Made by a program: the position numbers and the translations under genes. From Piscinibacter sp. (lineage in GTDB: Bacteria > Pseudomonadota > Gammaproteobacteria > Burkholderiales > Burkholderiaceae_C): DNA of 64,000 nt. The notes beneath the pieces are model-generated. The model worked only from the letters and a program-made list of their open reading frames with translations. It was not told where the DNA came from and did not search any database. Each line of letters starts with the position of its first letter. The stretch's first letter is position 1. This document shows positions 1-64,000 of the stretch, one piece after another. The stretch covers positions 1 to 64,000 of the forward strand of contig JAHBZL010000018.1 of the NCBI GenBank assembly GCA_019635485.1, given 5' to 3'.

Positions 1-349
<349 letters not shown>

Positions 350-655
350 TCAGACCGGGGCGTCGACGCCCTCGACCAGGACCATGTTGAAGTATTCGGT
401 GGCGCCGGAGCGCAGGGCCCGGACGCCGGTGTAATGCTGGCCGTCGTAGAAGGCCTTGGCCTGCGCGTAGCTCGGGAAGCGCAGCATCGCGACGCGGTGT
501 GGCTGCCAGTCGCCCTCCAGCGTCTCCATCTTGCCGCCGCGCACGAGGTACTCGCCGCCGGCCTCCTTCACGGCCGCCGGCGCCTGAGCCATGTACTGCT
601 TGTAGCGTTCGGGATCCGAGATGTTCATCTCGACGATCAGGTAGGCGACGGCCAT
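350..655 (-). CDS. DUF1330 family small protein
   Basis: A 101-residue protein that opens MAVAYLIVEMNISDPERYKQY, typical of DUF1330, a dimeric alpha/beta-barrel (ferredoxin-like) family with no settled function. No signal peptide or membrane segment is visible. A good ribosome binding site (AAGGAGCG) precedes the ATG. It lies 12 bases after kdsA and 21 before eno on the same strand, so it probably rides in the pyrG-kdsA-eno transcript. The position is conserved in Burkholderiales as far as I recall, but that does not reveal its role. Confidence 0.9.
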   Translation of the reverse strand: MAVAYLIVEMNISDPERYKQYMAQAPAAVKEAGGEYLVRGGKMETLEGDWQPHRVAMLRFPSYAQAKAFYDGQHYTGVRALRSGATEYFNMVLVEGVDAPV

Positions 656-667
656 CGGGGCGCTCCT

Positions 668-1525
668 TCAGCAGCTGAAATCGTTCTCGAGCAGCGGCTG
701 GGTCTTCACGACGCGGTCGAGCGCGACGAGCTGCTCCAGCAGCGCCTTCATGTGCCGCAGCGGCACGGCGTTCGGGCCGTCCGACAGCGCCTTGGCGGGA
801 TCCGGGTGCGTCTCCATGAAGACACCGGCGACGCCGGCGGCGATGGCCGCGCGCGACAGCACCGGCACGAACTCGCGCTGGCCGCCGCTGCTGGTGCCCT
901 GGCCGCCGGGCAATTGCACCGAGTGCGTCGCGTCGAACACCACCGGCGCGCCGGTTTCCCGCATGATCGCCAGGCTGCGCATGTCGGAGACCAGGTTGTT
1001 GTAGCCGAAGCTCGCACCGCGTTCGCAGGCGAGGAAGCTGTCCTCCGGCAGGCCCTTCTCCCGGGCCGCGGCACGCGCCTTGTCGATCACGTTCTTCATG
1101 TCGTGCGGCGCGAGGAACTGGCCCTTCTTGATGTTCACCGGCTTGCCGCTCTGCGCCACGGCGCGGATGAAGTCGGTCTGGCGGCACAGGAAGGCGGGCG
1201 TCTGCAGCACGTCGACCACCGCCGCGACGGCGGGGATCTCCGCCTCGGCGTGCACGTCGGTGAGGATCGGCACCTTCAGCTCGCGCCGCACCTTGGCGAG
1301 GATCTCGAGCCCGCGCTCCATGCCCGGGCCGCGGAAGGAGGTGCCGCTGGAGCGGTTCGCCTTGTCGTAGCTGGACTTGAAGATGAACGGAATGGAGAGC
1401 GCCGCGGTGATCTCCTTCAGGCGCCCGGCGACATCCATCTGCAGCTGCTCGGACTCGACCACGCAGGGACCGGAGATCAGGAAGAACGGCCGGTCCAGCC
1501 CGACCTCGAAACCGCACAGCTTCAT
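668..1525 (-). CDS. kdsA: 3-deoxy-8-phosphooctulonate (KDO-8-P) synthase
   Basis: The 285-residue cytosolic enzyme condenses phosphoenolpyruvate with arabinose-5-phosphate to give KDO-8-phosphate, the first committed step toward the KDO of lipopolysaccharide. The family's ISGPCVVES motif is near residue 18. [18 protein letters not shown] is near residue 50 and [13 protein letters not shown] near 200. Length matches the family. It starts 49 bases after the pyrG stop and ends 12 bases before DUF1330, so it looks like the second gene of a pyrG-kdsA-DUF1330-eno operon. Confidence 0.97.
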
Positions 1526-1574
1526 GACGATGCTCCAAGGCGCCCGTTCGGCGCAAGGACGCCGCGCGCCGGCC

Positions 1575-3298
<1,724 letters not shown>

Positions 3299-3333
3299 GG
3301 CGCGCCCACCCGGGCGGCTTCCCCCCAGGACCC

Positions 3334-4137
3334 TCAGTCCGCCGCGAGGATCTGCCCGATCATGTCCAGCACCTCCTGGGCCGTCTCGCGCGGCCGCTCC
3401 ATCGGGAACAGGTGCGTGCCCTCGACCCAGAGGAAACGCGGCCCGACCAGCGCGCGCGTGGCCGCCGTGCCGGCCTGGCGCATCTCGGTCGATTGCGTGC
3501 CGCCGATGAAGGCGACCGGGCAGCCCAGCGGATGGCGCCGCAGCAGCGTGCCGACGTGGTGCGGCAGCGTGTCGTAGATGCGCGTCTCGATCTCGCGCCG
3601 GAAGCCGAGCTCGACGCGGCCGCCGCGCTCGTCGAAGCCGCTGGCCACGTAGTCCTTCAGCACCTGCGGGTCCCAGCGGGCGAAGGCATGCTTGGCCGCG
3701 AAATGCGAGTGCACCGCCGCGCGGTCGGGCCACTCGTGGCGGCGCCGCCGCGCGACGCGGCCGGGCGAGACGCGCTTCATCAAACCGGTGGCCTTCATGA
3801 CCTGCAGGCTGTGCGCGCGCCAGCCGGCGATCACCGGCGCGTCCAGCAGCACGATGCCGCGCACCAGGTCCGGCCGGCGGGCGGCCACGATCAGGCTCAG
3901 CATGCCGCCCAGCGAATGGCCGACCAGCAGCGCCGGCGCGGCCGACTCGTGCTCGATGAAGGCGATCAGCTGGTCGCGCAGCTTCGGCCAGTTGCTCGTG
4001 ACCGGGTAGGCCGGATCGTGGCCGAGGCGCTCGATCGCCTTGACGTCGTGGCCGGCATCGCGCCAGACGTCGAACAGCGTGCGGTAGGTGCCGGCCGGGA
4101 AGCCGTTCGCGTGGCTGAAGACGATCGCCGGCTTCAA
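3334..4137 (-). CDS. Alpha/beta hydrolase, TTG start coupled to the upstream protease gene
   Basis: A 267-residue alpha/beta-hydrolase-fold protein without a signal peptide. It opens with the oxyanion-region motif IVFSHANGFPAG; the nucleophile elbow GHSLGG puts the serine at about residue 75. A C-terminal ...EGTHLFPMERP likely supplies the catalytic histidine. The substrate cannot be told from sequence; esterase or lactonase are possible. No ATG fits. The TTG at 4137 shares two bases with the TGA of the protease gene, so translation is probably coupled. It ends the mutS-protease-hydrolase chain. Confidence 0.88.
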   Translation of the reverse strand: MKPAIVFSHANGFPAGTYRTLFDVWRDAGHDVKAIERLGHDPAYPVTSNWPKLRDQLIAFIEHESAAPALLVGHSLGGMLSLIVAARRPDLVRGIVLLDAPVIAGWRAHSLQVMKATGLMKRVSPGRVARRRRHEWPDRAAVHSHFAAKHAFARWDPQVLKDYVASGFDERGGRVELGFRREIETRIYDTLPHHVGTLLRRHPLGCPVAFIGGTQSTEMRQAGTAATRALVGPRFLWVEGTHLFPMERPRETAQEVLDMIGQILAAD

Positions 4138-4958
4138 ATGATGCGCTCGCCGGGGTGCGTGATCTTGCGCATCGGCTCGTAGCGCGGCGAGTGCACGACC
4201 AGCGGGTGGCTGGTCGCACCGTCGCCCCACAGCGGATCGTCCAGCGACTCGAACACCTGGCGCAGGCGCTGCCCCCAGCTCGAGCGGATCATGTGGAAGT
4301 ACGGGTTGTGCTCGTCGATGCAGACCAGCTGGTCGGTCCGGTAGCGGTCCGCCTCGTAGACGAGCAGGTCCAGCGGCAGGCCGACCGAGAGGTTGGACTT
4401 CAGCGTCGAGTCCATCGACACCAGCGCGCACTTGGCTGCCTCGGGCAGCGGCGTGGCAGGCGTGATCATGCGGTCCAGCACCGGCTTGCCGTACTTGCTC
4501 TCGCCGATCTGGAAGTAGCAGGTCTCGCGCGTCGCCTCGATGAAGTTGCCGGCCGAGTAGACCAGGAACAGCCGCATGGCCTCGCCCTTGATCTGACCGC
4601 CGAAGATCATCGAGGCGTTGAAGTCCACGCCGCTCTGCTTCAGCGAGGGCCCGTCCTGGTCGTAGACCCGCCGCACGGCGCTGCCGAGCACGCGCACCGC
4701 GTCGAACATGCTGGTCGCGTTCCACATGGAGATCGGCTCGCCGTCGCCGTTGTCGATCTTCTCGACCTGCAGGATCTCGCGCACCGACTGGCTGATCGAC
4801 AGGTTGCCGGCCGACAGCATCACCATGAAGCGGTCGCCCGGCTTCTCGTAGACGATCATCTTGCGGAAGGTGCTGATCTGGTCCAGCCCGGCGTTGGTGC
4901 GCGAGTCGGACAGGAACACCAGGCCGGCATCGAGCTTGATGCCCACGCAGTACGTCAT
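4134..4958 (-). CDS. Anbu-type (20S proteasome-like) protease subunit
   Basis: A 274-residue member of the Anbu family, the bacterial N-terminal-nucleophile hydrolases related to HslV and proteasome beta subunits. The sequence starts [20 protein letters not shown]. Removing the initiator methionine would expose the catalytic threonine directly, as in Anbu. DSR and the SAGNLS segment fit the beta-subunit fold. Its ATG overlaps the mutS stop (ATGA), and its TGA overlaps the TTG of the next gene. Anbu is usually described beside alpha-E, transglutaminase-like and ATP-grasp genes; none is here. Physiological substrate unknown. Confidence 0.88.
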
Positions 4959-7591
4959 GGTTCTTCCTTCTGCATTGACTTGAGCCGGTACAGCGCGTCC
5001 AGCGCCTCCTTCGGCGAGAGCGCGTCCGGCTCGAGCGCCGCCAGCGCGTCCTCGACCTCCGAGCGCATGCGCTCCGGGCGCGGCGGCGGCGCCGCGAACA
5101 GGTCGATCTGGGCGTCGCCGGCGCGCTGTTGTGCCTCCAGCGCCTCCAGCGTGGCACGCGCCTGCCGCACCAGGTGCGGCGGCATGCCGGCCAGGCGCGC
5201 GACCTGCACGCCGTAGCTGCGGCTGGCCGGGCCGGGCTGGATGTCGTGCAGGAACACGATGTGGTCGCCGCCGCCCTTGTGCGACTCGACCGCCGACACG
5301 TGCACGTTCTGCGCGCGCTCGTGCTTGACCGGGAACTCGGTCAGCTCGAAGTAGTGGGTCGCGAACAGCGTGAACGAGCGGTTGCGGTCGTGCAGGTGGG
5401 TCGCGATCGCGCCGGCCAGCGCCAGGCCGTCGAAGGTCGACGTGCCGCGTCCGATCTCGTCCATCAGCACCAGGCTGTGTTCCGTCGCGCCGTGCACGAT
5501 CGCCGCCGCCTCGGTCATCTCGAGCATGAAGGTCGACTGCGCGTTGGCGAGATCGTCGGCCGCGCCGATGCGCGTGTGGATCGCGTCGACCGGGCCGAGC
5601 CGGCAGGCGCGGGCCGGCACGTACGAGCCCATCGCGGCGAGCAGCACGATCAGCGCCACCTGGCGCATGAAGGTGCTCTTGCCGCCCATGTTCGGGCCGG
5701 TGATGACCAGCATGCGGCGGTTCGCGTCGAGCCGGCAGTCGTTGGCCATGAAGGCGCCCGCGCCGGTCTCGGCCAGCCGCGCCTCGACGACCGGGTGGCG
5801 CCCCGCCTCGATCTCGAGGCAGGGCTCGCGCACGAAGGTCGGGCGGCACCAGTTCAGGCTGCGCGCGCGTTCGGCCAGCGCGCCCAGTGCGTCGAGTGCG
5901 GCGAGCGCGCGGGCCAGTGCCGACAGCGGCTCCAGGTGCGTCTGCAGCTGGTCGATCAGCTGCTCGTAGAGGAACTTCTCGCGCGCCAGCGAGCGCTCCT
6001 GGGCCGACAGCGCCTTGTCCTCGAAGGACTTCAGCTCCGGCGTGATGAAGCGCTCGGCGTTCTTCAGCGTCTGGCGGCGCAGGTAGTCGCCCGGCACGCG
6101 GTCCAGCCCGCTGCTGGTGACCTCGATGTAGAAGCCGTGCACCTTGTTGTACTGCACCCGCAGGTTGCCGATGCCCGTGCGCGCGCGCTCGCGCGCCTCC
6201 AGGTCGAGCAGGAAGGCGTCGCAGTTCGCGCCGATGCCGCGCAGCTCGTCGAGCGCGGCGTCGAAGCCGGGCGCGATCACGCCGCCGTCGCGCACCAGCA
6301 CGGCCGGGTCCTCGGCGATCGCGGCGACCAGCAGTTCCTCGATTTCGCGGGGCGGGTGCAGCGCCTCCCACAGCATGTCCAGCAGCGCGGTCGCGCCGTG
6401 CGGCACACGCTTGAGCAGCGCCGGCAGGGCCTGCAGCGTGGCGCGCAGCCCGGCCAGCTCGCGCGGGCGCACCTGCCGCAGCGCGATGCGCGCGGTGCTG
6501 CGCTCGACGTCCGACAGCCCGCGCAACGCGTCGCGCAGGCCGTCCAGGTCGACCTGCAGCAGCGCCTCGATCGCATCGTGGCGCTGCCCGGCCACGCGCC
6601 GCTCGCGCAGCGGGCGTGTCAGCCACTGGCGCAGCGCGCGGCTGCCCATGCCGGTGCGGCAGGTGTCCAGCAGCGAGAGCAGCGTCGGGCTGTCCTCGCC
6701 GCGCAGCGTCTGCGTCAGCTCGAGGTTGCGGTGCGTGGCCGGCGGCAGCTCGAGCAGTTCGCCGCTGCGCTGCACCTGCAGCATGCGCACATGCGCCAGC
6801 GCCTGCCCCTGGGTGTGCTCGGCGAAGCTGAGCAGCGCCGCAGCGGCGGCCTGCGCCGCCGGCAGGTCCTGGGCGTTGAAGCCGGCCAGGCTGGCCACCT
6901 GCAGCTGCTCGCACAGCTTGCGCAGGCCCAGCGCCGTGTCGAACTGCCAGGCCGGACGGTGCGTCAGCGGCACGCGGCCCTGCTGCAGCTCGGGCACCAC
7001 GTGGTCGCGGTCGACCAGCAGCTCGCTCGGGGCGAGGCGGGTCAGCCAGGCCGGCAGCTCGCGCTCCCCGCATTCGGTCAGCCCGAGCTCGCCCTGCGTC
7101 AGCGCGAGCCACGCGAGGCCCCAGGTGGAACCGCGGCGGGCGGCGGCCAGCAGCAGCGCGTCGCTCTTGTCGGCCAGCAGCTCGGTGTCGGTGACGGTGC
7201 CCGGCGTCACGACGCGCACCACCTTGCGCTCGACCGGCCCCTTCGCCGTCGCCACGTCGCCGACCTGCTCGCAGATCGCGACCGCCTCGCCGAGCTTGAT
7301 CAGCTTGGCGAGGTAGCTCTCGACCGAATGCACCGGCACGCCGGCCATCACCACCGGCTCGCCCGCGCTCTGGCCGCGGCTTGTCAGCGTGATGTCGAGC
7401 AGGCGGTTGGCGCGCCGCGCGTCGTCGAAGAACAGCTCGTAGAAGTCGCCCATCCGGTAGAACACCAGGGTGTCCGGATGCTCGGCCTTGATGCGCAGGT
7501 ACTGCTGCATCATCGGCGTGTGGCCATCGAAGGCGGCGCGGGTGTCGGCGCCTGCCGGCACGCTGGAGTCCACGGTAACTCTTTGATCCAT
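4955..7591 (-). CDS. mutS: DNA mismatch repair protein MutS
   Basis: An 878-residue mismatch-recognition ATPase. The mismatch-reading motif [12 protein letters not shown] is at about residue 45-55. The Walker A motif GPNMGGKST is near residue 635, followed by the signature STFMLEM and Walker [15 protein letters not shown]. The ending [17 protein letters not shown] is typical. I start it at [10 protein letters not shown] (7591); translation further upstream would run into unrelated sequence. The stop overlaps the next gene's start by four bases (ATGA), so mutS drives an operon with the Anbu protease and a hydrolase. Confidence 0.97.
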
Positions 7592-7757
7592 TGAGGTTTT
7601 ATGCCGGTGGCCCGGGGTGCTGCGAGCGCTGCCGGCAGGGCTTCGGCCCGGCTCCGGCGCCAGGCACAGAGGCGCATTGTCCCGGACTTCGACGGTCGGC
7701 CCGGTGGGCCGGCAGAAGTTCGTCTGGCACCATCGGCCGCCGACACCAGGAACGACG

Positions 7758-8555
7758 ATGCACCAGCGTCCCCATGATGCCGCCCGACTGCTGTGGGCCT
7801 GCCGCGAATCGGGCACCGTCATCGAGGCGCTGCCCGCCGAGCTGCGGCCGCACGACAGCGCCGCCGGCCACGTGATCCAGGCCGCCTTGCCGGAGGTCGC
7901 TGCCCGGCCCGTGGTCGGCTGGAAGCTCGCCGCCACGAGCGCGGCCGGACAGGCGCACATCCAGGTCGACGGACCGCTGGCCGGGCGCATCCTGGACAGC
8001 TTCGTTCATCCGGTCGGCGCGACGCTGCCGCTCGCCGGCAACCGCATGCGCGTCGTCGAGCCCGAGTTCGCGTTCCGCCTGGGCGCCGACCTGCCGGCGC
8101 GTGCCGCCCCCTACACGGTGGACGAAGTGCTCGCGGCGGTGGCGTCGCTCCATCCGGCCTTCGAGGTGCCCGACTCGCGGTTTGCGGACTTCGCCCGCGC
8201 CGGCAAGGCGCAGCTGATCGCCGACGACGCCTGCTGCGGCCGCTTCACCTTCGGGCCCGCCGCGCCAGCGGCGTGGCGTGAGGCGGACCTCGCCGGCCAT
8301 CGGGTGCACGCCGCGGTCCGCGACGCGGAAGGCCGGATCCGCTTCACCCGTGACGGGGAGGGTCGCGCGTTACTCGGCGATCCGCGCCTGGCGCTGGCCT
8401 GGCTCGCCAACGAGCTGTCGGCACTGGGCCTCGGCCTGCGCGCCGGCGACTGGGCCTCGTGCGGCACCTGCATGGTGCCGCTGCAGGTCCAGCCCGGCGA
8501 TTCCGTCGTCGCAGACTACGGCGCGTACGGCCGCATCGAGATCGGCCTGGCGTAG
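7758..8555 (+). CDS. 2-keto-4-pentenoate hydratase-like (FAH superfamily) protein
   Basis: A 265-residue protein of the MhpD/DmpE-type branch of the fumarylacetoacetate hydrolase superfamily. Those enzymes hydrate 2-oxopent-4-enoate or decarboxylate related oxo acids with a divalent metal. Family features are VGWKLAATS near residue 50, the metal-site segment [12 protein letters not shown] near 95, and the closing [19 protein letters not shown]. The start is the ATG at 7758, 166 bases from divergent mutS. No aromatic meta-cleavage genes are adjacent, so the exact substrate is open. Confidence 0.85.
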
Positions 8556-8596
8556 GCAGGCCGGCTTTTCCCGCGTCCCCACCCCGGCGCCGTCCC

Positions 8597-9049
8597 TCAG
8601 CGGTCGCGGGGCGGCGCATCGGCGACGCCGGTGCGCCAGAAGCGCTCCATGCAGATGTAGGTGAAGGAGGCGGTCCAGCCGATCAGCAGCAGGCCGTTGA
8701 GCGCCTCGACGCCGGCCAGCAGGCGGATCGGCCCGAGCGGCGTCACGTCGCCGAAGCCCAGCGAGGTGTAGGTCTCCGCGGAGAAGTACAGGCAGGCGGT
8801 CCACAGCGAGCCGGAGGCGCCGTGCAGGGTGCCGGCATCGAAGAACGCCACCAGCAGGTACAGCCCGAGCCCGTAGACCAGCACTTCGAGCGCATGGGCG
8901 CAGAAGGCCGCGCCGATGACGACCAGGATGCGGAGGCGGTCGGGGATCCGCAGCCGGGCCACGCCGCCGTTCAGCCCGCGCAGCACCTCGTAGTGCAGGA
9001 AGGCGGTGAGCACCACCAGGATCGCGGAGGCGGCAAGGACGAGGGGCAT
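8597..9049 (-). CDS. Two-TM potassium-channel-like protein
   Basis: About 150 residues with hydrophobic segments near 3-20, 45-70 and 110-130. Between the last two lies a pore loop YTSLGFGDVTPLG, a recognisable variant of the potassium selectivity filter (consensus TVGYGD). The protein therefore resembles the pore module of small Ion_trans_2 channels without a regulatory RCK domain. I use ATG 9049 (MPLVLAAS); an in-frame TTG at 9127 adds an unhydrophobic stretch. Whether it conducts potassium is inference, because the filter is TSLGFGD and not canonical. Confidence 0.75.
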   Translation of the reverse strand: MPLVLAASAILVVLTAFLHYEVLRGLNGGVARLRIPDRLRILVVIGAAFCAHALEVLVYGLGLYLLVAFFDAGTLHGASGSLWTACLYFSAETYTSLGFGDVTPLGPIRLLAGVEALNGLLLIGWTASFTYICMERFWRTGVADAPPRDR

Positions 9050-9146
9050 GACGGCAAAGGCTTGGGACGGCGAGGTGCTGCCGACGGGCAGCGGCGCGCC
9101 GATTGTCCGCGAGGCCGCCGGCGCCAAGCCGACGCCAGGCCGACGC

Positions 9147-9605
9147 CTAGTGCCAGTTGCCGATGCGCAGGTCGCCCGGTGCCGGCCGGCCGCGGCCGGT
9201 CTCGACCAGGTCGCGCAGGCTGAGCAGGAAGGTGGCCCACTTGGTGCTGCAGTGGGCGAAGAACTCGACCTCCTCGCGCCATTGGCGGTGCCCGAACAGC
9301 ACGATGGTGTGCGCGTCCTGCCGTGAGAGCGAGAACTCGATGTCGGTGCCGACCCATTCCGGCGGGCCGGCCTTGACGCGCCAGCGCACCTTCTGCTCGG
9401 GCACCAGTTCGAGCACGTCCATGTCGAATCCGCCGATCTCTTCGCCGGTCTCGGTGCTGAAGCGGAAGCTGAGGACCTCTCCGACTGCCGAGCGGCCGCT
9501 CGTCGCGGTGGTCCACCAGTCCGCCAGCCCGTCGACGGTGGCCAGGGCGGCGTAGACCTGCGCGGCCGGGGCCTTGATGCCGACCCGGTGAACGATGTCT
9601 GCCAT
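9147..9605 (-). CDS. SRPBCC (AHSA1/START-like) domain protein
   Basis: A 152-residue helix-grip protein of the SRPBCC/AHSA1 type that binds hydrophobic ligands in a central cavity. It opens MADIVHRVGIKAPAAQVYAA, the usual entry to this fold, with GLADWWTT near residue 30 and a C-terminal long helix (TKWATFLLSLRDLVETG). A strong ribosome binding site, CAAGGAGAT, fixes the ATG at 9605. It stands alone between the channel gene and the efflux repressor; no ligand can be named. Confidence 0.85.
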   Translation of the reverse strand: MADIVHRVGIKAPAAQVYAALATVDGLADWWTTATSGRSAVGEVLSFRFSTETGEEIGGFDMDVLELVPEQKVRWRVKAGPPEWVGTDIEFSLSRQDAHTIVLFGHRQWREEVEFFAHCSTKWATFLLSLRDLVETGRGRPAPGDLRIGNWH

Positions 9606-9744
9606 GCTGAATCTCCTTGTGCGTGAGGGGATCGGCCCGCGGGCCGTGCCGCGGACCGTCTGCGGCCCCACGCAATCTACGCAGGGCTGCGTGCCGGCGT
9701 GAGTAACAAGCGCGTCGCGAAATCCCTGCGTGGTGCCGGGCGCC

Positions 9745-10368
9745 TCACGCGGCCGGCCGCTGCAGCCCGGCGAGGTAGGCGTCGATCGCGCGCCGCCCGA
9801 CCGCGACGAGGTCGAAGGCGCCGGGGTCCAGCATCCAGTTCTGGATCAGCCCGTCGACCAGCGACTGCATGCCCAGCGCGGCGACCCGGGCCGGCACCGC
9901 GGCGGCCCAGCTGCCGCGCCGGGCCGCGCGGCGGAAGCCGCGCTCGACCTCGCGCACGCGATCGCGCATGCGCACCAGCCGCTGCGCGCGCACGTCCTGC
10001 ATCTCGCCGCCGTGCTCGACCTTGAACAGCGCGATCTCGAACACGCGCCGCGCCTGCGGATCGTTCACGGTCGCACGCAGCGCGGCGAGGTAGCTGCCGC
10101 GGATCTGCGCGACCGGGTCCTCCAGCGTCGCGTCACCGCTGCGCTTGATCGCGTCCTGCAGCGGCAGCGCGACGCGGGCGAGCATCGCGTGGAACAGGTC
10201 GTTCTTGTCGCGGAAGTGCCAGTAGATCGCGCCGCGCGTGACACCCGCGGCGCGCGCGATGTCGTCCAGCGAGGTGTGCGACACGCCGCGCCGGTGGAAC
10301 TCCTGCTCGGCCATGTCCAGGATGCGCTCGCGCGTGCGCTGCGCATCGGCCTTGGTGCGGCGGGGCAT
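9745..10368 (-). CDS. TetR-family repressor of the adjacent RND pump (AcrR/TtgR-like)
   Basis: A 207-residue regulator with an N-terminal TetR helix-turn-helix (TRERILDMAEQEFHRRG..., then TSLDDIARAAGVTRGAIYWHF) and a C-terminal ligand-binding region. This N-terminal pattern is characteristic of the AcrR/TtgR/MtrR group that controls RND pumps. It is divergent from the adaptor-pump-outer-membrane genes, and the 128-base gap contains a perfect AcrR-type palindrome. I choose MPRRTKADAQ (10368) as the start. Likely action: repression of both directions until a drug or metabolite binds. Confidence 0.92.
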   Translation of the reverse strand: MPRRTKADAQRTRERILDMAEQEFHRRGVSHTSLDDIARAAGVTRGAIYWHFRDKNDLFHAMLARVALPLQDAIKRSGDATLEDPVAQIRGSYLAALRATVNDPQARRVFEIALFKVEHGGEMQDVRAQRLVRMRDRVREVERGFRRAARRGSWAAAVPARVAALGMQSLVDGLIQNWMLDPGAFDLVAVGRRAIDAYLAGLQRPAA

Positions 10369-10407
10369 GGCGGTGGCTCGGCGTGCGACGGCTAAGCCCT
10401 GCCGGCG

Positions 10408-10431
10408 TACATACATTCAGACATGTATGTA
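10408..10431. promoter_or_regulatory. AcrR-type operator palindrome in the efflux divergent region
   Basis: Perfect 9-base inverted repeat, TACATACAT and ATGTATGTA, separated by six bases. From memory, Escherichia coli AcrR binds a 24-base site with the same two arms. A TATAGT at 10430-10435 could be the -10 box of the adaptor operon, so a bound repressor would cover the promoter. The AT-rich palindrome stands out in this GC-rich DNA. Confidence 0.85.
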
Positions 10432-10496
10432 TAGTGCCACGGGCGCCGCGGTGGCGCCGGGTGGCCGTGGTCGGCGCGCGACGCGAGGGAGCAAGC

Positions 10497-11741
10497 ATGG
10501 GTCTGCGGCAGGGGAGCGCGCGCTGGCGTGCGCAGGGCGGGGCGTGGGCTGCGGCGCCGCTGCGCCGGGTGGCGCTGCTCGCCTCGCTGTCCCTGGCCGG
10601 CTGCGGCCCCGCAGCCCAGGCCCCCGCGGCGGCCGCTCCGCCGCCGGTGCCCGTCGGCGTGGTGGTGGCGACACCGGCAACGCTCGGTGTGCTCACCGAG
10701 CTGCCCGGCCGTACCGAGGCCTCACGGGTGGCCCAGGTGCGCGCGCGGGTGGCCGGCATCCTGCAGCGCCGGCTGTTCCGTGAGGGCAGCGACGTGAAGG
10801 CCGGCCAGCCGCTGTTCCGCATCGACGACGCGCCGTACCGCGCCACGCTGGCCAGCGCCAAGGCCGCGCTGGCGCGCGCCGAGGCCAACCTGATGCAGAC
10901 CCGCGCACAGGCCGAGCGCTACCGGCCGCTGGCCGCCGCGAAGGCGGTCAGCGAACAGGACTACATCGCGGCGCAGGCCGCCTTCCGGCAGGCCGAGGCG
11001 GACGTCGCCGCCGGCCAGGCGGCCGTGCAGACTGCGCAGATCAACCTCGGCTATGCGGCCGTCAGCGCGCCGATCGCCGGCCGCATCGGCCGCGCGCTGG
11101 TGACCGAGGGCGCGCTGGTAGGGCAGGGCGAGGCCACGCAGCTGGCGGTCGTGCAGCAGATCGATCCGCTGTACGTCAACTTCACGCAGCCGGCGGCCGA
11201 TGTGCTGCGGCTGCGCGCGGCGATCGCCAGCGGGCGCCTGCAGGGCCCGGGCGGCACGGTGCCGGTGAGCGTGCTGCTGGAGGACGGCAGCGTCTACCCG
11301 CTGCGCGGGAAGCTGCTGTTCTCGGACCTCTCCGTCGACCCGAGTTCGGGCCAGATCACGCTGCGCGCCGAGGTGCCCAATCCGAAGACCGCCTTGCTGC
11401 CCGGCCTGTTCGTGCGCGTCCGCCTGGAGCAGGCGCAGGCGCCGTCGGCGATCGCGCTGCCGCAGCAGGCGGTGCAGCGCGGCGGGGACGGCGACACGGT
11501 GCTCGTGGTCGGTGCCGACGGCAAGGTCCAGCGGCGCCCGGTCAAGGTCAGCCTCGGCCAGGACCGGCAGTGGGTGGTACTCGACGGCCTGCAGGGCGGC
11601 GAACAGGTCGTGGTGGACGGCTTCCAGAAACTGCGCCCGAACGCGACGGTCAAGGCGGTTCCGTGGCAGGAGGCGGCCAGTGCAACAAGCTCCGCGGCCG
11701 CGGCGCCGCCCGCCTCCGCCGCATCGGCCGCCGGCCGCTGA
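10497..11741 (+). CDS. RND efflux periplasmic adaptor (AcrA/MexA family lipoprotein)
   Basis: A 414-residue membrane-fusion protein linking the inner-membrane pump to the outer-membrane channel. The N-terminus has a hydrophobic stretch ending in lipobox LSLAGC, so Cys36 should be lipidated. Then come the beta-barrel/lipoyl half (ARVAGILQRRLFREGSDVKAGQPLF), an alpha-helical hairpin rich in Ala and Gln, and the second lipoyl half (INLGYAAVSAPIAGRIG). A Ser/Ala-rich tail ends the protein. The start ATG 10497 lies 66 bases downstream of the operator; the pump gene follows after nine bases. Confidence 0.94.
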   Translation: MGLRQGSARWRAQGGAWAAAPLRRVALLASLSLAGCGPAAQAPAAAAPPPVPVGVVVATPATLGVLTELPGRTEASRVAQVRARVAGILQRRLFREGSDVKAGQPLFRIDDAPYRATLASAKAALARAEANLMQTRAQAERYRPLAAAKAVSEQDYIAAQAAFRQAEADVAAGQAAVQTAQINLGYAAVSAPIAGRIGRALVTEGALVGQGEATQLAVVQQIDPLYVNFTQPAADVLRLRAAIASGRLQGPGGTVPVSVLLEDGSVYPLRGKLLFSDLSVDPSSGQITLRAEVPNPKTALLPGLFVRVRLEQAQAPSAIALPQQAVQRGGDGDTVLVVGADGKVQRRPVKVSLGQDRQWVVLDGLQGGEQVVVDGFQKLRPNATVKAVPWQEAASATSSAAAAPPASAASAAGR

Positions 11742-11750
11742 GGACTTGCC

Positions 11751-14700
11751 ATGGCGCAGTTCTTCATCGACCGGCCGATCTTCGCCTGGGTCATCGCGCT
11801 GTTCATCCTGGTGATCGGCGCCGTGTCGATCACCCAGCTGCCGGTGGCGCAGTACCCGCCGGTCGCGCCGCCGTCGATCGTCGTCAACGTCGGCTACCCG
11901 GGCGCGTCGGCGCAGACGCTGGAGGACAGCGTCATCGCGGTGATCGAGCGCGAAATGAACGGCTCCCCGGGGCTGGTCTACTTCGAATCGGTCGCGCAGG
12001 CCGACGGCAGCGGCAGCATCACGCTGAGCTTCGAGCCCGGCACCAGCCCCGACCTGGCGCAGGTCGACGTGCAGAACCGCCTCAGCCGTGCGACCCCGCG
12101 CCTGCCGCAGGCCGTGGTGCAGCAGGGTGTGCGGGTCGACAAGGCGAACCCGAACTTCCTGCTCTTCATCATCCTGTCGAGCGAGAAGGGCGTGCTCGAT
12201 CCGGTCGCGCTGGGCGACTTCGGCGCGCGCAACGTGCTGCCGGAGATGCAGCGTGTGGCGGGCGTCGGGCAGGCGCAGCTGTTCGGCACCGAGCGCGCGA
12301 TGCGCATCTGGATCGACCCGGCCAGGCTGGTCGGCTACCGGCTGTCCGCGGCGGACGTCAACGCGGCGATCGCCGCGCAGAACGCGCAGGTCTCCTCGGG
12401 CACGATCGGCGACCTGCCGAACACGCCGGACCAGGCGATCTTCGCGACCGTCGTCGTCAAGGGCCAGCGCGAGACCGCGGCGCAGTTCGGCGAGATCGTG
12501 CTGCGCGCGAACGCCGACGGCTCGACCGTGCGGCTGAAGGACGTCGCGCGTGTCGAGCTCGGCGCGCAGAGCTACGGCATCCGCGCGCGCCTGAACGGCG
12601 AGCCGTCCACCGGCATCGGCATCCAGCTGTCGCCGACCGCGAACGCGCTGGAGACGGCCAAGGCGGTCAAGAAGCGCCTGGACGAGCTGCGCCCGTATTT
12701 CCCGGCCGGCGTGAAGGCGACCATCCCCTACGACAGCTCGACCTTCATCGGCATCTCGATCGGCCAGGTGGTCGAGACGCTGATCGAGGCGGTGGTGCTG
12801 GTGTTCCTGGTGATGTACCTGTTCCTGCAGAACATCCGCTACACGATCATCCCGACACTGGTGGTGCCGATCGCGCTGCTCGGCAGCTTCGCCTCGCTGC
12901 TCGCGCTCGGCTTCTCGATCAACGTGCTGACGATGTTCGGCATGGTGCTGGTGATCGGCATCGTCGTCGACGACGCGATCGTGGTGGTCGAGAACGTCGA
13001 GCGCATCATGAGCACCGAGGGGCTGCCACCGCTGGAGGCCACGCGCAAGGCGATGGGGCAGATCTCCGGCGCGATCGTCGGCGTCACGGTGGTGCTGATC
13101 TCGGTGTTCGTGCCGCTGGCCTTCTTCAGCGGCGCGGTGGGCAACATCTATCGCCAGTTCGCCGCGGTGATGGTGAGCTCGGTCGCGTTCTCGGCCTTCC
13201 TCGCGCTGTCGCTCACGCCGGCGCTGTGCGCGACGCTGCTCAAGCCGGTCGAGGCCGGGCACCACCATGCCAAGGGCGGCTTCTTCGGCTGGTTCAACCG
13301 CGGCTTCGCGCGCACCGCCAAGGCCTACGAGGGCGTGGTCGCGCGCATCCTGCGGCGCGCGGCGCGCTGGCTGATCGTCTACGCGGCGATCATCGGCGCG
13401 GTCGTCGTGCTGTTCGGGCGCCTGCCGACCTCGTTCATCCCGAACGAGGACCAGGGCAACATCCTCGTCAACGTGCAGCTGCCGCCGGGCGCGACGCAGA
13501 ACCGCACGCTGGCGGTGATGCAGCAGGTCGAGCAGTACATGCTCGCACAGCCCGAGGTCTCGAACATGGTCACCGTGCTCGGCTTCAGCTTCTCCGGCAG
13601 CGGGCAGAACGCCGGCCTGGGCTTCGTGACGCTGAAGGACTGGGGCGAGCGGGTCGGCTCCGAGCACTCCGCACAGGGCCTCGTGGGCCGGGCCTTCGGT
13701 GCGCTCGGCCGGATCCGCGACGCGATCATCTTCCCGGTCAGCCCGCCGGCGATCCGCGACCTCGGCCGCGCCAACGGCTTCGCGATGCGCCTGCAGGACC
13801 GCGGCAGCAATGGCCGCGCGGCGCTGCTGGCGGCGCGCAGCCAGCTGCTCGCGGCGGCGGCGCAGAGCCCGCTGCTGGTGGCCGTGCGGCCGGACGGCCT
13901 GGAGGACGCCTCGCAGCTGCAGCTCGACATCGACCGCGACAAGGCCAATGCGCTGGGGGTCGGCTTCGCCGCCGTGAACAGCGCACTGTCGACCGCGCTC
14001 GGCTCGTCGTACGTGAACGACTTCCCGAACGCCGGGCGGCTGCAGCGGGTGGTCGTGCAGGCCGACGCGCCGGCGCGCATGCAGCCGGAGGACCTGCTGC
14101 GCATCAACGCGCTGAACGCGAGCGGCGCGCCGGTGCCGCTGTCGGCCTTCGCGAGCACCCGCTGGGTCACGGGCCCGATGCAGACGGTGCGCTACAACGG
14201 TTACCCGACGCTGCGCATCGCCGGCGAGCCGGCGCGCGGCGTCAGCAGCGGCGCGGCGATCGCCGAGATGGAGCGCCTGGCCGCGCAGCTGCCGCCCGGC
14301 TTCGCGTACGAATGGACCGGCCTGTCGCGCGAGGAGAAGCTGTCCGGCTCGACGGCGCTGATCCTGTTCGCGTTCTCGCTGCTGTCGGTGTTCCTGTGCC
14401 TGGCGGCGCTGTACGAGAGCTGGTCGATCCCGCTGTCGGTGATCCTGGTGGTGCCGCTGGGCGTGCTCGGCGTGATCCTCGGGGCGAACCTGCGCGGCCT
14501 GGAGAACGACGTGTTCTTCAAGGTCGGCCTGATCACCATCATCGGCCTCTCGGCCAAGAACGCGGTGCTGATCATCGAGTTCGCCAAGGACCTCGCGGCG
14601 CAGGGCCGCGGCCTGGTCGACGCGGTGCTGGAGGCCGCGCACCTGCGCTTCCGCCCGATCCTGATGACCTCGATGGCCTTCATCCTCGGCGTGCTGCCGC

Positions 14701-14918
14701 TGGTGCTGGCGCGTGGCGCCGGCTCCGCGAGCCAGCACAGCATCGGCACCGGCGTGATGGGCGGCATGCTCAGCGCCACTGCGCTGGCGGTGTTCTTCGT
14801 GCCGGTGTTCTTCGTCGTCGTGCGCAGCATCTTCAAGGGCAGCGAGCGGCAGCGCCGCTTCTATGCCCACGAGGCGGTGCCGGGCAGCGCGCCGGCGGCG
14901 CCGAAGGAGCCGTCGTGA
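11751..14918 (+). CDS. RND multidrug efflux pump, inner-membrane transporter (AcrB/MexB family)
   Basis: A 1055-residue HAE1-type proton-driven exporter, the expected length for AcrB/MexB. It starts MAQFFIDRPIFAWVIALF. The proton-relay aspartate pair is in VIGIVVDDAIVVVENVER (about residues 405-410) and the matching lysine in GLSAKNAVLIIEFAK (about 945). Twelve membrane segments and two periplasmic halves follow the usual plan. Probable substrates are hydrophobic drugs, solvents or bile-like compounds, but none is readable from sequence. The stop overlaps the GTG of the outer-membrane factor. Confidence 0.97.
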   Translation: MAQFFIDRPIFAWVIALFILVIGAVSITQLPVAQYPPVAPPSIVVNVGYPGASAQTLEDSVIAVIEREMNGSPGLVYFESVAQADGSGSITLSFEPGTSPDLAQVDVQNRLSRATPRLPQAVVQQGVRVDKANPNFLLFIILSSEKGVLDPVALGDFGARNVLPEMQRVAGVGQAQLFGTERAMRIWIDPARLVGYRLSAADVNAAIAAQNAQVSSGTIGDLPNTPDQAIFATVVVKGQRETAAQFGEIVLRANADGSTVRLKDVARVELGAQSYGIRARLNGEPSTGIGIQLSPTANALETAKAVKKRLDELRPYFPAGVKATIPYDSSTFIGISIGQVVETLIEAVVLVFLVMYLFLQNIRYTIIPTLVVPIALLGSFASLLALGFSINVLTMFGMVLVIGIVVDDAIVVVENVERIMSTEGLPPLEATRKAMGQISGAIVGVTVVLISVFVPLAFFSGAVGNIYRQFAAVMVSSVAFSAFLALSLTPALCATLLKPVEAGHHHAKGGFFGWFNRGFARTAKAYEGVVARILRRAARWLIVYAAIIGAVVVLFGRLPTSFIPNEDQGNILVNVQLPPGATQNRTLAVMQQVEQYMLAQPEVSNMVTVLGFSFSGSGQNAGLGFVTLKDWGERVGSEHSAQGLVGRAFGALGRIRDAIIFPVSPPAIRDLGRANGFAMRLQDRGSNGRAALLAARSQLLAAAAQSPLLVAVRPDGLEDASQLQLDIDRDKANALGVGFAAVNSALSTALGSSYVNDFPNAGRLQRVVVQADAPARMQPEDLLRINALNASGAPVPLSAFASTRWVTGPMQTVRYNGYPTLRIAGEPARGVSSGAAIAEMERLAAQLPPGFAYEWTGLSREEKLSGSTALILFAFSLLSVFLCLAALYESWSIPLSVILVVPLGVLGVILGANLRGLENDVFFKVGLITIIGLSAKNAVLIIEFAKDLAAQGRGLVDAVLEAAHLRFRPILMTSMAFILGVLPLVLARGAGSASQHSIGTGVMGGMLSATALAVFFVPVFFVVVRSIFKGSERQRRFYAHEAVPGSAPAAPKEPS

Positions 14919-16318
14919 CGCGCCGCGTGCGCCGGTCCGGGGTGGCGCTGCTGGGCGCTGCCGTGCTGGGCGGTTGCGCCGCACCGGCGCCGCGCTACGA
15001 ACGTCCTGCGGCGCCGGTCGCTGCGCAGTTCCCGAACGCGCCCGAGGCGGCCCCCGGCGCCGTGCCGGCGGCCGATCTGGACTGGGCGGCGTTCTTCCGC
15101 GACGCCCGGCTGCGGCAACTGATCGGCATCGCGCTGGCGAAGAACCGCGACCTGCGCATCGCCGCGCTGAACGTCGAGGCCGCGCAGGCCCAGGCCCGGG
15201 TGCGTGACGCGGACCGCTGGCCGACCGTCAATGCGGGCCTGTCCGGCTCGCGCACGCCGACCGCCAGCGGCGGCATCAACTCGCTGTACAGCGCCGGCCT
15301 GCAGGTCACCGCCTACGAGCTGGACCTGTTCGGCCGCCTGCGCAGCCTGAGCGATGCCTCGGCGGCGCAGGTGCTGGCCAGCACCGAGGCGCGCAAGGCG
15401 GTGCAGATCAGCCTGGTCGCCGCGGTGGCGAACGCCCATGTCGCGCTGGCCGCGGACGACGAGCTGCTGCGGGTCACGCGCCAGACGCTGGAGTCGCGCG
15501 AGGCGTCGCTGGCCCTGATCCGGCTGCGCTTCCAGCACGGGGCGAGCTCGGAGCTGGACCTGCGGCAGGCCGAGTCGCTGCGCGAGGCCGCCGCGGGGGC
15601 GCTGGCGCAGGCGACGCGCCAGCGTGCGCTGGACGAGAACGCGCTGGTGCTGCTGATCGGCCAGCCGCTGCCGGAGCAGTTGCCGCCGGCGCAGCCGGTC
15701 GCCGACGCGGCCGGGCTGCCGGCGCTGCCGGTGGGCCTGCCTTCCGAGGTGCTGGTGCGCCGCCCGGACGTGCGGCAGGCGGAGCAGCAGCTGATCGCCG
15801 CGCACGCCAACATCGGCGCGGCCCGCGCCGCGTTCTTTCCGCGCATCACGCTGACCGGGAGCGCCGGCAGCGTCAGCGGCGAGCTGGCCGGGCTGTTCAA
15901 GTCCGGTTCGTTCGCCTGGAGTTTCGCGCCGCAGCTGCTGCAGCCGGTGTTCGACGCCGGCCGCAACCGGGCCAACCTGGCGCTCTCCGAGACGAACCGG
16001 GACCTGGCGGTGGCGCAGTACGAACGCGCGATCCAGACCGCCTTCCGCGAGGTGGCCGACGCGCTGGCTGGCCGGGCGACGCTGGCCGAGCAGGTGCTCG
16101 CGCAGCGCCGGCAGCTGGAGGCCGAGCAGGCGCGCAGCGCGCTGACCGAGCTGCGCTACCGCAACGGCGCCGCCAGCCACCTCGAGCAGCTCGACGCCCA
16201 GCGATCGCTGTTCGCGGCGCAGCAGGGCTTGGTGCAGCTGCAGGCCCAGGCGGCGCAGAACCTCGCCACGCTCTACAAGGTGCTGGGCGGCGGCTGGTCG
16301 GAGCCGGCGCGGCCCTGA
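14915..16318 (+). CDS. Efflux outer-membrane channel lipoprotein (NodT/OprM family)
   Basis: A 467-residue TolC-like outer-membrane factor, third component of the pump. A GTG start (14915) overlaps the pump's TGA as GTGA and is preceded by AAGGAGC. A lipobox (AVLGGC) makes Cys21 the likely lipid anchor. Two repeated efflux domains follow. Typical motifs are YELDLFGRLRS near residue 133, GLPSEVLVRRPDVRQAEQQL near 280 and GRNRANLALSE near 350. It completes a self-contained tripartite locus with its repressor. Confidence 0.95.
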   Translation: MTRRVRRSGVALLGAAVLGGCAAPAPRYERPAAPVAAQFPNAPEAAPGAVPAADLDWAAFFRDARLRQLIGIALAKNRDLRIAALNVEAAQAQARVRDADRWPTVNAGLSGSRTPTASGGINSLYSAGLQVTAYELDLFGRLRSLSDASAAQVLASTEARKAVQISLVAAVANAHVALAADDELLRVTRQTLESREASLALIRLRFQHGASSELDLRQAESLREAAAGALAQATRQRALDENALVLLIGQPLPEQLPPAQPVADAAGLPALPVGLPSEVLVRRPDVRQAEQQLIAAHANIGAARAAFFPRITLTGSAGSVSGELAGLFKSGSFAWSFAPQLLQPVFDAGRNRANLALSETNRDLAVAQYERAIQTAFREVADALAGRATLAEQVLAQRRQLEAEQARSALTELRYRNGAASHLEQLDAQRSLFAAQQGLVQLQAQAAQNLATLYKVLGGGWSEPARP

Positions 16319-16438
16319 CTTCCGGGCCTGACTTTCCCTGAGGGCGCGGCCCCGGCGTCTGCGGCCTTGCGCAGGCTCAACACCCCGCGGGCCCTGGCTT
16401 GCGAGCATGGCTTCATCCGCCCCGAACCGGAGACCGCC

Positions 16439-16894
16439 ATGCCCGCCACCGTCGGTACTGTCGCCAGCCCGATCGTCGTCACGGCCACGCCGGAGACCAG
16501 CGCGGCGCAGGCCGCGCGCCTGATGCGCGAGCACCATGTCGGCTCGCTGGTGGTGGTCGACCGCGGCGCCGTCGCCGGCACGCCGGTGGGCATCGTCACC
16601 GACCGCGACCTCGTGCTCGCGGTCATGGCCGAGGGGCTGGACCCCGCGCTCTTCACGGTCGGCGACATCATGTCCACCGACCTCGCCACCGTGGCCGGCG
16701 ACGCGACGCTGCTGGTGGCCATCGAGCGGCTGCGCGCCCGCCGCCTGCGCCGCCTGATCGTCACCGACGCGGCCGGGCGTGTCGTGGGCCTGGTGGCCTT
16801 CGAGGACCTGCTGGAAGCGCTGGTCGGCGAGCTGGGAACCCTGACGCAGGCGCTGCGCGCCGCGCGCGACCGCGAGCGCAAGGAGCGCCGCTGA
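16439..16894 (+). CDS. CBS-domain pair protein
   Basis: A 151-residue protein made almost only of two CBS motifs. The first covers about residues 8-65 (PIVVTATPETSAAQAARLM... TPVGIVTDRDLVLAVM); the second covers 75-135 (DIMSTDLATVAGDATLLVA... RVVGLVAFEDLLEAL). Such stand-alone Bateman modules bind adenine nucleotides and sense energy state or regulate partners. A charged helix (RAARDRERKERR) ends the protein. It sits 120 bases after the efflux operon and three bases from the convergent suhB stop. No partner can be inferred. Confidence 0.88.
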   Translation: MPATVGTVASPIVVTATPETSAAQAARLMREHHVGSLVVVDRGAVAGTPVGIVTDRDLVLAVMAEGLDPALFTVGDIMSTDLATVAGDATLLVAIERLRARRLRRLIVTDAAGRVVGLVAFEDLLEALVGELGTLTQALRAARDRERKERR

Positions 16895-16897
16895 GGC

Positions 16898-17839
16898 TCA
16901 GTCGGCCGCTTCGCCCTTGCGGATGCGGACCGGGCCCTTTTTCTTCGCCGGGGCGGCGGCCGTGGCGGCCAGAGCCTCCTCCGGCGTCAGGGCCGGCGCC
17001 GGGGCGGTGGCAGGTGCCGGCTCGTCGGCCTTGATCGTGCGCGTGTAGGGCGCAAGCAGCTTGACGAGCTGGGCGTAGATCTTCGGCGTGCCCGCCACCA
17101 CCTCGCGCTGGTACAGGAAGTCGGCCTCGCCGGTGAAATTGCCGATCAGGCCGCCGGCCTCGGTCACGATCAGCGAGCCGGCCGCGATGTCCCACGGGCT
17201 CAGGCCGGTCTCGAAGAAGCCGTCGTACCAGCCGGCCGCGACGTAGCAGAGGTCGAGCGCGGCGGCGCCGGGGCGGCGCAGGCCGGCGCAGTGCTGCATG
17301 ACCTCCTCGAACATCGCGACATAGCGCTTGAAGTTGTCGCCCTTGCGGAACGGGAAGCCGGTGCCGATCAGCGCCTCCTGCAGCCGCGTCCGCTTGGAGG
17401 CGCGCAGGCGCTTGTCGTTCAGGAACGCGCCGCGGCCGCGCGAGGCGTAGAACAGGTCGTTGCGGGTCGGGTCGTAGACCACCGCCTGCTGCACCTGGCC
17501 GCGGTGTGCGAGCGCGATCGAGACCGCATAGACCGGGAAGCCGTGCAGGAAGTTGGTGGTGCCGTCCAGCGGGTCGATGATCCAGACGTACTCGCTGTCC
17601 TTCGCGCCGTGCGTGCGGCCGGACTCCTCCGCGAGGATGCCGTGCCCGGGGTAGGCGGCCAGCAGCGTCTCGATGATGGCCTGCTCGGCCGCCTGGTCGA
17701 CCTCGCTGACGAAATCGTTCGGACCCTTGGTGTTGACCTTCAGCAGGTCCAGGTCCAGCGACGCCCGGTTGATGATGCCCCCGGCCGCGCGGGCCGCCTT
17801 GACGGCGATGTTGAGCATCGGGTGGAGCGCTTGCGACAT
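16898..17839 (-). CDS. suhB: Inositol-1-monophosphatase family protein (SuhB-like)
   Basis: A 313-residue magnesium-dependent phosphatase that hydrolyses inositol monophosphates; SuhB of enterobacteria also joins rRNA antitermination complexes. Metal-site motifs are clear: [12 protein letters not shown] near residue 70, [12 protein letters not shown] near 88, and [17 protein letters not shown] near 215. The last 45 residues are an Ala/Pro-rich linker ending in a basic [15 protein letters not shown], longer than the usual 265-270 residues. That tail could bind RNA or protein, which is a guess. It is divergent from trmJ. Confidence 0.92.
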
Positions 17840-17925
17840 GGCGTGGCCTGGGTGGGGGCGGGAGGGGGAGGGAGGCGGCAGCGCAGAATGACGCGGCGCG
17901 AACCATCGATTTTATCCGCCCCGCC

Positions 17926-18645
17926 ATGCCCGACCCGACCCGCTTCATCCTGATCGGCACCAGCCACCCCGGCAATGTCGGCGCCGCGGCACGTGCGCTC
18001 AAGGTGATGGGCTTCACCGAGCTGGTGCTCGTCGCGCCGCGCCATGCCGACGTGCTGCGCCAGCCCGAGGCGCTGGCGATGGCCAGCGGCGCCACCGACG
18101 TGCTCGACCGCGCCCGCGTGGTGGCCACGCTGCCCGAGGCACTGGAGGGTGTCGACTACCTGTGTGCGACCGCGATGACGCCGCGCGACTTCGGACCACC
18201 CACCCGGGCGCCGCGCGAGCTGTTCGCGACGCTGAAGGACGGCGGGCAGCGGGTCGGGTTCCTGTTCGGCTCGGAGCGCTTCGGACTGGCCAACGACGAC
18301 GTGTACCGCTGCCACGCCTGCCTGAGCATTCCGACCGACCCCGGCTACGGCTCGCTGAACCTCGCGCAGGCCGTGCAGCTGGTGGCCTACGACTGGCGCC
18401 AGGCGCTCGGGGGCTTCCCGGTGCAGCCGCGCACGCCGGACCCGGCGCTGGCCGACGCGGCGGCCGTGCAAGGGCTGCTCGAACACTGGCAGCGCACGCT
18501 CGTGGAGATCGGTTTCCTCGATCCGGCGGCGCCGAAGAAGCTGATGCCGCGGCTGAACCAGCTGCTCAACCGGGTGCAGCCGACGCGCGAGGAAGTCGAC
18601 ATCCTGCGCGGGCTGGCGCGCTCGGTCGGCAAGCCGCGGCCCTGA
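17926..18645 (+). CDS. trmJ: tRNA (cytidine/uridine-2'-O-)-methyltransferase TrmJ
   Basis: A 239-residue SPOUT-class methyltransferase that 2'-O-methylates position 32 of certain tRNAs using S-adenosylmethionine. It starts with the family's ILIGTSHPGNVGAAARALKVMGF. The trefoil-knot cofactor motif FGSERFGLANDDVYRCH is near residue 115, followed by SIPTDPGYGSLNLAQAVQL. A C-terminal helical part (KLMPRLNQLLNRVQPTREEVDILRGL) is also typical. cysE follows 57 bases later on the same strand, the trmJ-cysE order found in many betaproteobacteria. Confidence 0.95.
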   Translation: MPDPTRFILIGTSHPGNVGAAARALKVMGFTELVLVAPRHADVLRQPEALAMASGATDVLDRARVVATLPEALEGVDYLCATAMTPRDFGPPTRAPRELFATLKDGGQRVGFLFGSERFGLANDDVYRCHACLSIPTDPGYGSLNLAQAVQLVAYDWRQALGGFPVQPRTPDPALADAAAVQGLLEHWQRTLVEIGFLDPAAPKKLMPRLNQLLNRVQPTREEVDILRGLARSVGKPRP

Positions 18646-18702
18646 CGCCAGCACGTCTGGCGGCGCGCGGCTACACTGCCGCGACCAGCCCGAAGGACCA
18701 GC

Positions 18703-19482
18703 ATGTTCAAGCGCCTGCGCGACGACATCGATTGCATCCTCGAGCGCGACCCCGCGGCGCGCTCGCGCTGGGAGGTGCTGACCTGTTATCCGGGCCTGCA
18801 CGCGCTGGTGATGCACCGCTGGGCGCATGCCTGCTGGAAGGCCGGCTGGCGCTGGCCGGGGCGCTTCATCTCGCACCTGGCTCGCTTCCTGACCGGCATC
18901 GAGATCCACCCCGGCGCGACGATCGGTCGGCGGGTCTTCATCGACCACGGCATGGGCGTCGTGATCGGCGAAACCGCGGAGATCGGCGACGAGTGCACGA
19001 TCTACCAGGGCGTGACGCTCGGCGGCACCTCGCTGGGCCGTGGCACGAAGCGGCATCCGACGCTGGAGCGCGGCGTGATCGTCGGCGCGAACTCGCAGGT
19101 GCTGGGTGGCTTCACGGTCGGCGAGGGTGCACGCATCGGCTCCGGCGCGGTGGTGGTCAAGCCGGTGCCGGCGGGCGCCACCGCGGTGGGCAATCCGGCG
19201 CGCATCCTGAACGCGGAAGGCGATGCCCGGCGCGAGGCGGCGGCGGCCCGCATGGGTTTCTCCGCCTACGGCGTGACGCAGGGCGACGACCCGGTGGCGC
19301 AGGCGATGAAGGGCCTGATCGACAACGCCTCCGGCCACGAGCACCAGATTGCGTTGCTCTGGCAGGCGATCGAGAAGCTTTCGTCGCGTGCACGCGAACT
19401 GCCCGACGTCCAGTGCGTGCCCGAAGACGCCCACACCACCGAGCAGTTCGACGCCGAGCGCCTGAACCGCCTGGTCAAGTGA
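18703..19482 (+). CDS. cysE: Serine O-acetyltransferase
   Basis: A 259-residue enzyme that acetylates serine with acetyl-CoA to give O-acetylserine, the precursor of cysteine. An N-terminal helical region (residues 1-60) precedes the left-handed beta-helix of hexapeptide repeats. The active-site signature [20 protein letters not shown] is near residue 66, and [17 protein letters not shown] is near 105. The C-terminus, which usually carries cysteine feedback inhibition, runs beyond residue 200 with an acidic insertion. It may be co-transcribed with trmJ; it is tail-to-tail with the FecR/LysM gene. Confidence 0.95.
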
Positions 19483-19497
19483 GCGCGGCCGGCCGGC

Positions 19498-21135
19498 CTA
19501 CAGCAGCAGCAGCGGCGCCAGCAGCAGCAGGAACGGCCACCAGGCACGCGGCACCTCGATGACCAGCGGCGTGCTGTACGGGCCGACGAAGCCGTCCGGC
19601 TCGATGCTGCGGTAGCGGAAGTAGTAGGTGCCGCCCGGCGAGGGCAGCGGCAGCGTCCACTCCGGCTGGTCCAGGTCGGCTTGCAGCACGATCTCCTTGA
19701 AGGCCGCGTCGCGCGCCAGCTCGACGTGCTGCGTGTCACCGGGCCGTCCGCCCCAGGCGATCGAGAGCGACTTGCCGTCGGCCGCCACGCCGCCTTTCGG
19801 CGGCTCGGGCAACGGGCGCAGCTCGAAACGCTGCGGGTCGCCGAACGGGCCGCGGTCGCCGTCGGCGCGCGTGCTGGCCAGGCGCCACCAGTAGGTGCCG
19901 GCGCCGGGCAGTTCGATGCGCTCGCGGTTTGCGCCCAGGTCGTCGCGTTGCAGCACCAGGTCCTGGAAGGCCTCGTCGCGCGCCACCTGCAGGCGCGCCG
20001 TCGCTGCCTCGAGGTTCGGCGACCACTCCAGGTCGACCGGCCCGAGCGACTGCTTCGCGCCGGGACGCGGCGTGTTGACCGCCGGCGGCTCGGGGCGCGC
20101 CTTCAGCACGAACGGCCGCACCGCGTCGTAACCTTCGATGCCCTGGTCGTCGAGCCGGCGCGCTCGCAGGTACCAGCGGGCGTCGGGCAGGCCGGCGATG
20201 CGCACGTCGCTGCCGGCGATCACACGCTGGTCGTCGACCACCTTGTCGAACTCCGGATCGACCGCGACCTGCACGCGCACCGTGGCCTTCTCGGTCGGCA
20301 GCGCGAAGCGCACCAGCGGGCGCTCGAAGCGCTCGGGCATCTGCGCGAGATCGGGCGGCGGCAGCAGCCGGGTCGGCTGCGGCGCCACGGCGCTGGCGGC
20401 GACGGCCGCGCCGAATCCGGCCTCGAGATCGGTGCCGATGCGGCGGTCGGCGGCGTCCAGGCGCACGCGGCCATCGAGCACCTCGCTGCGGGTCGCGGTG
20501 GTCTCCGCGTCGAGCGTGACGCGGTAGTGCGTACCGCGCACGCCGACCACCGCCGTCGGCGTGTTGACCTCGAGCGGTGCCGAGCGGCGCATCTTGCGCG
20601 CCAGCACCTCGACCGAACCGCGCACCATGCGCAGCACGCCGGTGAACCAGCCGTCGTTCGCGGTCTGCTGCGCCGTCGCCGCGTCGGGCCCGGCGCTGCG
20701 GCTGGCGACGATCTCCGCCAGCGTGGTCGGCGGCACGCGCACGCGCGACCCGTCGGCCAGCTCGATGACGGCGGACGACTTCTCGGCCGTCTCCAGTGCC
20801 TGGCCCTCGGCCAGCTCGGTGCCGGTCGCCACGGCCACGCCACCGGCGCGCACCTCGCCGACCGTGCTGGTCACGCGCACCGGCAGCGCACTGCTGCGCA
20901 GCAGCCGGGCCGGCACGCGCAGCACCTGCCCGGGATAGATGCGGTTCGGGTCCGGCAGGCGGTTCAGCCGCGCGATTTCGCGCCAGGCCCGCGGGCCGTT
21001 GAAGACCCGCTGCGACAGGCCGATCAGCGTGTCGCCGGGGCTGACGCGGATCTCGAGCGTGGGCTCGGCTGCGGCCGCCGCAAGCACGGCGACCAGCGCC
21101 GGCAGGCATGCGATCGCGCGGAGCGGCCGGCGCAT
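19498..21135 (-). CDS. FecR/LysM domain envelope protein with C-terminal membrane tail
   Basis: A 545-residue protein with a signal peptide (first 23 residues). A LysM peptidoglycan-binding module follows (about 28-75, GDTLIGLSQRVFNGPRAWREIARLNRLPDPNRIYPGQ... region). Next is a FecR-like beta domain (about 85-205, with APLEVNTPTAVVGVRGTHYRV) and several Ig/fibronectin-like repeats. The last 15 residues are hydrophobic (AWWPFLLLLAPLLLL), so it may be held in the membrane facing the periplasm. From memory, relatives often sit beside CHASE2 adenylate cyclases; none is adjacent here. Function unproven. Confidence 0.85.
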   Translation of the reverse strand: MRRPLRAIACLPALVAVLAAAAAEPTLEIRVSPGDTLIGLSQRVFNGPRAWREIARLNRLPDPNRIYPGQVLRVPARLLRSSALPVRVTSTVGEVRAGGVAVATGTELAEGQALETAEKSSAVIELADGSRVRVPPTTLAEIVASRSAGPDAATAQQTANDGWFTGVLRMVRGSVEVLARKMRRSAPLEVNTPTAVVGVRGTHYRVTLDAETTATRSEVLDGRVRLDAADRRIGTDLEAGFGAAVAASAVAPQPTRLLPPPDLAQMPERFERPLVRFALPTEKATVRVQVAVDPEFDKVVDDQRVIAGSDVRIAGLPDARWYLRARRLDDQGIEGYDAVRPFVLKARPEPPAVNTPRPGAKQSLGPVDLEWSPNLEAATARLQVARDEAFQDLVLQRDDLGANRERIELPGAGTYWWRLASTRADGDRGPFGDPQRFELRPLPEPPKGGVAADGKSLSIAWGGRPGDTQHVELARDAAFKEIVLQADLDQPEWTLPLPSPGGTYYFRYRSIEPDGFVGPYSTPLVIEVPRAWWPFLLLLAPLLLL

Positions 21136-21148
21136 CGCGGGTCGCGGC

Positions 21149-21736
21149 TCAGCGCGGCGGGCGAACCGCCGTCTTCGGACGCCAGGCCTTGACCACCGAC
21201 TCGTCGGTCTCGAGGTACGGCCCGCCGATCAGGTCGATGCAGTAGGGCACCGCCGCGAAGATGCCGTGCACACCACGCTCGGGCAGGCCTTGCAAGGTCT
21301 CGGCGATCGACTTCGGCTGCCCCGGCAGGTTGACGATCAGCGCCTGGCCGCGGATCACCGCGACCTGGCGCGACAGGATCGCGGTGGGCACGAAGTTCAG
21401 GCTGATCTGGCGCATCTGCTCGCCGAACCCGGGCATCACCTTGTCGGCCACGGCGAGCGTGGCCTCGGGCGTCACGTCGCGCACGGCCGGGCCGGTGCCG
21501 CCGGTGGTCAGCACCAGGTCGCAGCGCCGCTCGTCGACCAGCTCGCGCAGCGCGGCGCTGATCAGGTCCTGCTCGTCCGGGATCAGCCGCGTCTCCCAGG
21601 CCACCGGATTGCGCAGCGCGCGCTGCAGCCAGTCCTGCAGGGCGGGGATGCCCTTGTCCTCGTAGGCGCCGCTGGAGGCGCGGTCGCTGATCGAGACCAG
21701 GCCGATGCGCGCCGGGTCGAACACTGCTTCACTCAT
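21149..21736 (-). CDS. mog: Molybdopterin adenylyltransferase (Mog/MoaB family)
   Basis: A 195-residue protein of the MoaB/Mog fold. It adenylylates molybdopterin before molybdenum insertion, so it could serve the molybdenum enzyme NasA found later in this window. It begins with ARIGLVSISDRASSGAYEDKG and has the nucleotide/cofactor motif TTGGTGPAVRDVTPEAT near residue 75 and VNLPGQPKSIAETLQGL near 145. I start it at MSEAVFDPA (21736), which overlaps the end of yjgA by eight bases, suggesting one transcript. The exact Mog versus MoaB name is inference. Confidence 0.88.
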   Translation of the reverse strand: MSEAVFDPARIGLVSISDRASSGAYEDKGIPALQDWLQRALRNPVAWETRLIPDEQDLISAALRELVDERRCDLVLTTGGTGPAVRDVTPEATLAVADKVMPGFGEQMRQISLNFVPTAILSRQVAVIRGQALIVNLPGQPKSIAETLQGLPERGVHGIFAAVPYCIDLIGGPYLETDESVVKAWRPKTAVRPPR

Positions 21737-22250
21737 GGAGCCTGGCCTGCTTGATGAACTGGAACAACTCGCGGTAGGCACGCCCGCTGCGCTGTTCGGG
21801 TTGCGCGGCGGCGTCCTTGCGGGCATTGCGCACCAGCGCGCGCAGCCGCTGGGCGTCGGCCTGCGGGTGCTCACGAAGGAAGCCGGTCAGCGCGTCGTCG
21901 CTGCCGATCAGCTCGGCGCGCCAGCGTTCCGACTCGTGCAGCGCGAGGGAATCCTTGGCGCGGCCGAGCTGCATGTCGAGCACCGCCTGCCGGATCGGCG
22001 CGGTGTCGGTGCCGCGCATCAGCCTGCCGATGTACTGCATCTGGCGCCGCCGGCCCTCGTGCGAGCGCGTGCGGCGGAACTCGCGCACCGCGTCGGCCAG
22101 CGCCTCGGGCAGCGGCAGCGCGGCGACGCGGTCCTCCGGCAGCGCGACGAGCGCCTCGCCGAGATCCTGCAACTCGTGCGAGGCCTTCTTGCGCTGCGTC
22201 TTGCTCGGCCGGTCGACGGTGTCGTCGTCGGGGGCGTCAAGGGTCTGCAT
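21729..22250 (-). CDS. yjgA: YjgA/DarP family ribosome-associated protein (DUF615)
   Basis: A 173-residue, highly charged helical protein of the DUF615 family. The E. coli member (YjgA, also called DarP) associates with the large ribosomal subunit. The signature KTQRKKASHELQDLGEALVALP is near residue 16, RRRQMQYIGRLMRG near 70, and RSGRAYRELFQFIK near the end. It starts at ATG 22250, 78 bases from divergent pmbA, a neighbour pair conserved in many proteobacteria. The downstream mog start lies inside its end. Confidence 0.93.
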   Translation of the reverse strand: MQTLDAPDDDTVDRPSKTQRKKASHELQDLGEALVALPEDRVAALPLPEALADAVREFRRTRSHEGRRRQMQYIGRLMRGTDTAPIRQAVLDMQLGRAKDSLALHESERWRAELIGSDDALTGFLREHPQADAQRLRALVRNARKDAAAQPEQRSGRAYRELFQFIKQARLHE

Positions 22251-22328
22251 CGGCGGGGCGGAGTGGATGGCGTGGGTATCATAGCCGCGCCCCTCCGTGC
22301 CCCACGACGTCGACCGACGGCCCCGCCC

Positions 22329-23717
22329 ATGCTCACCACCGCCCGACCCCGCAGCGGCTTCGCCGTCACCCGCGCGCAGTTCGAACAGCTCGTCGAGGAC
22401 GCGCTGGCGCTCGCCAAGCAGCTCGGCGCGAGCGAGGCCGGGGCCGAGGTGTCGGAAGGGGTCGGCCTGTCGGTCAGCGTGCGCAAGGGCGAGGTCGAGA
22501 ACGTCGAGCGCAACCGCGACAAGTCGCTCGGGGTCACGGTCTACGTCGGGCAGCGGCGCGGCAATGCGAGCACGTCCGACTTCTCGCGCACCGCCTTGGA
22601 GCAGACCGTGCGCGCGGCGCACGACATCGCCCGCTTCACCGCCGAAGATCCGGCTGCCGGCCTGCCCGAGGTGGAGGACCTCGCCTTCGGGCCGGCCGCG
22701 ACGCTGGACCTGGACCTGTTCCACCCCTGGGACATCGACGCCGAGCAGGCCGTCGAACTGGCGCAGCGCTGCGAGGCCGCGGCGCTCACGGTGGACCGGC
22801 GCATCACCAATTCGGACGGCGCGGGCGTCTCGGCCCAGCAGTCGCACTTCTTCGCCGGCAACACGCGCGGCTTCCGCGGCGGTTACGCATCGTCGCGTCA
22901 CTCGCTGTCGGTCGCGCCGATCGCCTCGCTGCCGGGCAAGGGCGGCGACGACATGCAGCGCGACGCCTGGTACTCGTCGATGCGCGTGCCCGACCAACTG
23001 GCGGCGCCCGAGGCGGTCGGCCGCTATGCTTCCGAACGCGCGCTCTCGCGCCTGCGCTCGCGCAAGATCGCGACCTGCGAGGTGCCGGTGCTGTTCGAGT
23101 CGACCGTCGCGGCGGGGCTGCTCGGGGCGCTGGTGCAGGCCACCAGCGGCGGCGCGCTGTACCGCAAGTCCAGCTTCCTGGTCGACTGCCTGGGGCAGGA
23201 GGTGCTGTCGCCGCACCTGGACGTGCACGAGGACCCGCACGTGCCGCGCGGCAAGGGCAGCGCGCCGTTCGACGACGAGGGCGTGGTCACGAAGGCGCGC
23301 GACGTGGTGCGCGGCGGGGTGGTGCAGGGCTACTTCCTGTCCAGCTACTCGGCCCGCAAGCTCGGCCTGCGCACCACGGGTCACGCGGGCGGCTCGCAGA
23401 ACCTGACGCTGACGAGCCGCCTGACCCAGCCGGGCGACGACCTCGACGCGATGCTGCGCAAGCTGCACCGCGGCCTGTTCGTGATCGAGCTGATGGGGCA
23501 GGGCGTGAACTACGTGACCGGCGACTACTCGCGCGGCGCGGCGGGCTTCTGGGTCGAAGGCGGCCGCATCGTGCACCCGGTGCACGAGATCACGATCGCG
23601 GGCAACCTGCGCGACATGCTCCGTCACATCGTCGCCGTCGGGGCGGACGCCTACACCGTGGGCAGCAAGACGGTCGGCTCCGTGCTGATCGAACGCATGA
23701 AGATCGCGGGCAGCTGA
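22329..23717 (+). CDS. pmbA: Metalloprotease PmbA (TldE)
   Basis: A 462-residue PmbA/TldE protein, partner of the TldD zinc protease. Together they trim peptides such as microcin precursors and the antitoxin CcdA. Family motifs are SEGVGLSVSVRKGEVENVERNRDKSLGV near residue 45, SSFLVDCLGQEVLSPHL near 280 and GRIVHPVHEITIAGNLRDML near the C-terminus. PmbA itself lacks the HExxxH zinc site of TldD, and none is seen here. No tldD is in the window. Confidence 0.95.
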   Translation: MLTTARPRSGFAVTRAQFEQLVEDALALAKQLGASEAGAEVSEGVGLSVSVRKGEVENVERNRDKSLGVTVYVGQRRGNASTSDFSRTALEQTVRAAHDIARFTAEDPAAGLPEVEDLAFGPAATLDLDLFHPWDIDAEQAVELAQRCEAAALTVDRRITNSDGAGVSAQQSHFFAGNTRGFRGGYASSRHSLSVAPIASLPGKGGDDMQRDAWYSSMRVPDQLAAPEAVGRYASERALSRLRSRKIATCEVPVLFESTVAAGLLGALVQATSGGALYRKSSFLVDCLGQEVLSPHLDVHEDPHVPRGKGSAPFDDEGVVTKARDVVRGGVVQGYFLSSYSARKLGLRTTGHAGGSQNLTLTSRLTQPGDDLDAMLRKLHRGLFVIELMGQGVNYVTGDYSRGAAGFWVEGGRIVHPVHEITIAGNLRDMLRHIVAVGADAYTVGSKTVGSVLIERMKIAGS

Positions 23718-23765
23718 CAGGGCCTCCCGCACCCGCGGGATTACGTTGTTTTTCGCAGGGGTAAA

Positions 23766-23801
23766 CACCGGTCGGCCGGTGCGAACCCCCCGGCCTAGAA
23801 T
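23766..23801 (+). promoter_or_regulatory. Probable dctP promoter with overlapping inverted repeat
   Basis: A TAGAAT -10 candidate is at 23796-23801, 36 bases before the dctP ATG. Just upstream is a 6-base inverted repeat, CACCGG and CCGGTG with a 4-base spacer (23766-23781), which would overlap the -35 zone. It could be an operator. No protein can be assigned, and such GC-rich repeats arise by chance in this genome. Confidence 0.35.
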
Positions 23802-23836
23802 TCCCGCGCCTCTCATCCCTCACAGGAGATTCACGC

Positions 23837-24919
23837 ATGGAACGTCGTTCCTTCATGCAGCATGCCGGCCTCGCCGGCGTGCTGGCCGCAGGCGCAGCGC
23901 CCGCGGTGGTGCATGCTCAGGCCAGCATCCGCTGGCGCCTGGCTTCGAGCTTTCCGAAGTCGCTCGATACGATCTTCGGCGCGGCCGAAGTGTTCGCCAA
24001 GAAGGTCAGCGACATGACCGGTGGCAAGTTCCAGATCTCGGTGCATGCGGGCGGCGAGCTGATGCCCGCGTTCGGCGTGGTCGACGGCGTGCAGAACGCA
24101 ACCGTCGAGATGGCGCACACCGCGCCGTACTACTTCTTCGGCAAGGACCCGACCTTTGCGCTCGGCTGCGCGATTCCCTTCGGCCTGAACTCGCGCCAGA
24201 TGACGGCGTGGATGGTCGAGGGCAACGGCATGAAGCTGATGCGCGAGTTCTACCGCAACTACAACATCGTCAACTTCATCGGCGGCAACACCGGCGCGCA
24301 GATGGGCGGCTGGTGGCGCAAGGAGATCAAGAGCCTGGCCGACGTGAAGGGCGCCAAGTTCCGCATCGGCGGCTTCGGCGGCAAGGTGTTCGAACGCATC
24401 GGCGGCGTGCCGCAAAACATTCCCGGCGGCGAGATCTACCAATCGCTCGAGAAGGGCACGATCGATGCGGCCGAGTGGGTCGGCCCGTACGACGACTTCA
24501 AGCTCGGCTTCTACAAGGTCGCGCCGAACTACGCCTACCCGGGCTGGTGGGAAGGTGGTCCGGAGCTGGACTTCTACGTCAACACCAAGGCCTACGACGG
24601 CCTGTCGGCCGAGTACAAGGCGATCATCGAGGCCGCCACGGCCGCGGCGCACGTCGACATGCAGGCCAAGTACGACGCCCGCAACCCGGCTGCGCTGAAG
24701 CAGCTCGTGGCCGGCGGCACCAAGCTGTTCCGCTTCCCGCGCGACATGATGGAGGCCGCGTTCAAGGAGGCGATGGCGCTGTACAGCGAGCTCAGCGGCA
24801 GCAATCCGGCGTGGAAGAAGGTCTACGAGGACTACGCCTCGTTCCGGCGTGACCAGAACCTCTGGTTCCGCTTCACCGAGTCCGGCTTCGACGACTTCAT
24901 GCAGTCGCAGAAGCTGTAA
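23837..24919 (+). CDS. dctP: TRAP transporter substrate-binding protein (DctP family, TakP-like)
   Basis: A 360-residue periplasmic binding protein. The N-terminus has a twin-arginine motif (ERRSFMQ) followed by an Ala-rich hydrophobic stretch ending near HAQA, so Tat export is likely. The body matches the DctP family. Its segment EWVGPYDDFKLGFYKVAPNYAYPGWW (about 215-240) resembles the TakP/2-oxo-acid and lactate binders. Substrate is probably a monocarboxylate or oxo acid, by family inference. Unusually, the two permease genes lie downstream on the opposite strand. A strong terminator follows. Confidence 0.93.
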   Translation: MERRSFMQHAGLAGVLAAGAAPAVVHAQASIRWRLASSFPKSLDTIFGAAEVFAKKVSDMTGGKFQISVHAGGELMPAFGVVDGVQNATVEMAHTAPYYFFGKDPTFALGCAIPFGLNSRQMTAWMVEGNGMKLMREFYRNYNIVNFIGGNTGAQMGGWWRKEIKSLADVKGAKFRIGGFGGKVFERIGGVPQNIPGGEIYQSLEKGTIDAAEWVGPYDDFKLGFYKVAPNYAYPGWWEGGPELDFYVNTKAYDGLSAEYKAIIEAATAAAHVDMQAKYDARNPAALKQLVAGGTKLFRFPRDMMEAAFKEAMALYSELSGSNPAWKKVYEDYASFRRDQNLWFRFTESGFDDFMQSQKL

Positions 24920-24939
24920 GCGGACGGCACCAGAAAGCG

Positions 24940-24970
24940 AACCCCGCCGGCGCGAGCCGGCGGGGTTTTT
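24940..24970 (+). terminator. Rho-independent terminator after dctP
   Basis: A GC stem of 10 base pairs (CCCCGCCGGC against GCCGGCGGGG) with loop GCGA, flanked by AA and TT that can extend it, is followed by TTTTT. It begins 20 bases after the dctP stop. The T run is only on the plus strand, so it ends dctP transcription and protects the convergent permease genes. Confidence 0.92.
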
Positions 24971-25041
24971 CTTTGGGGAGCGGGTCGAGCGGCCGCGTCC
25001 CGCCGATCCGTGGCGGGCCTTTCGGCCCGCCATCCTTCATC

Positions 25042-26808
25042 TCACTTCTTGTCCTTGTCCTGCTCGAGGGCGCGCTTGATGGCCTCCATCGGGTCCTCCT
25101 CGGCCGGGGTCGAGGCGGCCGGTGCACCCGCCGGCGCGCTGGCGCCGCCCGCGGGGCCGAACAGCTGGTTGATGTCGGTCGGCGTGCCGTAGTCGGGCGG
25201 CTTCTCGAACTCGATCTTGATGTTCTTGGTGTCGAAGTCCGCCTTCTTCGCGATGCCGCCGGACACGAGGCCCGGGAAGCCGATGATCAGGCCGACCATG
25301 ATGACCTGGATCAGCACGAACGGCACCGCGCCCCAGTAGATCTGCCCGGTGGTGACCTTGGCCACCGGCCTGCCGGTGATGCGGTCGGTGTAGTCGTCGT
25401 GCGGTGCGACGCTGCGCAGGTAGAACAGCGCGAAGCCGAACGGCGGGTGCATGAACGAGGTCTGCATGTTGACCGCCAGCAGCACGCCGAACCACACCAG
25501 GTCGATGCCCAGCTTCTCCGCCACCGGCCCGAGCAGCGGGATCACGATGAACGACAGCTCGAAGAAGTCGAGGAAGAAGGCCAGGAAGAAGATCAGGAGG
25601 TTGACGACGATGAGGAAGCCGACCTGGCCGCCGGGCAGGCTGGTCAGCAGGTGCTCGACCCACTTCGGCCCGTCGACGCCCTGGAACGACAGGCTGAACA
25701 CCGTCGAGCCGAGCAGGATGAAGACGACGAAGCAGGACAGCTTCATCGTGCTGTCCATCGCCTGGCGCATCAGCTTCAGGTTCAGGCGCTTGCGGCTGAG
25801 CGCCATCGCCAGCGCACCGACGGCCCCCATCGCGCCACCTTCGGTCGGCGTCGCAACGCCGAGGAAGATGGTGCCCAGCACGAGGAAGATCAGCGCCAGC
25901 GGCGGAATCAGCACGAACGTGACCCGCTCGGCCATGCGCGACAGCAGGTTCAGCCGCAGCACCCGGTTCAGCACCGCGAGCGTGAACGCGATCGCCACGC
26001 CGACACACATCGACACGACGATCAGTTCGTCGGTCGGTGTCGTGTCGGGCCGCGTCTTGGCGAACGCGATGGCGCCGCCGACCGCCAGCACCACCACCAC
26101 CACCAGCGAGGGCAGGCCGGCGGAGCCATCGTCCTGCTTGATCGAACGAGCCTCGGGCGGAAGCGCCGGCGCCCAGCGCGGCCGCCACAGCGTCACCAGC
26201 AGCACGTAGCCGAGATACAGCCCGGTCAGCACGAAGCCCGGGATGAACGCCCCCTTGTACAGGTCGCCGACGCTGCGACCGAGCTGATCGGCCATGATGA
26301 TCAGCACCAGCGAGGGCGGGATGATCTGCGCCAGCGTGCCCGAGGCGGCAATCACCCCGGTGGCGATGCGTCGGTCGTAGCCGTAGCGCAGCATGATCGG
26401 CAGCGAGATCAGGCCCATCGAGATCACCGATGCGGCCACCACGCCGGTCGTGGCGGCCAGCATCGCGCCGACCAGGACGACCGCGTAGGCCAGGCCGCCG
26501 CGGATCGGGCCGAACAGCTGCCCGATGGTGTCGAGCAGATCCTCGGCCATGCCCGACCGTTCGAGGATCAGTCCCATGAACGTGAAGAACGGGATCGCCA
26601 GCAGCGTCTCGTTCTGCATGATGCCGAAGATGCGCAGCGGCAGCGCCTGCATCAGCGTGGCCGGCAGCAGGCCGATCTCCACGCCCAGGTAGCCGAAGAA
26701 CAACCCGCAGGCAGCCAGCGAGAACGCGACCGAGTACCCCATCAGCAGGAACACGATCAGCCCCAGGAACATGATCGGGGCCATGTAGGCGTGCAGGAAC
26801 TCGATCAT
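25042..26808 (-). CDS. dctM: TRAP transporter large permease (DctM family)
   Basis: A 588-residue integral membrane protein with many hydrophobic segments; it forms the sodium-coupled channel of the TRAP system. DctM motifs include GYSVAFSLAACGLFFGYLG near the start, SGTLAQIIPPSLVLIIMADQ near residue 160 and GVATPTEGGAMGAVGAL near 320. It is longer than classic DctM (about 430); the extra length is an internal insertion near 215-265 and a soluble Pro/Ala-rich tail of roughly 80 residues. The start overlaps the dctQ stop (ATGA), so the two are coupled. Confidence 0.93.
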   Translation of the reverse strand: MIEFLHAYMAPIMFLGLIVFLLMGYSVAFSLAACGLFFGYLGVEIGLLPATLMQALPLRIFGIMQNETLLAIPFFTFMGLILERSGMAEDLLDTIGQLFGPIRGGLAYAVVLVGAMLAATTGVVAASVISMGLISLPIMLRYGYDRRIATGVIAASGTLAQIIPPSLVLIIMADQLGRSVGDLYKGAFIPGFVLTGLYLGYVLLVTLWRPRWAPALPPEARSIKQDDGSAGLPSLVVVVVLAVGGAIAFAKTRPDTTPTDELIVVSMCVGVAIAFTLAVLNRVLRLNLLSRMAERVTFVLIPPLALIFLVLGTIFLGVATPTEGGAMGAVGALAMALSRKRLNLKLMRQAMDSTMKLSCFVVFILLGSTVFSLSFQGVDGPKWVEHLLTSLPGGQVGFLIVVNLLIFFLAFFLDFFELSFIVIPLLGPVAEKLGIDLVWFGVLLAVNMQTSFMHPPFGFALFYLRSVAPHDDYTDRITGRPVAKVTTGQIYWGAVPFVLIQVIMVGLIIGFPGLVSGGIAKKADFDTKNIKIEFEKPPDYGTPTDINQLFGPAGGASAPAGAPAASTPAEEDPMEAIKRALEQDKDKK

Positions 26809-27398
26809 TTGGTCGCTCCCTCGGCCCGCGCACGGATCGCCTCGGCCAGTTCCTCCTCGGCGGTCTTCTCCTGCTTCTTGCGGCCGGGGTCGTCGGCGTG
26901 GCCGGTCAGGAAGGCGATGCGCTTGATCAGCTCCGAGATGCCCTGCAGTCCCAGGAGCGAGAAGCCGATCGGCACCAGCGCGAACACCGGCCAGCGGATC
27001 AGGCCGCCGGCGTTGTTGGACATCTCGCCGGTCTCGTAGGCCTGCACGACCAGCGGCCAGACCAGATCCACCACCGCGAACACGAACGGGAACAGGAAGA
27101 CGACGATGCCGAAGATCTCGATCTTCACCTGGGTGGGCCGGCTGAAGCGGTGCAGGATCACGTCGATCTTCACGTGCTCCTGGCGCAGCATGGTGTAGCC
27201 CGCGGCGAGCAGGAACACGGCCGCGAACAGGTACCACTGGATCTCGAGGAAGGCGTTCGAACTCATGTCGAAGGCCTTGCGAACCGACGCGTTGACGGCG
27301 CTGATCAGCACCGCCGCGAGCACCAGCCACGACAGCCAGCGTCCGATGAACTCGGACAGCCTGTCGATCAGGCGCGAGAGGGACAGCAGGGAAGACAC
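26805..27398 (-). CDS. dctQ: TRAP transporter small permease (DctQ family)
   Basis: A 197-residue membrane protein with four predicted helices (about 20-40, 55-75, 95-115, 140-165) and the DctQ-like LRQEHVKIDVILHRF near residue 75. Its charged tail is cytoplasmic. I choose a GTG at 27398 because GGAG lies eight bases ahead of it and the hydrophobic pattern starts shortly after. dctM follows with a 4-base overlap. The response-regulator gene lies upstream on the same strand, 144 bases away. Confidence 0.9.
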   Translation of the reverse strand: MSSLLSLSRLIDRLSEFIGRWLSWLVLAAVLISAVNASVRKAFDMSSNAFLEIQWYLFAAVFLLAAGYTMLRQEHVKIDVILHRFSRPTQVKIEIFGIVVFLFPFVFAVVDLVWPLVVQAYETGEMSNNAGGLIRWPVFALVPIGFSLLGLQGISELIKRIAFLTGHADDPGRKKQEKTAEEELAEAIRARAEGATK

Positions 27399-27542
27399 GT
27401 GGATTACTCCAAAGTTCTTGAGGGGGCAGGCGCGCGCCGACCTCCCGACGACGCGCGGCAACCCCCGATCAAACCGCGAGGCGTGTCCGCGGCACAACGG
27501 GTGAAACCGCTACGTGGTAATACGCAAGGCGAAAGAATCGCG

Positions 27543-28157
27543 TCAGCGCGGCCGCTGGCGGCGTTCCACCGCATAGCGGATCAACTCGGCCTGGCCCGCC
27601 AGGCGCAGCTTGCGGCGGATGTTGTGGCGATGCGTCTCGACCGTGCGCACGCTCATGCCGAGCCGGGCGGCGATCAGCTTGCTCGACAGGCCCTCGGCCA
27701 GGCAGTCGAGGATCTCGTCCTCGCGCGGGGACAGCGGCGAGCCCTCCGGCTCCTCCGGCACTGCCAGACCCGTACCGAGGAAGGTGCGGCCGGCGGCCAC
27801 CGCCTCGATGGCCTGCACGATCTCCTCGCCGGGCGCCTCCTTCAGCACGTAGCCCTGCGCGCCGGCCGCGAGGGACCGGCGCACGGTCTCGGGGCTGTCG
27901 TACATGCTGAACATCAGCACCCGCAGGCCGGGGTGGCTGGCCAGCAGCCGGCCGGTCAGTTCGATGCCGTTGGTCTGCTTCATGCCCACGTCCATGAGCA
28001 CCAGATCGGGGCGCAGCCGGTCGACGAGGCCGAAGGCGTCGTCCGCGTCCCCGGCTTCGCCGACCACCTGCAGGCCCGGCACCTCCGACAGGCGCGCGCG
28101 CAGGCCCTCGCGCACCAGGGGGTGGTCGTCCACGAGCAGGATGCGGACGTCGCTCAC
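27543..28157 (-). CDS. NarL/LuxR-family response regulator
   Basis: A 204-residue two-component response regulator. The receiver (residues 1-120) has the acidic pair in ILLVDDHPLVREGL, the phospho-acceptor aspartate in LVLMDVGMKQTNG and the lysine in GYVLKEAPGEE. A LuxR-type helix-turn-helix fills the C-terminus (LSPREDEILDCLAEGLSSKLIAARLGMSVRTVETHR region). I use GTG 28157; a second GTG at 28181 is possible. Its kinase gene is 58 bases upstream, and the TRAP permease genes lie downstream, which suggests control of that transporter. Confidence 0.92.
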   Translation of the reverse strand: MSDVRILLVDDHPLVREGLRARLSEVPGLQVVGEAGDADDAFGLVDRLRPDLVLMDVGMKQTNGIELTGRLLASHPGLRVLMFSMYDSPETVRRSLAAGAQGYVLKEAPGEEIVQAIEAVAAGRTFLGTGLAVPEEPEGSPLSPREDEILDCLAEGLSSKLIAARLGMSVRTVETHRHNIRRKLRLAGQAELIRYAVERRQRPR

Positions 28158-28215
28158 CGGACCACCCCGCGCGCAGCGCACGCCGGGAATCCCGCCTGGG
28201 AGCGGCCCGGCGCGC

Positions 28216-29595
28216 TCATGCCGCCTCCGTGCGGCGCGGCTCGAAGCGCTCGATGGCCGCGCGTGGCAGTTCGGCGCGCACCACCGTGCGCCCGGGGCGG
28301 GAGTCGATCGTGAACGTCCCGCCGATCGTCTCGACCCGTTCGCGCATGTTGCGCAGGCCGATGCCGCGCCGCGGGTCGACGCGGATCGACGGCACGTCGA
28401 AGCCGACGCCGTCGTCGGTGATCGTCAGGCGCACGCCGCGCGCATGCCGGATGAGACGCACCTGGACGCTGCTCGCGCCGGCATGCTTCTGGATGTTGGT
28501 CAGCGATTCCTGGGTGACGCGGAACAGCACCGTGTCCACCTCCTCCGGCAGCTCGTCGGCCGCGCCGCGCACCCGCAGCGAGAAGCGCGTGCGGCCATGC
28601 CGGTTGAACTCCTGGCCCAGGTCGTCCAGCGCCGCCGGCAGGCCCAGCACGTCCAGCTCGGCCGGACGCAGCCGGTGCGAGATCACGCGCACCTCGTGCA
28701 GCGCGTGCGTCAGGCGCTGCACGGCGCGCTGCAGCGCCGGCGGTACGGTCTTGGCGCCGAGCTGCGCCGCAGCCGACTCCAGCAGCAGCTTGGTGGAGAC
28801 GAGGTTCTGGCTGGTGCCGTCGTGCAACTCGCGCGACAGGCGCGCGCGTTCGTCCTCCTGCGACTGGACGACCTGGCGCGCCAGCAGGCGCAGCTTCGAT
28901 TCGGCGATGCGCGCGTCGCTGAGGTTCAGCGCCAGCCCGCTCGCGCCGATCAGCAGCACGCCGATCGCCGCGGTGGCGGCGATCCAGCGCAGGGTGCCGT
29001 GGATGTTCTCGTCGACCTGGCGGTCGACCTCGGCCAGCGTGGAGGCGATGTCGTCCAGGTACAGGCCGGTGCCGACCACCCAGTTCCAGCGCTGCAGCGA
29101 GATCGCGTAGGCGAGCTTCGGGCTGGGGGTGCCGCTGGAGGGTTTCTGCCACTGGTAGCGCACGAAACCGCCACCCTCGTGCGCACGCGCGATCAACTCG
29201 CGGATCACCGGCACGCCACGGCTGTCGCGCAGGTCCCAGAGGTCGCGGCCGTGCAGCTCGGGCTGGCGCGGGTGCAGCAGGTTGCGCCCGGAGGTGTCGA
29301 AGACGAAGAAGTAGCCGTCGATGCCGTAGTCCAGCGCCGCCAGCCGCGCGAGCGCCTCGGCGCGGATCGCATCGTCCTCGCGCCGCGTGTCGTACAGCGG
29401 CGCCAGGTTGCTGCGCGCGAGCGCCACCAGGTTCAGCAGCTCGGCTTCCTTGGCGGCCATGTAGGTCGCCTCGACCAGCTCGCGCTCGCGCTGCGACAGG
29501 TCGCGCTGCTGCTGCCGCACCACCCAGGCCAGCAGCGCCAGCGAGAGCAGCAGCGGCACGATGGCCAGCAGCAGGAGCTTGGCACGCAGCCGCAT
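28216..29595 (-). CDS. Sensor histidine kinase with periplasmic Cache domain
   Basis: A 459-residue NarX/DegS-type (HisKA_3) kinase. A membrane helix (about 6-25) is followed by a periplasmic Cache region (about 30-200, with GYFFVFDTSGRNLLHP and WVVGTGLYLDDI). A second helix is near 205-225. The H-box SRELHDGTSQNL places the phosphorylated histidine near 255, and the ATPase motif GVGFDVPS...GIGLRNMRERV comes later. Cache domains of this kind usually bind small organic acids. Together with the neighbouring TRAP genes this suggests sensing of the transported acid; that link is inference. Confidence 0.93.
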   Translation of the reverse strand: MRLRAKLLLLAIVPLLLSLALLAWVVRQQQRDLSQRERELVEATYMAAKEAELLNLVALARSNLAPLYDTRREDDAIRAEALARLAALDYGIDGYFFVFDTSGRNLLHPRQPELHGRDLWDLRDSRGVPVIRELIARAHEGGGFVRYQWQKPSSGTPSPKLAYAISLQRWNWVVGTGLYLDDIASTLAEVDRQVDENIHGTLRWIAATAAIGVLLIGASGLALNLSDARIAESKLRLLARQVVQSQEDERARLSRELHDGTSQNLVSTKLLLESAAAQLGAKTVPPALQRAVQRLTHALHEVRVISHRLRPAELDVLGLPAALDDLGQEFNRHGRTRFSLRVRGAADELPEEVDTVLFRVTQESLTNIQKHAGASSVQVRLIRHARGVRLTITDDGVGFDVPSIRVDPRRGIGLRNMRERVETIGGTFTIDSRPGRTVVRAELPRAAIERFEPRRTEAA

Positions 29596-29620
29596 GTGGC
29601 GGGGCCCGCGCCGGGGGAGA

Positions 29621-29980
29621 TCAGCCGGCGGGCCTGGCGACCGCTGCGGCGTAGAGCTTGCCCGAGCGCGTGCCGCTGCGGCAGAACGCCACCAGGGGCC
29701 GGGGCAGCTGGGCCAGCAGCTCGGCCATGCGGGCGATCTCCGCCGGCGACTGGTAGCCGGGCTGCACCGGCAGGAAGGCGTAGGCCAGGCCGGCGGCCCG
29801 CGCCGCGGCCTCGACCTGGGCGCTGGTCGGCTGGCCCGGGCCTTCCTCGAAGTCGGGCCGGTTGTTGATCACGGCCTTGAAGCCCATGGCGGCCAGTTCG
29901 GCCATCGTCTCGGGTGTGAGCTGGGGGGCGACGCAGACGTCGGGCGTCAGGGCGCGCAGCAGGTGGCGGGTCTCGACCAT
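29621..29980 (-). CDS. TIGR01244/DUF442 phosphatase-like protein
   Basis: A 119-residue protein of the family related to the N-terminal part of beta-lactamase-hydrolase-like (Blh) proteins. It has a dual-specificity-phosphatase-like fold. The P-loop FCRSGTRS near residue 99 carries the catalytic cysteine and arginine of a Cx5R active site. INNRPDFEEGPGQPT near 40 is a second family mark. Relatives are linked to sulfide oxidation, but no sulfur genes lie nearby, so the role is open. A ribosome binding site (AGAGGAA) precedes the ATG. Confidence 0.85.
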   Translation of the reverse strand: MVETRHLLRALTPDVCVAPQLTPETMAELAAMGFKAVINNRPDFEEGPGQPTSAQVEAAARAAGLAYAFLPVQPGYQSPAEIARMAELLAQLPRPLVAFCRSGTRSGKLYAAAVARPAG

Positions 29981-29990
29981 CGTGTTCCTC

Positions 29991-30437
29991 TCAGCGGCTC
30001 AGCGCCTGCTTGACGGCGGCCGAAGCCTGCGCCATGTCCGCCTTGCCGGCGAGGCGTGACTTCACCGCGGCCATCACCTTGCCCATGTCGCCAGGGCCGG
30101 TGGCGCCGAGTTCGGTGACGATCGCCGCGACCTGCGCGGCCACCTCGTCGGCCGACAGCCGTTGTGGCAGGTAGCCTTCGAGCACCTTCAGCTCGGCGCT
30201 TTCCTTCTCGACCAGGTCGGTGCGGCCGGCCGCGGCGAACTGGGTGATCGAGTCCTTGCGCTGCTTGATCAGTTTGTCGACGATGCCGACGATGGCCACG
30301 TCGTCCAGCGTGATGCGCTCGTCGACTTCCTTCTGCTTCATCGCCGCCATCAGGCCGCGGATCGTCAGCAGGCGGGCGGCGTCCTTGGCACGCATCGCCG
30401 CCTTCATGTCGTCGGTGATCTGGTCTTTCAGGGTCAT
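29991..30437 (-). CDS. GatB/YqeY domain protein
   Basis: A 148-residue YqeY-like protein that shares its tail domain with the GatB subunit of tRNA amidotransferase. The family pattern is intact: MTLKDQITDDMKAAMRAKD at the start, ARLLTIRGLMAAMKQKEVDE next, and GDMGKVMAAVKSRLAGKADMAQASAAVKQAL at the end. It lies directly downstream of rpsU. The rpsU-yqeY order (often followed by dnaG) is widespread, but dnaG is absent here. Molecular function is not established. Confidence 0.93.
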   Translation of the reverse strand: MTLKDQITDDMKAAMRAKDAARLLTIRGLMAAMKQKEVDERITLDDVAIVGIVDKLIKQRKDSITQFAAAGRTDLVEKESAELKVLEGYLPQRLSADEVAAQVAAIVTELGATGPGDMGKVMAAVKSRLAGKADMAQASAAVKQALSR

Positions 30438-30465
30438 GGGACGGTCAGGCCTTCCACAAACAACG

Positions 30466-30493
30466 AAGCCCGCGCGGTTCGCCGTGCGGGCTT
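30466..30493 (-). terminator. Hairpin terminator or attenuator after rpsU
   Basis: Inverted repeat with arms AAGCCCGCGCGG and CCGTGCGGGCTT around TTCG (plus-strand reading), one imperfect pair. It starts 20 bases after the rpsU stop. On the minus-strand transcript the hairpin is followed by CGTTGTTTGT, only weakly U-rich. It may partly terminate or act as a processing site before yqeY. Confidence 0.7.
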
Positions 30494-30512
30494 CTGCGAG
30501 TCGGTCGCCGGC

Positions 30513-30725
30513 TCAGTACAGCTTCTTCGGCAACTGCATGCTGCGGACGCGCTTGAAATGGCGCTTGATGGCCGCGGCCTTCTTGCGCTTGCGTTCGGCA
30601 GTGGGCTTCTCGTAGAACTCGCGGGCACGCAGGTCGGTCAGCAGCCCGAGTTTCTCGATGGTGCGCTTGAAGCGGCGCAGTGCCACATCGAACGGCTCGT
30701 TTTCCTTGACGCGAATCGTAGTCAT
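30513..30725 (-). CDS. rpsU: 30S ribosomal protein S21
   Basis: A 70-residue basic protein, exactly S21 length. It starts [20 protein letters not shown] and ends with the Arg/Lys-rich [18 protein letters not shown]21 helps the small subunit engage the messenger's anti-Shine-Dalgarno region. A longer in-frame reading upstream is rejected because the family begins here. A promoter with TATAAT lies about 120 bases ahead, giving a long leader that may bind ribosomal or regulatory factors. Confidence 0.97.
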
Positions 30726-30845
30726 GTACAGAGGTTGGGGTTGAGATGCGCTCGGTGTTGCGTCGTGCGGCGACCAGGAGGGTCCGGAGTTCCTGGAGGC
30801 TGCGGGCGGCGCAATCGCGGCGCGGGTTTGCCGGCAAAGACGACG

Positions 30846-30873
30846 ATTATATGCCGGATTGAGCGTCGCGCAA
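30846..30873 (-). promoter_or_regulatory. Probable rpsU promoter
   Basis: On the minus strand TTGCGC (30873-30868) and TATAAT (30851-30846) are spaced by 16 bases. The -10 is perfect. It implies a 5' leader of about 115 bases before the rpsU ATG. The divergent side is the tail of the flavoprotein gene, so this promoter serves only rpsU-yqeY. Confidence 0.6.
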
Positions 30874-30908
30874 GCTTTGTCAGTGGGCACTCTCGCCCGG
30901 CCGCGCCG

Positions 30909-32108
30909 TCAAGGGGGCGGCAGGGCGTGGGCGCAGGCGGCGGCGCTGGCCCATGCCCACTGGAAGTTGTAACCGCCGAGCCAGCCGGTGACGTCGACGA
31001 CCTCGCCGATGAAGTGCAGGCCCGGCACGCGCCGGCTTTCCAGCGTCTGGGAACTCAGCTCCCGCGTGTCGACGCCGCCGGCGGTGACCTCGGCCTTGCG
31101 GTAGCCCTCGTCGCCATCGGGCGTGAGGGTCCAGGCCTGCAGCCCGGCGGCGAGCGAGCGCAGGTCCTGGTCGCGCAGCTCGGGCAGCAGGCGTGCGGCG
31201 CGTGCATCGCCGGCCAGCCACGTGTCGGCCAGGCGGCGCGGCAGCAGCGCGGCCAGTTCGGTGCCGAGCTGCCGCCGCGACGCCGCCTTGGTGCGCAGCA
31301 GTTCGGCCGCGAGGTCCCGGCCGGGTGCGAGGTCGATGCGCAGCGCCTGCCCGGGCCGCCAGTAGCTGGACGCCTGCAGCACCGCCGGGCCGCTCAGGCC
31401 GCGGTGGGTGAACAGCAAATCCTCACGGAAGCGGCCGCGGGCACGGCCGGCGCCGGTCTCGATGTCGACCTCGAGCGACAGCCCGGACAGCGCCGCGAAC
31501 GGCGCCCAGGCGGTCGCCTCGAAGGTCAGCGGCACCAGCGCCGGGTGCGTCTCGACGATCGCGTGGCCGAACTGGCGTGCGATCCGGTAGCCCCAGTCGC
31601 TCGCGCCGATCTTCGGGATCGAGAGCCCGCCGGTGGCGACGACGAGGCGGGCAGAGCGGACCGGGCCCGCGTCCGTGTCGAGCTCGAAGCCGGCCGCCGT
31701 GTGGCGCACGGCCTGTACCGCGCAGGGCTGGCGCCGCACGACGCCGCCGGCGTCGCACTCGCGCAGCAGCATCGTGATGATGTCCTCGGCCGACCGGTCG
31801 CAGAACAGCTGGCCCTTGTGCTTCTCGTGCCAGGCGATGCCGTGCCGCTGCACCAGCGCGATGAACTCGGCGCTCGGGTAGCGCGCCAGCGCCGAGCGGC
31901 AGAAGTGCGGGTTGGAGGAGAGGAAGTTCGCCGGCCCGGCGTCGCGGTTCGTGAAGTTGCAGCGGCCGCCGCCGGAGATGCGGATCTTCTCGGCGACGCG
32001 CGCCGAGTGGTCCAGCAGCAGCACCCGGGCACCGAGCTGGCCGGCGATGCCGGCGCAATGCAGGCCGGCGGCGCCGCCGCCGACGATCACTGCGTCGAAG
32101 GTCGTCAT
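30909..32108 (-). CDS. HI0933/BaiN-family FAD-dependent oxidoreductase
   Basis: A 399-residue flavoprotein with an N-terminal Rossmann FAD motif (VIVGGGAAGLHCAGIAGQLG, residues 7-26) and the family's ISGGGRCNFTNRDAG near residue 44. A helical insertion domain sits in the middle (about 190-335). The closing VTAGGVDTRELSS...GLHFIGEVVDVTGWLGGYN is also typical. Annotated relatives appear as NAD(P)/FAD-dependent oxidoreductase or aminoacetone oxidase-like; the true substrate is uncertain. It ends 40 bases from the ABC binding-protein gene, same strand. Confidence 0.9.
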   Translation of the reverse strand: MTTFDAVIVGGGAAGLHCAGIAGQLGARVLLLDHSARVAEKIRISGGGRCNFTNRDAGPANFLSSNPHFCRSALARYPSAEFIALVQRHGIAWHEKHKGQLFCDRSAEDIITMLLRECDAGGVVRRQPCAVQAVRHTAAGFELDTDAGPVRSARLVVATGGLSIPKIGASDWGYRIARQFGHAIVETHPALVPLTFEATAWAPFAALSGLSLEVDIETGAGRARGRFREDLLFTHRGLSGPAVLQASSYWRPGQALRIDLAPGRDLAAELLRTKAASRRQLGTELAALLPRRLADTWLAGDARAARLLPELRDQDLRSLAAGLQAWTLTPDGDEGYRKAEVTAGGVDTRELSSQTLESRRVPGLHFIGEVVDVTGWLGGYNFQWAWASAAACAHALPPP

Positions 32109-32148
32109 CGCGGCCCGCCCAGGGCGCGGCGGGCCCGGCGTCGGGGCT

Positions 32149-33300
32149 TCAGGGCTGGTACTTCCAGGCGCCGTTGACGATCTTCACCATCACGTAGGCA
32201 CGCTGGTCGAGGCCGAGGTGATCGGTGGGCGACATCGTGAAGATCCCGTGCGCGCCGGCCACGTCGCGCAGCTGCTCGAGCGCATCGCGCAGCGCGACGC
32301 GGAACTCGGGCGTGCCGGGCTTCGCCTTCTTCAGCGCAGCCGGGACCGCGGCCGTCATCAGCAGCCCGGCGTCCCACGCGTGGGCGCCGAAGGTCGAGAC
32401 CGAGCCCTTGCCGTGCGCGGCCTCGTAGGCCTGCACGTAGGCCTGGGCCGACTTGCGCACCGGGTGGCTTGCCGGCAGCTGGTCGGCCACCAGCACCGGG
32501 CCGGCGGGCAGGTAGGTGTCGTCGACGTCCTTTCCGCCGACGCGCAGGAAATCGGCGTTCGCGACGCCATGCGTCTGGTAGTACTTGCCGGTGTAGCCGC
32601 GCTCCTTGAGCGTCTTCTGCGGCAGCGCGGCCGGCGTGCCGGAGCCCGCGATCAGGATCGCGTCCGGCTTGGCGGCGATCAGCTTCAGCACCTGGCCGGT
32701 CACCGCGGTGTCGGTGCGCGCGTAGCGCTCGCTGGCGATGATCTGCAGGCCCTTCAGCGGCGCGACCTTGGAGAACTCGCCGAACCAGCCTTCGCCGTAG
32801 GCGTCGGCGAAGCCGATGAAGCCGACCGTCTTCACGCCGCTGGCCGCCATGTGGGTGGCGATCGCCAGCGACATCATGATGTCGTTCTGCGGTGTCTTGA
32901 ACACCCAGCGGCGCTTCGCGTCGACCGGCTCGACGATGCGCGCCGAGGCGGCCATCGAGATCATCGGCACCTGGTTCTCCGCCACCACGTCCAGCATGGC
33001 CAGCGAGTTCGGCGTGATCGTCGAGCCGAGCACGATGTCGACCTTGTCCTCGGTGATCAGCTTGCGCGTGTTGGCCACGGCCTTGGTCGTGTCCGAGCCG
33101 TCGTCCAGCACGATGTAGTTGACCTTCTGCCCGGCGATCGTCTTGGGCATCAGCTCGATGGTGTTCTTCTCCGGGATGCCGAGCGATGCCGCGGGGCCGG
33201 TGGCCGAGACGGTCACGCCGACCGTGATGTCGGCCAGCGCCGGGCCGGCCGCACCGAACAGGGCCAGCAGGGCCGGCAGCAGCGAGCGGGTGAACTTCAT
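32149..33300 (-). CDS. Liv-type ABC transporter substrate-binding protein linked to the paa cluster
   Basis: A 383-residue periplasmic binding protein of the LivK/branched-chain amino-acid family with a clear signal peptide (cut near PALA-DITVG). Type I periplasmic-binding motifs are present (DDGSDTTKAVANTRKLI, VDIVLGSTITPNSLA). Relatives near phenylacetate or benzoate genes bind aromatic acids, so a phenylacetate-like ligand is plausible but unproven. No permease or ATPase genes of the system are in the window. A PaaR-like palindrome lies 34-49 bases before the ATG; an AAGGAG ribosome site precedes the start. Confidence 0.9.
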   Translation of the reverse strand: MKFTRSLLPALLALFGAAGPALADITVGVTVSATGPAASLGIPEKNTIELMPKTIAGQKVNYIVLDDGSDTTKAVANTRKLITEDKVDIVLGSTITPNSLAMLDVVAENQVPMISMAASARIVEPVDAKRRWVFKTPQNDIMMSLAIATHMAASGVKTVGFIGFADAYGEGWFGEFSKVAPLKGLQIIASERYARTDTAVTGQVLKLIAAKPDAILIAGSGTPAALPQKTLKERGYTGKYYQTHGVANADFLRVGGKDVDDTYLPAGPVLVADQLPASHPVRKSAQAYVQAYEAAHGKGSVSTFGAHAWDAGLLMTAAVPAALKKAKPGTPEFRVALRDALEQLRDVAGAHGIFTMSPTDHLGLDQRAYVMVKIVNGAWKYQP

Positions 33301-33333
33301 GCGTTGTCTCCTTGTCGAGGGCGTGCCAAATTA

Positions 33334-33349
33334 TCGACTGATCGGTCGA
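33334..33349. promoter_or_regulatory. Second PaaR-like palindrome, before the ABC binding-protein gene
   Basis: Arms TCGACTGA and TCGGTCGA form an inverted repeat with one mismatch. The central 12 bases, GACTGATCGGTC, differ at one position from the centre of the palindrome in the paaG/paaY gap (GACCGATCGGTC). The site is in the 53-base gap between the TetR stop and the binding-protein ATG, so it could give this last gene its own phenylacetyl-CoA-responsive control. Confidence 0.7.
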
Positions 33350-33353
33350 CGAA

Positions 33354-33971
33354 TCACTTGCGGGCTTTCACCGAAGGCGGCCGCACCGCGCCGAGGCCGC
33401 CGAGGAACAGGTCGGCGACGATCGGGGCCATGTCGTCGTGGCTCAGCGTGCCCTGCGGGCGCAGCCACGTGAACATCCAGTTGATCATCCCGAACAGCAA
33501 CATCGTCAGCGGCTTGTCGAGCGCGGCCCGGGCCAGCTCGGGGCGCGCCTCGCCGATCGTCGCGGCGAATGCGGCCACCACCGCGCGCTCCTTGCGCAGC
33601 ACGCGCTGGCGATCGCGTGTCTCGAGGAACTTGACGTCCTGCGTCAGCACGCCGTGGTCGTGGCGGGCCTGCGCGTACTCGTGCACGAAGCGGCGGATCA
33701 GCTCGCGCAGCCGCTCGGCCGGCGCCAGCGCCAGCGCGTCCACCTCGCCGACCAGCGCCTCCAGGCGCGACACATGGCCTTCGGTGATCTCGCGCAGCAG
33801 CTCGTACTTGTCGCTGACGTAGTGGTACAGCAGCGGCTTGCTGATGCCGCACTCGCGCGCCAGGTCGCTCATCGAGGTGCCGGGGTAGCCCTGCGCGGCG
33901 AACAGGCGCGTCGCGGTGCGGACGATGGTCTCGCGGTTCAGGTCCCAGTCGGCCGATCTGCCGCGCGCCAT
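33354..33971 (-). CDS. paaR: TetR-family regulator of phenylacetate degradation (PaaR-like)
   Basis: A 205-residue regulator with the TetR helix-turn-helix (RETIVRTATRLFAAQGYPG, then TSMSDLARECGISKPLLYHYVSDKYELL). Betaproteobacterial PaaR repressors of this type release DNA on binding phenylacetyl-CoA. Location supports that role: it follows paaE with a one-base overlap (TGATG), and TetR-style palindromes flank the cluster at two promoters. The paaR name rests on this context, not on a database match. Confidence 0.85.
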   Translation of the reverse strand: MARGRSADWDLNRETIVRTATRLFAAQGYPGTSMSDLARECGISKPLLYHYVSDKYELLREITEGHVSRLEALVGEVDALALAPAERLRELIRRFVHEYAQARHDHGVLTQDVKFLETRDRQRVLRKERAVVAAFAATIGEARPELARAALDKPLTMLLFGMINWMFTWLRPQGTLSHDDMAPIVADLFLGGLGAVRPPSVKARK

Positions 33972-35035
33972 CAGCGTTGATCCAGCGTGATCGTCACGTG
34001 CGGCGTCAGGGGGTGCGACTGGCAGCACAGCACGAAGCCGGCCTCGACCTCGGCAGCGGTCAGCGCGAAGTTGCGGTCCATGCGCACCTGGCCGTCCAGC
34101 AGGCGGCCCTTGCACGTCGAGCAGACGCCGGCCTTGCAGGAGTAGGGCACGTCCAGCCCGCTGCGGCGTGCGGCATCGAGGATCGACGGGTCGCTGAGGC
34201 GGAACTCGAGTTCGCGCTCGAGCCCGTCGATCACCAGCGTGACCTGCGCGTGGTCGGCGTCGCGCGCCTCGACGTGGTGGGCCGAGGCGGCGTTGACGTC
34301 GCCGAAACGCTCGACATGGATGTGTGCGGCTCCCACGCCGGCGCCTTCGAGCGCGCCGACCGCCGCGTCGATCATGCCGGCCGGACCGCAGACGAAGGCC
34401 TCGTCGACCGTGCCCGCCGGCACCAGCATGCGCAGGAACGCGCGCAGGCGCGCCTCGTCGAGGCGGCCGTTGAAGAGCGGCGCGTCCTGCGCCTCGCGCG
34501 AGAACACGAAGTGCAGCGCGACGCGGGTCAGGTAGCGATCCTTGAGGGCCTCGAGCTCCTCGCGCAGCATGGTGGAAGCGAGCCGGCGGTTGCCGTAGAT
34601 CAGCGTGACACGCGTGTGCGGCTCGCGTGCCAGCAGCGTCCGCATCAGCGAGAGCATCGGCGTGATGCCGCTGCCGGCCGCGATCAGCAGCACGTGCCGG
34701 TGCGCATGTGGCTCGATCGGCACGCTGAAGCGGCCCTGCGGCGGCAGCACCTGCAGCACGTGGCCGGGCTGCAGCGCCTTGGCGGCCCAGCCGGAAAACA
34801 CGCCGCCGGGCAGCAGCCGGATGCCGATGCGCAGGTCGCCGTCGTCGACGCCGCTGCAGATCGAGTAGGAGCGGCGAACGTCCTCGTCGCCGATCTGCGT
34901 GCGCAGCGTCAGGTACTGGCCGTGCGTGAAGGCGAAGGTGTCGCGCAGGTCCGCCGGCACGTCGAAGCCGACGATCAGCGCGTCGGCGTCGTGCGCGACG
35001 CTGGCCACCGGCAAGGAATGGAACTGCAGGCTCAT
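33971..35035 (-). CDS. paaE: Phenylacetyl-CoA 1,2-epoxidase reductase subunit PaaE
   Basis: A 354-residue electron-transfer protein of the PaaABCE monooxygenase that epoxidises phenylacetyl-CoA. An FAD domain (RRSYSICSGV near residue 58) is followed by an NADPH domain (AAGSGITPMLSLMRTLL, VCGPAGMID). A C-terminal plant-type [2Fe-2S] ferredoxin domain has CKAGVCSTC and a final Cys in FVLCCQSHP. Start ATG 35035 (MSLQFHSLPV). paaD ends 19 bases upstream, and the regulator follows with an overlapping start. Confidence 0.96.
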   Translation of the reverse strand: MSLQFHSLPVASVAHDADALIVGFDVPADLRDTFAFTHGQYLTLRTQIGDEDVRRSYSICSGVDDGDLRIGIRLLPGGVFSGWAAKALQPGHVLQVLPPQGRFSVPIEPHAHRHVLLIAAGSGITPMLSLMRTLLAREPHTRVTLIYGNRRLASTMLREELEALKDRYLTRVALHFVFSREAQDAPLFNGRLDEARLRAFLRMLVPAGTVDEAFVCGPAGMIDAAVGALEGAGVGAAHIHVERFGDVNAASAHHVEARDADHAQVTLVIDGLERELEFRLSDPSILDAARRSGLDVPYSCKAGVCSTCKGRLLDGQVRMDRNFALTAAEVEAGFVLCCQSHPLTPHVTITLDQR

Positions 35036-35054
35036 GACGGGCGTCCGGGTCGGG

Positions 35055-35540
35055 TCAGATCGGCTTGAAGAGCTCGAAGGGCTCGAGGCAGGCGGTGCAG
35101 CGGTACAGCGCCTTGCACGCCGTGGCGCCGAACGCGGACAGCTGGCGCGTCTCCAGGCTGCCGCAGCGCGGGCAGGCGACACCGCGCGGGCGGAACTGCA
35201 GCGGCTGCGTGTCGCCCGCGCGGTGGTGCGGCGGCGCGATGCCGTAGCGGCGCAGCTTCTCGGCCGCCTCGGCGCCGATCCAGTCGGTGGTCCAGGGCGG
35301 GTCCAGGCGCGTGTGCACCTGCACGTCGCGCGCGCCGGCCTGGCGCAGCGCGTCGACCACGGCCGCCTCGATCACCTCGGTGGCCGGGCAGCCGGAGTAG
35401 GTCGGCGTCAGCGTGACGGCGACGCGGCCGCCGGCCTCGACGGACAGCTCGCGCACGATGCCGAGGTCGACCACCGAGAGCGCCGGCACCTCCGGGTCGG
35501 GCACGGCGGCGAGCGCGTCCCAGGCCGCCGCCTCGTTCAC
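35055..35540 (-). CDS. paaD: Phenylacetate pathway iron-sulfur assembly protein PaaD
   Basis: A 161-residue protein with an N-terminal MIP18/DUF59 fold (VPDPEVPALSVVDLGIVREL, then LTPTYSGCPATEVIE) and a C-terminal zinc-ribbon-like part (CPRCGS ... CTACLEPF). PaaD is needed for epoxidase activity, probably for maturing the PaaE iron-sulfur cluster. The GTG at 35540 overlaps the paaC stop as GTGA; an adjacent GTG codon (35543) is an alternative. Neighbours are paaC and paaE. Confidence 0.94.
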   Translation of the reverse strand: MNEAAAWDALAAVPDPEVPALSVVDLGIVRELSVEAGGRVAVTLTPTYSGCPATEVIEAAVVDALRQAGARDVQVHTRLDPPWTTDWIGAEAAEKLRRYGIAPPHHRAGDTQPLQFRPRGVACPRCGSLETRQLSAFGATACKALYRCTACLEPFELFKPI

Positions 35541-36367
35541 CACACCGCCCCGGGGAAGGCGCGCGGCAGCGACTGCATCTCGGCCAGCAGGTAACCCATG
35601 TGCTCGCTGTGCACGCCGCGCTTGCCGGTGGAGCGGAACGGCGTCGCCGCGGCCGGCGACAGCGTGGCCTCGGCGAGCACCGGGTCGATGGCGGCGCGCC
35701 AGCCGTCCTGCAGGCGGCTCCATGCCGGTCCCAGCCCGGACGCCTGGGCCGCGCGGTCGACCTCGTCGTCCTCGAACCACTCGGCGGTGTAGGGCCACAG
35801 GAGCAGCAGCGCCTCCTGCATGCGCCGGTGGGACTCGTCGCTGCCGTCGCCCAGCCGCACGACCCAGTCGGCGCTGTGCTGGCGGTGGTAGCGCACCTCC
35901 TTCAGGCTCTTCGCGGCGATGGCGGCCAGCTGCGCATCCGACGAGTCCGCGAGCGCCTCGCACAGCACCTGCATGAACGCGGACCAGAGGAAGCTGCGCA
36001 GCACCGTGCGCGCGAAGTCGCCGCGCGGCAGTTCGAGCAGGGTCGGGTTGCGGTACTCGCGCTCGGTGCGCAGGAAGGCCAGCGCGTCCTCGTCGCGGCC
36101 GCGGCCTTCGCGCTGGCCGGCCAGCGTCAGCAGCGCACGCGCCTGGCCGATGTGGTCGAGCGCGATGTTGGTCAGCGCGATGTCCTCCTCGAGCACCGGC
36201 GCGTGGCCGCACCACTCGGCCAGGCGCTGGCCGTGGATCAGGCAGGCATCGGCGAGTCGAAGGACGTACTCGACCTGCGGCGTCATGACCGGCCGGCCCG
36301 GCTGCTCCGAAGGGTCGGGCACGCCCCCGCGCGGGGCAGCGAACGAAGTGAGCGTGGAGGTCGACAT
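35537..36367 (-). CDS. paaC: Phenylacetyl-CoA 1,2-epoxidase structural subunit PaaC
   Basis: A ferritin-like helical subunit that pairs with PaaA but has no functional diiron site in known complexes. Motifs include GQRLAEWCGHAPVLEEDIAL near the start of the conserved part, ALDHIGQARALL and SLKEVRYHRQHSADW. From ATG 36367 it is 276 residues. The family-sized start is MTPQVEYVL at 36286 (249 residues). The 27 extra residues contain a GC palindrome and lack conservation that I can recognise, so the true start is uncertain. It begins two bases after the paaB stop. Confidence 0.93.
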   Translation of the reverse strand: MSTSTLTSFAAPRGGVPDPSEQPGRPVMTPQVEYVLRLADACLIHGQRLAEWCGHAPVLEEDIALTNIALDHIGQARALLTLAGQREGRGRDEDALAFLRTEREYRNPTLLELPRGDFARTVLRSFLWSAFMQVLCEALADSSDAQLAAIAAKSLKEVRYHRQHSADWVVRLGDGSDESHRRMQEALLLLWPYTAEWFEDDEVDRAAQASGLGPAWSRLQDGWRAAIDPVLAEATLSPAAATPFRSTGKRGVHSEHMGYLLAEMQSLPRAFPGAVW

Positions 36368-36369
36368 GA

Positions 36370-36657
36370 TCACATGTGGTCCACGTCGGCCGGCAGCTTG
36401 TAGAAGGTCGGGTGGCGGTACACCTTGTCCTCGGCCGGCTCGAAGAACATGTCGCGCGTGTCGGGATCGGAGGCGACGATCTGCTCGGAGCGCACGACCC
36501 AGATGCTGGCGCCTTCCTGGCGCCGCGTGTAGACGTCGCGCGCGAGCTGGATCGCCATCGCCGCGTCGCTCGCGTGCAGGCTGCCACAGTGCTTGTGGTC
36601 CAGCCCGCTCTTGCTGCGCACGAACACTTCCCACAGGGGCCATTGGTTGCCGCTCAT
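36370..36657 (-). CDS. paaB: Phenylacetyl-CoA 1,2-epoxidase subunit PaaB
   Basis: A 95-residue small subunit that bridges PaaAC heterodimers. The sequence has the conserved PLWEVFVRSKSGLDHKHCGSLHA near residue 7 and ending DPDTRDMFFEPAEDKVYRHPTFYKLP. Length fits the family. The ATG is one base after the paaA stop (TGAGATG), so it is almost surely translationally coupled. It is followed two bases later by the long form of paaC. Confidence 0.96.
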   Translation of the reverse strand: MSGNQWPLWEVFVRSKSGLDHKHCGSLHASDAAMAIQLARDVYTRRQEGASIWVVRSEQIVASDPDTRDMFFEPAEDKVYRHPTFYKLPADVDHM

Positions 36658-36658
36658 C

Positions 36659-37663
36659 TCACGCCACCTTGTCCTTCAGTTGCCGCTTGCGCTCGTGGGC
36701 CAGGGCGGCCTCGCGCACCCAGGCGCCGTCGTCCCAGGCCTGCACCCGGGCCGCGAGGCGCTCGCGGTTGCACGGCCCGTGGCCGTTGACCACGTTCCAG
36801 AACTCGGTCCAGTCGATCGGGCCGAAGTCGTACGACTGGCGCTGCGGGTTCCACTGCAGCGCCGGGTCCGGCAGCGTCACGCCCAGCACCTTGGCCTGCT
36901 CCGCGGTCGCGTCGACGAACTTCTGGCGCAGGTCGTCGTTGCTGATGCGCTTGATGCCCCAGCGCATCGACTGCGTGCTGTGTGTCGATTCCGAGTCGGG
37001 CGGGCCGAACATCATCAGGCTCGGCCACCACCAGCGGTTCACCGCGTCCTGCACCATCGCACGCTGCTCGGGCGTGCCCCGGCTCATCATCACGTGCAGG
37101 GCATCGAAGCCCTGGCGCTGATGGAACGATTCCTCCTTGCACACCCGCACCATCGCCCGCGCGTACGGCCCGTAGGAGCAGCGGCACAGCGGCACCTGGT
37201 TCATGATCGCCGCGCCGTCCACCAGCCAGCCGATCACGCCGACGTCGGCCCAGCTGAGCGTCGGGTAGTTGAAGATCGAGCTGTACTTGGCGCGGCCGCT
37301 GTGCAGCGCCTCGAGCAGTTCGTCGCGCGACACGCCCAGCGTCTCGGCCGCGGCGTACAGGTACAGGCCGTGGCCGCCTTCGTCCTGCACCTTGGCGAGC
37401 AGGATCGCCTTGCGCTTGAGCGTCGGCGCGCGCGTGATCCAGTTGCCCTCGGGCAGCATGCCGACGATCTCGGAGTGCGCATGCTGGCTGATCTGCCGCA
37501 CCAGCGTCCTGCGGTAGTGTTCGGGCATCCAGTCCTTGGCCTCGATGAACTCGCCGGCGTCGATGCGGGCCTCGAAGGCCGCCTCGCGGGCCTGTTCCTC
37601 GGGGGTCTTGACCGCCTGGACCTTGGCCTCCTTGGCCATCGTGTCCATCGCTTGCGTGTACAT
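36659..37663 (-). CDS. paaA: Phenylacetyl-CoA 1,2-epoxidase catalytic subunit PaaA
   Basis: A 334-residue ferritin-like oxygenase subunit that carries the diiron centre and adds oxygen across the ring of phenylacetyl-CoA. Iron-ligand motifs are [13 protein letters not shown] near residue 95 and [14 protein letters not shown] near 180. The start is ATG 37663 with TAGGAG upstream; longer in-frame readings to the left of it are shadows of paaK. It lies eight bases after paaK and couples to paaB. Confidence 0.97.
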
Positions 37664-37671
37664 GGTTGCTC

Positions 37672-38991
37672 CTAGGCCTTCGGTCGCTTGTCCACGACGC
37701 GGCGCGCCTTGCCGACCAGCGTGCGCTCGATCGAATCGGGCAGCCCGACCTCGACCTCGGCGCTCACGCCGACCATCGTCTTGATGCGCTGCTGCAGCCA
37801 TTCGCCGATCTCGCGGCGCGCGCCGGTGTCGTCCGCGCCGGCGTCGGGGCGGACCTCGCAACGCACGGTGATCTGGTCCAGCAGGCCGTTGCGTGTCACG
37901 ACCAGCTGGTACTGCCCGGTCAGCTTCGCGTGCTGCAGGATCAGTTCCTCGATCTGGGTCGGGAACACGTTCACGCCGCGGATGATCAGCATGTCGTCGC
38001 TGCGGCCGACGATCTTTCCCATGCGGCGCATGCTGCGCGCGGTCGGCGGCAGCAGCCGGGTCAGGTCGCGCGTGCGGTAGCGGATCACCGGCAGCGCCTC
38101 CTTGCTCAGCGTGGTGAACACCAGTTCGCCCTCGGCGCCGTCGGGCAGCACCGCACCGGTCTCGGGATCGATGATCTCGGGGTAGAAGTGGTCCTCCCAG
38201 ATCACCGGGCCGTCCTTGGCCTCGATGCACTCATTGGCCACGCCCGGGCCCATCACCTCGGACAGCCCGTAGATGTCGACCGCGTCGATGCCGGCGCTGG
38301 TCTCGATGTCGCGCCGCATCGCCTCGGTCCAGGGTTCGGCGCCGAAGATGCCGACCTGGACCGACATCTCGCGCGGATCCATGCCCTGGCGCCGGAACTC
38401 CTCGACGATCACCTGCATGTAGCTGGGCGTGACCATGATGATGTCGGGCCGGAAGTCGACGATCAGCTGCACCTGCTTCTCGGTCTGCCCGCCGGACATC
38501 GGGATCACCGTGCAGCCGAGCCTCTCCGCGCCGTAGTGCGCACCGAGCCCGCCGGTGAAGAGGCCGTAGCCGTAGGCGACGTGCACGATGTCGCCCGCGC
38601 GCCCGCCCGAGGCGCGGATCGAGCGCGCCATCAGGCCCGCCCAGCGGTCGATGTCGCCCTGGGTGTAGCCGACGACCGTGGGCTTGCCCGTCGTGCCGGA
38701 CGAGGCGTGCACGCGCACCACCTGCTCGCGCGGCACGGCGAACATGCCGAACGGGTAGTTCGCGCGCAGCTCCTGCTTGCTCGTGAACGGGAACTTCGCG
38801 AGGTCGGCCAGCGACCGCAGGTCCGATGGGTGCACGCCCTTCGCGTCGAACGCCTGCCGGTAGTGCGTCACGTGCTCGTACGCGTGGCGCAGCGACCACT
38901 GCAGGCGCTGCAGCTGCAAGGCCTGGAGCTCGTCGCGGCTGGCGGTCTCGATCGGCTCGAGGTCGCCGGGAGCGGGTTGTCTGACGGGCAT
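37672..38991 (-). CDS. paaK: Phenylacetate-CoA ligase
   Basis: A 439-residue adenylate-forming enzyme that activates phenylacetate to phenylacetyl-CoA, the entry step. AMP-binding motif [17 protein letters not shown] is near residue 97; [18 protein letters not shown] is near 240. The C-terminal hinge/lysine region ends [18 protein letters not shown]. It follows paaI by 42 bases and precedes paaA by eight. Length and motifs are standard for the cytosolic aerobic enzyme. Confidence 0.97.
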
Positions 38992-39033
38992 GGTGTTCTC
39001 CGCGCGCGGGCCGGGGCGGTCAGGTCGGTGCCA

Positions 39034-39483
39034 TCAGGCCGGCGCGACCTGTTTGCCTTTCATCCGGTACGAGCGGCCGCGGAACACCGCGATGCGCTCG
39101 CCGGTCTGGTTGCTGACCTCGATGTCGTACACGCCCATGCGCGCGCCCTGCGAGACGACCCGGCCGCGTGCCGTGAGCCGGTCGCCCTCCCGGCCAGGGC
39201 CGAGCAGGTCGACGTCGAAGCCCGAGGCGACGGTCAGTTCGTTGTACGAGTTGCAGGCGTAGGCGAAGGCCATGTCGGCCAGCGTCGCGATCAGCCCGCC
39301 CTGGCAGATGCCGAAGCCGTTCAGCATGTCGGCGCGCACGGTCATCGCCACGCTGGCGCTGCCGGGCCCGACCTCGGTGACCGTCATGCCCAGCGCGTGG
39401 GCGGCGCGGTCGGTGGCGAACATCGTGTCGCGCACGCGCTCGGCCAGGCGTTGCGCGGCGGCGGAATCGTCCGGTCGGTCCAT
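39034..39483 (-). CDS. paaI: Hydroxyphenylacetyl-CoA thioesterase PaaI
   Basis: A 149-residue hotdog-fold thioesterase that hydrolyses stalled or dead-end CoA esters of the pathway. The active-site helix FGICQGGLIATLADMAFAYACNS is near residue 55 and the acyl-CoA contact LTARGRVVSQGARMGVYDIEV near 105. It starts three bases after the paaG stop, so the two are likely coupled. The next gene is paaK. Confidence 0.94.
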   Translation of the reverse strand: MDRPDDSAAAQRLAERVRDTMFATDRAAHALGMTVTEVGPGSASVAMTVRADMLNGFGICQGGLIATLADMAFAYACNSYNELTVASGFDVDLLGPGREGDRLTARGRVVSQGARMGVYDIEVSNQTGERIAVFRGRSYRMKGKQVAPA

Positions 39484-39486
39484 CGG

Positions 39487-40296
39487 TCAGCGGTCCGTGA
39501 ACACCGGTGCACGCTTGGCGAAGAACGCCGTCACGCCTTCGGTGTAGTCGTGGCTCATGCCGAGGCGTCGCTGCACGTCGGCCTCGCGGCTGAGCGCTTC
39601 CGCCAGCGTCAGGTGGTCGGCGGCGGCGAAGGCGCGCCGCGTCTCGGCCAGCGCACGGCTGGGCATCGCCGCCAGGCGGCCGGCCAGCGCGCGGACCTCG
39701 GCGTCGAGCGCCGCGTCGTCGACGACGCGCCAGACGAGGCCCAGGCGCGCAGCCTCCTGCGCGGGCAGCTTGTCGCCCAGCAGCGCGAGCGCCATCGCGT
39801 TCGCGCGGCCGACCAGGCGCGGCAGCAGCCAGGTGCCGCCGCAGTCCGGGATCAGGCCGATCTTCGCGAAGGCCTGGATGAAGGAGGCCGAGCGGGCGGC
39901 GACCACGAGGTCGCAGTTCAGCGCGAGGTTGGCGCCGGCACCGGCCGCCACGCCGTTCACGGCAGCCACCACCGGCACCGGGAAGTCGTGCAGCAGCATC
40001 GCCAGCGGCTTGTAGCGCGCCTCGATCAGGTGGCCGATGTCGCGCGGCGTCGCGCCGGGGCGCGGGTCGGGCGCGACCGCCGGGTCGGACAGGTCCTGAC
40101 CGGCGCAGAACGCGCGGCCGGCACCGGTCAGCACGACGCAGCGGACCGAGGCGTCGGCGGCGGCGGCCTTCAGCGCGGCGGTCAGCGCGTCGTGCAGCGC
40201 GCCGTCGAAGCTGTTCAGCGCCTGCGGGCGGTTCAGCGTCAGCGTCTGCACCGGGCCGTCGCGCTGCACCAGGAGCACGGGGGAGTCGTCAGGCAT
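39487..40296 (-). CDS. paaG: Ring-1,2-epoxyphenylacetyl-CoA isomerase PaaG
   Basis: A 269-residue crotonase-family enzyme that turns the epoxide into an oxepin-CoA and later moves a double bond. The N-terminus VQTLTLNRPQALNSFDGALH and oxyanion-hole motifs GAGRAFCAGQDLSD and AVNGVAAGAGANLALNCDLV are clear. The catalytic aspartate region follows in ASFIQAFAKIGLIPDCGGTW. It is the first gene of the leftward paa operon; a perfect 24-base palindrome lies 16 bases ahead of its ATG. paaF, H, J and Z, needed to complete the pathway, are not in the window. Confidence 0.95.
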   Translation of the reverse strand: MPDDSPVLLVQRDGPVQTLTLNRPQALNSFDGALHDALTAALKAAAADASVRCVVLTGAGRAFCAGQDLSDPAVAPDPRPGATPRDIGHLIEARYKPLAMLLHDFPVPVVAAVNGVAAGAGANLALNCDLVVAARSASFIQAFAKIGLIPDCGGTWLLPRLVGRANAMALALLGDKLPAQEAARLGLVWRVVDDAALDAEVRALAGRLAAMPSRALAETRRAFAAADHLTLAEALSREADVQRRLGMSHDYTEGVTAFFAKRAPVFTDR

Positions 40297-40311
40297 GGAG
40301 AGCTCGTCAAA

Positions 40312-40335
40312 TTCATTGACCGATCGGTCAATGAA
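40312..40335. promoter_or_regulatory. PaaR-like operator, perfect 24-base palindrome
   Basis: Arms TTCATTGACCGA and TCGGTCAATGAA are exact reverse complements. The site is in the 114-base gap between divergent paaG and paaY, and its left arm contains the TTGACC of the predicted paaY promoter. This form fits TetR-family PaaR operators described in betaproteobacteria. It should control both directions. Confidence 0.88.
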
Positions 40336-40344
40336 AGTTAATGT
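40316..40344 (+). promoter_or_regulatory. Predicted paaY promoter inside the operator
   Basis: TTGACC (40316-40321) and TAATGT (40339-40344) are separated by 17 bases on the plus strand. The -35 lies within the palindrome, so repressor binding would block polymerase. The expected leader is about 60 bases, ending in a good ribosome site (GAGGAGACCCG) before the paaY ATG. Confidence 0.6.
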
Positions 40345-40410
40345 AGGTCAACCGCCGCGGCCCGGCAAGCGCCGGCCGATGCGGGTTATCACCGAGAACG
40401 AGGAGACCCG

Positions 40411-41013
40411 ATGCCCTGCTACCGACTCGACGGCTGGACGCCGGTGGTCGATCCGACCGCGCACGTGCACCCGAGCGCCGTGCTGATCGGCGACGTGATC
40501 GTCGGCCCCGGCTGCTACATCGGACCGTGCGCCAGCCTGCGCGGTGACTTCGGCCGCATCGTGCTGCACGAGGGCGCGAACCTGCAGGACACCTGCGTGA
40601 TGCACGGCTTCCCCGGCGCGGACACGCTGATCGAGGCCGACGGCCACATCGGACACGGCGCGGTGCTGCATGGCTGCGTGGTGCGCCGCAACGCGCTGAT
40701 CGGCATGAACGCCGTGGTGATGGACGAGGCCGAGATCGGGGAGGGCGCGTTCGTCGCCGCCAGCGCCTTCGTGCGCGCCGCCTTCAAGGTGCCGCCGCGC
40801 TCGCTGGCCGCCGGCGTACCGGCCAAGGTGCTGCGCGAGCTGACCGAGGCGGAGCTGGCGTGGAAGGTCGAGGGCACGCGGCTGTACCAGGCGCTTGCGC
40901 AGCGCTGCCTGGCGACGCTGACGGAGGTGGCGCCGCTCTCCGCGCCGGAGGCGCAGCGACCGCGCATGACCGCCGGCGACCTGAAACCGCTCGTGGCGAC
41001 GCGGCGCGGTTGA
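40411..41013 (+). CDS. paaY: Phenylacetate pathway thioesterase PaaY (gamma-carbonic-anhydrase fold)
   Basis: A 200-residue left-handed beta-helix protein. PaaY hydrolyses the stalled 2-hydroxycyclohepta-1,4,6-triene-1-formyl-CoA and so rescues CoA. Hexapeptide repeats run from residue 15 to 135, with histidine-bearing motifs [18 protein letters not shown] and [14 protein letters not shown] that would bind the metal. The C-terminal helix ([21 protein letters not shown]) is a PaaY mark. It is divergent from paaG with a shared operator. Confidence 0.93.
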
Positions 41014-41026
41014 CGCCGGGGCCGGT

Positions 41027-42157
41027 TCAGCCCTTCCAGGTGAACGGGAAGGCCAGCTGCCTGAAGAACCCGTCCGGCACGTAGTCACCCTGCACGCCGT
41101 ACTGCTCGGGCCAGGCGCGCTCGCTCTGCACGGCCGTGCCGAACAGATGGTCCAGGAACGCGAAGTGGGCCGCGTAGTTGCGGTCGATCGCCTCGTCGTC
41201 CTGCGAGTGGTGCCAGTGGTGGAAGTTGGGCGTGACGATCAGGTAGCGCAGCGGCCCGAGGCGCACGCTGACGTTGGCATGATTGAACACCGCCTGGAAG
41301 CCGACGATCACGATGTAGGCGTCGATCACTTCCTTCGAGAAGCCCAGCACGTAGATCGGCGCGAGCACCAGCGTGCGGGTGAGCAGCAGCTCGACGATGT
41401 GCTGGCGCGAGCCGGCCAGCCAGTCCATGCTCTTCACGCTGTGGTGCACGGCATGCAGGCGCCACAGCAGCGGAATCTCGTGGTACGCGCGGTGGGTCCA
41501 GTACTGCACCAGGTCGGCCACCAGCACGATCAGGAACAGCGCGACGAAGAAGTTCAGGCCCTGCACCCAGCCGCGCACGCCGTCGTGCGCGGCCCAGCCG
41601 AACAGCCGGTGCACGGCCAGGTTGGTGGCCAGCAGCACGAAGCCGACCACCATGTGGTTGACGAGGAAGTGGTGGAAGTCGGTCTGCCACTCGGGCCGGA
41701 ACACCGGCTGGTCGCGGCGCAGCGCGAACAGCTTCTCGATGAAGATGAAGATCAGCGACGAGCCCAGCAGGTCCAGGATGAACCAGTCCAGTCCGATATA
41801 GGGCGTGTGGTCGGCGAAGTCCTTCACCGGCACCTTGTGGCCTCCGAGCAGGGCGGCCAGCGCGACGAGCACGAACGCACCCAGCGCCAGCCAGCGAGCG
41901 CGGCCGAGCACGATGTTGAACAGCGCGATGCCGCCGGCCGCGACCATCGACCAGTACAGCAGCTGGCGCATCAGCTCGACGTCGTAGGCCTGGCGCAGCT
42001 GCGGTGTCGTCAGGTACTCCGGGAAGTGGAACGCCAGCACGCCGAGGAAGCTGAGTGCCGCCAGTGTCAGGGCGATCACGCCGGTGGCCAGGCCCGTGCC
42101 CGGGCGCAGCGCTCCGTGCGATTCGGACAGGCGATTGAGCTTCTCGAGTTCTTGCAT
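41027..42157 (-). CDS. Sterol desaturase/fatty acid hydroxylase family membrane protein
   Basis: A 376-residue integral membrane di-iron oxygenase candidate with about six hydrophobic segments. The histidine boxes of the family are present: VQYWTHRAYHEIP, then WRLHAVHHSVKSMDW, then NFHHWHHSQDD. Substrate is unknown; bacterial members hydroxylate or desaturate lipids or carotenoids. A good ribosome site (GGAGG) supports ATG 42157. It is tail-to-tail with paaY and separated by 57 bases from cobA, with no apparent functional link to either. Confidence 0.9.
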   Translation of the reverse strand: MQELEKLNRLSESHGALRPGTGLATGVIALTLAALSFLGVLAFHFPEYLTTPQLRQAYDVELMRQLLYWSMVAAGGIALFNIVLGRARWLALGAFVLVALAALLGGHKVPVKDFADHTPYIGLDWFILDLLGSSLIFIFIEKLFALRRDQPVFRPEWQTDFHHFLVNHMVVGFVLLATNLAVHRLFGWAAHDGVRGWVQGLNFFVALFLIVLVADLVQYWTHRAYHEIPLLWRLHAVHHSVKSMDWLAGSRQHIVELLLTRTLVLAPIYVLGFSKEVIDAYIVIVGFQAVFNHANVSVRLGPLRYLIVTPNFHHWHHSQDDEAIDRNYAAHFAFLDHLFGTAVQSERAWPEQYGVQGDYVPDGFFRQLAFPFTWKG

Positions 42158-42214
42158 GGATGCGCGGCCTCCGTGGGCGCGCATCTTAGGGCCGCGCGCG
42201 CCGGCGCGGCAGGG

Positions 42215-42997
42215 TCAGGCGACGCGCCCGTGTTGCATTGGTTGCGCCGCGGTTGCGGCCGCGTGCTGCAGGCCGCGCAGCACGTCGCCGACGATCACGA
42301 TCGCCGGGCTGCCCAGTCCCGCGGCGGCCACCGCGTCGGCCAGCGCACCGAGCGTGGTGACCAGTTCGCGCTGCTGCGGCAGGCTGGCGTGCTGCACCAC
42401 CGCGGCCGGCGTGCCGGCGGGCAGCGCCTGCAGCAAACCCTGCTGCAAGGCGGGCAGCGTGCCGACGCCCATGTACACCACCAGCGTGAGGCCCTGCGCC
42501 GCGGCGGCGGCCAGGGTCGGCCAGTGCAGCGCCGTGCCGTCCGCGCGCGCGTGGCCGGTGACGAGCAGCACGCCGTGTGCATGGTCGCGGTGCGTGAGCG
42601 GCGCGCCGAGCGAGGTCGCGGCCGCCAGGCCGGCGGTGATGCCGTTGACCACCTCGACCTCGATGCCCTGTGCGCGCAGGTGCTCGGCTTCCTCGCCGCC
42701 GCGGCCGAACACGAATGGGTCGCCGCCCTTGAGCCGCACGACCTGCTCGCCGCGCAAGGCCTCGGCCGCCATCAGCTTCTCGATGAAGGCCTGCGGCGTG
42801 CTGCGGCAGCCGCCGCGCTTGCCGACCGGCACGATGCGTGCGCTGCGGCGCGCATAGCGCAGCACGCCCGGGCCGATCAGGTCGTCGACCAGCAGCACCG
42901 TGGCGGCGCGGATCGCACGCACCGCCTTGAGGGTGAGCAGTTCCGGATCGCCCGGGCCGGCCCCGACCAGCGTGACCTTGCCGTGTGCCGCCGTCAT
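42215..42997 (-). CDS. cobA: Uroporphyrinogen-III C-methyltransferase (siroheme synthesis)
   Basis: A 260-residue S-adenosylmethionine enzyme that methylates uroporphyrinogen III to precorrin-2, the first step to siroheme. Signatures are VTLVGAGPGDPELLTLKAVRAI near residue 8, VRLKGGDPFVFGRGGEEAEHL near 90 and VVYMGVGTL later. It is the stand-alone SUMT form without the CysG oxidase/ferrochelatase part. It closes the nirB operon, where siroheme is the cofactor of nitrite reductase; its ATG overlaps the ybiB stop (ATGA). Confidence 0.95.
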   Translation of the reverse strand: MTAAHGKVTLVGAGPGDPELLTLKAVRAIRAATVLLVDDLIGPGVLRYARRSARIVPVGKRGGCRSTPQAFIEKLMAAEALRGEQVVRLKGGDPFVFGRGGEEAEHLRAQGIEVEVVNGITAGLAAATSLGAPLTHRDHAHGVLLVTGHARADGTALHWPTLAAAAAQGLTLVVYMGVGTLPALQQGLLQALPAGTPAAVVQHASLPQQRELVTTLGALADAVAAAGLGSPAIVIVGDVLRGLQHAAATAAQPMQHGRVA

Positions 42998-43947
42998 GCG
43001 CTCTTCTCCTGGGGGTGCTGGTGCGCCACGGCGATCAGGGCGCGGGTGAGGCAGTCGACCTGCTGGGTGATCGGCGCCGGCGCCGGCTTCTCGCCGCTGA
43101 CGACCGACTGGATGTACATCGCGGTGGTGGCGGCATCGTTCTCGCGCGGCAGCACCGGCAGCTCGGTGAGCACGCCTTCCTGCGCGGGGCGGGACAGCTC
43201 GGCGCGCAGCTGCCCGCCGACGTAGACATCGAGCTTCGGCGCGCGGCGCGGGTCGGCCACCGGCTCGCCCTCGGTGCCGCGCATCAGCACCGCGTGCGCG
43301 GCGGTGTGGGTGAGGAACTGCGCCAGCATCGTGCCGTACTCGGGATGGGTGTAGTTGACGACGCGCAGCGACGGGCCGCTGCGGCACGGCGCGAGCAGCT
43401 TGGCCACCGTGTGCGCCGGATTGCGCAACCCGATGACCCAGCGTGCATCGAGCAGGTGCGCGAGCGGTGGGCACAGCGCCTCGGTGCGGATGAACACCGG
43501 CTCGCGGCGCGACCAGGCGTGTTCGATGTCGGCCGCATCGTTGGCACAGGGCAGGCCGAGGCCGTGGAAGATCTCGGCCGTGGTGACGCGGCCGGGGTCA
43601 CGCTGCGGCCCGTGCACCAGCACCTGGACACCTTCCTGGGCCAGCAGCAGCGCGAGCAGCGCCGTCAGGTTCGGCAGCTTGCGCGCGCCGTTGTAGGAGG
43701 GCAGCACGAGCGTGGGCCGATCGGGGCGGATCGGGATGCAGCGCTCGTGCACGGCTTCGAGAAAGCCGGCCAGTTCCTCGATCGACTCGCCCTTGATCCG
43801 CATCGCGATCGCGAACGCGCCGATCTCGAGTTCGGTGACGCGCTGGTCCAGCACCTGGCTCATCAGGTCGTAGGCCTGCGCCTGCGTCAACGACCGCGCG
43901 CCTTCCTTGCCGCGGCCGATTTCCTTGATGTAGCTGGCGATGCTCAT
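42994..43947 (-). CDS. ybiB: YbiB family protein (TrpD2, nucleic-acid-binding)
   Basis: A 317-residue protein related to anthranilate phosphoribosyltransferase. The YbiB/TrpD2 branch binds nucleic acids and, in E. coli, is SOS-induced, as I recall. Motifs are YIKEIGRGKEGARSLTQAQAY at the start, then LVLPSYNGARKLPNLTALLALLLAQEGV and LLDARWVIGLRNPAHTVAKLL. I choose ATG 43947; an in-frame ATG at 43968 has no ribosome site. Its place inside the nitrate operon, coupled to cobA, is seen in some betaproteobacteria, but its role there is unknown. Confidence 0.9.
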   Translation of the reverse strand: MSIASYIKEIGRGKEGARSLTQAQAYDLMSQVLDQRVTELEIGAFAIAMRIKGESIEELAGFLEAVHERCIPIRPDRPTLVLPSYNGARKLPNLTALLALLLAQEGVQVLVHGPQRDPGRVTTAEIFHGLGLPCANDAADIEHAWSRREPVFIRTEALCPPLAHLLDARWVIGLRNPAHTVAKLLAPCRSGPSLRVVNYTHPEYGTMLAQFLTHTAAHAVLMRGTEGEPVADPRRAPKLDVYVGGQLRAELSRPAQEGVLTELPVLPRENDAATTAMYIQSVVSGEKPAPAPITQQVDCLTRALIAVAHQHPQEKSA

Positions 43948-43976
43948 GGCTGGATCCCGCAAGGGCATCGCAAAGT

Positions 43977-46760
43977 CTATGCCGCCTGCTGACGCAGCCG
44001 AACGATCCGTTTCAATTCCGGGATGCAGGAACCGCAATTGGTGCCGCACTTGAGCCGCTCCTGCAACTGCGAGAGCTGCGCGTCCGGCGTGCCGGTGCAA
44101 GCGGCGAGCGTCTCGACGATGCGTGTCTCGGACACGTCGAAGCAGCTGCAGACCTGCTTGCCCTTGGCCGCCAGCGCCACCGGCGGCGTCGCGCCGGCCT
44201 GCAGCAGCGCGCGCCCGTAGGCCTGGGCCGGCAGCGCGTCCTGCAGCAGCGGCTTGACCCAGGCCTCGGCACTGATGTCGCCCGCGAGCAGGAAGGCCTC
44301 GAGCCGGGTCTCGCCGCCGTCGGGCACCAGCTTCATGCTGCGCCGCTGGCCGCGGCGCTTGTCGGCGTAGTGCAGCACGCCGGCACGGTCGAGCCCGAGC
44401 ACGGTCTCGATCTGCTGCAGCAAGTCGTCCGGGGCGCTCTCGTAGGCCGCCGCACGCAGCAGCAGCCCGCTGCGCTCGCGCCCGAACGGCACCACCGCCG
44501 CATAGGCCAGACGGCCCGCCAGGACCCGCAACTGCTCCTGCGCGCGCAGCACCTCGCCGGCCGGCAGCCAGGCGAGCGCGAGCAGGCGCCACGGCAGCTC
44601 GGCCTTCAGGATCTTCACGGCGGCGTGCTTGAGCTCGGGCTGCTTCGAACTGGGGCAGAAGGCCGGCACGGTGAGTGTGTTCACGCCGGTCATCTGTGAG
44701 CCCGTCGCGGTCAGGCCGGTCACAAATTCCTCGCCCCAATGCATCGCGACGAAGGCCTGGGCAGGGCGCAGCTGCTCGCTGGCCTGCACCGGCAGCACCA
44801 GCGTGCCGCGGCGCGACGTGATGTGGGCAAAGTCGCCTTCGACGAGCTTCAGGCGGGCCATGTCCTGCGCGTGCATTTCGAGGGCCGGCTCGGCCACATG
44901 GCCGAACAGCCGGCCGATCGTGCCGGTGCGGCTCATGCCGTGCCACTGGTCGCGCAGCCGCCCGGTGTTCAGCGAGAACGGGTAACGCGCGTCGCGCGGC
45001 TCGGCCAGCTTGACGTAGGCGGTGTCGGCGAAGCGCGCCTTGCCGTCGGCGGTCGGGTACACGCCGTCCTCGTACAGGCGCGCCCGGCCCTGCGTCGCGC
45101 CGGCCGGGAAGGGCCACTGCTGCGGTGCCAGTTCGAGCTGTTCGTACGAGAGGCCGGTGATGTCGAGATCGCGCCCGCGCGTCGATTCGCGGTGTTCGTT
45201 CCACACCGATTCGCTCGAGGCGTACGCGAACAGGCTCGGGCGGCCCGGGCGCAAGCGCGCCTCCAGGCGGCGCGCGAAGTCGACCGCGATCGCCCAGTCG
45301 TGGCGGGCCTCGCCGGCCGGCCAGACGGCCGGGCGCACGCGGCTGATGCGGCGCTCGCTGTTGGTGACGGTGCCGTCCTTTTCGCCCCAGGTGGTGGCGG
45401 GCAGCAGCAGATCGGCGTAGGCGCAGGTGGCGGTCGTCGCGAACGCCTCCTGCACGACGACGAACTCGGCGCGCTCCAGCGCGCGTCGTACCGTGGCCTG
45501 GTCGGGCAGCGACTGCGCGGGGTTGGTGCAGGCAATCCACAGGGCCTTGATCTCGCCGGCCGCCGCCGCCTCGAACATCTCCACCGCGGTCTTGCCTGGA
45601 GCCGCGGGCACGTCGGGCACGCCCCACAGGCGCGCGACCTCGGCGCGGTGCTCGGGGTTCGCGAGGTCGCGGTGGGCCGACAGCAGGTTGGCGAGCCCGC
45701 CCACCTCGCGGCCGCCCATCGCGTTGGGCTGGCCGGTCAGGGAAAACGGCCCGGCGCCGGGCTTGCCGATCTGCCCGGTGGCCAGGTGCAGGTTGATCAG
45801 GGCGGCGTTCTTCGCCGTCCCGCTGGCGCTCTGGTTCAGCCCCTGGCAGTACAGCGACAGCGTCGGCCGGCGTGCCGGCCGGTCGGCCTCGGCGCCGGCG
45901 AACCAGCGCGCGGCCTGCACCAGGTCGGCCTCGGCGATGCCGCAGATCTCCGCGGCGTCCTTCGGCGCGAAGCCCCGCACACGATCGCGCAGCGCCTCGA
46001 AGCCGGTCGTGTGCGCGGCGATGTAGGCCGGGTCGACCAGGCTCTCCCACAGCATCACGTGCAGCATGCCGTTGAACAGCGCGACGTCGGTGCCGGGCAG
46101 GATCTGCAGGAACAGGTCGGCCGCCTCGGCCGTCTCGGTGCGGCGCGGGTCGGCGACGACGATGCGCAGCGCCGGGTTGGCGCGCCGGGCGTCCTCGATG
46201 CGGCGGAACAGGATCGGGTGCGCGAACGCCGCGTTGGAGCCGGCGATGAACAGCGTCTCGGCGTGCTGCAGGTCGTCGTAGCAGGCCGGCGGGGCGTCGG
46301 CGCCGAGCGTCGCCTTGTAGCCGGCCACCGCACTGCTCATGCACAGGCGCGAGTTGGTGTCGATGTTGTTGGTGCCGATCAGCCCCTTGGCCAGCTTGTT
46401 GAAGACGTAGTAGTCCTCGGTGAGCAGCTGGCCCGAGACGTAGAAGCCCACGCTGTCCGGCCCGTGCTGCGCGACGATGTCGCCGAAGCGCTGCGCCGCC
46501 AGGTCGAGCGCGGCGTCCCAGCCGAGCGGCTGCGGCGCCGCGCCCCGGGCGCTGCGCTGCTGGGGATGCAGCAGCCGCGCCTGGCGCGTGATCTCGACCG
46601 TCGCCGTGTGGTGCAGCGTGCTGCCCTTGGTGCACAGGCGGCCGAAGTTGGCCGGGTGCTCCGGGTCGCCGCGCACGCCGGTGATCTGCCGCCCGTCGGA
46701 CTCGATCAGGACCCCGCAGCCGACGCCGCAGTACGGGCAGGTGGAGCGGGTCTCGGCCAC
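43977..46760 (-). CDS. nasA: Assimilatory nitrate reductase catalytic subunit
   Basis: A 927-residue molybdopterin enzyme reducing nitrate to nitrite for assimilation. The N-terminal [4Fe-4S] motif is CPYCGVGCGV with a fourth Cys in GRLCTKGS. The molybdopterin core has the usual VGFYVSGQ..., NTNNIDTNSRLCMSS and GPFSLTGQPNAMGGREVGGL segments. A C-terminal BFD-like [2Fe-2S] domain follows (CSCFDVSE ... CGTNCGSCIPEL), probably taking electrons. The start is GTG 46760, two bases from the nirD stop. Cytoplasmic: no Tat signal. Confidence 0.95.
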   Translation of the reverse strand: MAETRSTCPYCGVGCGVLIESDGRQITGVRGDPEHPANFGRLCTKGSTLHHTATVEITRQARLLHPQQRSARGAAPQPLGWDAALDLAAQRFGDIVAQHGPDSVGFYVSGQLLTEDYYVFNKLAKGLIGTNNIDTNSRLCMSSAVAGYKATLGADAPPACYDDLQHAETLFIAGSNAAFAHPILFRRIEDARRANPALRIVVADPRRTETAEAADLFLQILPGTDVALFNGMLHVMLWESLVDPAYIAAHTTGFEALRDRVRGFAPKDAAEICGIAEADLVQAARWFAGAEADRPARRPTLSLYCQGLNQSASGTAKNAALINLHLATGQIGKPGAGPFSLTGQPNAMGGREVGGLANLLSAHRDLANPEHRAEVARLWGVPDVPAAPGKTAVEMFEAAAAGEIKALWIACTNPAQSLPDQATVRRALERAEFVVVQEAFATTATCAYADLLLPATTWGEKDGTVTNSERRISRVRPAVWPAGEARHDWAIAVDFARRLEARLRPGRPSLFAYASSESVWNEHRESTRGRDLDITGLSYEQLELAPQQWPFPAGATQGRARLYEDGVYPTADGKARFADTAYVKLAEPRDARYPFSLNTGRLRDQWHGMSRTGTIGRLFGHVAEPALEMHAQDMARLKLVEGDFAHITSRRGTLVLPVQASEQLRPAQAFVAMHWGEEFVTGLTATGSQMTGVNTLTVPAFCPSSKQPELKHAAVKILKAELPWRLLALAWLPAGEVLRAQEQLRVLAGRLAYAAVVPFGRERSGLLLRAAAYESAPDDLLQQIETVLGLDRAGVLHYADKRRGQRRSMKLVPDGGETRLEAFLLAGDISAEAWVKPLLQDALPAQAYGRALLQAGATPPVALAAKGKQVCSCFDVSETRIVETLAACTGTPDAQLSQLQERLKCGTNCGSCIPELKRIVRLRQQAA

Positions 46761-46761
46761 G

Positions 46762-47109
46762 TCATGCCGCCGCGTGCAGCGCGAGCGTTTCCAGTTCCGA
46801 GACGTCCAGCGAGACCACGCCGTCCTCGACCTTGACCTTGAAGGCCGGGGTGCAGCCCTCGTCCGGCGCCTTCGCGCAGCCGTCGGCGAGGCCGATGGTC
46901 CAGTTGTGCAGCGGGCAGGCGACGCTTTCGCCGAACACGATGCCCTGCGACAGCGGGCCGCCCTTGTGCGGGCAGCGGTCCAGCAGCGCGAACACCTTGT
47001 CCTCCGCACTGCGGAACACCGCGACCTCGGGACCGCCGGATCGCGCCACACGCCGCGCGCCGAGGCGGGGGATCTCGTCGACCCGGCAGATGACCTTCCA
47101 CTCGCTCAT
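46762..47109 (-). CDS. nirD: Nitrite reductase small subunit NirD (Rieske-like)
   Basis: A 115-residue Rieske-fold protein, partner of NirB. The cluster-site motifs CPHKGGPLSQG and CPLHNWTIGL are near residues 45 and 65. Unlike many enterobacterial NirD, both Cys-His pairs are present, so a [2Fe-2S] cluster may really bind. The ATG overlaps the nirB stop by one base (TGATG), so the subunits should be made together. Confidence 0.95.
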   Translation of the reverse strand: MSEWKVICRVDEIPRLGARRVARSGGPEVAVFRSAEDKVFALLDRCPHKGGPLSQGIVFGESVACPLHNWTIGLADGCAKAPDEGCTPAFKVKVEDGVVSLDVSELETLALHAAA

Positions 47110-49556
47110 CACAGTGCTCCCACCGGCGTGAACTGCCGCGTGTCGACGGCCGCCTTGTCGAACTCGAACCAGGGATCGGGCTCGCCGTCCAGGCTGAACT
47201 GCAGCCGCTCCCACAGGGCCTTGCGGCCCTCCGCGTCGTCGAGGATCTTCTTCTTCACGTGGTCGAGCCCGACCCGGCCGACGTAGTGGCAGGTGCGCTC
47301 CAGGTACCAGCCTTCCTCGCGGTACAGCTGCAGGAACGCCCCGCTGTACTCCAGCACCTCGGCGGCCGTCTTCAGCTTGACGAGGAACTGCGCGACCTCG
47401 GTCTTGATGCCGCCGTTGCCGGCGACGTAGATCTCCCAGCCGGAGTCGACGCCGATCACGCCGACGTCCTTGATGCCCGCCTCGGCGCAGTTGCGCGGGC
47501 AGCCCGACACCGCCAGCTTGACCTTGTGCGGCGCGTACATGCGCCACAGCGCGCGCTCGAGGTCCTTGCCCATCTGCGTGCTGTCCTGCGTGCCGAAGCG
47601 GCACCACTCCGAGCCGACGCAGGTCTTCACCGTGCGCAGGGCCTTCGCGTAGGCGTGGCCGGAGGGCATGCCGATGTCCTTCCAGACGCCGACCAGGTCC
47701 TCCTTCTTCACGCCGAGCAGGTCGATGCGCTGGCCGCCGGTGACCTTGACGGTCGGGATCCTGTACTTGTCCACCGCGTCGGCGATGCGGCGCAGTTCGT
47801 CGGCGGTGGTCTCGCCGCCCCACATGCGCGGGATCACCGAGTAGGTGCCGTCCTTCTGGATGTTCGCGTGGCTGCGCTCGTTGATGAAGCGGCTCTGCGG
47901 GTCGTCGCGAGCCTCCTTCGGCCAGGTGCTGATCAGGTAGTAGTTGATCGCCGGCCGGCACGACGAGCAGCCGTTCGGCGTGCGCCAGCCGAGCGTCTTG
48001 TAGACCTCGTCGATGGTCAGCAGGTGCTGCTGGCGGATCGCCTCGCGCGCCTCCTGGTGGCTGGCGTCGGTGCAGCCGCACATCGCCTTCTTGGTCGGCG
48101 CCTTGGAGTAGTCGCCGCCGGCGGTGAACATCAGCAGCTGCTCGACCAGGCCGGTGCACGAGCCGCAGCTCGCGCTGGCCTTGGTGTGCTTGCGCACCTC
48201 GTCGAGCGTGAACAGGCCCTTGTCCTTGATGGCCTTGCAGATCGTGCCCTTGGTGACGCCGTTGCAGCCGCACACCTCGTCGCTGTCGGCCATCGCCGCG
48301 GCGCGCGTGTTGCCCTCGTGCCCGGTGTCGCCGATGTTGGATTCGCCGAACATCAGCTTGTCGCGGATGTCGTTCACGGTGCGGCCCTCGCGCAGCAGCT
48401 TGAAGTACCACGAGCCGTCCACCGTGTCGCCGTACAGGCAGGCGCCCACCAGCTTGTCGCCCTGGATCACGAGCTTCTTGTAGACGCCGCCGTAGGGATC
48501 GCTCATCACGATCTCCTCGCAGTCCTTGCCACCCATGAAGTTGCCGGCCGAGAACAGGTCGATGCCGGTGACCTTCAGCTTGGTGCTGGTCTGGCTGCCC
48601 GTGTAGCGGCCGATGCCGAACTCGGCCAGGTGCGTCGCGCACACCTTGGCCTGCTCGAACAGCGGTGCCACCAGCCCGTAGGCGATGCCGCGGTGCGCGG
48701 CGCATTCGCCGACCGAGTAGATGCGCGGGTCGGTGACGGTCTGCATCGTGTCGCTGACGACGATGCCTCCGCGTCCGTCGTTGAAGCAGTGCAGGCCGGT
48801 CTTCAGGGCCAGCTCGGTGTTCGGGCGGATGCCGGCGGCCATCACGACCAGGTCGGCCGGCACCTCGCGGCCGTCCTTGAACACCACCGCCTTGACGCGC
48901 CCGGCGTCGTCGCCGACCAGCTTCTCCGTCTGCGCGCCGATCAGGAACTTGAGGCCGCGGTTCTCGAGCGACTTCTGCAGCAGCTTGCCGGCGGTGTCGT
49001 CGAGCTGCCGCTCCATCAGCCACGGCATGATGTGCACGACGGTGACGTCCATGCCGCGCAGCATCAGGCCGTTGGCGGCTTCCAGGCCGAGCAGGCCGCC
49101 GCCGATCACGACGGCGTGCTTGTGCGTCTTGGCCGTCTCGATCATCGTGTTCGTGTCGGCGATGTCGCGGTAGGCGATCACGCCGGCGAGTTCCTTGCCG
49201 GGCACCGGCAGGATGAAGGGGTTCGAACCGGTCGCGATCAGCAGCCGGTCGTACTCCTCCTCGGTGCCGTCGGCCGCGCGCACGATGCGCTTGCGCCGGT
49301 CGATGTCGACGACCTTCTTGCCCAGGTGCAGCCGGATGCCGTTTTCCTCGTACCACGCGAGCGGGTTGAGGATGATCTCGTCGATGGTCTGGTCGCCGGC
49401 CAGCACCGGGCTGAGCAGGATGCGGTTGTAGTTGGGGTGCGGCTCGGCCCCGAAGACGGTGATGTCGTACAGGTCGGGGGCGATCCGCAGCAGTTCTTCC
49501 AGCGTGCGCACGCCGGCCATGCCGTTGCCAACCATCACCAGTTTCATCTTCTTCAT
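47109..49556 (-). CDS. nirB: NADH-dependent nitrite reductase large subunit
   Basis: An 815-residue cytosolic enzyme reducing nitrite to ammonium with six electrons. An FAD/NADH part comes first (KLVMVGNGMAGVRTLEELL; second Rossmann VVIGGGLLGLEAANGLM near residue 148). Two BFD [2Fe-2S] regions follow (CGCNGVTKGTICKAI and CGCTDASH...CSSCRPAINYY). Last are the ferredoxin-like and siroheme/[4Fe-4S] parts with CVGSEWCRFG and GCPRNCAEAG. A GGAGG site fixes the start; 49547 (second ATG) is possible. It heads the operon behind a sigma-54 promoter. Confidence 0.96.
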   Translation of the reverse strand: MKKMKLVMVGNGMAGVRTLEELLRIAPDLYDITVFGAEPHPNYNRILLSPVLAGDQTIDEIILNPLAWYEENGIRLHLGKKVVDIDRRKRIVRAADGTEEEYDRLLIATGSNPFILPVPGKELAGVIAYRDIADTNTMIETAKTHKHAVVIGGGLLGLEAANGLMLRGMDVTVVHIMPWLMERQLDDTAGKLLQKSLENRGLKFLIGAQTEKLVGDDAGRVKAVVFKDGREVPADLVVMAAGIRPNTELALKTGLHCFNDGRGGIVVSDTMQTVTDPRIYSVGECAAHRGIAYGLVAPLFEQAKVCATHLAEFGIGRYTGSQTSTKLKVTGIDLFSAGNFMGGKDCEEIVMSDPYGGVYKKLVIQGDKLVGACLYGDTVDGSWYFKLLREGRTVNDIRDKLMFGESNIGDTGHEGNTRAAAMADSDEVCGCNGVTKGTICKAIKDKGLFTLDEVRKHTKASASCGSCTGLVEQLLMFTAGGDYSKAPTKKAMCGCTDASHQEAREAIRQQHLLTIDEVYKTLGWRTPNGCSSCRPAINYYLISTWPKEARDDPQSRFINERSHANIQKDGTYSVIPRMWGGETTADELRRIADAVDKYRIPTVKVTGGQRIDLLGVKKEDLVGVWKDIGMPSGHAYAKALRTVKTCVGSEWCRFGTQDSTQMGKDLERALWRMYAPHKVKLAVSGCPRNCAEAGIKDVGVIGVDSGWEIYVAGNGGIKTEVAQFLVKLKTAAEVLEYSGAFLQLYREEGWYLERTCHYVGRVGLDHVKKKILDDAEGRKALWERLQFSLDGEPDPWFEFDKAAVDTRQFTPVGAL

Positions 49557-49578
49557 GCGTGCCTCCGGAGGGCGTTCG

Positions 49579-49595
49579 TAGCAAGACAGGTGCCA
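49579..49595 (-). promoter_or_regulatory. Sigma-54 promoter of the nirB operon
   Basis: Minus-strand TGGCAC (49595-49590), five bases, then TTGCTA (49584-49579): a GG-N10-GC arrangement matching the -24/-12 consensus TGGCACG-N4-TTGCW almost exactly. The expected start site is near 49569, leaving a leader of about 13 bases that just holds the GGAGG ribosome site. The hit is in the 56-base gap before the divergent kinase gene, where an assimilatory nitrate operon under NtrC would be expected to have it. Confidence 0.82.
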
Positions 49596-49612
49596 CGGGC
49601 GACAATGAACCC

Positions 49613-51319
49613 ATGACGTTCGAGATCGAGATCGGCCAGGCGAGCCGGCGCGGACCGAGGGAGATCAACGAGGATTTCGTCGGCGCGGCGCAGTCGGCCC
49701 CCGGCGATGCGGTACCGGGCGTGATCGCCGCGATCGCCGACGGCGTCAGCAGCGCCGGCCGCGGGCGCGAAGCGGCGCAGACCAGCGTCAGGGGCCTGGT
49801 CGCGGACTTCTTCGCGACGCCGGCGACCTGGGAGACCAGCGTCGCGCTGGACCGGCTGTTCAGCGCGCAGAACGCCTGGCTGGTGGCACAGAACCGGCAG
49901 CGCGAAGGGCAGGCCGGCGAGGCGGCACTGACGACGCTCTCCGCGCTGGTGCTGCAGGGGCAGACCTGGACCGTGGCGCATGTGGGCGACACGCGCGTCT
50001 GGCGCGTCGCCGGCGGCGAGATCCAGCGCCTGACCCAGGACCACGCCTACACGCAGCCCGAGCAGCGCAACCGGCTGACGCGCGCGGTCGGCCTCGACGA
50101 GCTGCTGCACGTCGACTCGCTGCAGGGCGAGCTGCAGCTCGGCGACGCCTTCGTGCTGACCAGCGACGGCGTGCACGGCGTGCTCAAGCCGCGCGAGATC
50201 GGTGCGCTGGCGGTCGCCGGCACGGCGCAGCAGGCCGCGGAGGCGATCGCCGACGCCGCCCTGGCGCGCGGCGCCAAGGACAACGCGAGCGCGCTGGTGC
50301 TGCGCGTGCAAGGGCTGAACCCGGCCCGGCTGGAGGACGAGACCGTGCGCACGCGCCAGCTGCCGGCCCTGCCGCGCCTGCGCGTGGGCGACGCGGTCGA
50401 CGGCTACACCGTGACCGCGCTGGTGGCCGACACCGGTGTGCACCGGCTCTACCAGGCGCGCGAGCAGCGCTCCGGCGACCTGGTGGTGCTGAAGACCCTG
50501 CACGAGTCGCGCGCCGGCGATGCGCAGGAACGGGCGATGCTGGCGCACGAGGCCTGGCTGGCACAGCGCGTGACCGAGCGCGATGCGCGCGGGTTCGTGC
50601 GCAGCCGCCCGGTGCACGCGGCCAGCGCGCTGTACCTGGTGTTCGACTGGCACGGCGGGCAGACGCTCGAGCAGATGCTGGCGGCGGGCCGGCGTTTCGC
50701 GGTGGCCGACGTGGTCGCCGCGGCGACGCAGGTCGCCCGCGCGCTCGGCCGCCTGCACCGCCAGGGCGTGATCCACCGCGACATCAAGCCCGGCAACCTG
50801 CACCTCGGGGATGACGGCCAGTGGCGCGTGCTGGACCTGGGCGTGGCGCTGTCCGGCCGCGAGGGCGAGGCGGCGCGCGAGCTGCATGCCGGCACGCCGA
50901 GCTACATCAACCCCGAGCAGTGGGCCGGCGCCGCGGCGGACCCGGGCGCCGACCTGTTCGCCTTCGGCGTCACGCTGTACCGCTGGCTCGCGGGCCGGCT
51001 GCCCTACGGCGAGATCGAGCCGTACCAGGTCGCGCGCTATCGGCGCGATCCGCAGCCGCTGTCGCGCATCCGGCCGGACGTGCCGATCTGGCTCGATCAT
51101 CTCGTGCTCCGCGCGGTCGCGATCGACCCGAAGCAGCGCTTCGAGACGGCCGAGGAACTGCTGCTCGCGCTCGAGCGCGGCGCGGCCCGGCCGGTCGCCG
51201 CGCCGGCCGCGACGCCGCTGGTCGCACGCGACCCGACCGCGCTGTGGAAGATCGCCCTGGGCATCTCGCTGCTCTTCAACGCGCTGCTGGCGTTCTGGCT
51301 GGTGTTCCTGCCGCACTGA
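49613..51319 (+). CDS. Bifunctional PP2C phosphatase / Ser-Thr kinase, membrane-anchored
   Basis: A 568-residue fusion. Residues 1-235 are a PP2C phosphatase (REINEDF, AAIADGVSSAGRG, VAHVGDTRVWRV, VLTSDGVHGVL, AKDNASALVL). A Hanks-type kinase follows at about 260-525: ATP lysine in DLVVLKTL, catalytic loop VIHRDIKPGNLHL, DLGVAL replacing the usual DFG, and GTPSYINPEQW. The C-terminal helix (residues 545-566) anchors it. It is divergent from nirB and tail-to-tail with the transporter, so regulation of nitrate uptake or assimilation by phosphorylation is plausible. No substrate is shown. Confidence 0.9.
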   Translation: MTFEIEIGQASRRGPREINEDFVGAAQSAPGDAVPGVIAAIADGVSSAGRGREAAQTSVRGLVADFFATPATWETSVALDRLFSAQNAWLVAQNRQREGQAGEAALTTLSALVLQGQTWTVAHVGDTRVWRVAGGEIQRLTQDHAYTQPEQRNRLTRAVGLDELLHVDSLQGELQLGDAFVLTSDGVHGVLKPREIGALAVAGTAQQAAEAIADAALARGAKDNASALVLRVQGLNPARLEDETVRTRQLPALPRLRVGDAVDGYTVTALVADTGVHRLYQAREQRSGDLVVLKTLHESRAGDAQERAMLAHEAWLAQRVTERDARGFVRSRPVHAASALYLVFDWHGGQTLEQMLAAGRRFAVADVVAAATQVARALGRLHRQGVIHRDIKPGNLHLGDDGQWRVLDLGVALSGREGEAARELHAGTPSYINPEQWAGAAADPGADLFAFGVTLYRWLAGRLPYGEIEPYQVARYRRDPQPLSRIRPDVPIWLDHLVLRAVAIDPKQRFETAEELLLALERGAARPVAAPAATPLVARDPTALWKIALGISLLFNALLAFWLVFLPH

Positions 51320-51324
51320 ACGCC

Positions 51325-52617
51325 TCAGCGGATCGGGTAGCTGGCACCTGACGCAGCCGGCGCGGCGTGGGCGGAAGCACGCGCGCGGCCCCCCTTCTCG
51401 GCCCAGGTGCGGGTCCAGCGGATCTGCACGACCCGCAGCATCACGAGCATCGCCAGCGCCAGCGCCGCGAACGACACGAAGCCCCACAGGTAGGTGCCGG
51501 ACCACTGCTTGGACAGGCCCATCGCGTTGGGGATGAAACCGCCGCCGAGCGCGCCGACCTCGCCGATCATCGAGCCGGCCACCGCGGTGGTGAGCGGCCA
51601 GCGCAGCGGCACCAGCTGGAAGAGGGCGCCGTTGCCGGCCCCGAGGCTCGCGAAGCAGAGCATGAACAGCAGCGTCGTCGCCGCGACCGAGCCGCCGGTG
51701 AGCCCGCACAGCACCAGCGTCCCGGCCACCGCGATCAGCACGCCCGACAGCGTGGCGATGCCGCCGATGCGGTCGGAGATGTAGCCGCCGACCACGCGCA
51801 CCGCGGAGCCCATCAGCGTCGCGAGCATCGTCAACTGGCCGGCCTCGACCTTGGTGACCTTGAACTGGTCGTGGAAGTAGGTGGGCAGGAAGCTGGCCAG
51901 CCCGATGAAGCCGCCGAACGTCACGACGTAGATCAGGCTGAAGGCCCAGCCGTCCTTCTCGAACAGGCAGGCGATGTGTTCGCGGAAGGTCTGATGCTCA
52001 CGGTCCGGCGGCTCCTTCGCGGCGAACCACATCACGAGCATCGGCACCAGCATGGTCAGCGCGGCCAGGCCGTAGACGGCCTGCCAGCCGTAGCGCGTCG
52101 CCAGCGGCGGCGCGAACAGCACGGCGAGCACGGTGCCGGAGTTGCCGGCGCCCGCCAGGCCCATGGCCAGCCCCTTGTACTTGGGCGGGAACCAGCCGCT
52201 GCCCAGGCTCAGCGCCACCCCGAAGCTGGCACCGGCAATGCCGAGCAGCACGCCCATCAGAATCACTTCGTCGTAGGTGTCGACGGCAAAGTAGCCGAAG
52301 CTCAATGCGGCCACGATGAGCGACATCTCGACCAGCGCGGCGTTCTTGCGCCCGATGTACTGCGACAGCACGCCGAGCGGGAAGCGCATCAGCGCGCCCG
52401 CCAGGATCGGCACGGAGAGCATGAAGCCCTTCTGCGCCGCGTCGAGATGGAAGGTCTCGCTGATGAACGGACCCATCGCGCCGTTCAGCACCCAGACGGC
52501 GAAGCAGAAGTCGAAATAGAGGAACGAGGCGAACAGCGTCGGCCAGTGGCCGGACTGGAGGAACGCCTTGGCGCCGGTAGCGGCAACGCCACGAGGGGCG
52601 GTGTGGACGACGGACAT
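51325..52617 (-). CDS. Nitrate/nitrite MFS transporter (NarK/NasA family)
   Basis: A 430-residue major-facilitator protein with about twelve membrane helices. NarK-type features are FLYFDFCFAVWVLNGAMGPFI near residue 32 and two glycine-rich nitrate signatures: GIAGASFGVALSLGSGWFPPKYKGLAMGLAGAGNSG in the first half (near 145-180) and SLGAGNGALFQLVPLRWP plus VGALGGGFIPNAMG in the second. It imports nitrate for NasA. A GGAG site precedes the ATG. Its long leader carries candidate ANTAR target hairpins behind a sigma-54 promoter. Confidence 0.93.
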   Translation of the reverse strand: MSVVHTAPRGVAATGAKAFLQSGHWPTLFASFLYFDFCFAVWVLNGAMGPFISETFHLDAAQKGFMLSVPILAGALMRFPLGVLSQYIGRKNAALVEMSLIVAALSFGYFAVDTYDEVILMGVLLGIAGASFGVALSLGSGWFPPKYKGLAMGLAGAGNSGTVLAVLFAPPLATRYGWQAVYGLAALTMLVPMLVMWFAAKEPPDREHQTFREHIACLFEKDGWAFSLIYVVTFGGFIGLASFLPTYFHDQFKVTKVEAGQLTMLATLMGSAVRVVGGYISDRIGGIATLSGVLIAVAGTLVLCGLTGGSVAATTLLFMLCFASLGAGNGALFQLVPLRWPLTTAVAGSMIGEVGALGGGFIPNAMGLSKQWSGTYLWGFVSFAALALAMLVMLRVVQIRWTRTWAEKGGRARASAHAAPAASGASYPIR

Positions 52618-52669
52618 GATGGCTCCGGAGAACGCCGACCGGCCAGGCCGTCGGCAGGAGATACATCAC

Positions 52670-52733
52670 CGCACACCTCGCTGTGCGCGCGGCCTGCCGT
52701 ATCGGTGCAGGCCGGGTGCGTCGTTACACCCGG
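52670..52733 (-). ncRNA. Candidate ANTAR-target leader RNA of the nitrate transporter
   Basis: Minus-strand transcript reading. P1 (52733-52712): eight pairs, CCGGGTGT with GCACCCGG (one U-G), hexaloop AACGAC, having A1 and G4. A second hairpin (52689-52670): seven pairs with hexaloop AGCGAG, again A1 and G4; a competing register gives six Watson-Crick pairs and loop GCGAGG. Between them is an 8-pair GC hairpin (52714-52690) sharing three bases with P1, so it competes with it. It has no U-run. The tandem A1/G4 hexaloop design is the known ANTAR binding signature. Confidence 0.65.
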
Positions 52734-52742
52734 GCGGATTGC

Positions 52743-52759
52743 TTGCAAGAGCCGGGCCA
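52743..52759 (-). promoter_or_regulatory. Sigma-54 promoter of the nitrate transporter
   Basis: Minus-strand TGGCCC (52759-52754), GGCTC, TTGCAA (52748-52743): GG-N10-GC spacing, close to the -24/-12 consensus. Twelve bases downstream of the -12 C is 52733, the first paired base of hairpin P1. Promoter and leader hairpin therefore support each other. It lies in the 358-base gap between the transporter and the ANTAR gene. Confidence 0.78.
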
Positions 52760-52879
52760 GGCTACGGGGAAACCCGGTGGATCGAGCGCCAGCCCGCGCC
52801 GATGCTGGATTTGCGGCGCCCGGGGCGGCACCCGTCGAGCTTCCAGCCAGCGTGCCGGGGTGGGGAGTCTTCCCCAGGC

Positions 52880-52908
52880 TGGTGCGGCGCAGCATGGCAA
52901 GCTGGTGC
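52880..52908. promoter_or_regulatory. Possible NtrC half-sites upstream of the transporter promoter
   Basis: Two TGGTGC half-sites (52880-52885 and 52903-52908) lie 23 bases apart, roughly two helical turns, 130-160 bases upstream of the sigma-54 promoter. TGGTGC is one arm of the NtrC palindrome. The matching GCACCA arms are not seen at the right spacing, so this is only a suggestion. The rest of 52760-52975 shows nothing else I can name. Confidence 0.3.
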
Positions 52909-52975
52909 GGGGTGTGCACGCCGTATGCTTGCGGTCGGCTGGTCCCGCCGCATCCCGTCCACACCGCAGTCGTCC

Positions 52976-54247
52976 ATGCCCGCTGTCCTGCTGGTCACCG
53001 CTTCCGGAGCGCCCGACATCGGCGCCGCTCTGGCCGCCCAGGGCGTGACCGTGGCGGCGCGCTGCGGGCCGGACCGGCTGGTCGTGGAGGCGGCCCGCAG
53101 CGGCGCCGATGCCGTGGTCGCGTGGGACGCCTACCCGGCCGCCGGGCTGCTGGCGGCGCTCGCGACGCTGCGTCAGCACGCGCCCTGTCCGGTGCTGCTC
53201 TTCACCGACGACGGCGACGCGGGGACGCTGGACGCCGCGCTGCAGGCGGGTGTGCATGCCTATGTCGTGAAGGGCTACGACCCGGCCCGCCTGCGCCCGC
53301 TGCTGCAGCTGGCGCGGGCACGTTTCGAGCGCGATGCCGCCCTGCACGCGGCCCACGCCGAACTCGCCGGCCGCTACGAGGAGCGCAAGCTGGTCGAGCG
53401 GGCCAAGGGCATCCTGATGCGCGAGCAGCAGATCTCCGAGGACGAGGCGTTCCGCCAGCTGCGCCAGGCCTCGATGCACGGGCAGGAGAAGGTCGGGCAG
53501 GTGTCGCGCCGGGTCATCGACGCGGCGCGCGACACCGATGCGGTGAACCGCGCCGGGCAGCTGCGCATGCTGTCGCAGCGCCTGGTCAAGCTCTACGCGC
53601 TGCGCTGCGCCGGCGTCGATGCGGCTGCGGCCGAGCTGGCGCAGCAGCAGTCCGCACGACAGGTGGCCGACAACCTGGCGGCGCTCGGCAAGGGGCTCTC
53701 GCGTCCCACCTTCGGCGACCTGCTGGACGGCGTCGAGAAGGCCTGGGCCGCGTTGCAGCCGGTGCTGCGCCGCCCGCCACGCGTCGAGCACCTGATCGCG
53801 GCCGATGACGCTGCCGAGCAGCTGCTGAGAACCGCCGAAGCACTGACCACGGCGCTCGAGGTCGCCAGCGCGCTGCGCACGCTGACGGTGGTCAACCGCG
53901 CGGGCCGGCAGCGCATGCTGTCGCAGCGCCTGGCCAAGCAGGCCCTGCTCGGGACCCTCGGCGACGGCGATGTCGCGCAGGCGGCCGCGGCCGACGCCGT
54001 GCGCAGCGTCGAGTCGTTCGAGCTCGCGCTGCGCCAGCTGGGCGAGGCGCCGCTCAGTTCGCCGGAGATCCGCAGCCGGCTGGAAGCGGCGATGCAGGTG
54101 TGGCGCGAGCTGCTGGCCGGCCTCGCCGAGGCAGGCACCGGGCCGGGCCGCGCCCGCATCGCCGCGGCCAGCGAAGCCCTGCTCGATCACTTCGAACGGC
54201 TGACCGCCCTGTATGCGCGCGCGGCCCAGGTGCTGCTCGAAACCTGA
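52976..54247 (+). CDS. Pseudo-receiver/ANTAR antiterminator with two C-terminal PilJ (NIT-like) sensor repeats
   Basis: A 423-residue protein. Residues 1-120 are receiver-like with Asp51 and a lysine in YVVKGYD, but the first strand ends LLVTASG, lacking the acidic pair. A coiled helix leads into ANTAR at about 140-195 (VERAKGILMREQQISEDEAFRQL). Two PilJ-type modules follow, each with AG-RMLSQRL (AGQLRMLSQRLVK near 200, AGRQRMLSQRLAK near 310); the same motif forms the nitrate-binding P-box of NarX. The protein is soluble. It is divergent from the nitrate transporter and probably binds its leader RNA when nitrate is present. Confidence 0.88.
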   Translation: MPAVLLVTASGAPDIGAALAAQGVTVAARCGPDRLVVEAARSGADAVVAWDAYPAAGLLAALATLRQHAPCPVLLFTDDGDAGTLDAALQAGVHAYVVKGYDPARLRPLLQLARARFERDAALHAAHAELAGRYEERKLVERAKGILMREQQISEDEAFRQLRQASMHGQEKVGQVSRRVIDAARDTDAVNRAGQLRMLSQRLVKLYALRCAGVDAAAAELAQQQSARQVADNLAALGKGLSRPTFGDLLDGVEKAWAALQPVLRRPPRVEHLIAADDAAEQLLRTAEALTTALEVASALRTLTVVNRAGRQRMLSQRLAKQALLGTLGDGDVAQAAAADAVRSVESFELALRQLGEAPLSSPEIRSRLEAAMQVWRELLAGLAEAGTGPGRARIAAASEALLDHFERLTALYARAAQVLLET

Positions 54248-54426
54248 ACGCTGCAGACGCCCCCCTGTTCAAGCGGTGTCCGGTCCGCCGCACTGCGTAT
54301 CATCGATCTACAAACTAGGGGGTTGGGCGGCCTGGCCAGGGCGTGTCCTTGTCAAGCCGCCTGGGCGGGAACACCATAGCCGACCCCAGCCGGCCGCCGT
54401 GGCGGCCGGATTCCACCACGATACCG

Positions 54427-55464
54427 ATGACCGACCCGCTGCCGTCCGCCACGGATTCACCCGCCTCCGGGAGCCTTGCGCTGCTCGCGTCGCTGGGGCA
54501 GCCCGAGGGCGCACTGCTCGGTGCTCTGCTCGAAGCGCTCGACCGGCTGGAGCTGCCGCTGGCGATCAAGGACCTGGCCACCGGACAGTACCGGCACGCG
54601 AATGCCCGCATGGTCGCGTTGCTGGGGGTCCCGGCGGACCAGGTGATGGGCAGCACCGATGCCCAATGGCTGGAGGCGAGCCAGTGGCCGGCGCTGAGAA
54701 CGGCCGAGCAGGCCGCTGCCGCCATGCCGCACGGTGCCGTCTCCGAGCACCGCCTGGACATCGGCGGCCAGCGGCGCGAGTTCAGCGTCGCCCGCGTGCC
54801 GCTGGCCTCGGCGGGCGGCGCGCCGCGGCTGCTGTGCTGCCTGTGGACCGAACTGACCGAGGCCCGTGCCCGCGAGGCGCGGCTGCAACAGGCGCTCGGT
54901 CAGATCGAGCAGCAGCAGCAGGCCGCGGAGACGCTGCGGCGGGAGAGCTACGACCAGGCGCTGCGCGACAGCGTCACCGGGCTGTACCAGCCGGCCCACT
55001 TCGGCGACCAGTTGCGGCGCGAGGTCGACCTGTCCTCGCGCGAGCATCGCGAGTTCTCGCTCGTGTCCATCGCGATCGACCCGCCCGGCGACGAGGTTCG
55101 TTCGCTCGGGGCGCCGGCCGCCACGCGCATCCTCGAGGCGCTCGGGCGGCTGCTGCGCGGCAACACGCGCGCGATGGACGCTTCCTGCCGGCTCGACGAC
55201 AGCCACTTCGCTGTCCTGCTGTCGGGGGTCGGCCTGGCGACGGCGCATTCGCGCATGGAAGGGTTGCGGCGCCAGTGCGCGACGCAGATCGTCGTGCTCG
55301 AAGGCCGCAACCTCGGCTTCACGGTCTCGATGGGCGTCGCGAGCTTTCCGCACACGGCGCACACCCAGGAGGCGCTGGTGCAGGCCGCGGAGACCGCCCT
55401 GGCGGAGGCCCGCAAGCGCGGCGGCAATCACGTCACGCTGGCCAGCATCCGGTTCGAGAACTGA
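54427..55464 (+). CDS. PAS-like plus degenerate GGDEF domain protein
   Basis: A 345-residue soluble protein. A PAS-like sensor occupies roughly residues 35-150 (LPLAIKDLATGQYRHANARMVALLGVPADQVMG). A glutamine-rich coiled coil comes next (about 155-180), then a GGDEF-type fold that starts DSVTGLYQPAHFGDQL. The active-site loop reads CRLDDSHFAVLLSG instead of RGGDEF, so cyclase activity is unlikely. I start at MTDPLPSA (54427); a GTG at 54343 is less convincing. It follows the ANTAR gene by 179 bases with no clear shared promoter. Confidence 0.85.
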   Translation: MTDPLPSATDSPASGSLALLASLGQPEGALLGALLEALDRLELPLAIKDLATGQYRHANARMVALLGVPADQVMGSTDAQWLEASQWPALRTAEQAAAAMPHGAVSEHRLDIGGQRREFSVARVPLASAGGAPRLLCCLWTELTEARAREARLQQALGQIEQQQQAAETLRRESYDQALRDSVTGLYQPAHFGDQLRREVDLSSREHREFSLVSIAIDPPGDEVRSLGAPAATRILEALGRLLRGNTRAMDASCRLDDSHFAVLLSGVGLATAHSRMEGLRRQCATQIVVLEGRNLGFTVSMGVASFPHTAHTQEALVQAAETALAEARKRGGNHVTLASIRFEN

Positions 55465-55480
55465 GCTGAGCGGCGGAGCG

Positions 55481-56299
55481 TCAGCCCGCCAGTCCCTTGT
55501 AGAGCATGTAGCTCGCCAGCGCGTACAGCAGCACCGCGAACACGCGCTTGAGCTGCCGCACGTCGAGCCGGTGCGCCGCCCGTGCGCCCAGGGGGGCCGT
55601 CAACACGCTGGCGCTGGCGATGCAGACGAGGGCGGGCACGTACAGATAGCCCAGCGCCCCCGGCAGGGCGGGTGGCAGGTTCCAGCCGCCGATCACGTAG
55701 CCGACCGTGCTGGCCAGGGCGATCGGGAAGCCGAGCGCCGCGCTGGTCGCCACCGCCTGGTGGATCGGCACGTTGCACCAGGTCATGAAGGGCACGGACA
55801 CGAAGGCGCCGCCGGCGCCGACCAGGCCGGACAGGAAGCCGATGACGCCGCCGGCGCCGCCGAGTCCGAGCGGGCCGGGCAGCGTGCGGCTCGGCGCGGG
55901 CCGGCGGTCCAGCAGCATCTGCGTCGCGGAGAAGCCGACGAAGAGCGCGAAGCTCACCGCGAGCACGGCGCCCTTGAGGAGGGCGAACGCCCCTGCCCCG
56001 GCGAGCAACGAGCCTCCGATGATGCCGGGCGCCAGCGCCCGCACGATCTCCCAGCGCACCGACCCGCGCTTGTGGTGGGCGCGCAGGCTGGACAGCGACG
56101 TGAAGAGGATGGTCGACATCGAGGTCGCGATGGCCATCTTGACGGCCAGCGCCGGCTCGACGCCGCGCGACGACAGGATCCAGGTGACGAAGGGCACCAT
56201 CAGCATGCCGCCACCGACGCCGAGCAGTCCGGCGAGGAATCCGGCGAAGGTACCCAGGGCGAGCAGTTCGGCGACGAGGCTGGCAGGTGGCAGTGGCAT
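55481..56299 (-). CDS. TauE/SafE family sulfite exporter-like permease
   Basis: A 272-residue membrane protein with about eight hydrophobic segments and two glycine-rich repeats, FLAGLLGVGGGMLMVPFV and FLSGLVGAGGAFVSVPFM, the mark of TauE/SafE permeases. The family moves sulfite, sulfoacetate or other anions outward. No sulfur genes are adjacent, so the cargo is open. ATG 56299 has no strong ribosome site; an upstream TTG (56332) is also weak. It is tail-to-tail with the GGDEF gene and divergent from the ligase operon. Confidence 0.87.
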   Translation of the reverse strand: MPLPPASLVAELLALGTFAGFLAGLLGVGGGMLMVPFVTWILSSRGVEPALAVKMAIATSMSTILFTSLSSLRAHHKRGSVRWEIVRALAPGIIGGSLLAGAGAFALLKGAVLAVSFALFVGFSATQMLLDRRPAPSRTLPGPLGLGGAGGVIGFLSGLVGAGGAFVSVPFMTWCNVPIHQAVATSAALGFPIALASTVGYVIGGWNLPPALPGALGYLYVPALVCIASASVLTAPLGARAAHRLDVRQLKRVFAVLLYALASYMLYKGLAG

Positions 56300-56352
56300 C
56301 GGTGGGGGGTGCCCTGCTTGGTCGCCGGACAACAGTCGAGGGTCATTATCAT

Positions 56353-56381
56353 TTGTCGGCCCAGGTACTTCGCGCTATAAC
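56353..56381 (+). promoter_or_regulatory. Probable sigma-70 promoter of the ligase-tctCBA operon
   Basis: TTGTCG (56353-56358) and TATAAC (56376-56381) with exactly 17 bases between, on the plus strand. The leader to the ligase ATG would be about 140 bases. The surrounding 227-base divergent gap to the TauE gene is notably AT-richer than its neighbours around 56345-56380, as expected for a promoter zone. Confidence 0.65.
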
Positions 56382-56526
56382 GCCAGCACTTGCGGTCAGG
56401 GCCTGCATCGTGGCCCGCATGCCAGACGGCCACCAGCCTTGCCATCCGCCGCGAGACCCCCGTATCACCTGCGCGCGCCGGCCTCATAACCCGGCCTGTG
56501 ATTGCCGTCATTGACTGAGGCCCAGG

Positions 56527-58047
56527 ATGTCGACCTTGAATGAACTGCTCGCACGGGGCGCCGCTGCCGACGCCGCCATTGCCGCACCGGGGCGCACTCC
56601 GCTCACGCACGGCGGACTGCGCATGCTGATCGACGCGACGATCGCGCGCCTGAACGGCCTGGGGCTGGGGCGCAACGACCGTGTTGCGATCGTGCTGGAC
56701 AACGGGCCCGAGATGGCGGCGTGTTTCATCGCCTGCGCCAGCGGCGTGGCCAGTGCACCTCTGAACCCGGCCTACCGCGCCGACGAGTTCGAGTTCTACC
56801 TGACCGACCTGCATGCCAAGGCCTTGATCGTCGCGCAGGGCAGCACCTCGCCGGCCGTCGCGGTGGCCGACAAGCTCGGCGTGCCGGTGCTCGACCTGGT
56901 CGTCGAAGCGGGTGCCGCGGCCGGCAGCTTCGCGCTCGTGCCACGCGGTGCCATGCCCGCCGCGGCGGCGCAGGCGCCGGGACCGGCGCAGCCGGACGAC
57001 GTCTCGATGGTCCTGCACACGTCGGGGACCACGTCGCGGCCGAAGATCGTGCCGCTCTCGCAGGCCAACCTCGCGGCGTCGGCGCGGCACATCGCGACGA
57101 CGCTGCGCTTCTCCGCCCAGGATCGCGGCCTGAACATCATGCCGCTGTTCCACATCCACGGGCTGATCGCCGGCGTGCTGGCGCCGCTGGCGGCCGGCTC
57201 GCAGGTGTTCTGCACGCCCGGCTTCAACGCCTTGAAGTTCTTCGCCTGGATGGACGAGGCGAAGCCGACCTGGTACACGGCCGTGCCGACGATGCACCAG
57301 GCCATCCTCGGCCGTGCGTCGAAGAACGCGGACGTGATCGCGCGCCATCCGCTGCGCTTCCTGCGCTCCTCCTCGTCGTCGATGCCGCCGCAGGTGATCC
57401 GCGAACTGGAGGAGGTCTTCAAGGCGCCGCTGATCGAGGCCTACGGCATGACCGAGGCCACCCACCAGATGGCATCGAATCCCTTGCCGCCCGAGGCGCG
57501 CAAGCCCGGCACGGTGGGCCGCGCCGCGGGCCCGGAGATCGCGATCATGGCCGAGGACGGAACGCTGCTTTCGCGCGGGGCGACCGGCGAGATCGTGATC
57601 CGCGGCCCGAACGTCACGGCCGGCTACGAGAGCAACCCGAAGGCGAACGCCGAGGCGTTCACGAACGGCTGGTTCCGCACCGGCGACCAGGGCGTCATGG
57701 ACGCCGAGGGCTACATCACGATCACCGGGCGCCTCAAGGAGATCATCAACCGCGGCGGCGAGAAGGTCAGCCCGCGCGAGATCGACGAGATCCTGATGGA
57801 CCACCCGGCCGTGGCCCAGGTGGTCTGCTTCGGCATGCCGCACCCCAAGCTCGGCGAGGAGGTGGCCGCCTGCGTGGTGCTGCGCGAAGGCGCGCAGGCC
57901 ACCGAGCGCGAACTGCAGGACTTCGTCGGCCAGCGGGCGGCCGATTTCAAGGTGCCGAAGAAGATCCTCTTCATGCCCGAGATCCCCAAAGGGGCCACCG
58001 GCAAGCTGCAGCGCATCGGGCTGGCAGCCAAGCTGGGGCTGGCCTGA
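56527..58047 (+). CDS. Acyl-CoA synthetase, oxalate-CoA-ligase-like
   Basis: A 506-residue adenylate-forming enzyme. AMP-binding motif VLHTSGTTSRPKIVPLSQANL is near residue 162, then EAYGMTEATHQMASNPL near 305, GWFRTGDQGVMDAEGY near 380 and the catalytic-lysine end PKGATGKLQRIGLA. NPAYRADEFEFYLTDLHAKALIV near 80 and SLQDRG-type core resemble oxalyl-CoA synthetases (plant AAE3, yeast Pcs60) more than long-chain ligases. That substrate call is by resemblance. It leads an operon with a tricarboxylate-type transporter, suggesting activation of the imported acid. Confidence 0.88.
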   Translation: MSTLNELLARGAAADAAIAAPGRTPLTHGGLRMLIDATIARLNGLGLGRNDRVAIVLDNGPEMAACFIACASGVASAPLNPAYRADEFEFYLTDLHAKALIVAQGSTSPAVAVADKLGVPVLDLVVEAGAAAGSFALVPRGAMPAAAAQAPGPAQPDDVSMVLHTSGTTSRPKIVPLSQANLAASARHIATTLRFSAQDRGLNIMPLFHIHGLIAGVLAPLAAGSQVFCTPGFNALKFFAWMDEAKPTWYTAVPTMHQAILGRASKNADVIARHPLRFLRSSSSSMPPQVIRELEEVFKAPLIEAYGMTEATHQMASNPLPPEARKPGTVGRAAGPEIAIMAEDGTLLSRGATGEIVIRGPNVTAGYESNPKANAEAFTNGWFRTGDQGVMDAEGYITITGRLKEIINRGGEKVSPREIDEILMDHPAVAQVVCFGMPHPKLGEEVAACVVLREGAQATERELQDFVGQRAADFKVPKKILFMPEIPKGATGKLQRIGLAAKLGLA

Positions 58048-58085
58048 GTCATTCCCCCTTCATCGAGTCGACGAAAGGAGTTCGC

Positions 58086-59081
58086 ATGCCGTTGGGAACC
58101 CTCGTGCCGCGCCTGGCCGCGGCCCTGTTCATTGGTGCAGCCTCGGCCGCGTCGGCCTGGGAGCCGAGCAAGCCTATCGAATTCATCGTGCCGGCCGGTA
58201 CCGGCGGCGGCGCCGACCAGATGGCCCGCTTCATCCAGGGCGTGGTGGCGAAGAACAACCTGAGCAAGCAGCCGATCGTCGTCGTCAACAAGTCGGGCGG
58301 CGCGGGCGCCGAAGGCTTCCTGGACATGAAGGGCGACAGCGGCAACGCGCACAAGATCGTCATCACGCTGTCGAACCTGTTCACGACGCCGATGGCGACC
58401 GGGGTGCCGTTCAACTGGCGCGACCTGACCCCGGTGCAGATGCTGGCACTCGACCAGTTCGTGCTGTGGGTGAATGCCGAATCGCCGTACACCACGGCGA
58501 AGGCCTACTTCGATGCCGTCAAGGCCGGCGCGCCCAACAGCATCAAGATGGGCGGCACCGGGTCCAAGCAGGAGGACCAGATCATCACCGTGATGATCGA
58601 GAAGGCGGCCGGCAAGAAAATCACCTACGTGCCGTTCAAGGGCGGCGGCGACGTGGCCGTGCAGCTGGTGGGCAAGCACATCGATTCAACGGTGAACAAC
58701 CCGATCGAGGCGGAATCGCACTGGCGTGCCGGCAAGCTGCGCGCGCTGTGCGTGATGGACAAGCAGCCGATGCCCTACAAGGACAAGCTCACCGCGACGC
58801 AGTCCTGGGCCGACGTCCCGACGTGCGCCAGCGCCGGGTTGCCGGTCGAGTACCAGATGTTGCGCGGCATCTTCATGCCGCCCGGGGTGAGCCCGGACCA
58901 GGTCCAGTTCTATCTCGACCTGTTCGCCAAGGTGCGCGCGCTGCCGGAGTGGAAGGACTTCATGAACAAGGGCGCCTTCAACCAGACCGCGCTGACCGGC
59001 CCCGCCTTCGTCGAGTGGCTGGGGCGCACCGAGCAGGCGCACCGCGTGCTGATGAAGGAAGCCGGCTTCATCGCAAACTGA
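58086..59081 (+). CDS. tctC: Tripartite tricarboxylate transporter binding protein (TctC/Bug family)
   Basis: A 331-residue periplasmic receptor with a signal peptide (ends near SAASA-WEPSKP). Bug-family features are PIEFIVPAGTGGGADQMARFIQGVV near residue 30, then VVVNKSGGAGAEGFLDMKG and KITYVPFKGGGDVAVQLVGKH. It would pass a carboxylate to TctAB. The ribosome site AAAGGAG stands six bases before the ATG. It is the second gene of the ligase operon, and the tctB and tctA genes follow directly. Confidence 0.93.
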   Translation: MPLGTLVPRLAAALFIGAASAASAWEPSKPIEFIVPAGTGGGADQMARFIQGVVAKNNLSKQPIVVVNKSGGAGAEGFLDMKGDSGNAHKIVITLSNLFTTPMATGVPFNWRDLTPVQMLALDQFVLWVNAESPYTTAKAYFDAVKAGAPNSIKMGGTGSKQEDQIITVMIEKAAGKKITYVPFKGGGDVAVQLVGKHIDSTVNNPIEAESHWRAGKLRALCVMDKQPMPYKDKLTATQSWADVPTCASAGLPVEYQMLRGIFMPPGVSPDQVQFYLDLFAKVRALPEWKDFMNKGAFNQTALTGPAFVEWLGRTEQAHRVLMKEAGFIAN

Positions 59082-59091
59082 CCGGGGCGCG

Positions 59092-59601
59092 ATGATGAGC
59101 CAAGAGGATGGCGACGACGAAAGGGGTCTGGGGCAGCGCTGGCCCGAAGTCGGCGTGACGCTGTTCCTCCTGCTCGTGGGCGCGCTCGTCGTCGCTGACA
59201 GCCTGCGCGTGGGCACCGGCTGGGCCGACGACGGGCCGCGCTCCGGCTACTTTCCGTTCTACATCGGCCTGCTGCTGATCGCCTCGGCGTCCTGGGTGCT
59301 CCTGCGCCAGATCTGGCGCTGGAAGGGTGCCAATCCGCAGTTTGCGACGCGGACGCAGATGGTCAGCGTGATCGCGGTCTTCCTGCCGATGGTGGTCTAC
59401 GTCGCGCTCGTCGCCGGGCTGGGCATCTATGTAGCCTCGGCCCTGCTGATCGGCTACTTCATGCGCCGCTACGGCGCGTACCGCTGGCTGGCGACGGCGG
59501 CGGTCTCGGTCGGCGTGCCGCTGGTGGTCTGGGCGGTGTTCGAGCGCTGGTTCCTGGTGCTGCTGCCCAAGGGCCCGCTCGAGCGCGCGCTCGGGCTCTG
59601 A
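59092..59601 (+). CDS. tctB: Tripartite tricarboxylate transporter small permease TctB
   Basis: A 169-residue membrane protein with four predicted helices (about 18-38, 55-72, 90-115, 130-152), as TctB should have. The opening MMSQEDGDDERGLGQRWPEVG is cytoplasmic and acidic. Two adjacent ATG codons (59092, 59095) are possible starts. It lies ten bases after tctC and nine before tctA, in the middle of the operon. Confidence 0.9.
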   Translation: MMSQEDGDDERGLGQRWPEVGVTLFLLLVGALVVADSLRVGTGWADDGPRSGYFPFYIGLLLIASASWVLLRQIWRWKGANPQFATRTQMVSVIAVFLPMVVYVALVAGLGIYVASALLIGYFMRRYGAYRWLATAAVSVGVPLVVWAVFERWFLVLLPKGPLERALGL

Positions 59602-59610
59602 GGGGGCACG

Positions 59611-61125
59611 ATGGAGGAGATCGGCAACCTCGTCCACGGTTTCGGCGTCGCGCTGACGCTGCCCAACATCGGCTTCATGTTCGTCGGCATCCTGCTCGGG
59701 GTGCTGATCGGCGTGCTGCCCGGCCTCGGCGGCGCCAACGGCGTGGCGATCCTGCTGCCGCTGACGTTCAGCATGAACCCCACCTCGGCGATCATCATGC
59801 TGAGCTGTATCTACTGGGGTGCGCTGTTCGGCGGGGCGATCACCTCGATCCTGTTCAACATCCCGGGCGAGCCCTGGTCGGTGGCGACCACCTTCGACGG
59901 CTATCCGCTGGCCCAGCAGGGCAAGGCGGCGCAGGCGCTGACGGCGGCGTTCACCTCGTCCTTCGTCGGCGCGCTGTTCGCCGTGCTGCTGATCACCTTT
60001 CTGGCGCCGCTGCTGGCCAGGTTTGCACTCAAGTTCGGCCCGGCCGAGTTCTTTGCCGTGCAACTGCTGACCTTCTGCAGCTTCGTCGGCATGAGCCGGG
60101 AGCCGCCGGCCAAGACGATCGCCGCCATGATGCTCGGCTTCGCGCTCGCCGCCGTCGGCCTGGACTCCGTGACCGGCACGCTGCGCATGACCTTCGGCGT
60201 GCCCGAACTGCTCAAGGGCTTCGACTTCCTGATCGCGGTGATCGGCCTGTTCGGCATCGGCGAGATCCTGCTGACCATGGAAGAGGGCCTGGCCTTCAAG
60301 GGCAAGAGTGCACGCATCAGCCCGGCGGTGGTGTTCCGCACCTGGATCGAGCTGCTCAGGCACTGGAAGGTGTTCCAGCGCTCGATGCTGATCGGCTGCT
60401 GGATGGGCATCACGCCCGGCGGCGCGACGCCGGCCTCGTTCATGAGCTACGGCATGGCGCGGCGCTTCTCGAAGGATCCGCAGTCCTTCGGCAAGGGCGC
60501 GCTCGAAGGCGTGGTCGCCCCGGAGACGGCGGCCCATGCAGCCGGCACCTCGGCACTGCTGCCGATGCTGACGCTGGGCATCCCCGGCTCGCCGACCGCG
60601 GCGGTGCTTCTGGGCGGCCTGCTGATCTGGGGCCTGCAGCCCGGGCCGATGCTGTTCGTCGAGCAGAAGGACTTCGTCTGGGGCCTGATCGCCTCGATGT
60701 ACCTGGGCAACCTCGTCGGGCTGCTGGTCGTGCTGACCACGGTGCCGTGGTGGGCGGCACTGCTGCGCATCCCGTTCTCGGTGATCGCGCCGGTGATCAT
60801 CATGATCTGCGCGATCGGCGCCTACACGGTGCACAACTCGATGTTCGACGTGGTGCTGATGATCGTGTTCGGCGTGCTCGGCTACCTGTTCAAGAAGCTC
60901 AAGTACCCGCTCGCGCCGATGGTGCTGGCGCTGGTACTGGGCGACATGGCCGAAGCGAGCTTCCGCCAGGCCATGCTGCTCTCGCAGGGCAGCCTGGCGA
61001 TCCTGTGGGCCAATCCCCTGGTGGGCAGCATCACCGGGCTGGCGCTGTTCATGCTGCTGTCGCCGCTCTGGGGCATCGCCCGGCGTGTCATGCGGCGGCG
61101 CGAATACTCGGAGGTATCGACATGA
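59611..61125 (+). CDS. tctA: Tripartite tricarboxylate transporter large permease TctA
   Basis: A 504-residue, highly hydrophobic permease with around a dozen helices. TctA signatures include LLGVLIGVLPGLGGANGVAILLPLTF near residue 30, YWGALFGGAITSILFNIPGEPWSVATTFDGYPLA near 70, and the repeat ETAAHAAGTSALLPMLTLGIPGSPTAAVLLGGL near 310. It forms the sodium- or proton-coupled channel. Its stop overlaps the ATG of the reductase (ATGA), so the reductase is part of the same transcript. Confidence 0.94.
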   Translation: MEEIGNLVHGFGVALTLPNIGFMFVGILLGVLIGVLPGLGGANGVAILLPLTFSMNPTSAIIMLSCIYWGALFGGAITSILFNIPGEPWSVATTFDGYPLAQQGKAAQALTAAFTSSFVGALFAVLLITFLAPLLARFALKFGPAEFFAVQLLTFCSFVGMSREPPAKTIAAMMLGFALAAVGLDSVTGTLRMTFGVPELLKGFDFLIAVIGLFGIGEILLTMEEGLAFKGKSARISPAVVFRTWIELLRHWKVFQRSMLIGCWMGITPGGATPASFMSYGMARRFSKDPQSFGKGALEGVVAPETAAHAAGTSALLPMLTLGIPGSPTAAVLLGGLLIWGLQPGPMLFVEQKDFVWGLIASMYLGNLVGLLVVLTTVPWWAALLRIPFSVIAPVIIMICAIGAYTVHNSMFDVVLMIVFGVLGYLFKKLKYPLAPMVLALVLGDMAEASFRQAMLLSQGSLAILWANPLVGSITGLALFMLLSPLWGIARRVMRRREYSEVST

Positions 61126-62132
61126 AGATCGCCGTGGTCGGCGCCGGGGCGATCGGAGGCTATCTGGGCGCGCGGCTCTCGCTGGCCGGCGAGGAGGTCA
61201 CGTTCATCGCGCGCAACCGCAATCTCGAAGCGATCAACGCGCGCGGCTTCCGCTTGATCAACGAAGACGGCAGCGAGCAGCACGCCCACGGCGTGCGCGC
61301 CGTGCAGCGCATGGCCGAGGCCGGGCCGCAGGACGCCGTGCTGCTGACGCTGAAGGCGCACCAGGTCGGCGATGTGCTGCCCGAGCTGCGCGAGCTGTTC
61401 GGGCCGCACACCTGCGTGGTCACGATGATCAACGGCATCCCCTGGTGGTACTTCCACAAGCTCGCCGGGCCGTACGAGGGCCGGCAGCTCGAGAGTGTCG
61501 ACCCGGGGGGCCGGATCGCGCAGCACATCGAGCCGGACCGGATCATCGGCAGCGTCGTCTACCCGGCCAGCGAACTGCTCGAGCCCGGCGTCGTGAAGGT
61601 GATCGAGGGCAACCGCTTCACCCTCGGCGAGCTCGACGGGCAGCGCAGCGAGCGCATCGAGGCGCTCTCGCAGTCGATGATGCGCGCCGGGTTCAAGGCG
61701 CCCGTGGCGCGCGACATCCGCAGCGAACTGTGGGTCAAGCTGTGGGGCAACCTCAGCTTCAACCCGATCTCGGCGCTCACGCACGCCACGCTCGAGGCGA
61801 TCTGCCGCTTCGGCCCGACGCGCGAGCTCGCCGCCGGGATGATGCGCGAGGCGCAGGCGGTGGCGGAGAAGCTCGGTGTGCGCTTCAAGATCACGCTGGA
61901 GCAGCGCATCGCCGGCGCCGAAGCCGTGGGGGCGCACAAGACCTCGATGCTGCAGGACGTCGAACACGGGCGCGCGCTGGAGCTGGAGGCGCTGGTCGGT
62001 GCGGTCGTCGAGCTCGGGCGCGTCACCGACACGCCGACGCCCACCATCCAGGCCATCTATGCCGCGACCCGCCTGCTCGCCGCCACGCTCGCGGCGCAGC
62101 ACGGCCGGCTGGCGGTGCAGGGTCAGCCGTAG
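61122..62132 (+). CDS. 2-dehydropantoate 2-reductase (ketopantoate reductase) family protein
   Basis: A 336-residue NADPH enzyme of the PanE/ApbA fold. It begins KIAVVGAGAIGGYLGARLSLAG, a Rossmann motif, with LLTLKAHQV near residue 70 and the C-terminal helical domain (ELWVKLWGNLSFNPISALTHATLE near 205, EKLGVRFKI later). Operon position after tctA suggests that it reduces a 2-oxo acid taken up or formed there, not ketopantoate for coenzyme A. I therefore give no gene symbol. It is tail-to-tail with the FAH gene. Confidence 0.88.
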   Translation: MKIAVVGAGAIGGYLGARLSLAGEEVTFIARNRNLEAINARGFRLINEDGSEQHAHGVRAVQRMAEAGPQDAVLLTLKAHQVGDVLPELRELFGPHTCVVTMINGIPWWYFHKLAGPYEGRQLESVDPGGRIAQHIEPDRIIGSVVYPASELLEPGVVKVIEGNRFTLGELDGQRSERIEALSQSMMRAGFKAPVARDIRSELWVKLWGNLSFNPISALTHATLEAICRFGPTRELAAGMMREAQAVAEKLGVRFKITLEQRIAGAEAVGAHKTSMLQDVEHGRALELEALVGAVVELGRVTDTPTPTIQAIYAATRLLAATLAAQHGRLAVQGQP

Positions 62133-62135
62133 GTT

Positions 62136-62900
62136 TCAGCCGTAGAGGTTGGCCAGCCGGCCGATCCCGTCGATTTCCACCTCCACGTGCGTGCCCGGCT
62201 TCATCGGCAGGACGCCGATCGAGGTGCCGCAGAGGATGACATCGCCGGGTTCGAGCGTCATGTCCTGCGAGAGACGGGCGACCAGTTCGTGGGGCGGAAA
62301 GATCATGTCGGCCAGCGGGTAGTTCTGGCGCTCACGCTCGCCGACGAAGGTGCGCACGCTGGCCGACGCGGGATCGAACTGCGTTTCGATCACCGGGCCG
62401 AGGACGCCGAAGCCGTCGAAGCCCTTGGCGCGGGTCCACTGCGGGAAGGACGGGTCGCACTGCAGCAGCTCGATCGCGGTGATGTCGTTCGCGCAGCTGT
62501 AGCCGAAGATGTGCGCGGCGGCTGCGTCCCGGCCGACGGCCTTGGCGCGCCGGCCGATCACGATCGCCAGTTCGCCCTCGTAGGCCACGCGGCCGACGCC
62601 GGGCGGCGGGGCCGCGATGGCCTGGCCATGGGCGGCCAGGCTGTTCGGGGTCTTGAGGAAGTAGAGGGGCTCGGCGGGCACCGCCCAGCCGTTCTTCGCG
62701 GCCGCGGCGTGGAAGTTGTTCCACAGCGCGATCATCTTGCCGGGGCGGCAAGGCGGCAGCCATTCGACGCCGTCGATCGCGATGCTCTGACCGGTGGCGC
62801 GGGGCTGCGCGAACAGGTCGCCTTCGTGCAGCTGCAGGCGGCCGTCGTCGAGCACGCCGAACATCTCCAGGCCGGCGTGCCGGCAGCGCATCCACTTCAT
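62136..62900 (-). CDS. Fumarylacetoacetate hydrolase family protein
   Basis: A 254-residue FAH-superfamily enzyme. Metal-site and core motifs: GKMIALWNNFHAAAAKNG near residue 54, RVAYEGELAIVIGRRAKAV near 105 (the metal-binding glutamates), FGYSCANDITAIELLQ near 133 and the end ILCGTSIGVLPMKPGTHVEVEIDGIG. Such enzymes act on acylpyruvates, oxaloacetate or 2-oxo acids. It is convergent with the reductase and only three bases separate the stops. A metabolic tie to the transported acid is possible, not shown. Confidence 0.9.
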   Translation of the reverse strand: MKWMRCRHAGLEMFGVLDDGRLQLHEGDLFAQPRATGQSIAIDGVEWLPPCRPGKMIALWNNFHAAAAKNGWAVPAEPLYFLKTPNSLAAHGQAIAAPPPGVGRVAYEGELAIVIGRRAKAVGRDAAAAHIFGYSCANDITAIELLQCDPSFPQWTRAKGFDGFGVLGPVIETQFDPASASVRTFVGERERQNYPLADMIFPPHELVARLSQDMTLEPGDVILCGTSIGVLPMKPGTHVEVEIDGIGRLANLYG

Positions 62901-62904
62901 GTCC

Positions 62905-63366
<462 letters not shown>

Positions 63367-63390
63367 CTCGGGGGATCGGCGAAAGAAGAG

Positions 63391-63568
63391 GTGTCCGCCA
63401 CGAACCGGGAGCCGCATTCCTGAACCCAGGGGATTCAGGTGGGCGAGGTCAGCGGGGCTTCGGGTTCATCTGACGCGAGACGATCACACCTGCCGGGCGA
63501 TGTTCCAAGCCCTTGCTCGTACGAGCATCGGTTCCAGGAAATATAGAACTCACGCGAACGCGACGGAC
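63391..63568 (-). ncRNA. ssrS: 6S RNA
   Basis: Minus-strand RNA of about 178 bases that binds sigma-70 RNA polymerase in stationary phase. Terminal helix: GTCCGTCGCG (63568-63559) pairs with CGTGGCGGAC (63402-63393) over ten pairs, two G-U. A 9-pair hairpin with 3-base loop (63439-63419; CCTGAATCC, CCT, GGGTTCAGG) has the same design as the E. coli 6S 3' hairpin. A TAGAAT -10 box (63580-63575) predicts the start at 63568. The place between zapA and the EVE gene is the conserved 6S locus. Exact ends are estimates. Confidence 0.8.
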
Positions 63569-63610
63569 AAAACCATTCTACGCCGCACCCGCCGAACGCA
63601 GTGTGACGCT

Positions 63611-63919
63611 CTACAGCAATTGGCCGTCGGTCGCGAGGGTCTGGTCGATGCGCCGGATCAGGCCGTCCATGTCGACCGCGGCCGCGTCGTCGTCGGCGGC
63701 AGCCGGCTTCGGCGCCGGGGGGCGCTCGGCGAGGGCGAAGGCAAGGTTCAGCGCCGCGAGCACGGCGATGCGCTCGCGCGCCTTGACCTTGCCCGCGTCG
63801 CGGATGGCGCTCATTTCGCGGTCGACGTTGCCCACCGCCTCGAGCAGGGAATGCTCGCCGCCTTCCGGGCAGCCGAGGATGTAGCTCTGCCCCATGATGG
63901 TGACTTCGATCTGCTTCAC
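63611..63919 (-). CDS. zapA: Cell division protein ZapA
   Basis: A 102-residue FtsZ-ring stabiliser. The sequence KQIEVTIMGQSYILGCPEGGEHSLLEAVGNVDREM and the later helix ARERIAVLAALNLAFAL are family-typical. An Ala/Asp-rich linker precedes the last helix. The start codon is GTG (63919), overlapping the TGA of the upstream zapB-like gene. ZapA bundles FtsZ filaments at midcell; the small upstream gene is probably its coiled-coil partner. Confidence 0.94.
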   Translation of the reverse strand: MKQIEVTIMGQSYILGCPEGGEHSLLEAVGNVDREMSAIRDAGKVKARERIAVLAALNLAFALAERPPAPKPAAADDDAAAVDMDGLIRRIDQTLATDGQLL

Positions 63920-64000
63920 GAGGCGCTCCCGTCGCCGTCGCGGGCTTCGGCCGGCAGGCGCTCGAGCAGCGCATCGATGCGGCCGCGGGCGGCCGTCAGG
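63916..64000 (-). CDS. ZapB-like (TIGR02449) coiled-coil protein, C-terminal end
   Basis: Only the last 28 codons are inside the window. They read TAARGRIDALLERLPAEARDGDGSAS before TGA, resembling the ending of the TIGR02449 proteins that sit ahead of zapA in betaproteobacteria (helix with ALLERLP). The stop overlaps the zapA start (GTGA). The call relies on position plus this short helix, so treat the family name as probable. Confidence 0.65.
   Translation of the reverse strand, partial: LTAARGRIDALLERLPAEARDGDGSAS

Follow-up and report, generated by a model that had tools for sequence, protein, structure and literature searches.

The window, a stretch of 64,000 nucleotides of Piscinibacter DNA, contains a narK-type gene on the minus strand and, divergent from it on the plus strand, a gene whose product combines receiver-like, ANTAR and PilJ domains (Table 1). 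Between the two genes, on the minus strand, lies a leader of 116 nt (about 117 in the preliminary description). The narK product matches TIGR00886 (E 1.1e-72) with 245.1 bits, which is under the model cut-off of 311.7, and also matches PF07690. A gene for a PP2C phosphatase-protein kinase fusion (49559–51319, plus strand) is located between narK and nirB on the opposite strand.

The ANTAR-PilJ protein carries the motif NRAGxxRMLSQRL in both of its PilJ stretches. A nitrate P-box has been described for sensors of the NarX/NarQ type (PMC8199190), and because the motif is close to this box, it is likely that the ANTAR-PilJ protein senses nitrate. Two ANTAR genes are present in the genome. A PAS-GGDEF diguanylate cyclase gene (54343–55464, plus strand) follows the ANTAR-PilJ gene.

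Table 1. Features of the narK leader and the genes flanking it, in window coordinates.
Feature	Position	Strand	Evidence
narK-type nitrate/nitrite MFS transporter, gene regulated by the leader	51325–52617	−	TIGR00886 and PF07690
GGAGCCAUC: Shine-Dalgarno GGAG (52626–52623) and CAUC by the narK start codon	52618–52626	−	sequence
GC hairpin inside the predicted E-SD helix, no U-run after it	52634–52655	−	RNAfold; terminator scan; sequence
Element E, GAUGUAUCUCC: GUAUC (52664–52660), putative partner of the PM loop; GAUG and CUCC, putative partners of the SD/start region	52657–52667	−	loop-pairing tests; folding and comparison
P2, hairpin of 7 bp, hexaloop AGCGAG (A1, G4)	52670–52689	−	sequence; covariation
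PM, middle hairpin of 7–8 bp, loop ACCGAUACG with GAUAC (52703–52699)	52691–52713	−	sequence; RNAfold; covariation test
P1, hairpin of 8 bp, hexaloop AACGAC (A1, G4)	52712–52733	−	sequence; covariation
Sigma-54-type promoter, TGGCCC-N5-TTGC, predicted +1 at 52733	52745–52759	−	sequence; 5′ end of Rfam narK RNA alignment; rpoN in genome
Divergent receiver-like/ANTAR/PilJ protein, candidate RNA-binding nitrate sensor	52976–54247	+	PF03861 (1.8e-16); PF13675 (3.7e-21, two stretches); PF00072 below cut-off

A sigma-54-type promoter leading into tandem hexaloop hairpins had been noted at this place earlier, and reading of the minus strand confirms this arrangement. In the promoter sequence TGGCCCGGCTCTTGC, GG is located at 52758–52757 and GC at 52746–52745. 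Taking this GC as positions −13/−12 places the predicted transcription start on the first base of P1, so the direct reading of the promoter spacing bears out the start proposed before. The GG-N10-GC motif has the TGGC and TTGC context and aligns to the 5′ end of the Rfam narK RNA, whose consensus contains the same motif; it is also retained in relatives, where the scan had searched for it. The same genome contains an rpoN gene. With one simple pattern, no NtrC palindrome of the classic type was seen upstream of the promoter, and no sigma-70-like site was found between 52400 and 53000. The best reading of the promoter sequence is that sigma-54 together with NtrC would provide the nitrogen-control input of the leader.

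Tandem hexaloop hairpins of the leader and its relatives

P1 is formed by CCGGGUGU and GCACCCGG around the loop AACGAC, and P2 by CGCGCAC and GUGUGCG around the loop AGCGAG; the A at position 1 and G at position 4 of both loops, pointed out in the preliminary description, are plainly seen in the sequence. PM extends from 52713 to 52691, or from 52714 to 52690, and has two or three bases in common with P1. This overlap had been described before and stands, but the competition between PM and P1 that was deduced from it does not, as in many relatives the two helices merely abut and PM is kept. Pairing of the PM loop or of element E with P1 was rejected as well, because the window's genus keeps a GGGUG-/CACCC-like P1, although its loop and E together differ from those of the other leaders. 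In the window and its genus mates, the first narK codons (CGUCGU..CACACC, 52617–52600, minus strand) are complementary to P1 (GGUGU.ACGACG, 52731–52720, minus strand); the corresponding pairing, predicted by RNAfold in a longer fragment, was judged unspecific, since the true pairs are better than permuted ones (19 of 5000 permutations as good), but the same holds for a control region (13 of 5000).

The minimum free energy structure of the leader (RNAfold) holds P1, PM and P2, and a further helix in which GAUG and CUCC of element E pair with CAUC and GGAG of the Shine-Dalgarno (SD) region. The folding energy is only mildly unusual (z −1.8), 8 of 200 shuffled sequences being equally good.

Relatives of the leader were collected through protein searches. 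In 150 genomes of the window's family, 93 matched the ANTAR-PilJ protein at E ≤ 1e-10, many of them with short NasT-type or PilJ-only proteins. Scanning with 15 aligned NarK proteins yielded a set of 80 loci, the best 80 of 545; the nearest among these best 80 belongs to Piscinibacter sp. MQ-18 (NarK 89%, ANTAR-PilJ 72%). The assembled set comprised 101 ANTAR-PilJ leader sources, some loci having entered it twice because two routes led to them. A permissive scan, which demanded the sigma-54 motif together with R and G as the first and fourth loop bases, located a P1 in 96 sources; at least L157 and L193 are clearly misplaced. The P1-PM-P2 plan, which we call class I, was picked by eye in 46 sources, of which 38 remained once eight near-duplicates (identity to another source of about 92% or higher) had been discarded. 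Within the pieces of sequence fetched, 21 of these 38 have a match to narK only, 12 to nirB only, four to both and one (L168) to neither. Among the other sources, as judged by eye, some lack a clear P2 behind P1 and some have an intrinsic terminator after it (for example L051 and L190–L192).

The 38 leaders were aligned by MAFFT without the use of structure, and the structure tested consisted of P1, PM, P2 and a pairing between the PM loop and E. Pairing is possible in 87.1% of the alignment cells compared with 76.0% after shuffling, and changes on both sides occur in at least one sequence at 18 of the 23 pairs. The covariation score is 0.389 against 0.208 ± 0.011 for shuffled alignments (none of 500 as good) and at most 0.131 when the structure is slid along the alignment. 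By helix, the paired cells amount to 93.1% in P1, 75.7% in PM, 80.7% in the loop-E helix and 92.9% in P2. RNAalifold recovers P1 and P2 unaided but does not recover PM. Hence the covariation analysis in relatives, proposed earlier as a check, comes out in favour of P1 and P2, whose paired bases are conserved with strong covariation across the 38 leaders of the family.

Conservation of the loop letters is uneven. Position 4 is G in both loops of all 38 leaders, where the parser had demanded this G in P1 and, except for hand-placed leaders, in P2. Position 1 varies between A and G (18 and 20 of the P1 loops, 26 and 12 of the P2 loops, respectively); where it is G, loop positions 1 and 6 are often able to pair. 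When P1 was scanned without letter requirements, the 38 leaders split evenly: the best reading was a four-base loop in 19 and a six-base loop in 19, and every one of these six-base loops has G as its fourth base. Of the two recognition features named in the preliminary description, G4 is thus upheld, whereas A1 is not supported as a rule.

A control on narK loci used 29 classed as carrying a divergent ANTAR-PilJ gene (one of them, L096, carrying only a distant ANTAR hit) and 39 classed as lacking it, 12 of the 80 loci being omitted as unclear. In the set of 39, an ANTAR/PilJ-like match occurs downstream of narK, at a distance of about 2 kb or greater, in L088, L118 and L138, and L141 contains a short match to PilJ. 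Hexaloops with G, A, C and T at position 4 numbered 48 (in 26 loci), 5, 16 and 9 in the set of 29, and 6 (in six loci), 4, 17 and 6 in the set of 39. In loci without the divergent gene, the sigma-54 motif is located only 55–81 nt ahead of the start codon in 25 of 28 usable loci (none was found in the other three), leaving little room for a leader.

Judged by their two tandem six-nucleotide loops and covarying pairs, P1 and P2 are dual-hexaloop hairpins of the ANTAR-target type. Dual hexaloops are likewise the targets of EutV in the eut leaders of Enterococcus, where G4 has been reported as the sole base-specific contact in the protein-RNA structure (PMC8934654); the constant G4 and loose position 1 observed here are consistent with such a contact. 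The eut system differs in being controlled through a terminator and in that a change of either A1 or G4 lowers induction there (PMC3369931), while position 1 is A or G in the leaders analysed here.

A covariance model was built from the 38 leaders, the window leader included. The window leader reaches 68.7 bits (E 2.7e-10), no other place in the 64 kb exceeds 18.8 bits, and among the 23 matches listed up to E 10 there is no further class I leader before the window's own nirB. Four genus-mate leaders outside the training set score 49.6–71.7 bits. On the 80 narK loci the model matches 20 at E < 0.01, many of which are training sequences or nearly so. Nineteen belong to the set of 29 carrying the divergent gene, and the twentieth is L082, where no such gene was found; the set of 39 gave none. 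Leaders of the same plan are present in 48 of 399 genomes of the family (E ≤ 0.001), near narK or nirB. Under strict filters, three of 300 genomes of the order match, all of them in the window's family, to which the leader looks confined.

A match to the ANTAR-PilJ protein is present in 41 of the 48 leader-bearing genomes, not always adjoining the leader (in G087 it is elsewhere). The remaining seven (G001, G002, G127, G133, G139, G159 and G304) have no such match, which means that the leader is not strictly tied to this protein, and all seven leaders are located upstream of nirB. At E ≤ 1e-40, ANTAR-PilJ is matched in 72 of 399 genomes of the family, seemingly the sample that was also searched for the leader, and in four of the eight genus members including the window's own; the other four have the leader without a match at this level, which makes the cognate protein of the leader uncertain. 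From this distribution, it is possible that NasT may read the leader too. In the genus mates lacking ANTAR-PilJ (L196, L199, L201 and L202), the PAS-GGDEF diguanylate cyclase gene adjoins the nirB leader on the other strand. Inhibition of NasT action by c-di-GMP has been reported (PMC12830290).

Element E and the Shine-Dalgarno region

Element E is conserved just 3′ of P2, and in the window the SD is located 43 nt past P2. The sequence of E allows two pairings, one with the PM loop and the other with the SD and start-codon region.

For the first of these, all four tested pairs can form in 26 of the 38 leaders and are incomplete in 12. Of the two sequences GCAC (PM region) and GUGC (element E), 21 leaders have both, two and one have a single one, and 14 lack the two of them (p 1.7e-7; this and all other p-values are computed as if leaders were independent, shared descent being ignored). 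GAUAC with GUAUC takes the place of this combination in the window and in two genus mates, L144 and L145, which are its nearest distinct relatives, while L043 and L172 have GCGC with GUGU. The leaders with GAUAC and GUAUC form one clade in a 30-row protein tree, so the swap counts as a single event. Taken alone, the loop-E helix gives a covariation score of 0.272 against 0.178 for shuffled alignments (none of 500 as good), but on two weaker measures 25 and 218 of the 500 shuffled alignments did as well, and the helix slid by −2 still pairs 68.5% of the cells. As a counter-example, L196 keeps GUAUC without GAUAC. Inspection by eye suggests that L240, L244 and L245 can pair; it gave no clear partner for GGAUC in L242 and no such pairing in L239, L241 and L243. 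The loop-E pseudoknot is moderately supported by these comparisons, with counter-examples, and we put its chances at about even.

The second pairing was analysed in 17 class I leaders having a recognisable SD and start codon 49–63 nt after P2. The predicted probability that the SD is unpaired has a median of 0.02 in these leaders. For comparison, 28 of the 39 loci lacking the divergent gene allowed an SD to be assigned, and there the median is 0.32 (Mann-Whitney p 5e-4). The stretch from E to the AUG folds with a mean z of −2.1 in the class I leaders and −0.74 in the comparison loci. Blocking of E raises the mean SD accessibility of the 17 leaders from 0.13 to 0.31; individually, it rises by more than 0.05 in ten, falls by more than 0.05 in three (L144, L153 and L163) and changes little in four. 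In the window, the unpaired probability of the SD goes from 0.003 to 0.32 when the GUAUC part of E is blocked. Of the four genus mates with the nirB version, three show a rise upon blocking of E (0.00 to 0.31, 0.00 to 0.42 and 0.26 to 0.60) and one goes against it (0.49 to 0.47). The duplex of E with the start region is better than that of shuffled E at p < 0.05 in seven of the 17 leaders. Across class I, an anti-SD stretch in E and an SD-start placed 40–70 nt after P2 occur together in 17 leaders, with E only in five, the SD only in two and neither in 14 (Fisher p 2e-4). This pairing is partly trivial, since the CUCC in E would match almost any SD. In L036, which has no SD of that kind, CAUGUG in E is opposite to CACAUG at the start codon.

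The reading frame that follows the SD is variable. NarK itself starts directly after it in the window, L144, L145, L038, L152, L163 and L170, whereas a short frame of 17–37 codons is placed before narK in L035, L037, L064, L079, L154 and L156. In L037, narK has no clear SD of its own, which suggests translational coupling with the short frame. The genus mates with the nirB version have either a 35-codon upstream frame beginning with MTVVHT (L196 and L199) or an in-frame NirB start MDVV (L201 and L202), and the NarK start in the window, MSVVHT, resembles both (MxVV). Because the module retains the SD and first codons while the gene behind them changes, translation initiation appears to be its target.

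The output had earlier been left as either Rho-dependent or translational, and the SD pairing together with the co-occurrence of E and SD lends comparative support to the translational alternative. We consider it fairly probable that the leader is a terminator-free ANTAR leader with two inputs, nitrogen through sigma-54/NtrC and nitrate through an ANTAR protein, and with translation initiation as its output by means of the E-SD pairing; for the E-SD switch itself, the support comes from structure prediction and comparison. The Rho alternative, in which the GC-rich untranslated leader would be a Rho substrate and ANTAR binding, directly or via translation of the first frame, would prevent release by Rho, seems rather unlikely to us. 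It would fit the absence of a U-run and the presence of a hairpin behind E, which the window has and which can be seen by eye in several relatives. It would also fit the short upstream frame of some relatives, whose translation could shield the message. However, E is complementary to the SD and tracks its position, and Rho alone needs neither.

Relation to known ANTAR leaders

Against the Rfam narK RNA (RF03032), the window leader aligns over the full length with 16.9 bits, compared with a gathering cut-off of 43.2 (E 0.44–1.4). The consensus of this family reads GGCAC-N5-UUGC, followed by a hairpin with the loop AACGGC and then by an unannotated GAC-AAAGAC-GUC. Among 60 relatives, 47 have a hit to it at E ≤ 1 and none is over the cut-off; three of 14 control genomes have hits at the same level. 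Of the best hits in the 17 highest-ranking genomes (E ≤ 0.0122), 16 are located within 200 nt downstream of a NasT-type ANTAR domain on the same strand, and the remaining one (G029) is 6 kb away. Five of seven such NasT loci scanned also match Rfam P11 (RF00625), under its cut-off. The P11 consensus likewise has the promoter motif, and it also includes a P1-like loop (CAACG..), GGAC-AAAGGC-GUCC and a stem after it. From their consensus sequences, RF03032 and RF00625 look like one and the same NasT leader, represented partly by promoter DNA rather than RNA. We take P11 to be NalA. An Rfam c4-a1b1 match (E 9.4) was regarded as chance.

According to a review, NasT reads NalA, a leader of nirBD that is driven by sigma-54/NtrC (PMC12830290). 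Leaders of this NalA/NasT type (P11 and, on the above reading, the narK RNA) are like that of the window in having a sigma-54 promoter, a hexaloop P1 placed directly behind it and then P2, in preceding nitrate/nitrite genes, and in the presence of an ANTAR protein in the genome. They differ in that their P2 overlaps an intrinsic terminator and in that, in the relatives checked, they usually lie just after nasT, while the window leader has no terminator, contains PM and element E in addition and faces an ANTAR-PilJ gene. One NasT leader is present in the window's own genome (contig C10, about 83990–83830, minus strand, in L210). It has a sigma-54 motif ahead. As seen by eye, it comprises TGGCACGCCGCTTGC and two hexaloops, AACGGC and GACGAC, and its P2 runs into a terminator-like stem that is followed by nine T; it looks like a textbook terminator version. 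The frames downstream of it resemble, by eye, nitrate-binding proteins.

The Klebsiella nasF leader, taken as the model in the preliminary description, is not the closest known relative, a place that belongs to the sigma-54-driven NasT/NalA-type leader. It shares two hexaloop hairpins dedicated to a nitrate-sensing ANTAR protein (PMC3369931), but nasF uses a transcription terminator and NasR has a NIT domain, in place of the receiver-like domain and tandem PilJ observed here. Classic antitermination at a weak terminator missed by simple scans (the hairpin 52655–52634 followed by GUUCUCC) would give the window leader such an output too, and the nasT-type leaders, including that of its own genome, have this anatomy, as do by eye the terminator-ended ANTAR-PilJ leaders mentioned above. 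However, the terminator scan of 52400–53000 gave no site, in line with the earlier remark that no U-run follows the hairpins, and P2 and the downstream hairpin of the window do not overlap, so that they would not exclude each other. We hold this explanation to be improbable.

Control at the level of the ribosome binding site is known from actinobacterial ANTAR RNAs, in which the binding site or AUG is in or beside the dual hairpin and protein binding represses (PMC8164766). The switch proposed here resembles them in its level of control and differs in that a separate element E would mask the SD and binding should activate. Overlap with the ribosome binding site in those RNAs (PMC8164766) lends some plausibility to a steric action, by which P1-PM-P2 would just fold, E would be a conserved linker and the bound ANTAR protein would itself act on the ribosome. 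But the SD here is 43 nt beyond P2, and a repressing protein seems ill-suited to nitrate induction of a nitrate transporter; we regard this explanation as very improbable.

Ramesh et al. (2012) have reported dual-hairpin hits in many bacteria including Burkholderia and Pseudomonas, and upstream of nitrate/nitrite transporters (PMC3369931); neither narK nor a sigma-54 promoter is mentioned in the accessible part of that report, and nor are a middle hairpin and masking of the SD. No open-access paper on the 'narK RNA' was found, and none of the open-access matches listed deals, in its title and the start of its abstract, with ANTAR combined with PilJ or with a sigma-54 ANTAR leader devoid of a terminator. 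The sigma-54-plus-ANTAR logic and the presence of ANTAR RNAs before nitrate transporters are thus known already, and the terminator-less form facing the SD was not met in the open-access matches listed.

A putative translational switch and its meaning

In the favoured reading, with translation initiation as the output, the promoter motif and homology suggest that sigma-54 RNA polymerase, presumably with NtrC, would initiate transcription at P1 or right beside it when nitrogen is limiting. Nitrate would activate an ANTAR protein, for which the candidates are the product of the divergent gene (receiver-like/ANTAR/PilJ) and a NasT-type protein encoded in the same genome, and ANTAR dimers would bind P1 and P2, as loop identity, covariation and gene neighbourhood suggest. 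When the protein is absent, folding prediction and comparison indicate that E would pair with the narK SD and start-codon region and block translation initiation. When it is bound, E would be kept off the SD, probably through pairing with the PM loop, and narK would be translated. A more detailed version, that ANTAR clamps P1 and P2 so that the PM loop captures E as a pseudoknot and frees the SD, and that this terminator-free nitrate control of narK and nirB was derived from a sigma-54-driven antitermination leader, is possible, and we put it forward tentatively.

If this reading is true, a protein-controlled antitermination leader can become a translation switch while keeping its promoter, its protein and its target genes, and the terminator and translational forms of the leader would exist side by side in one genome. 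It would also give the Rfam narK RNA a likely function and suggest that part of that model is promoter DNA and not RNA.
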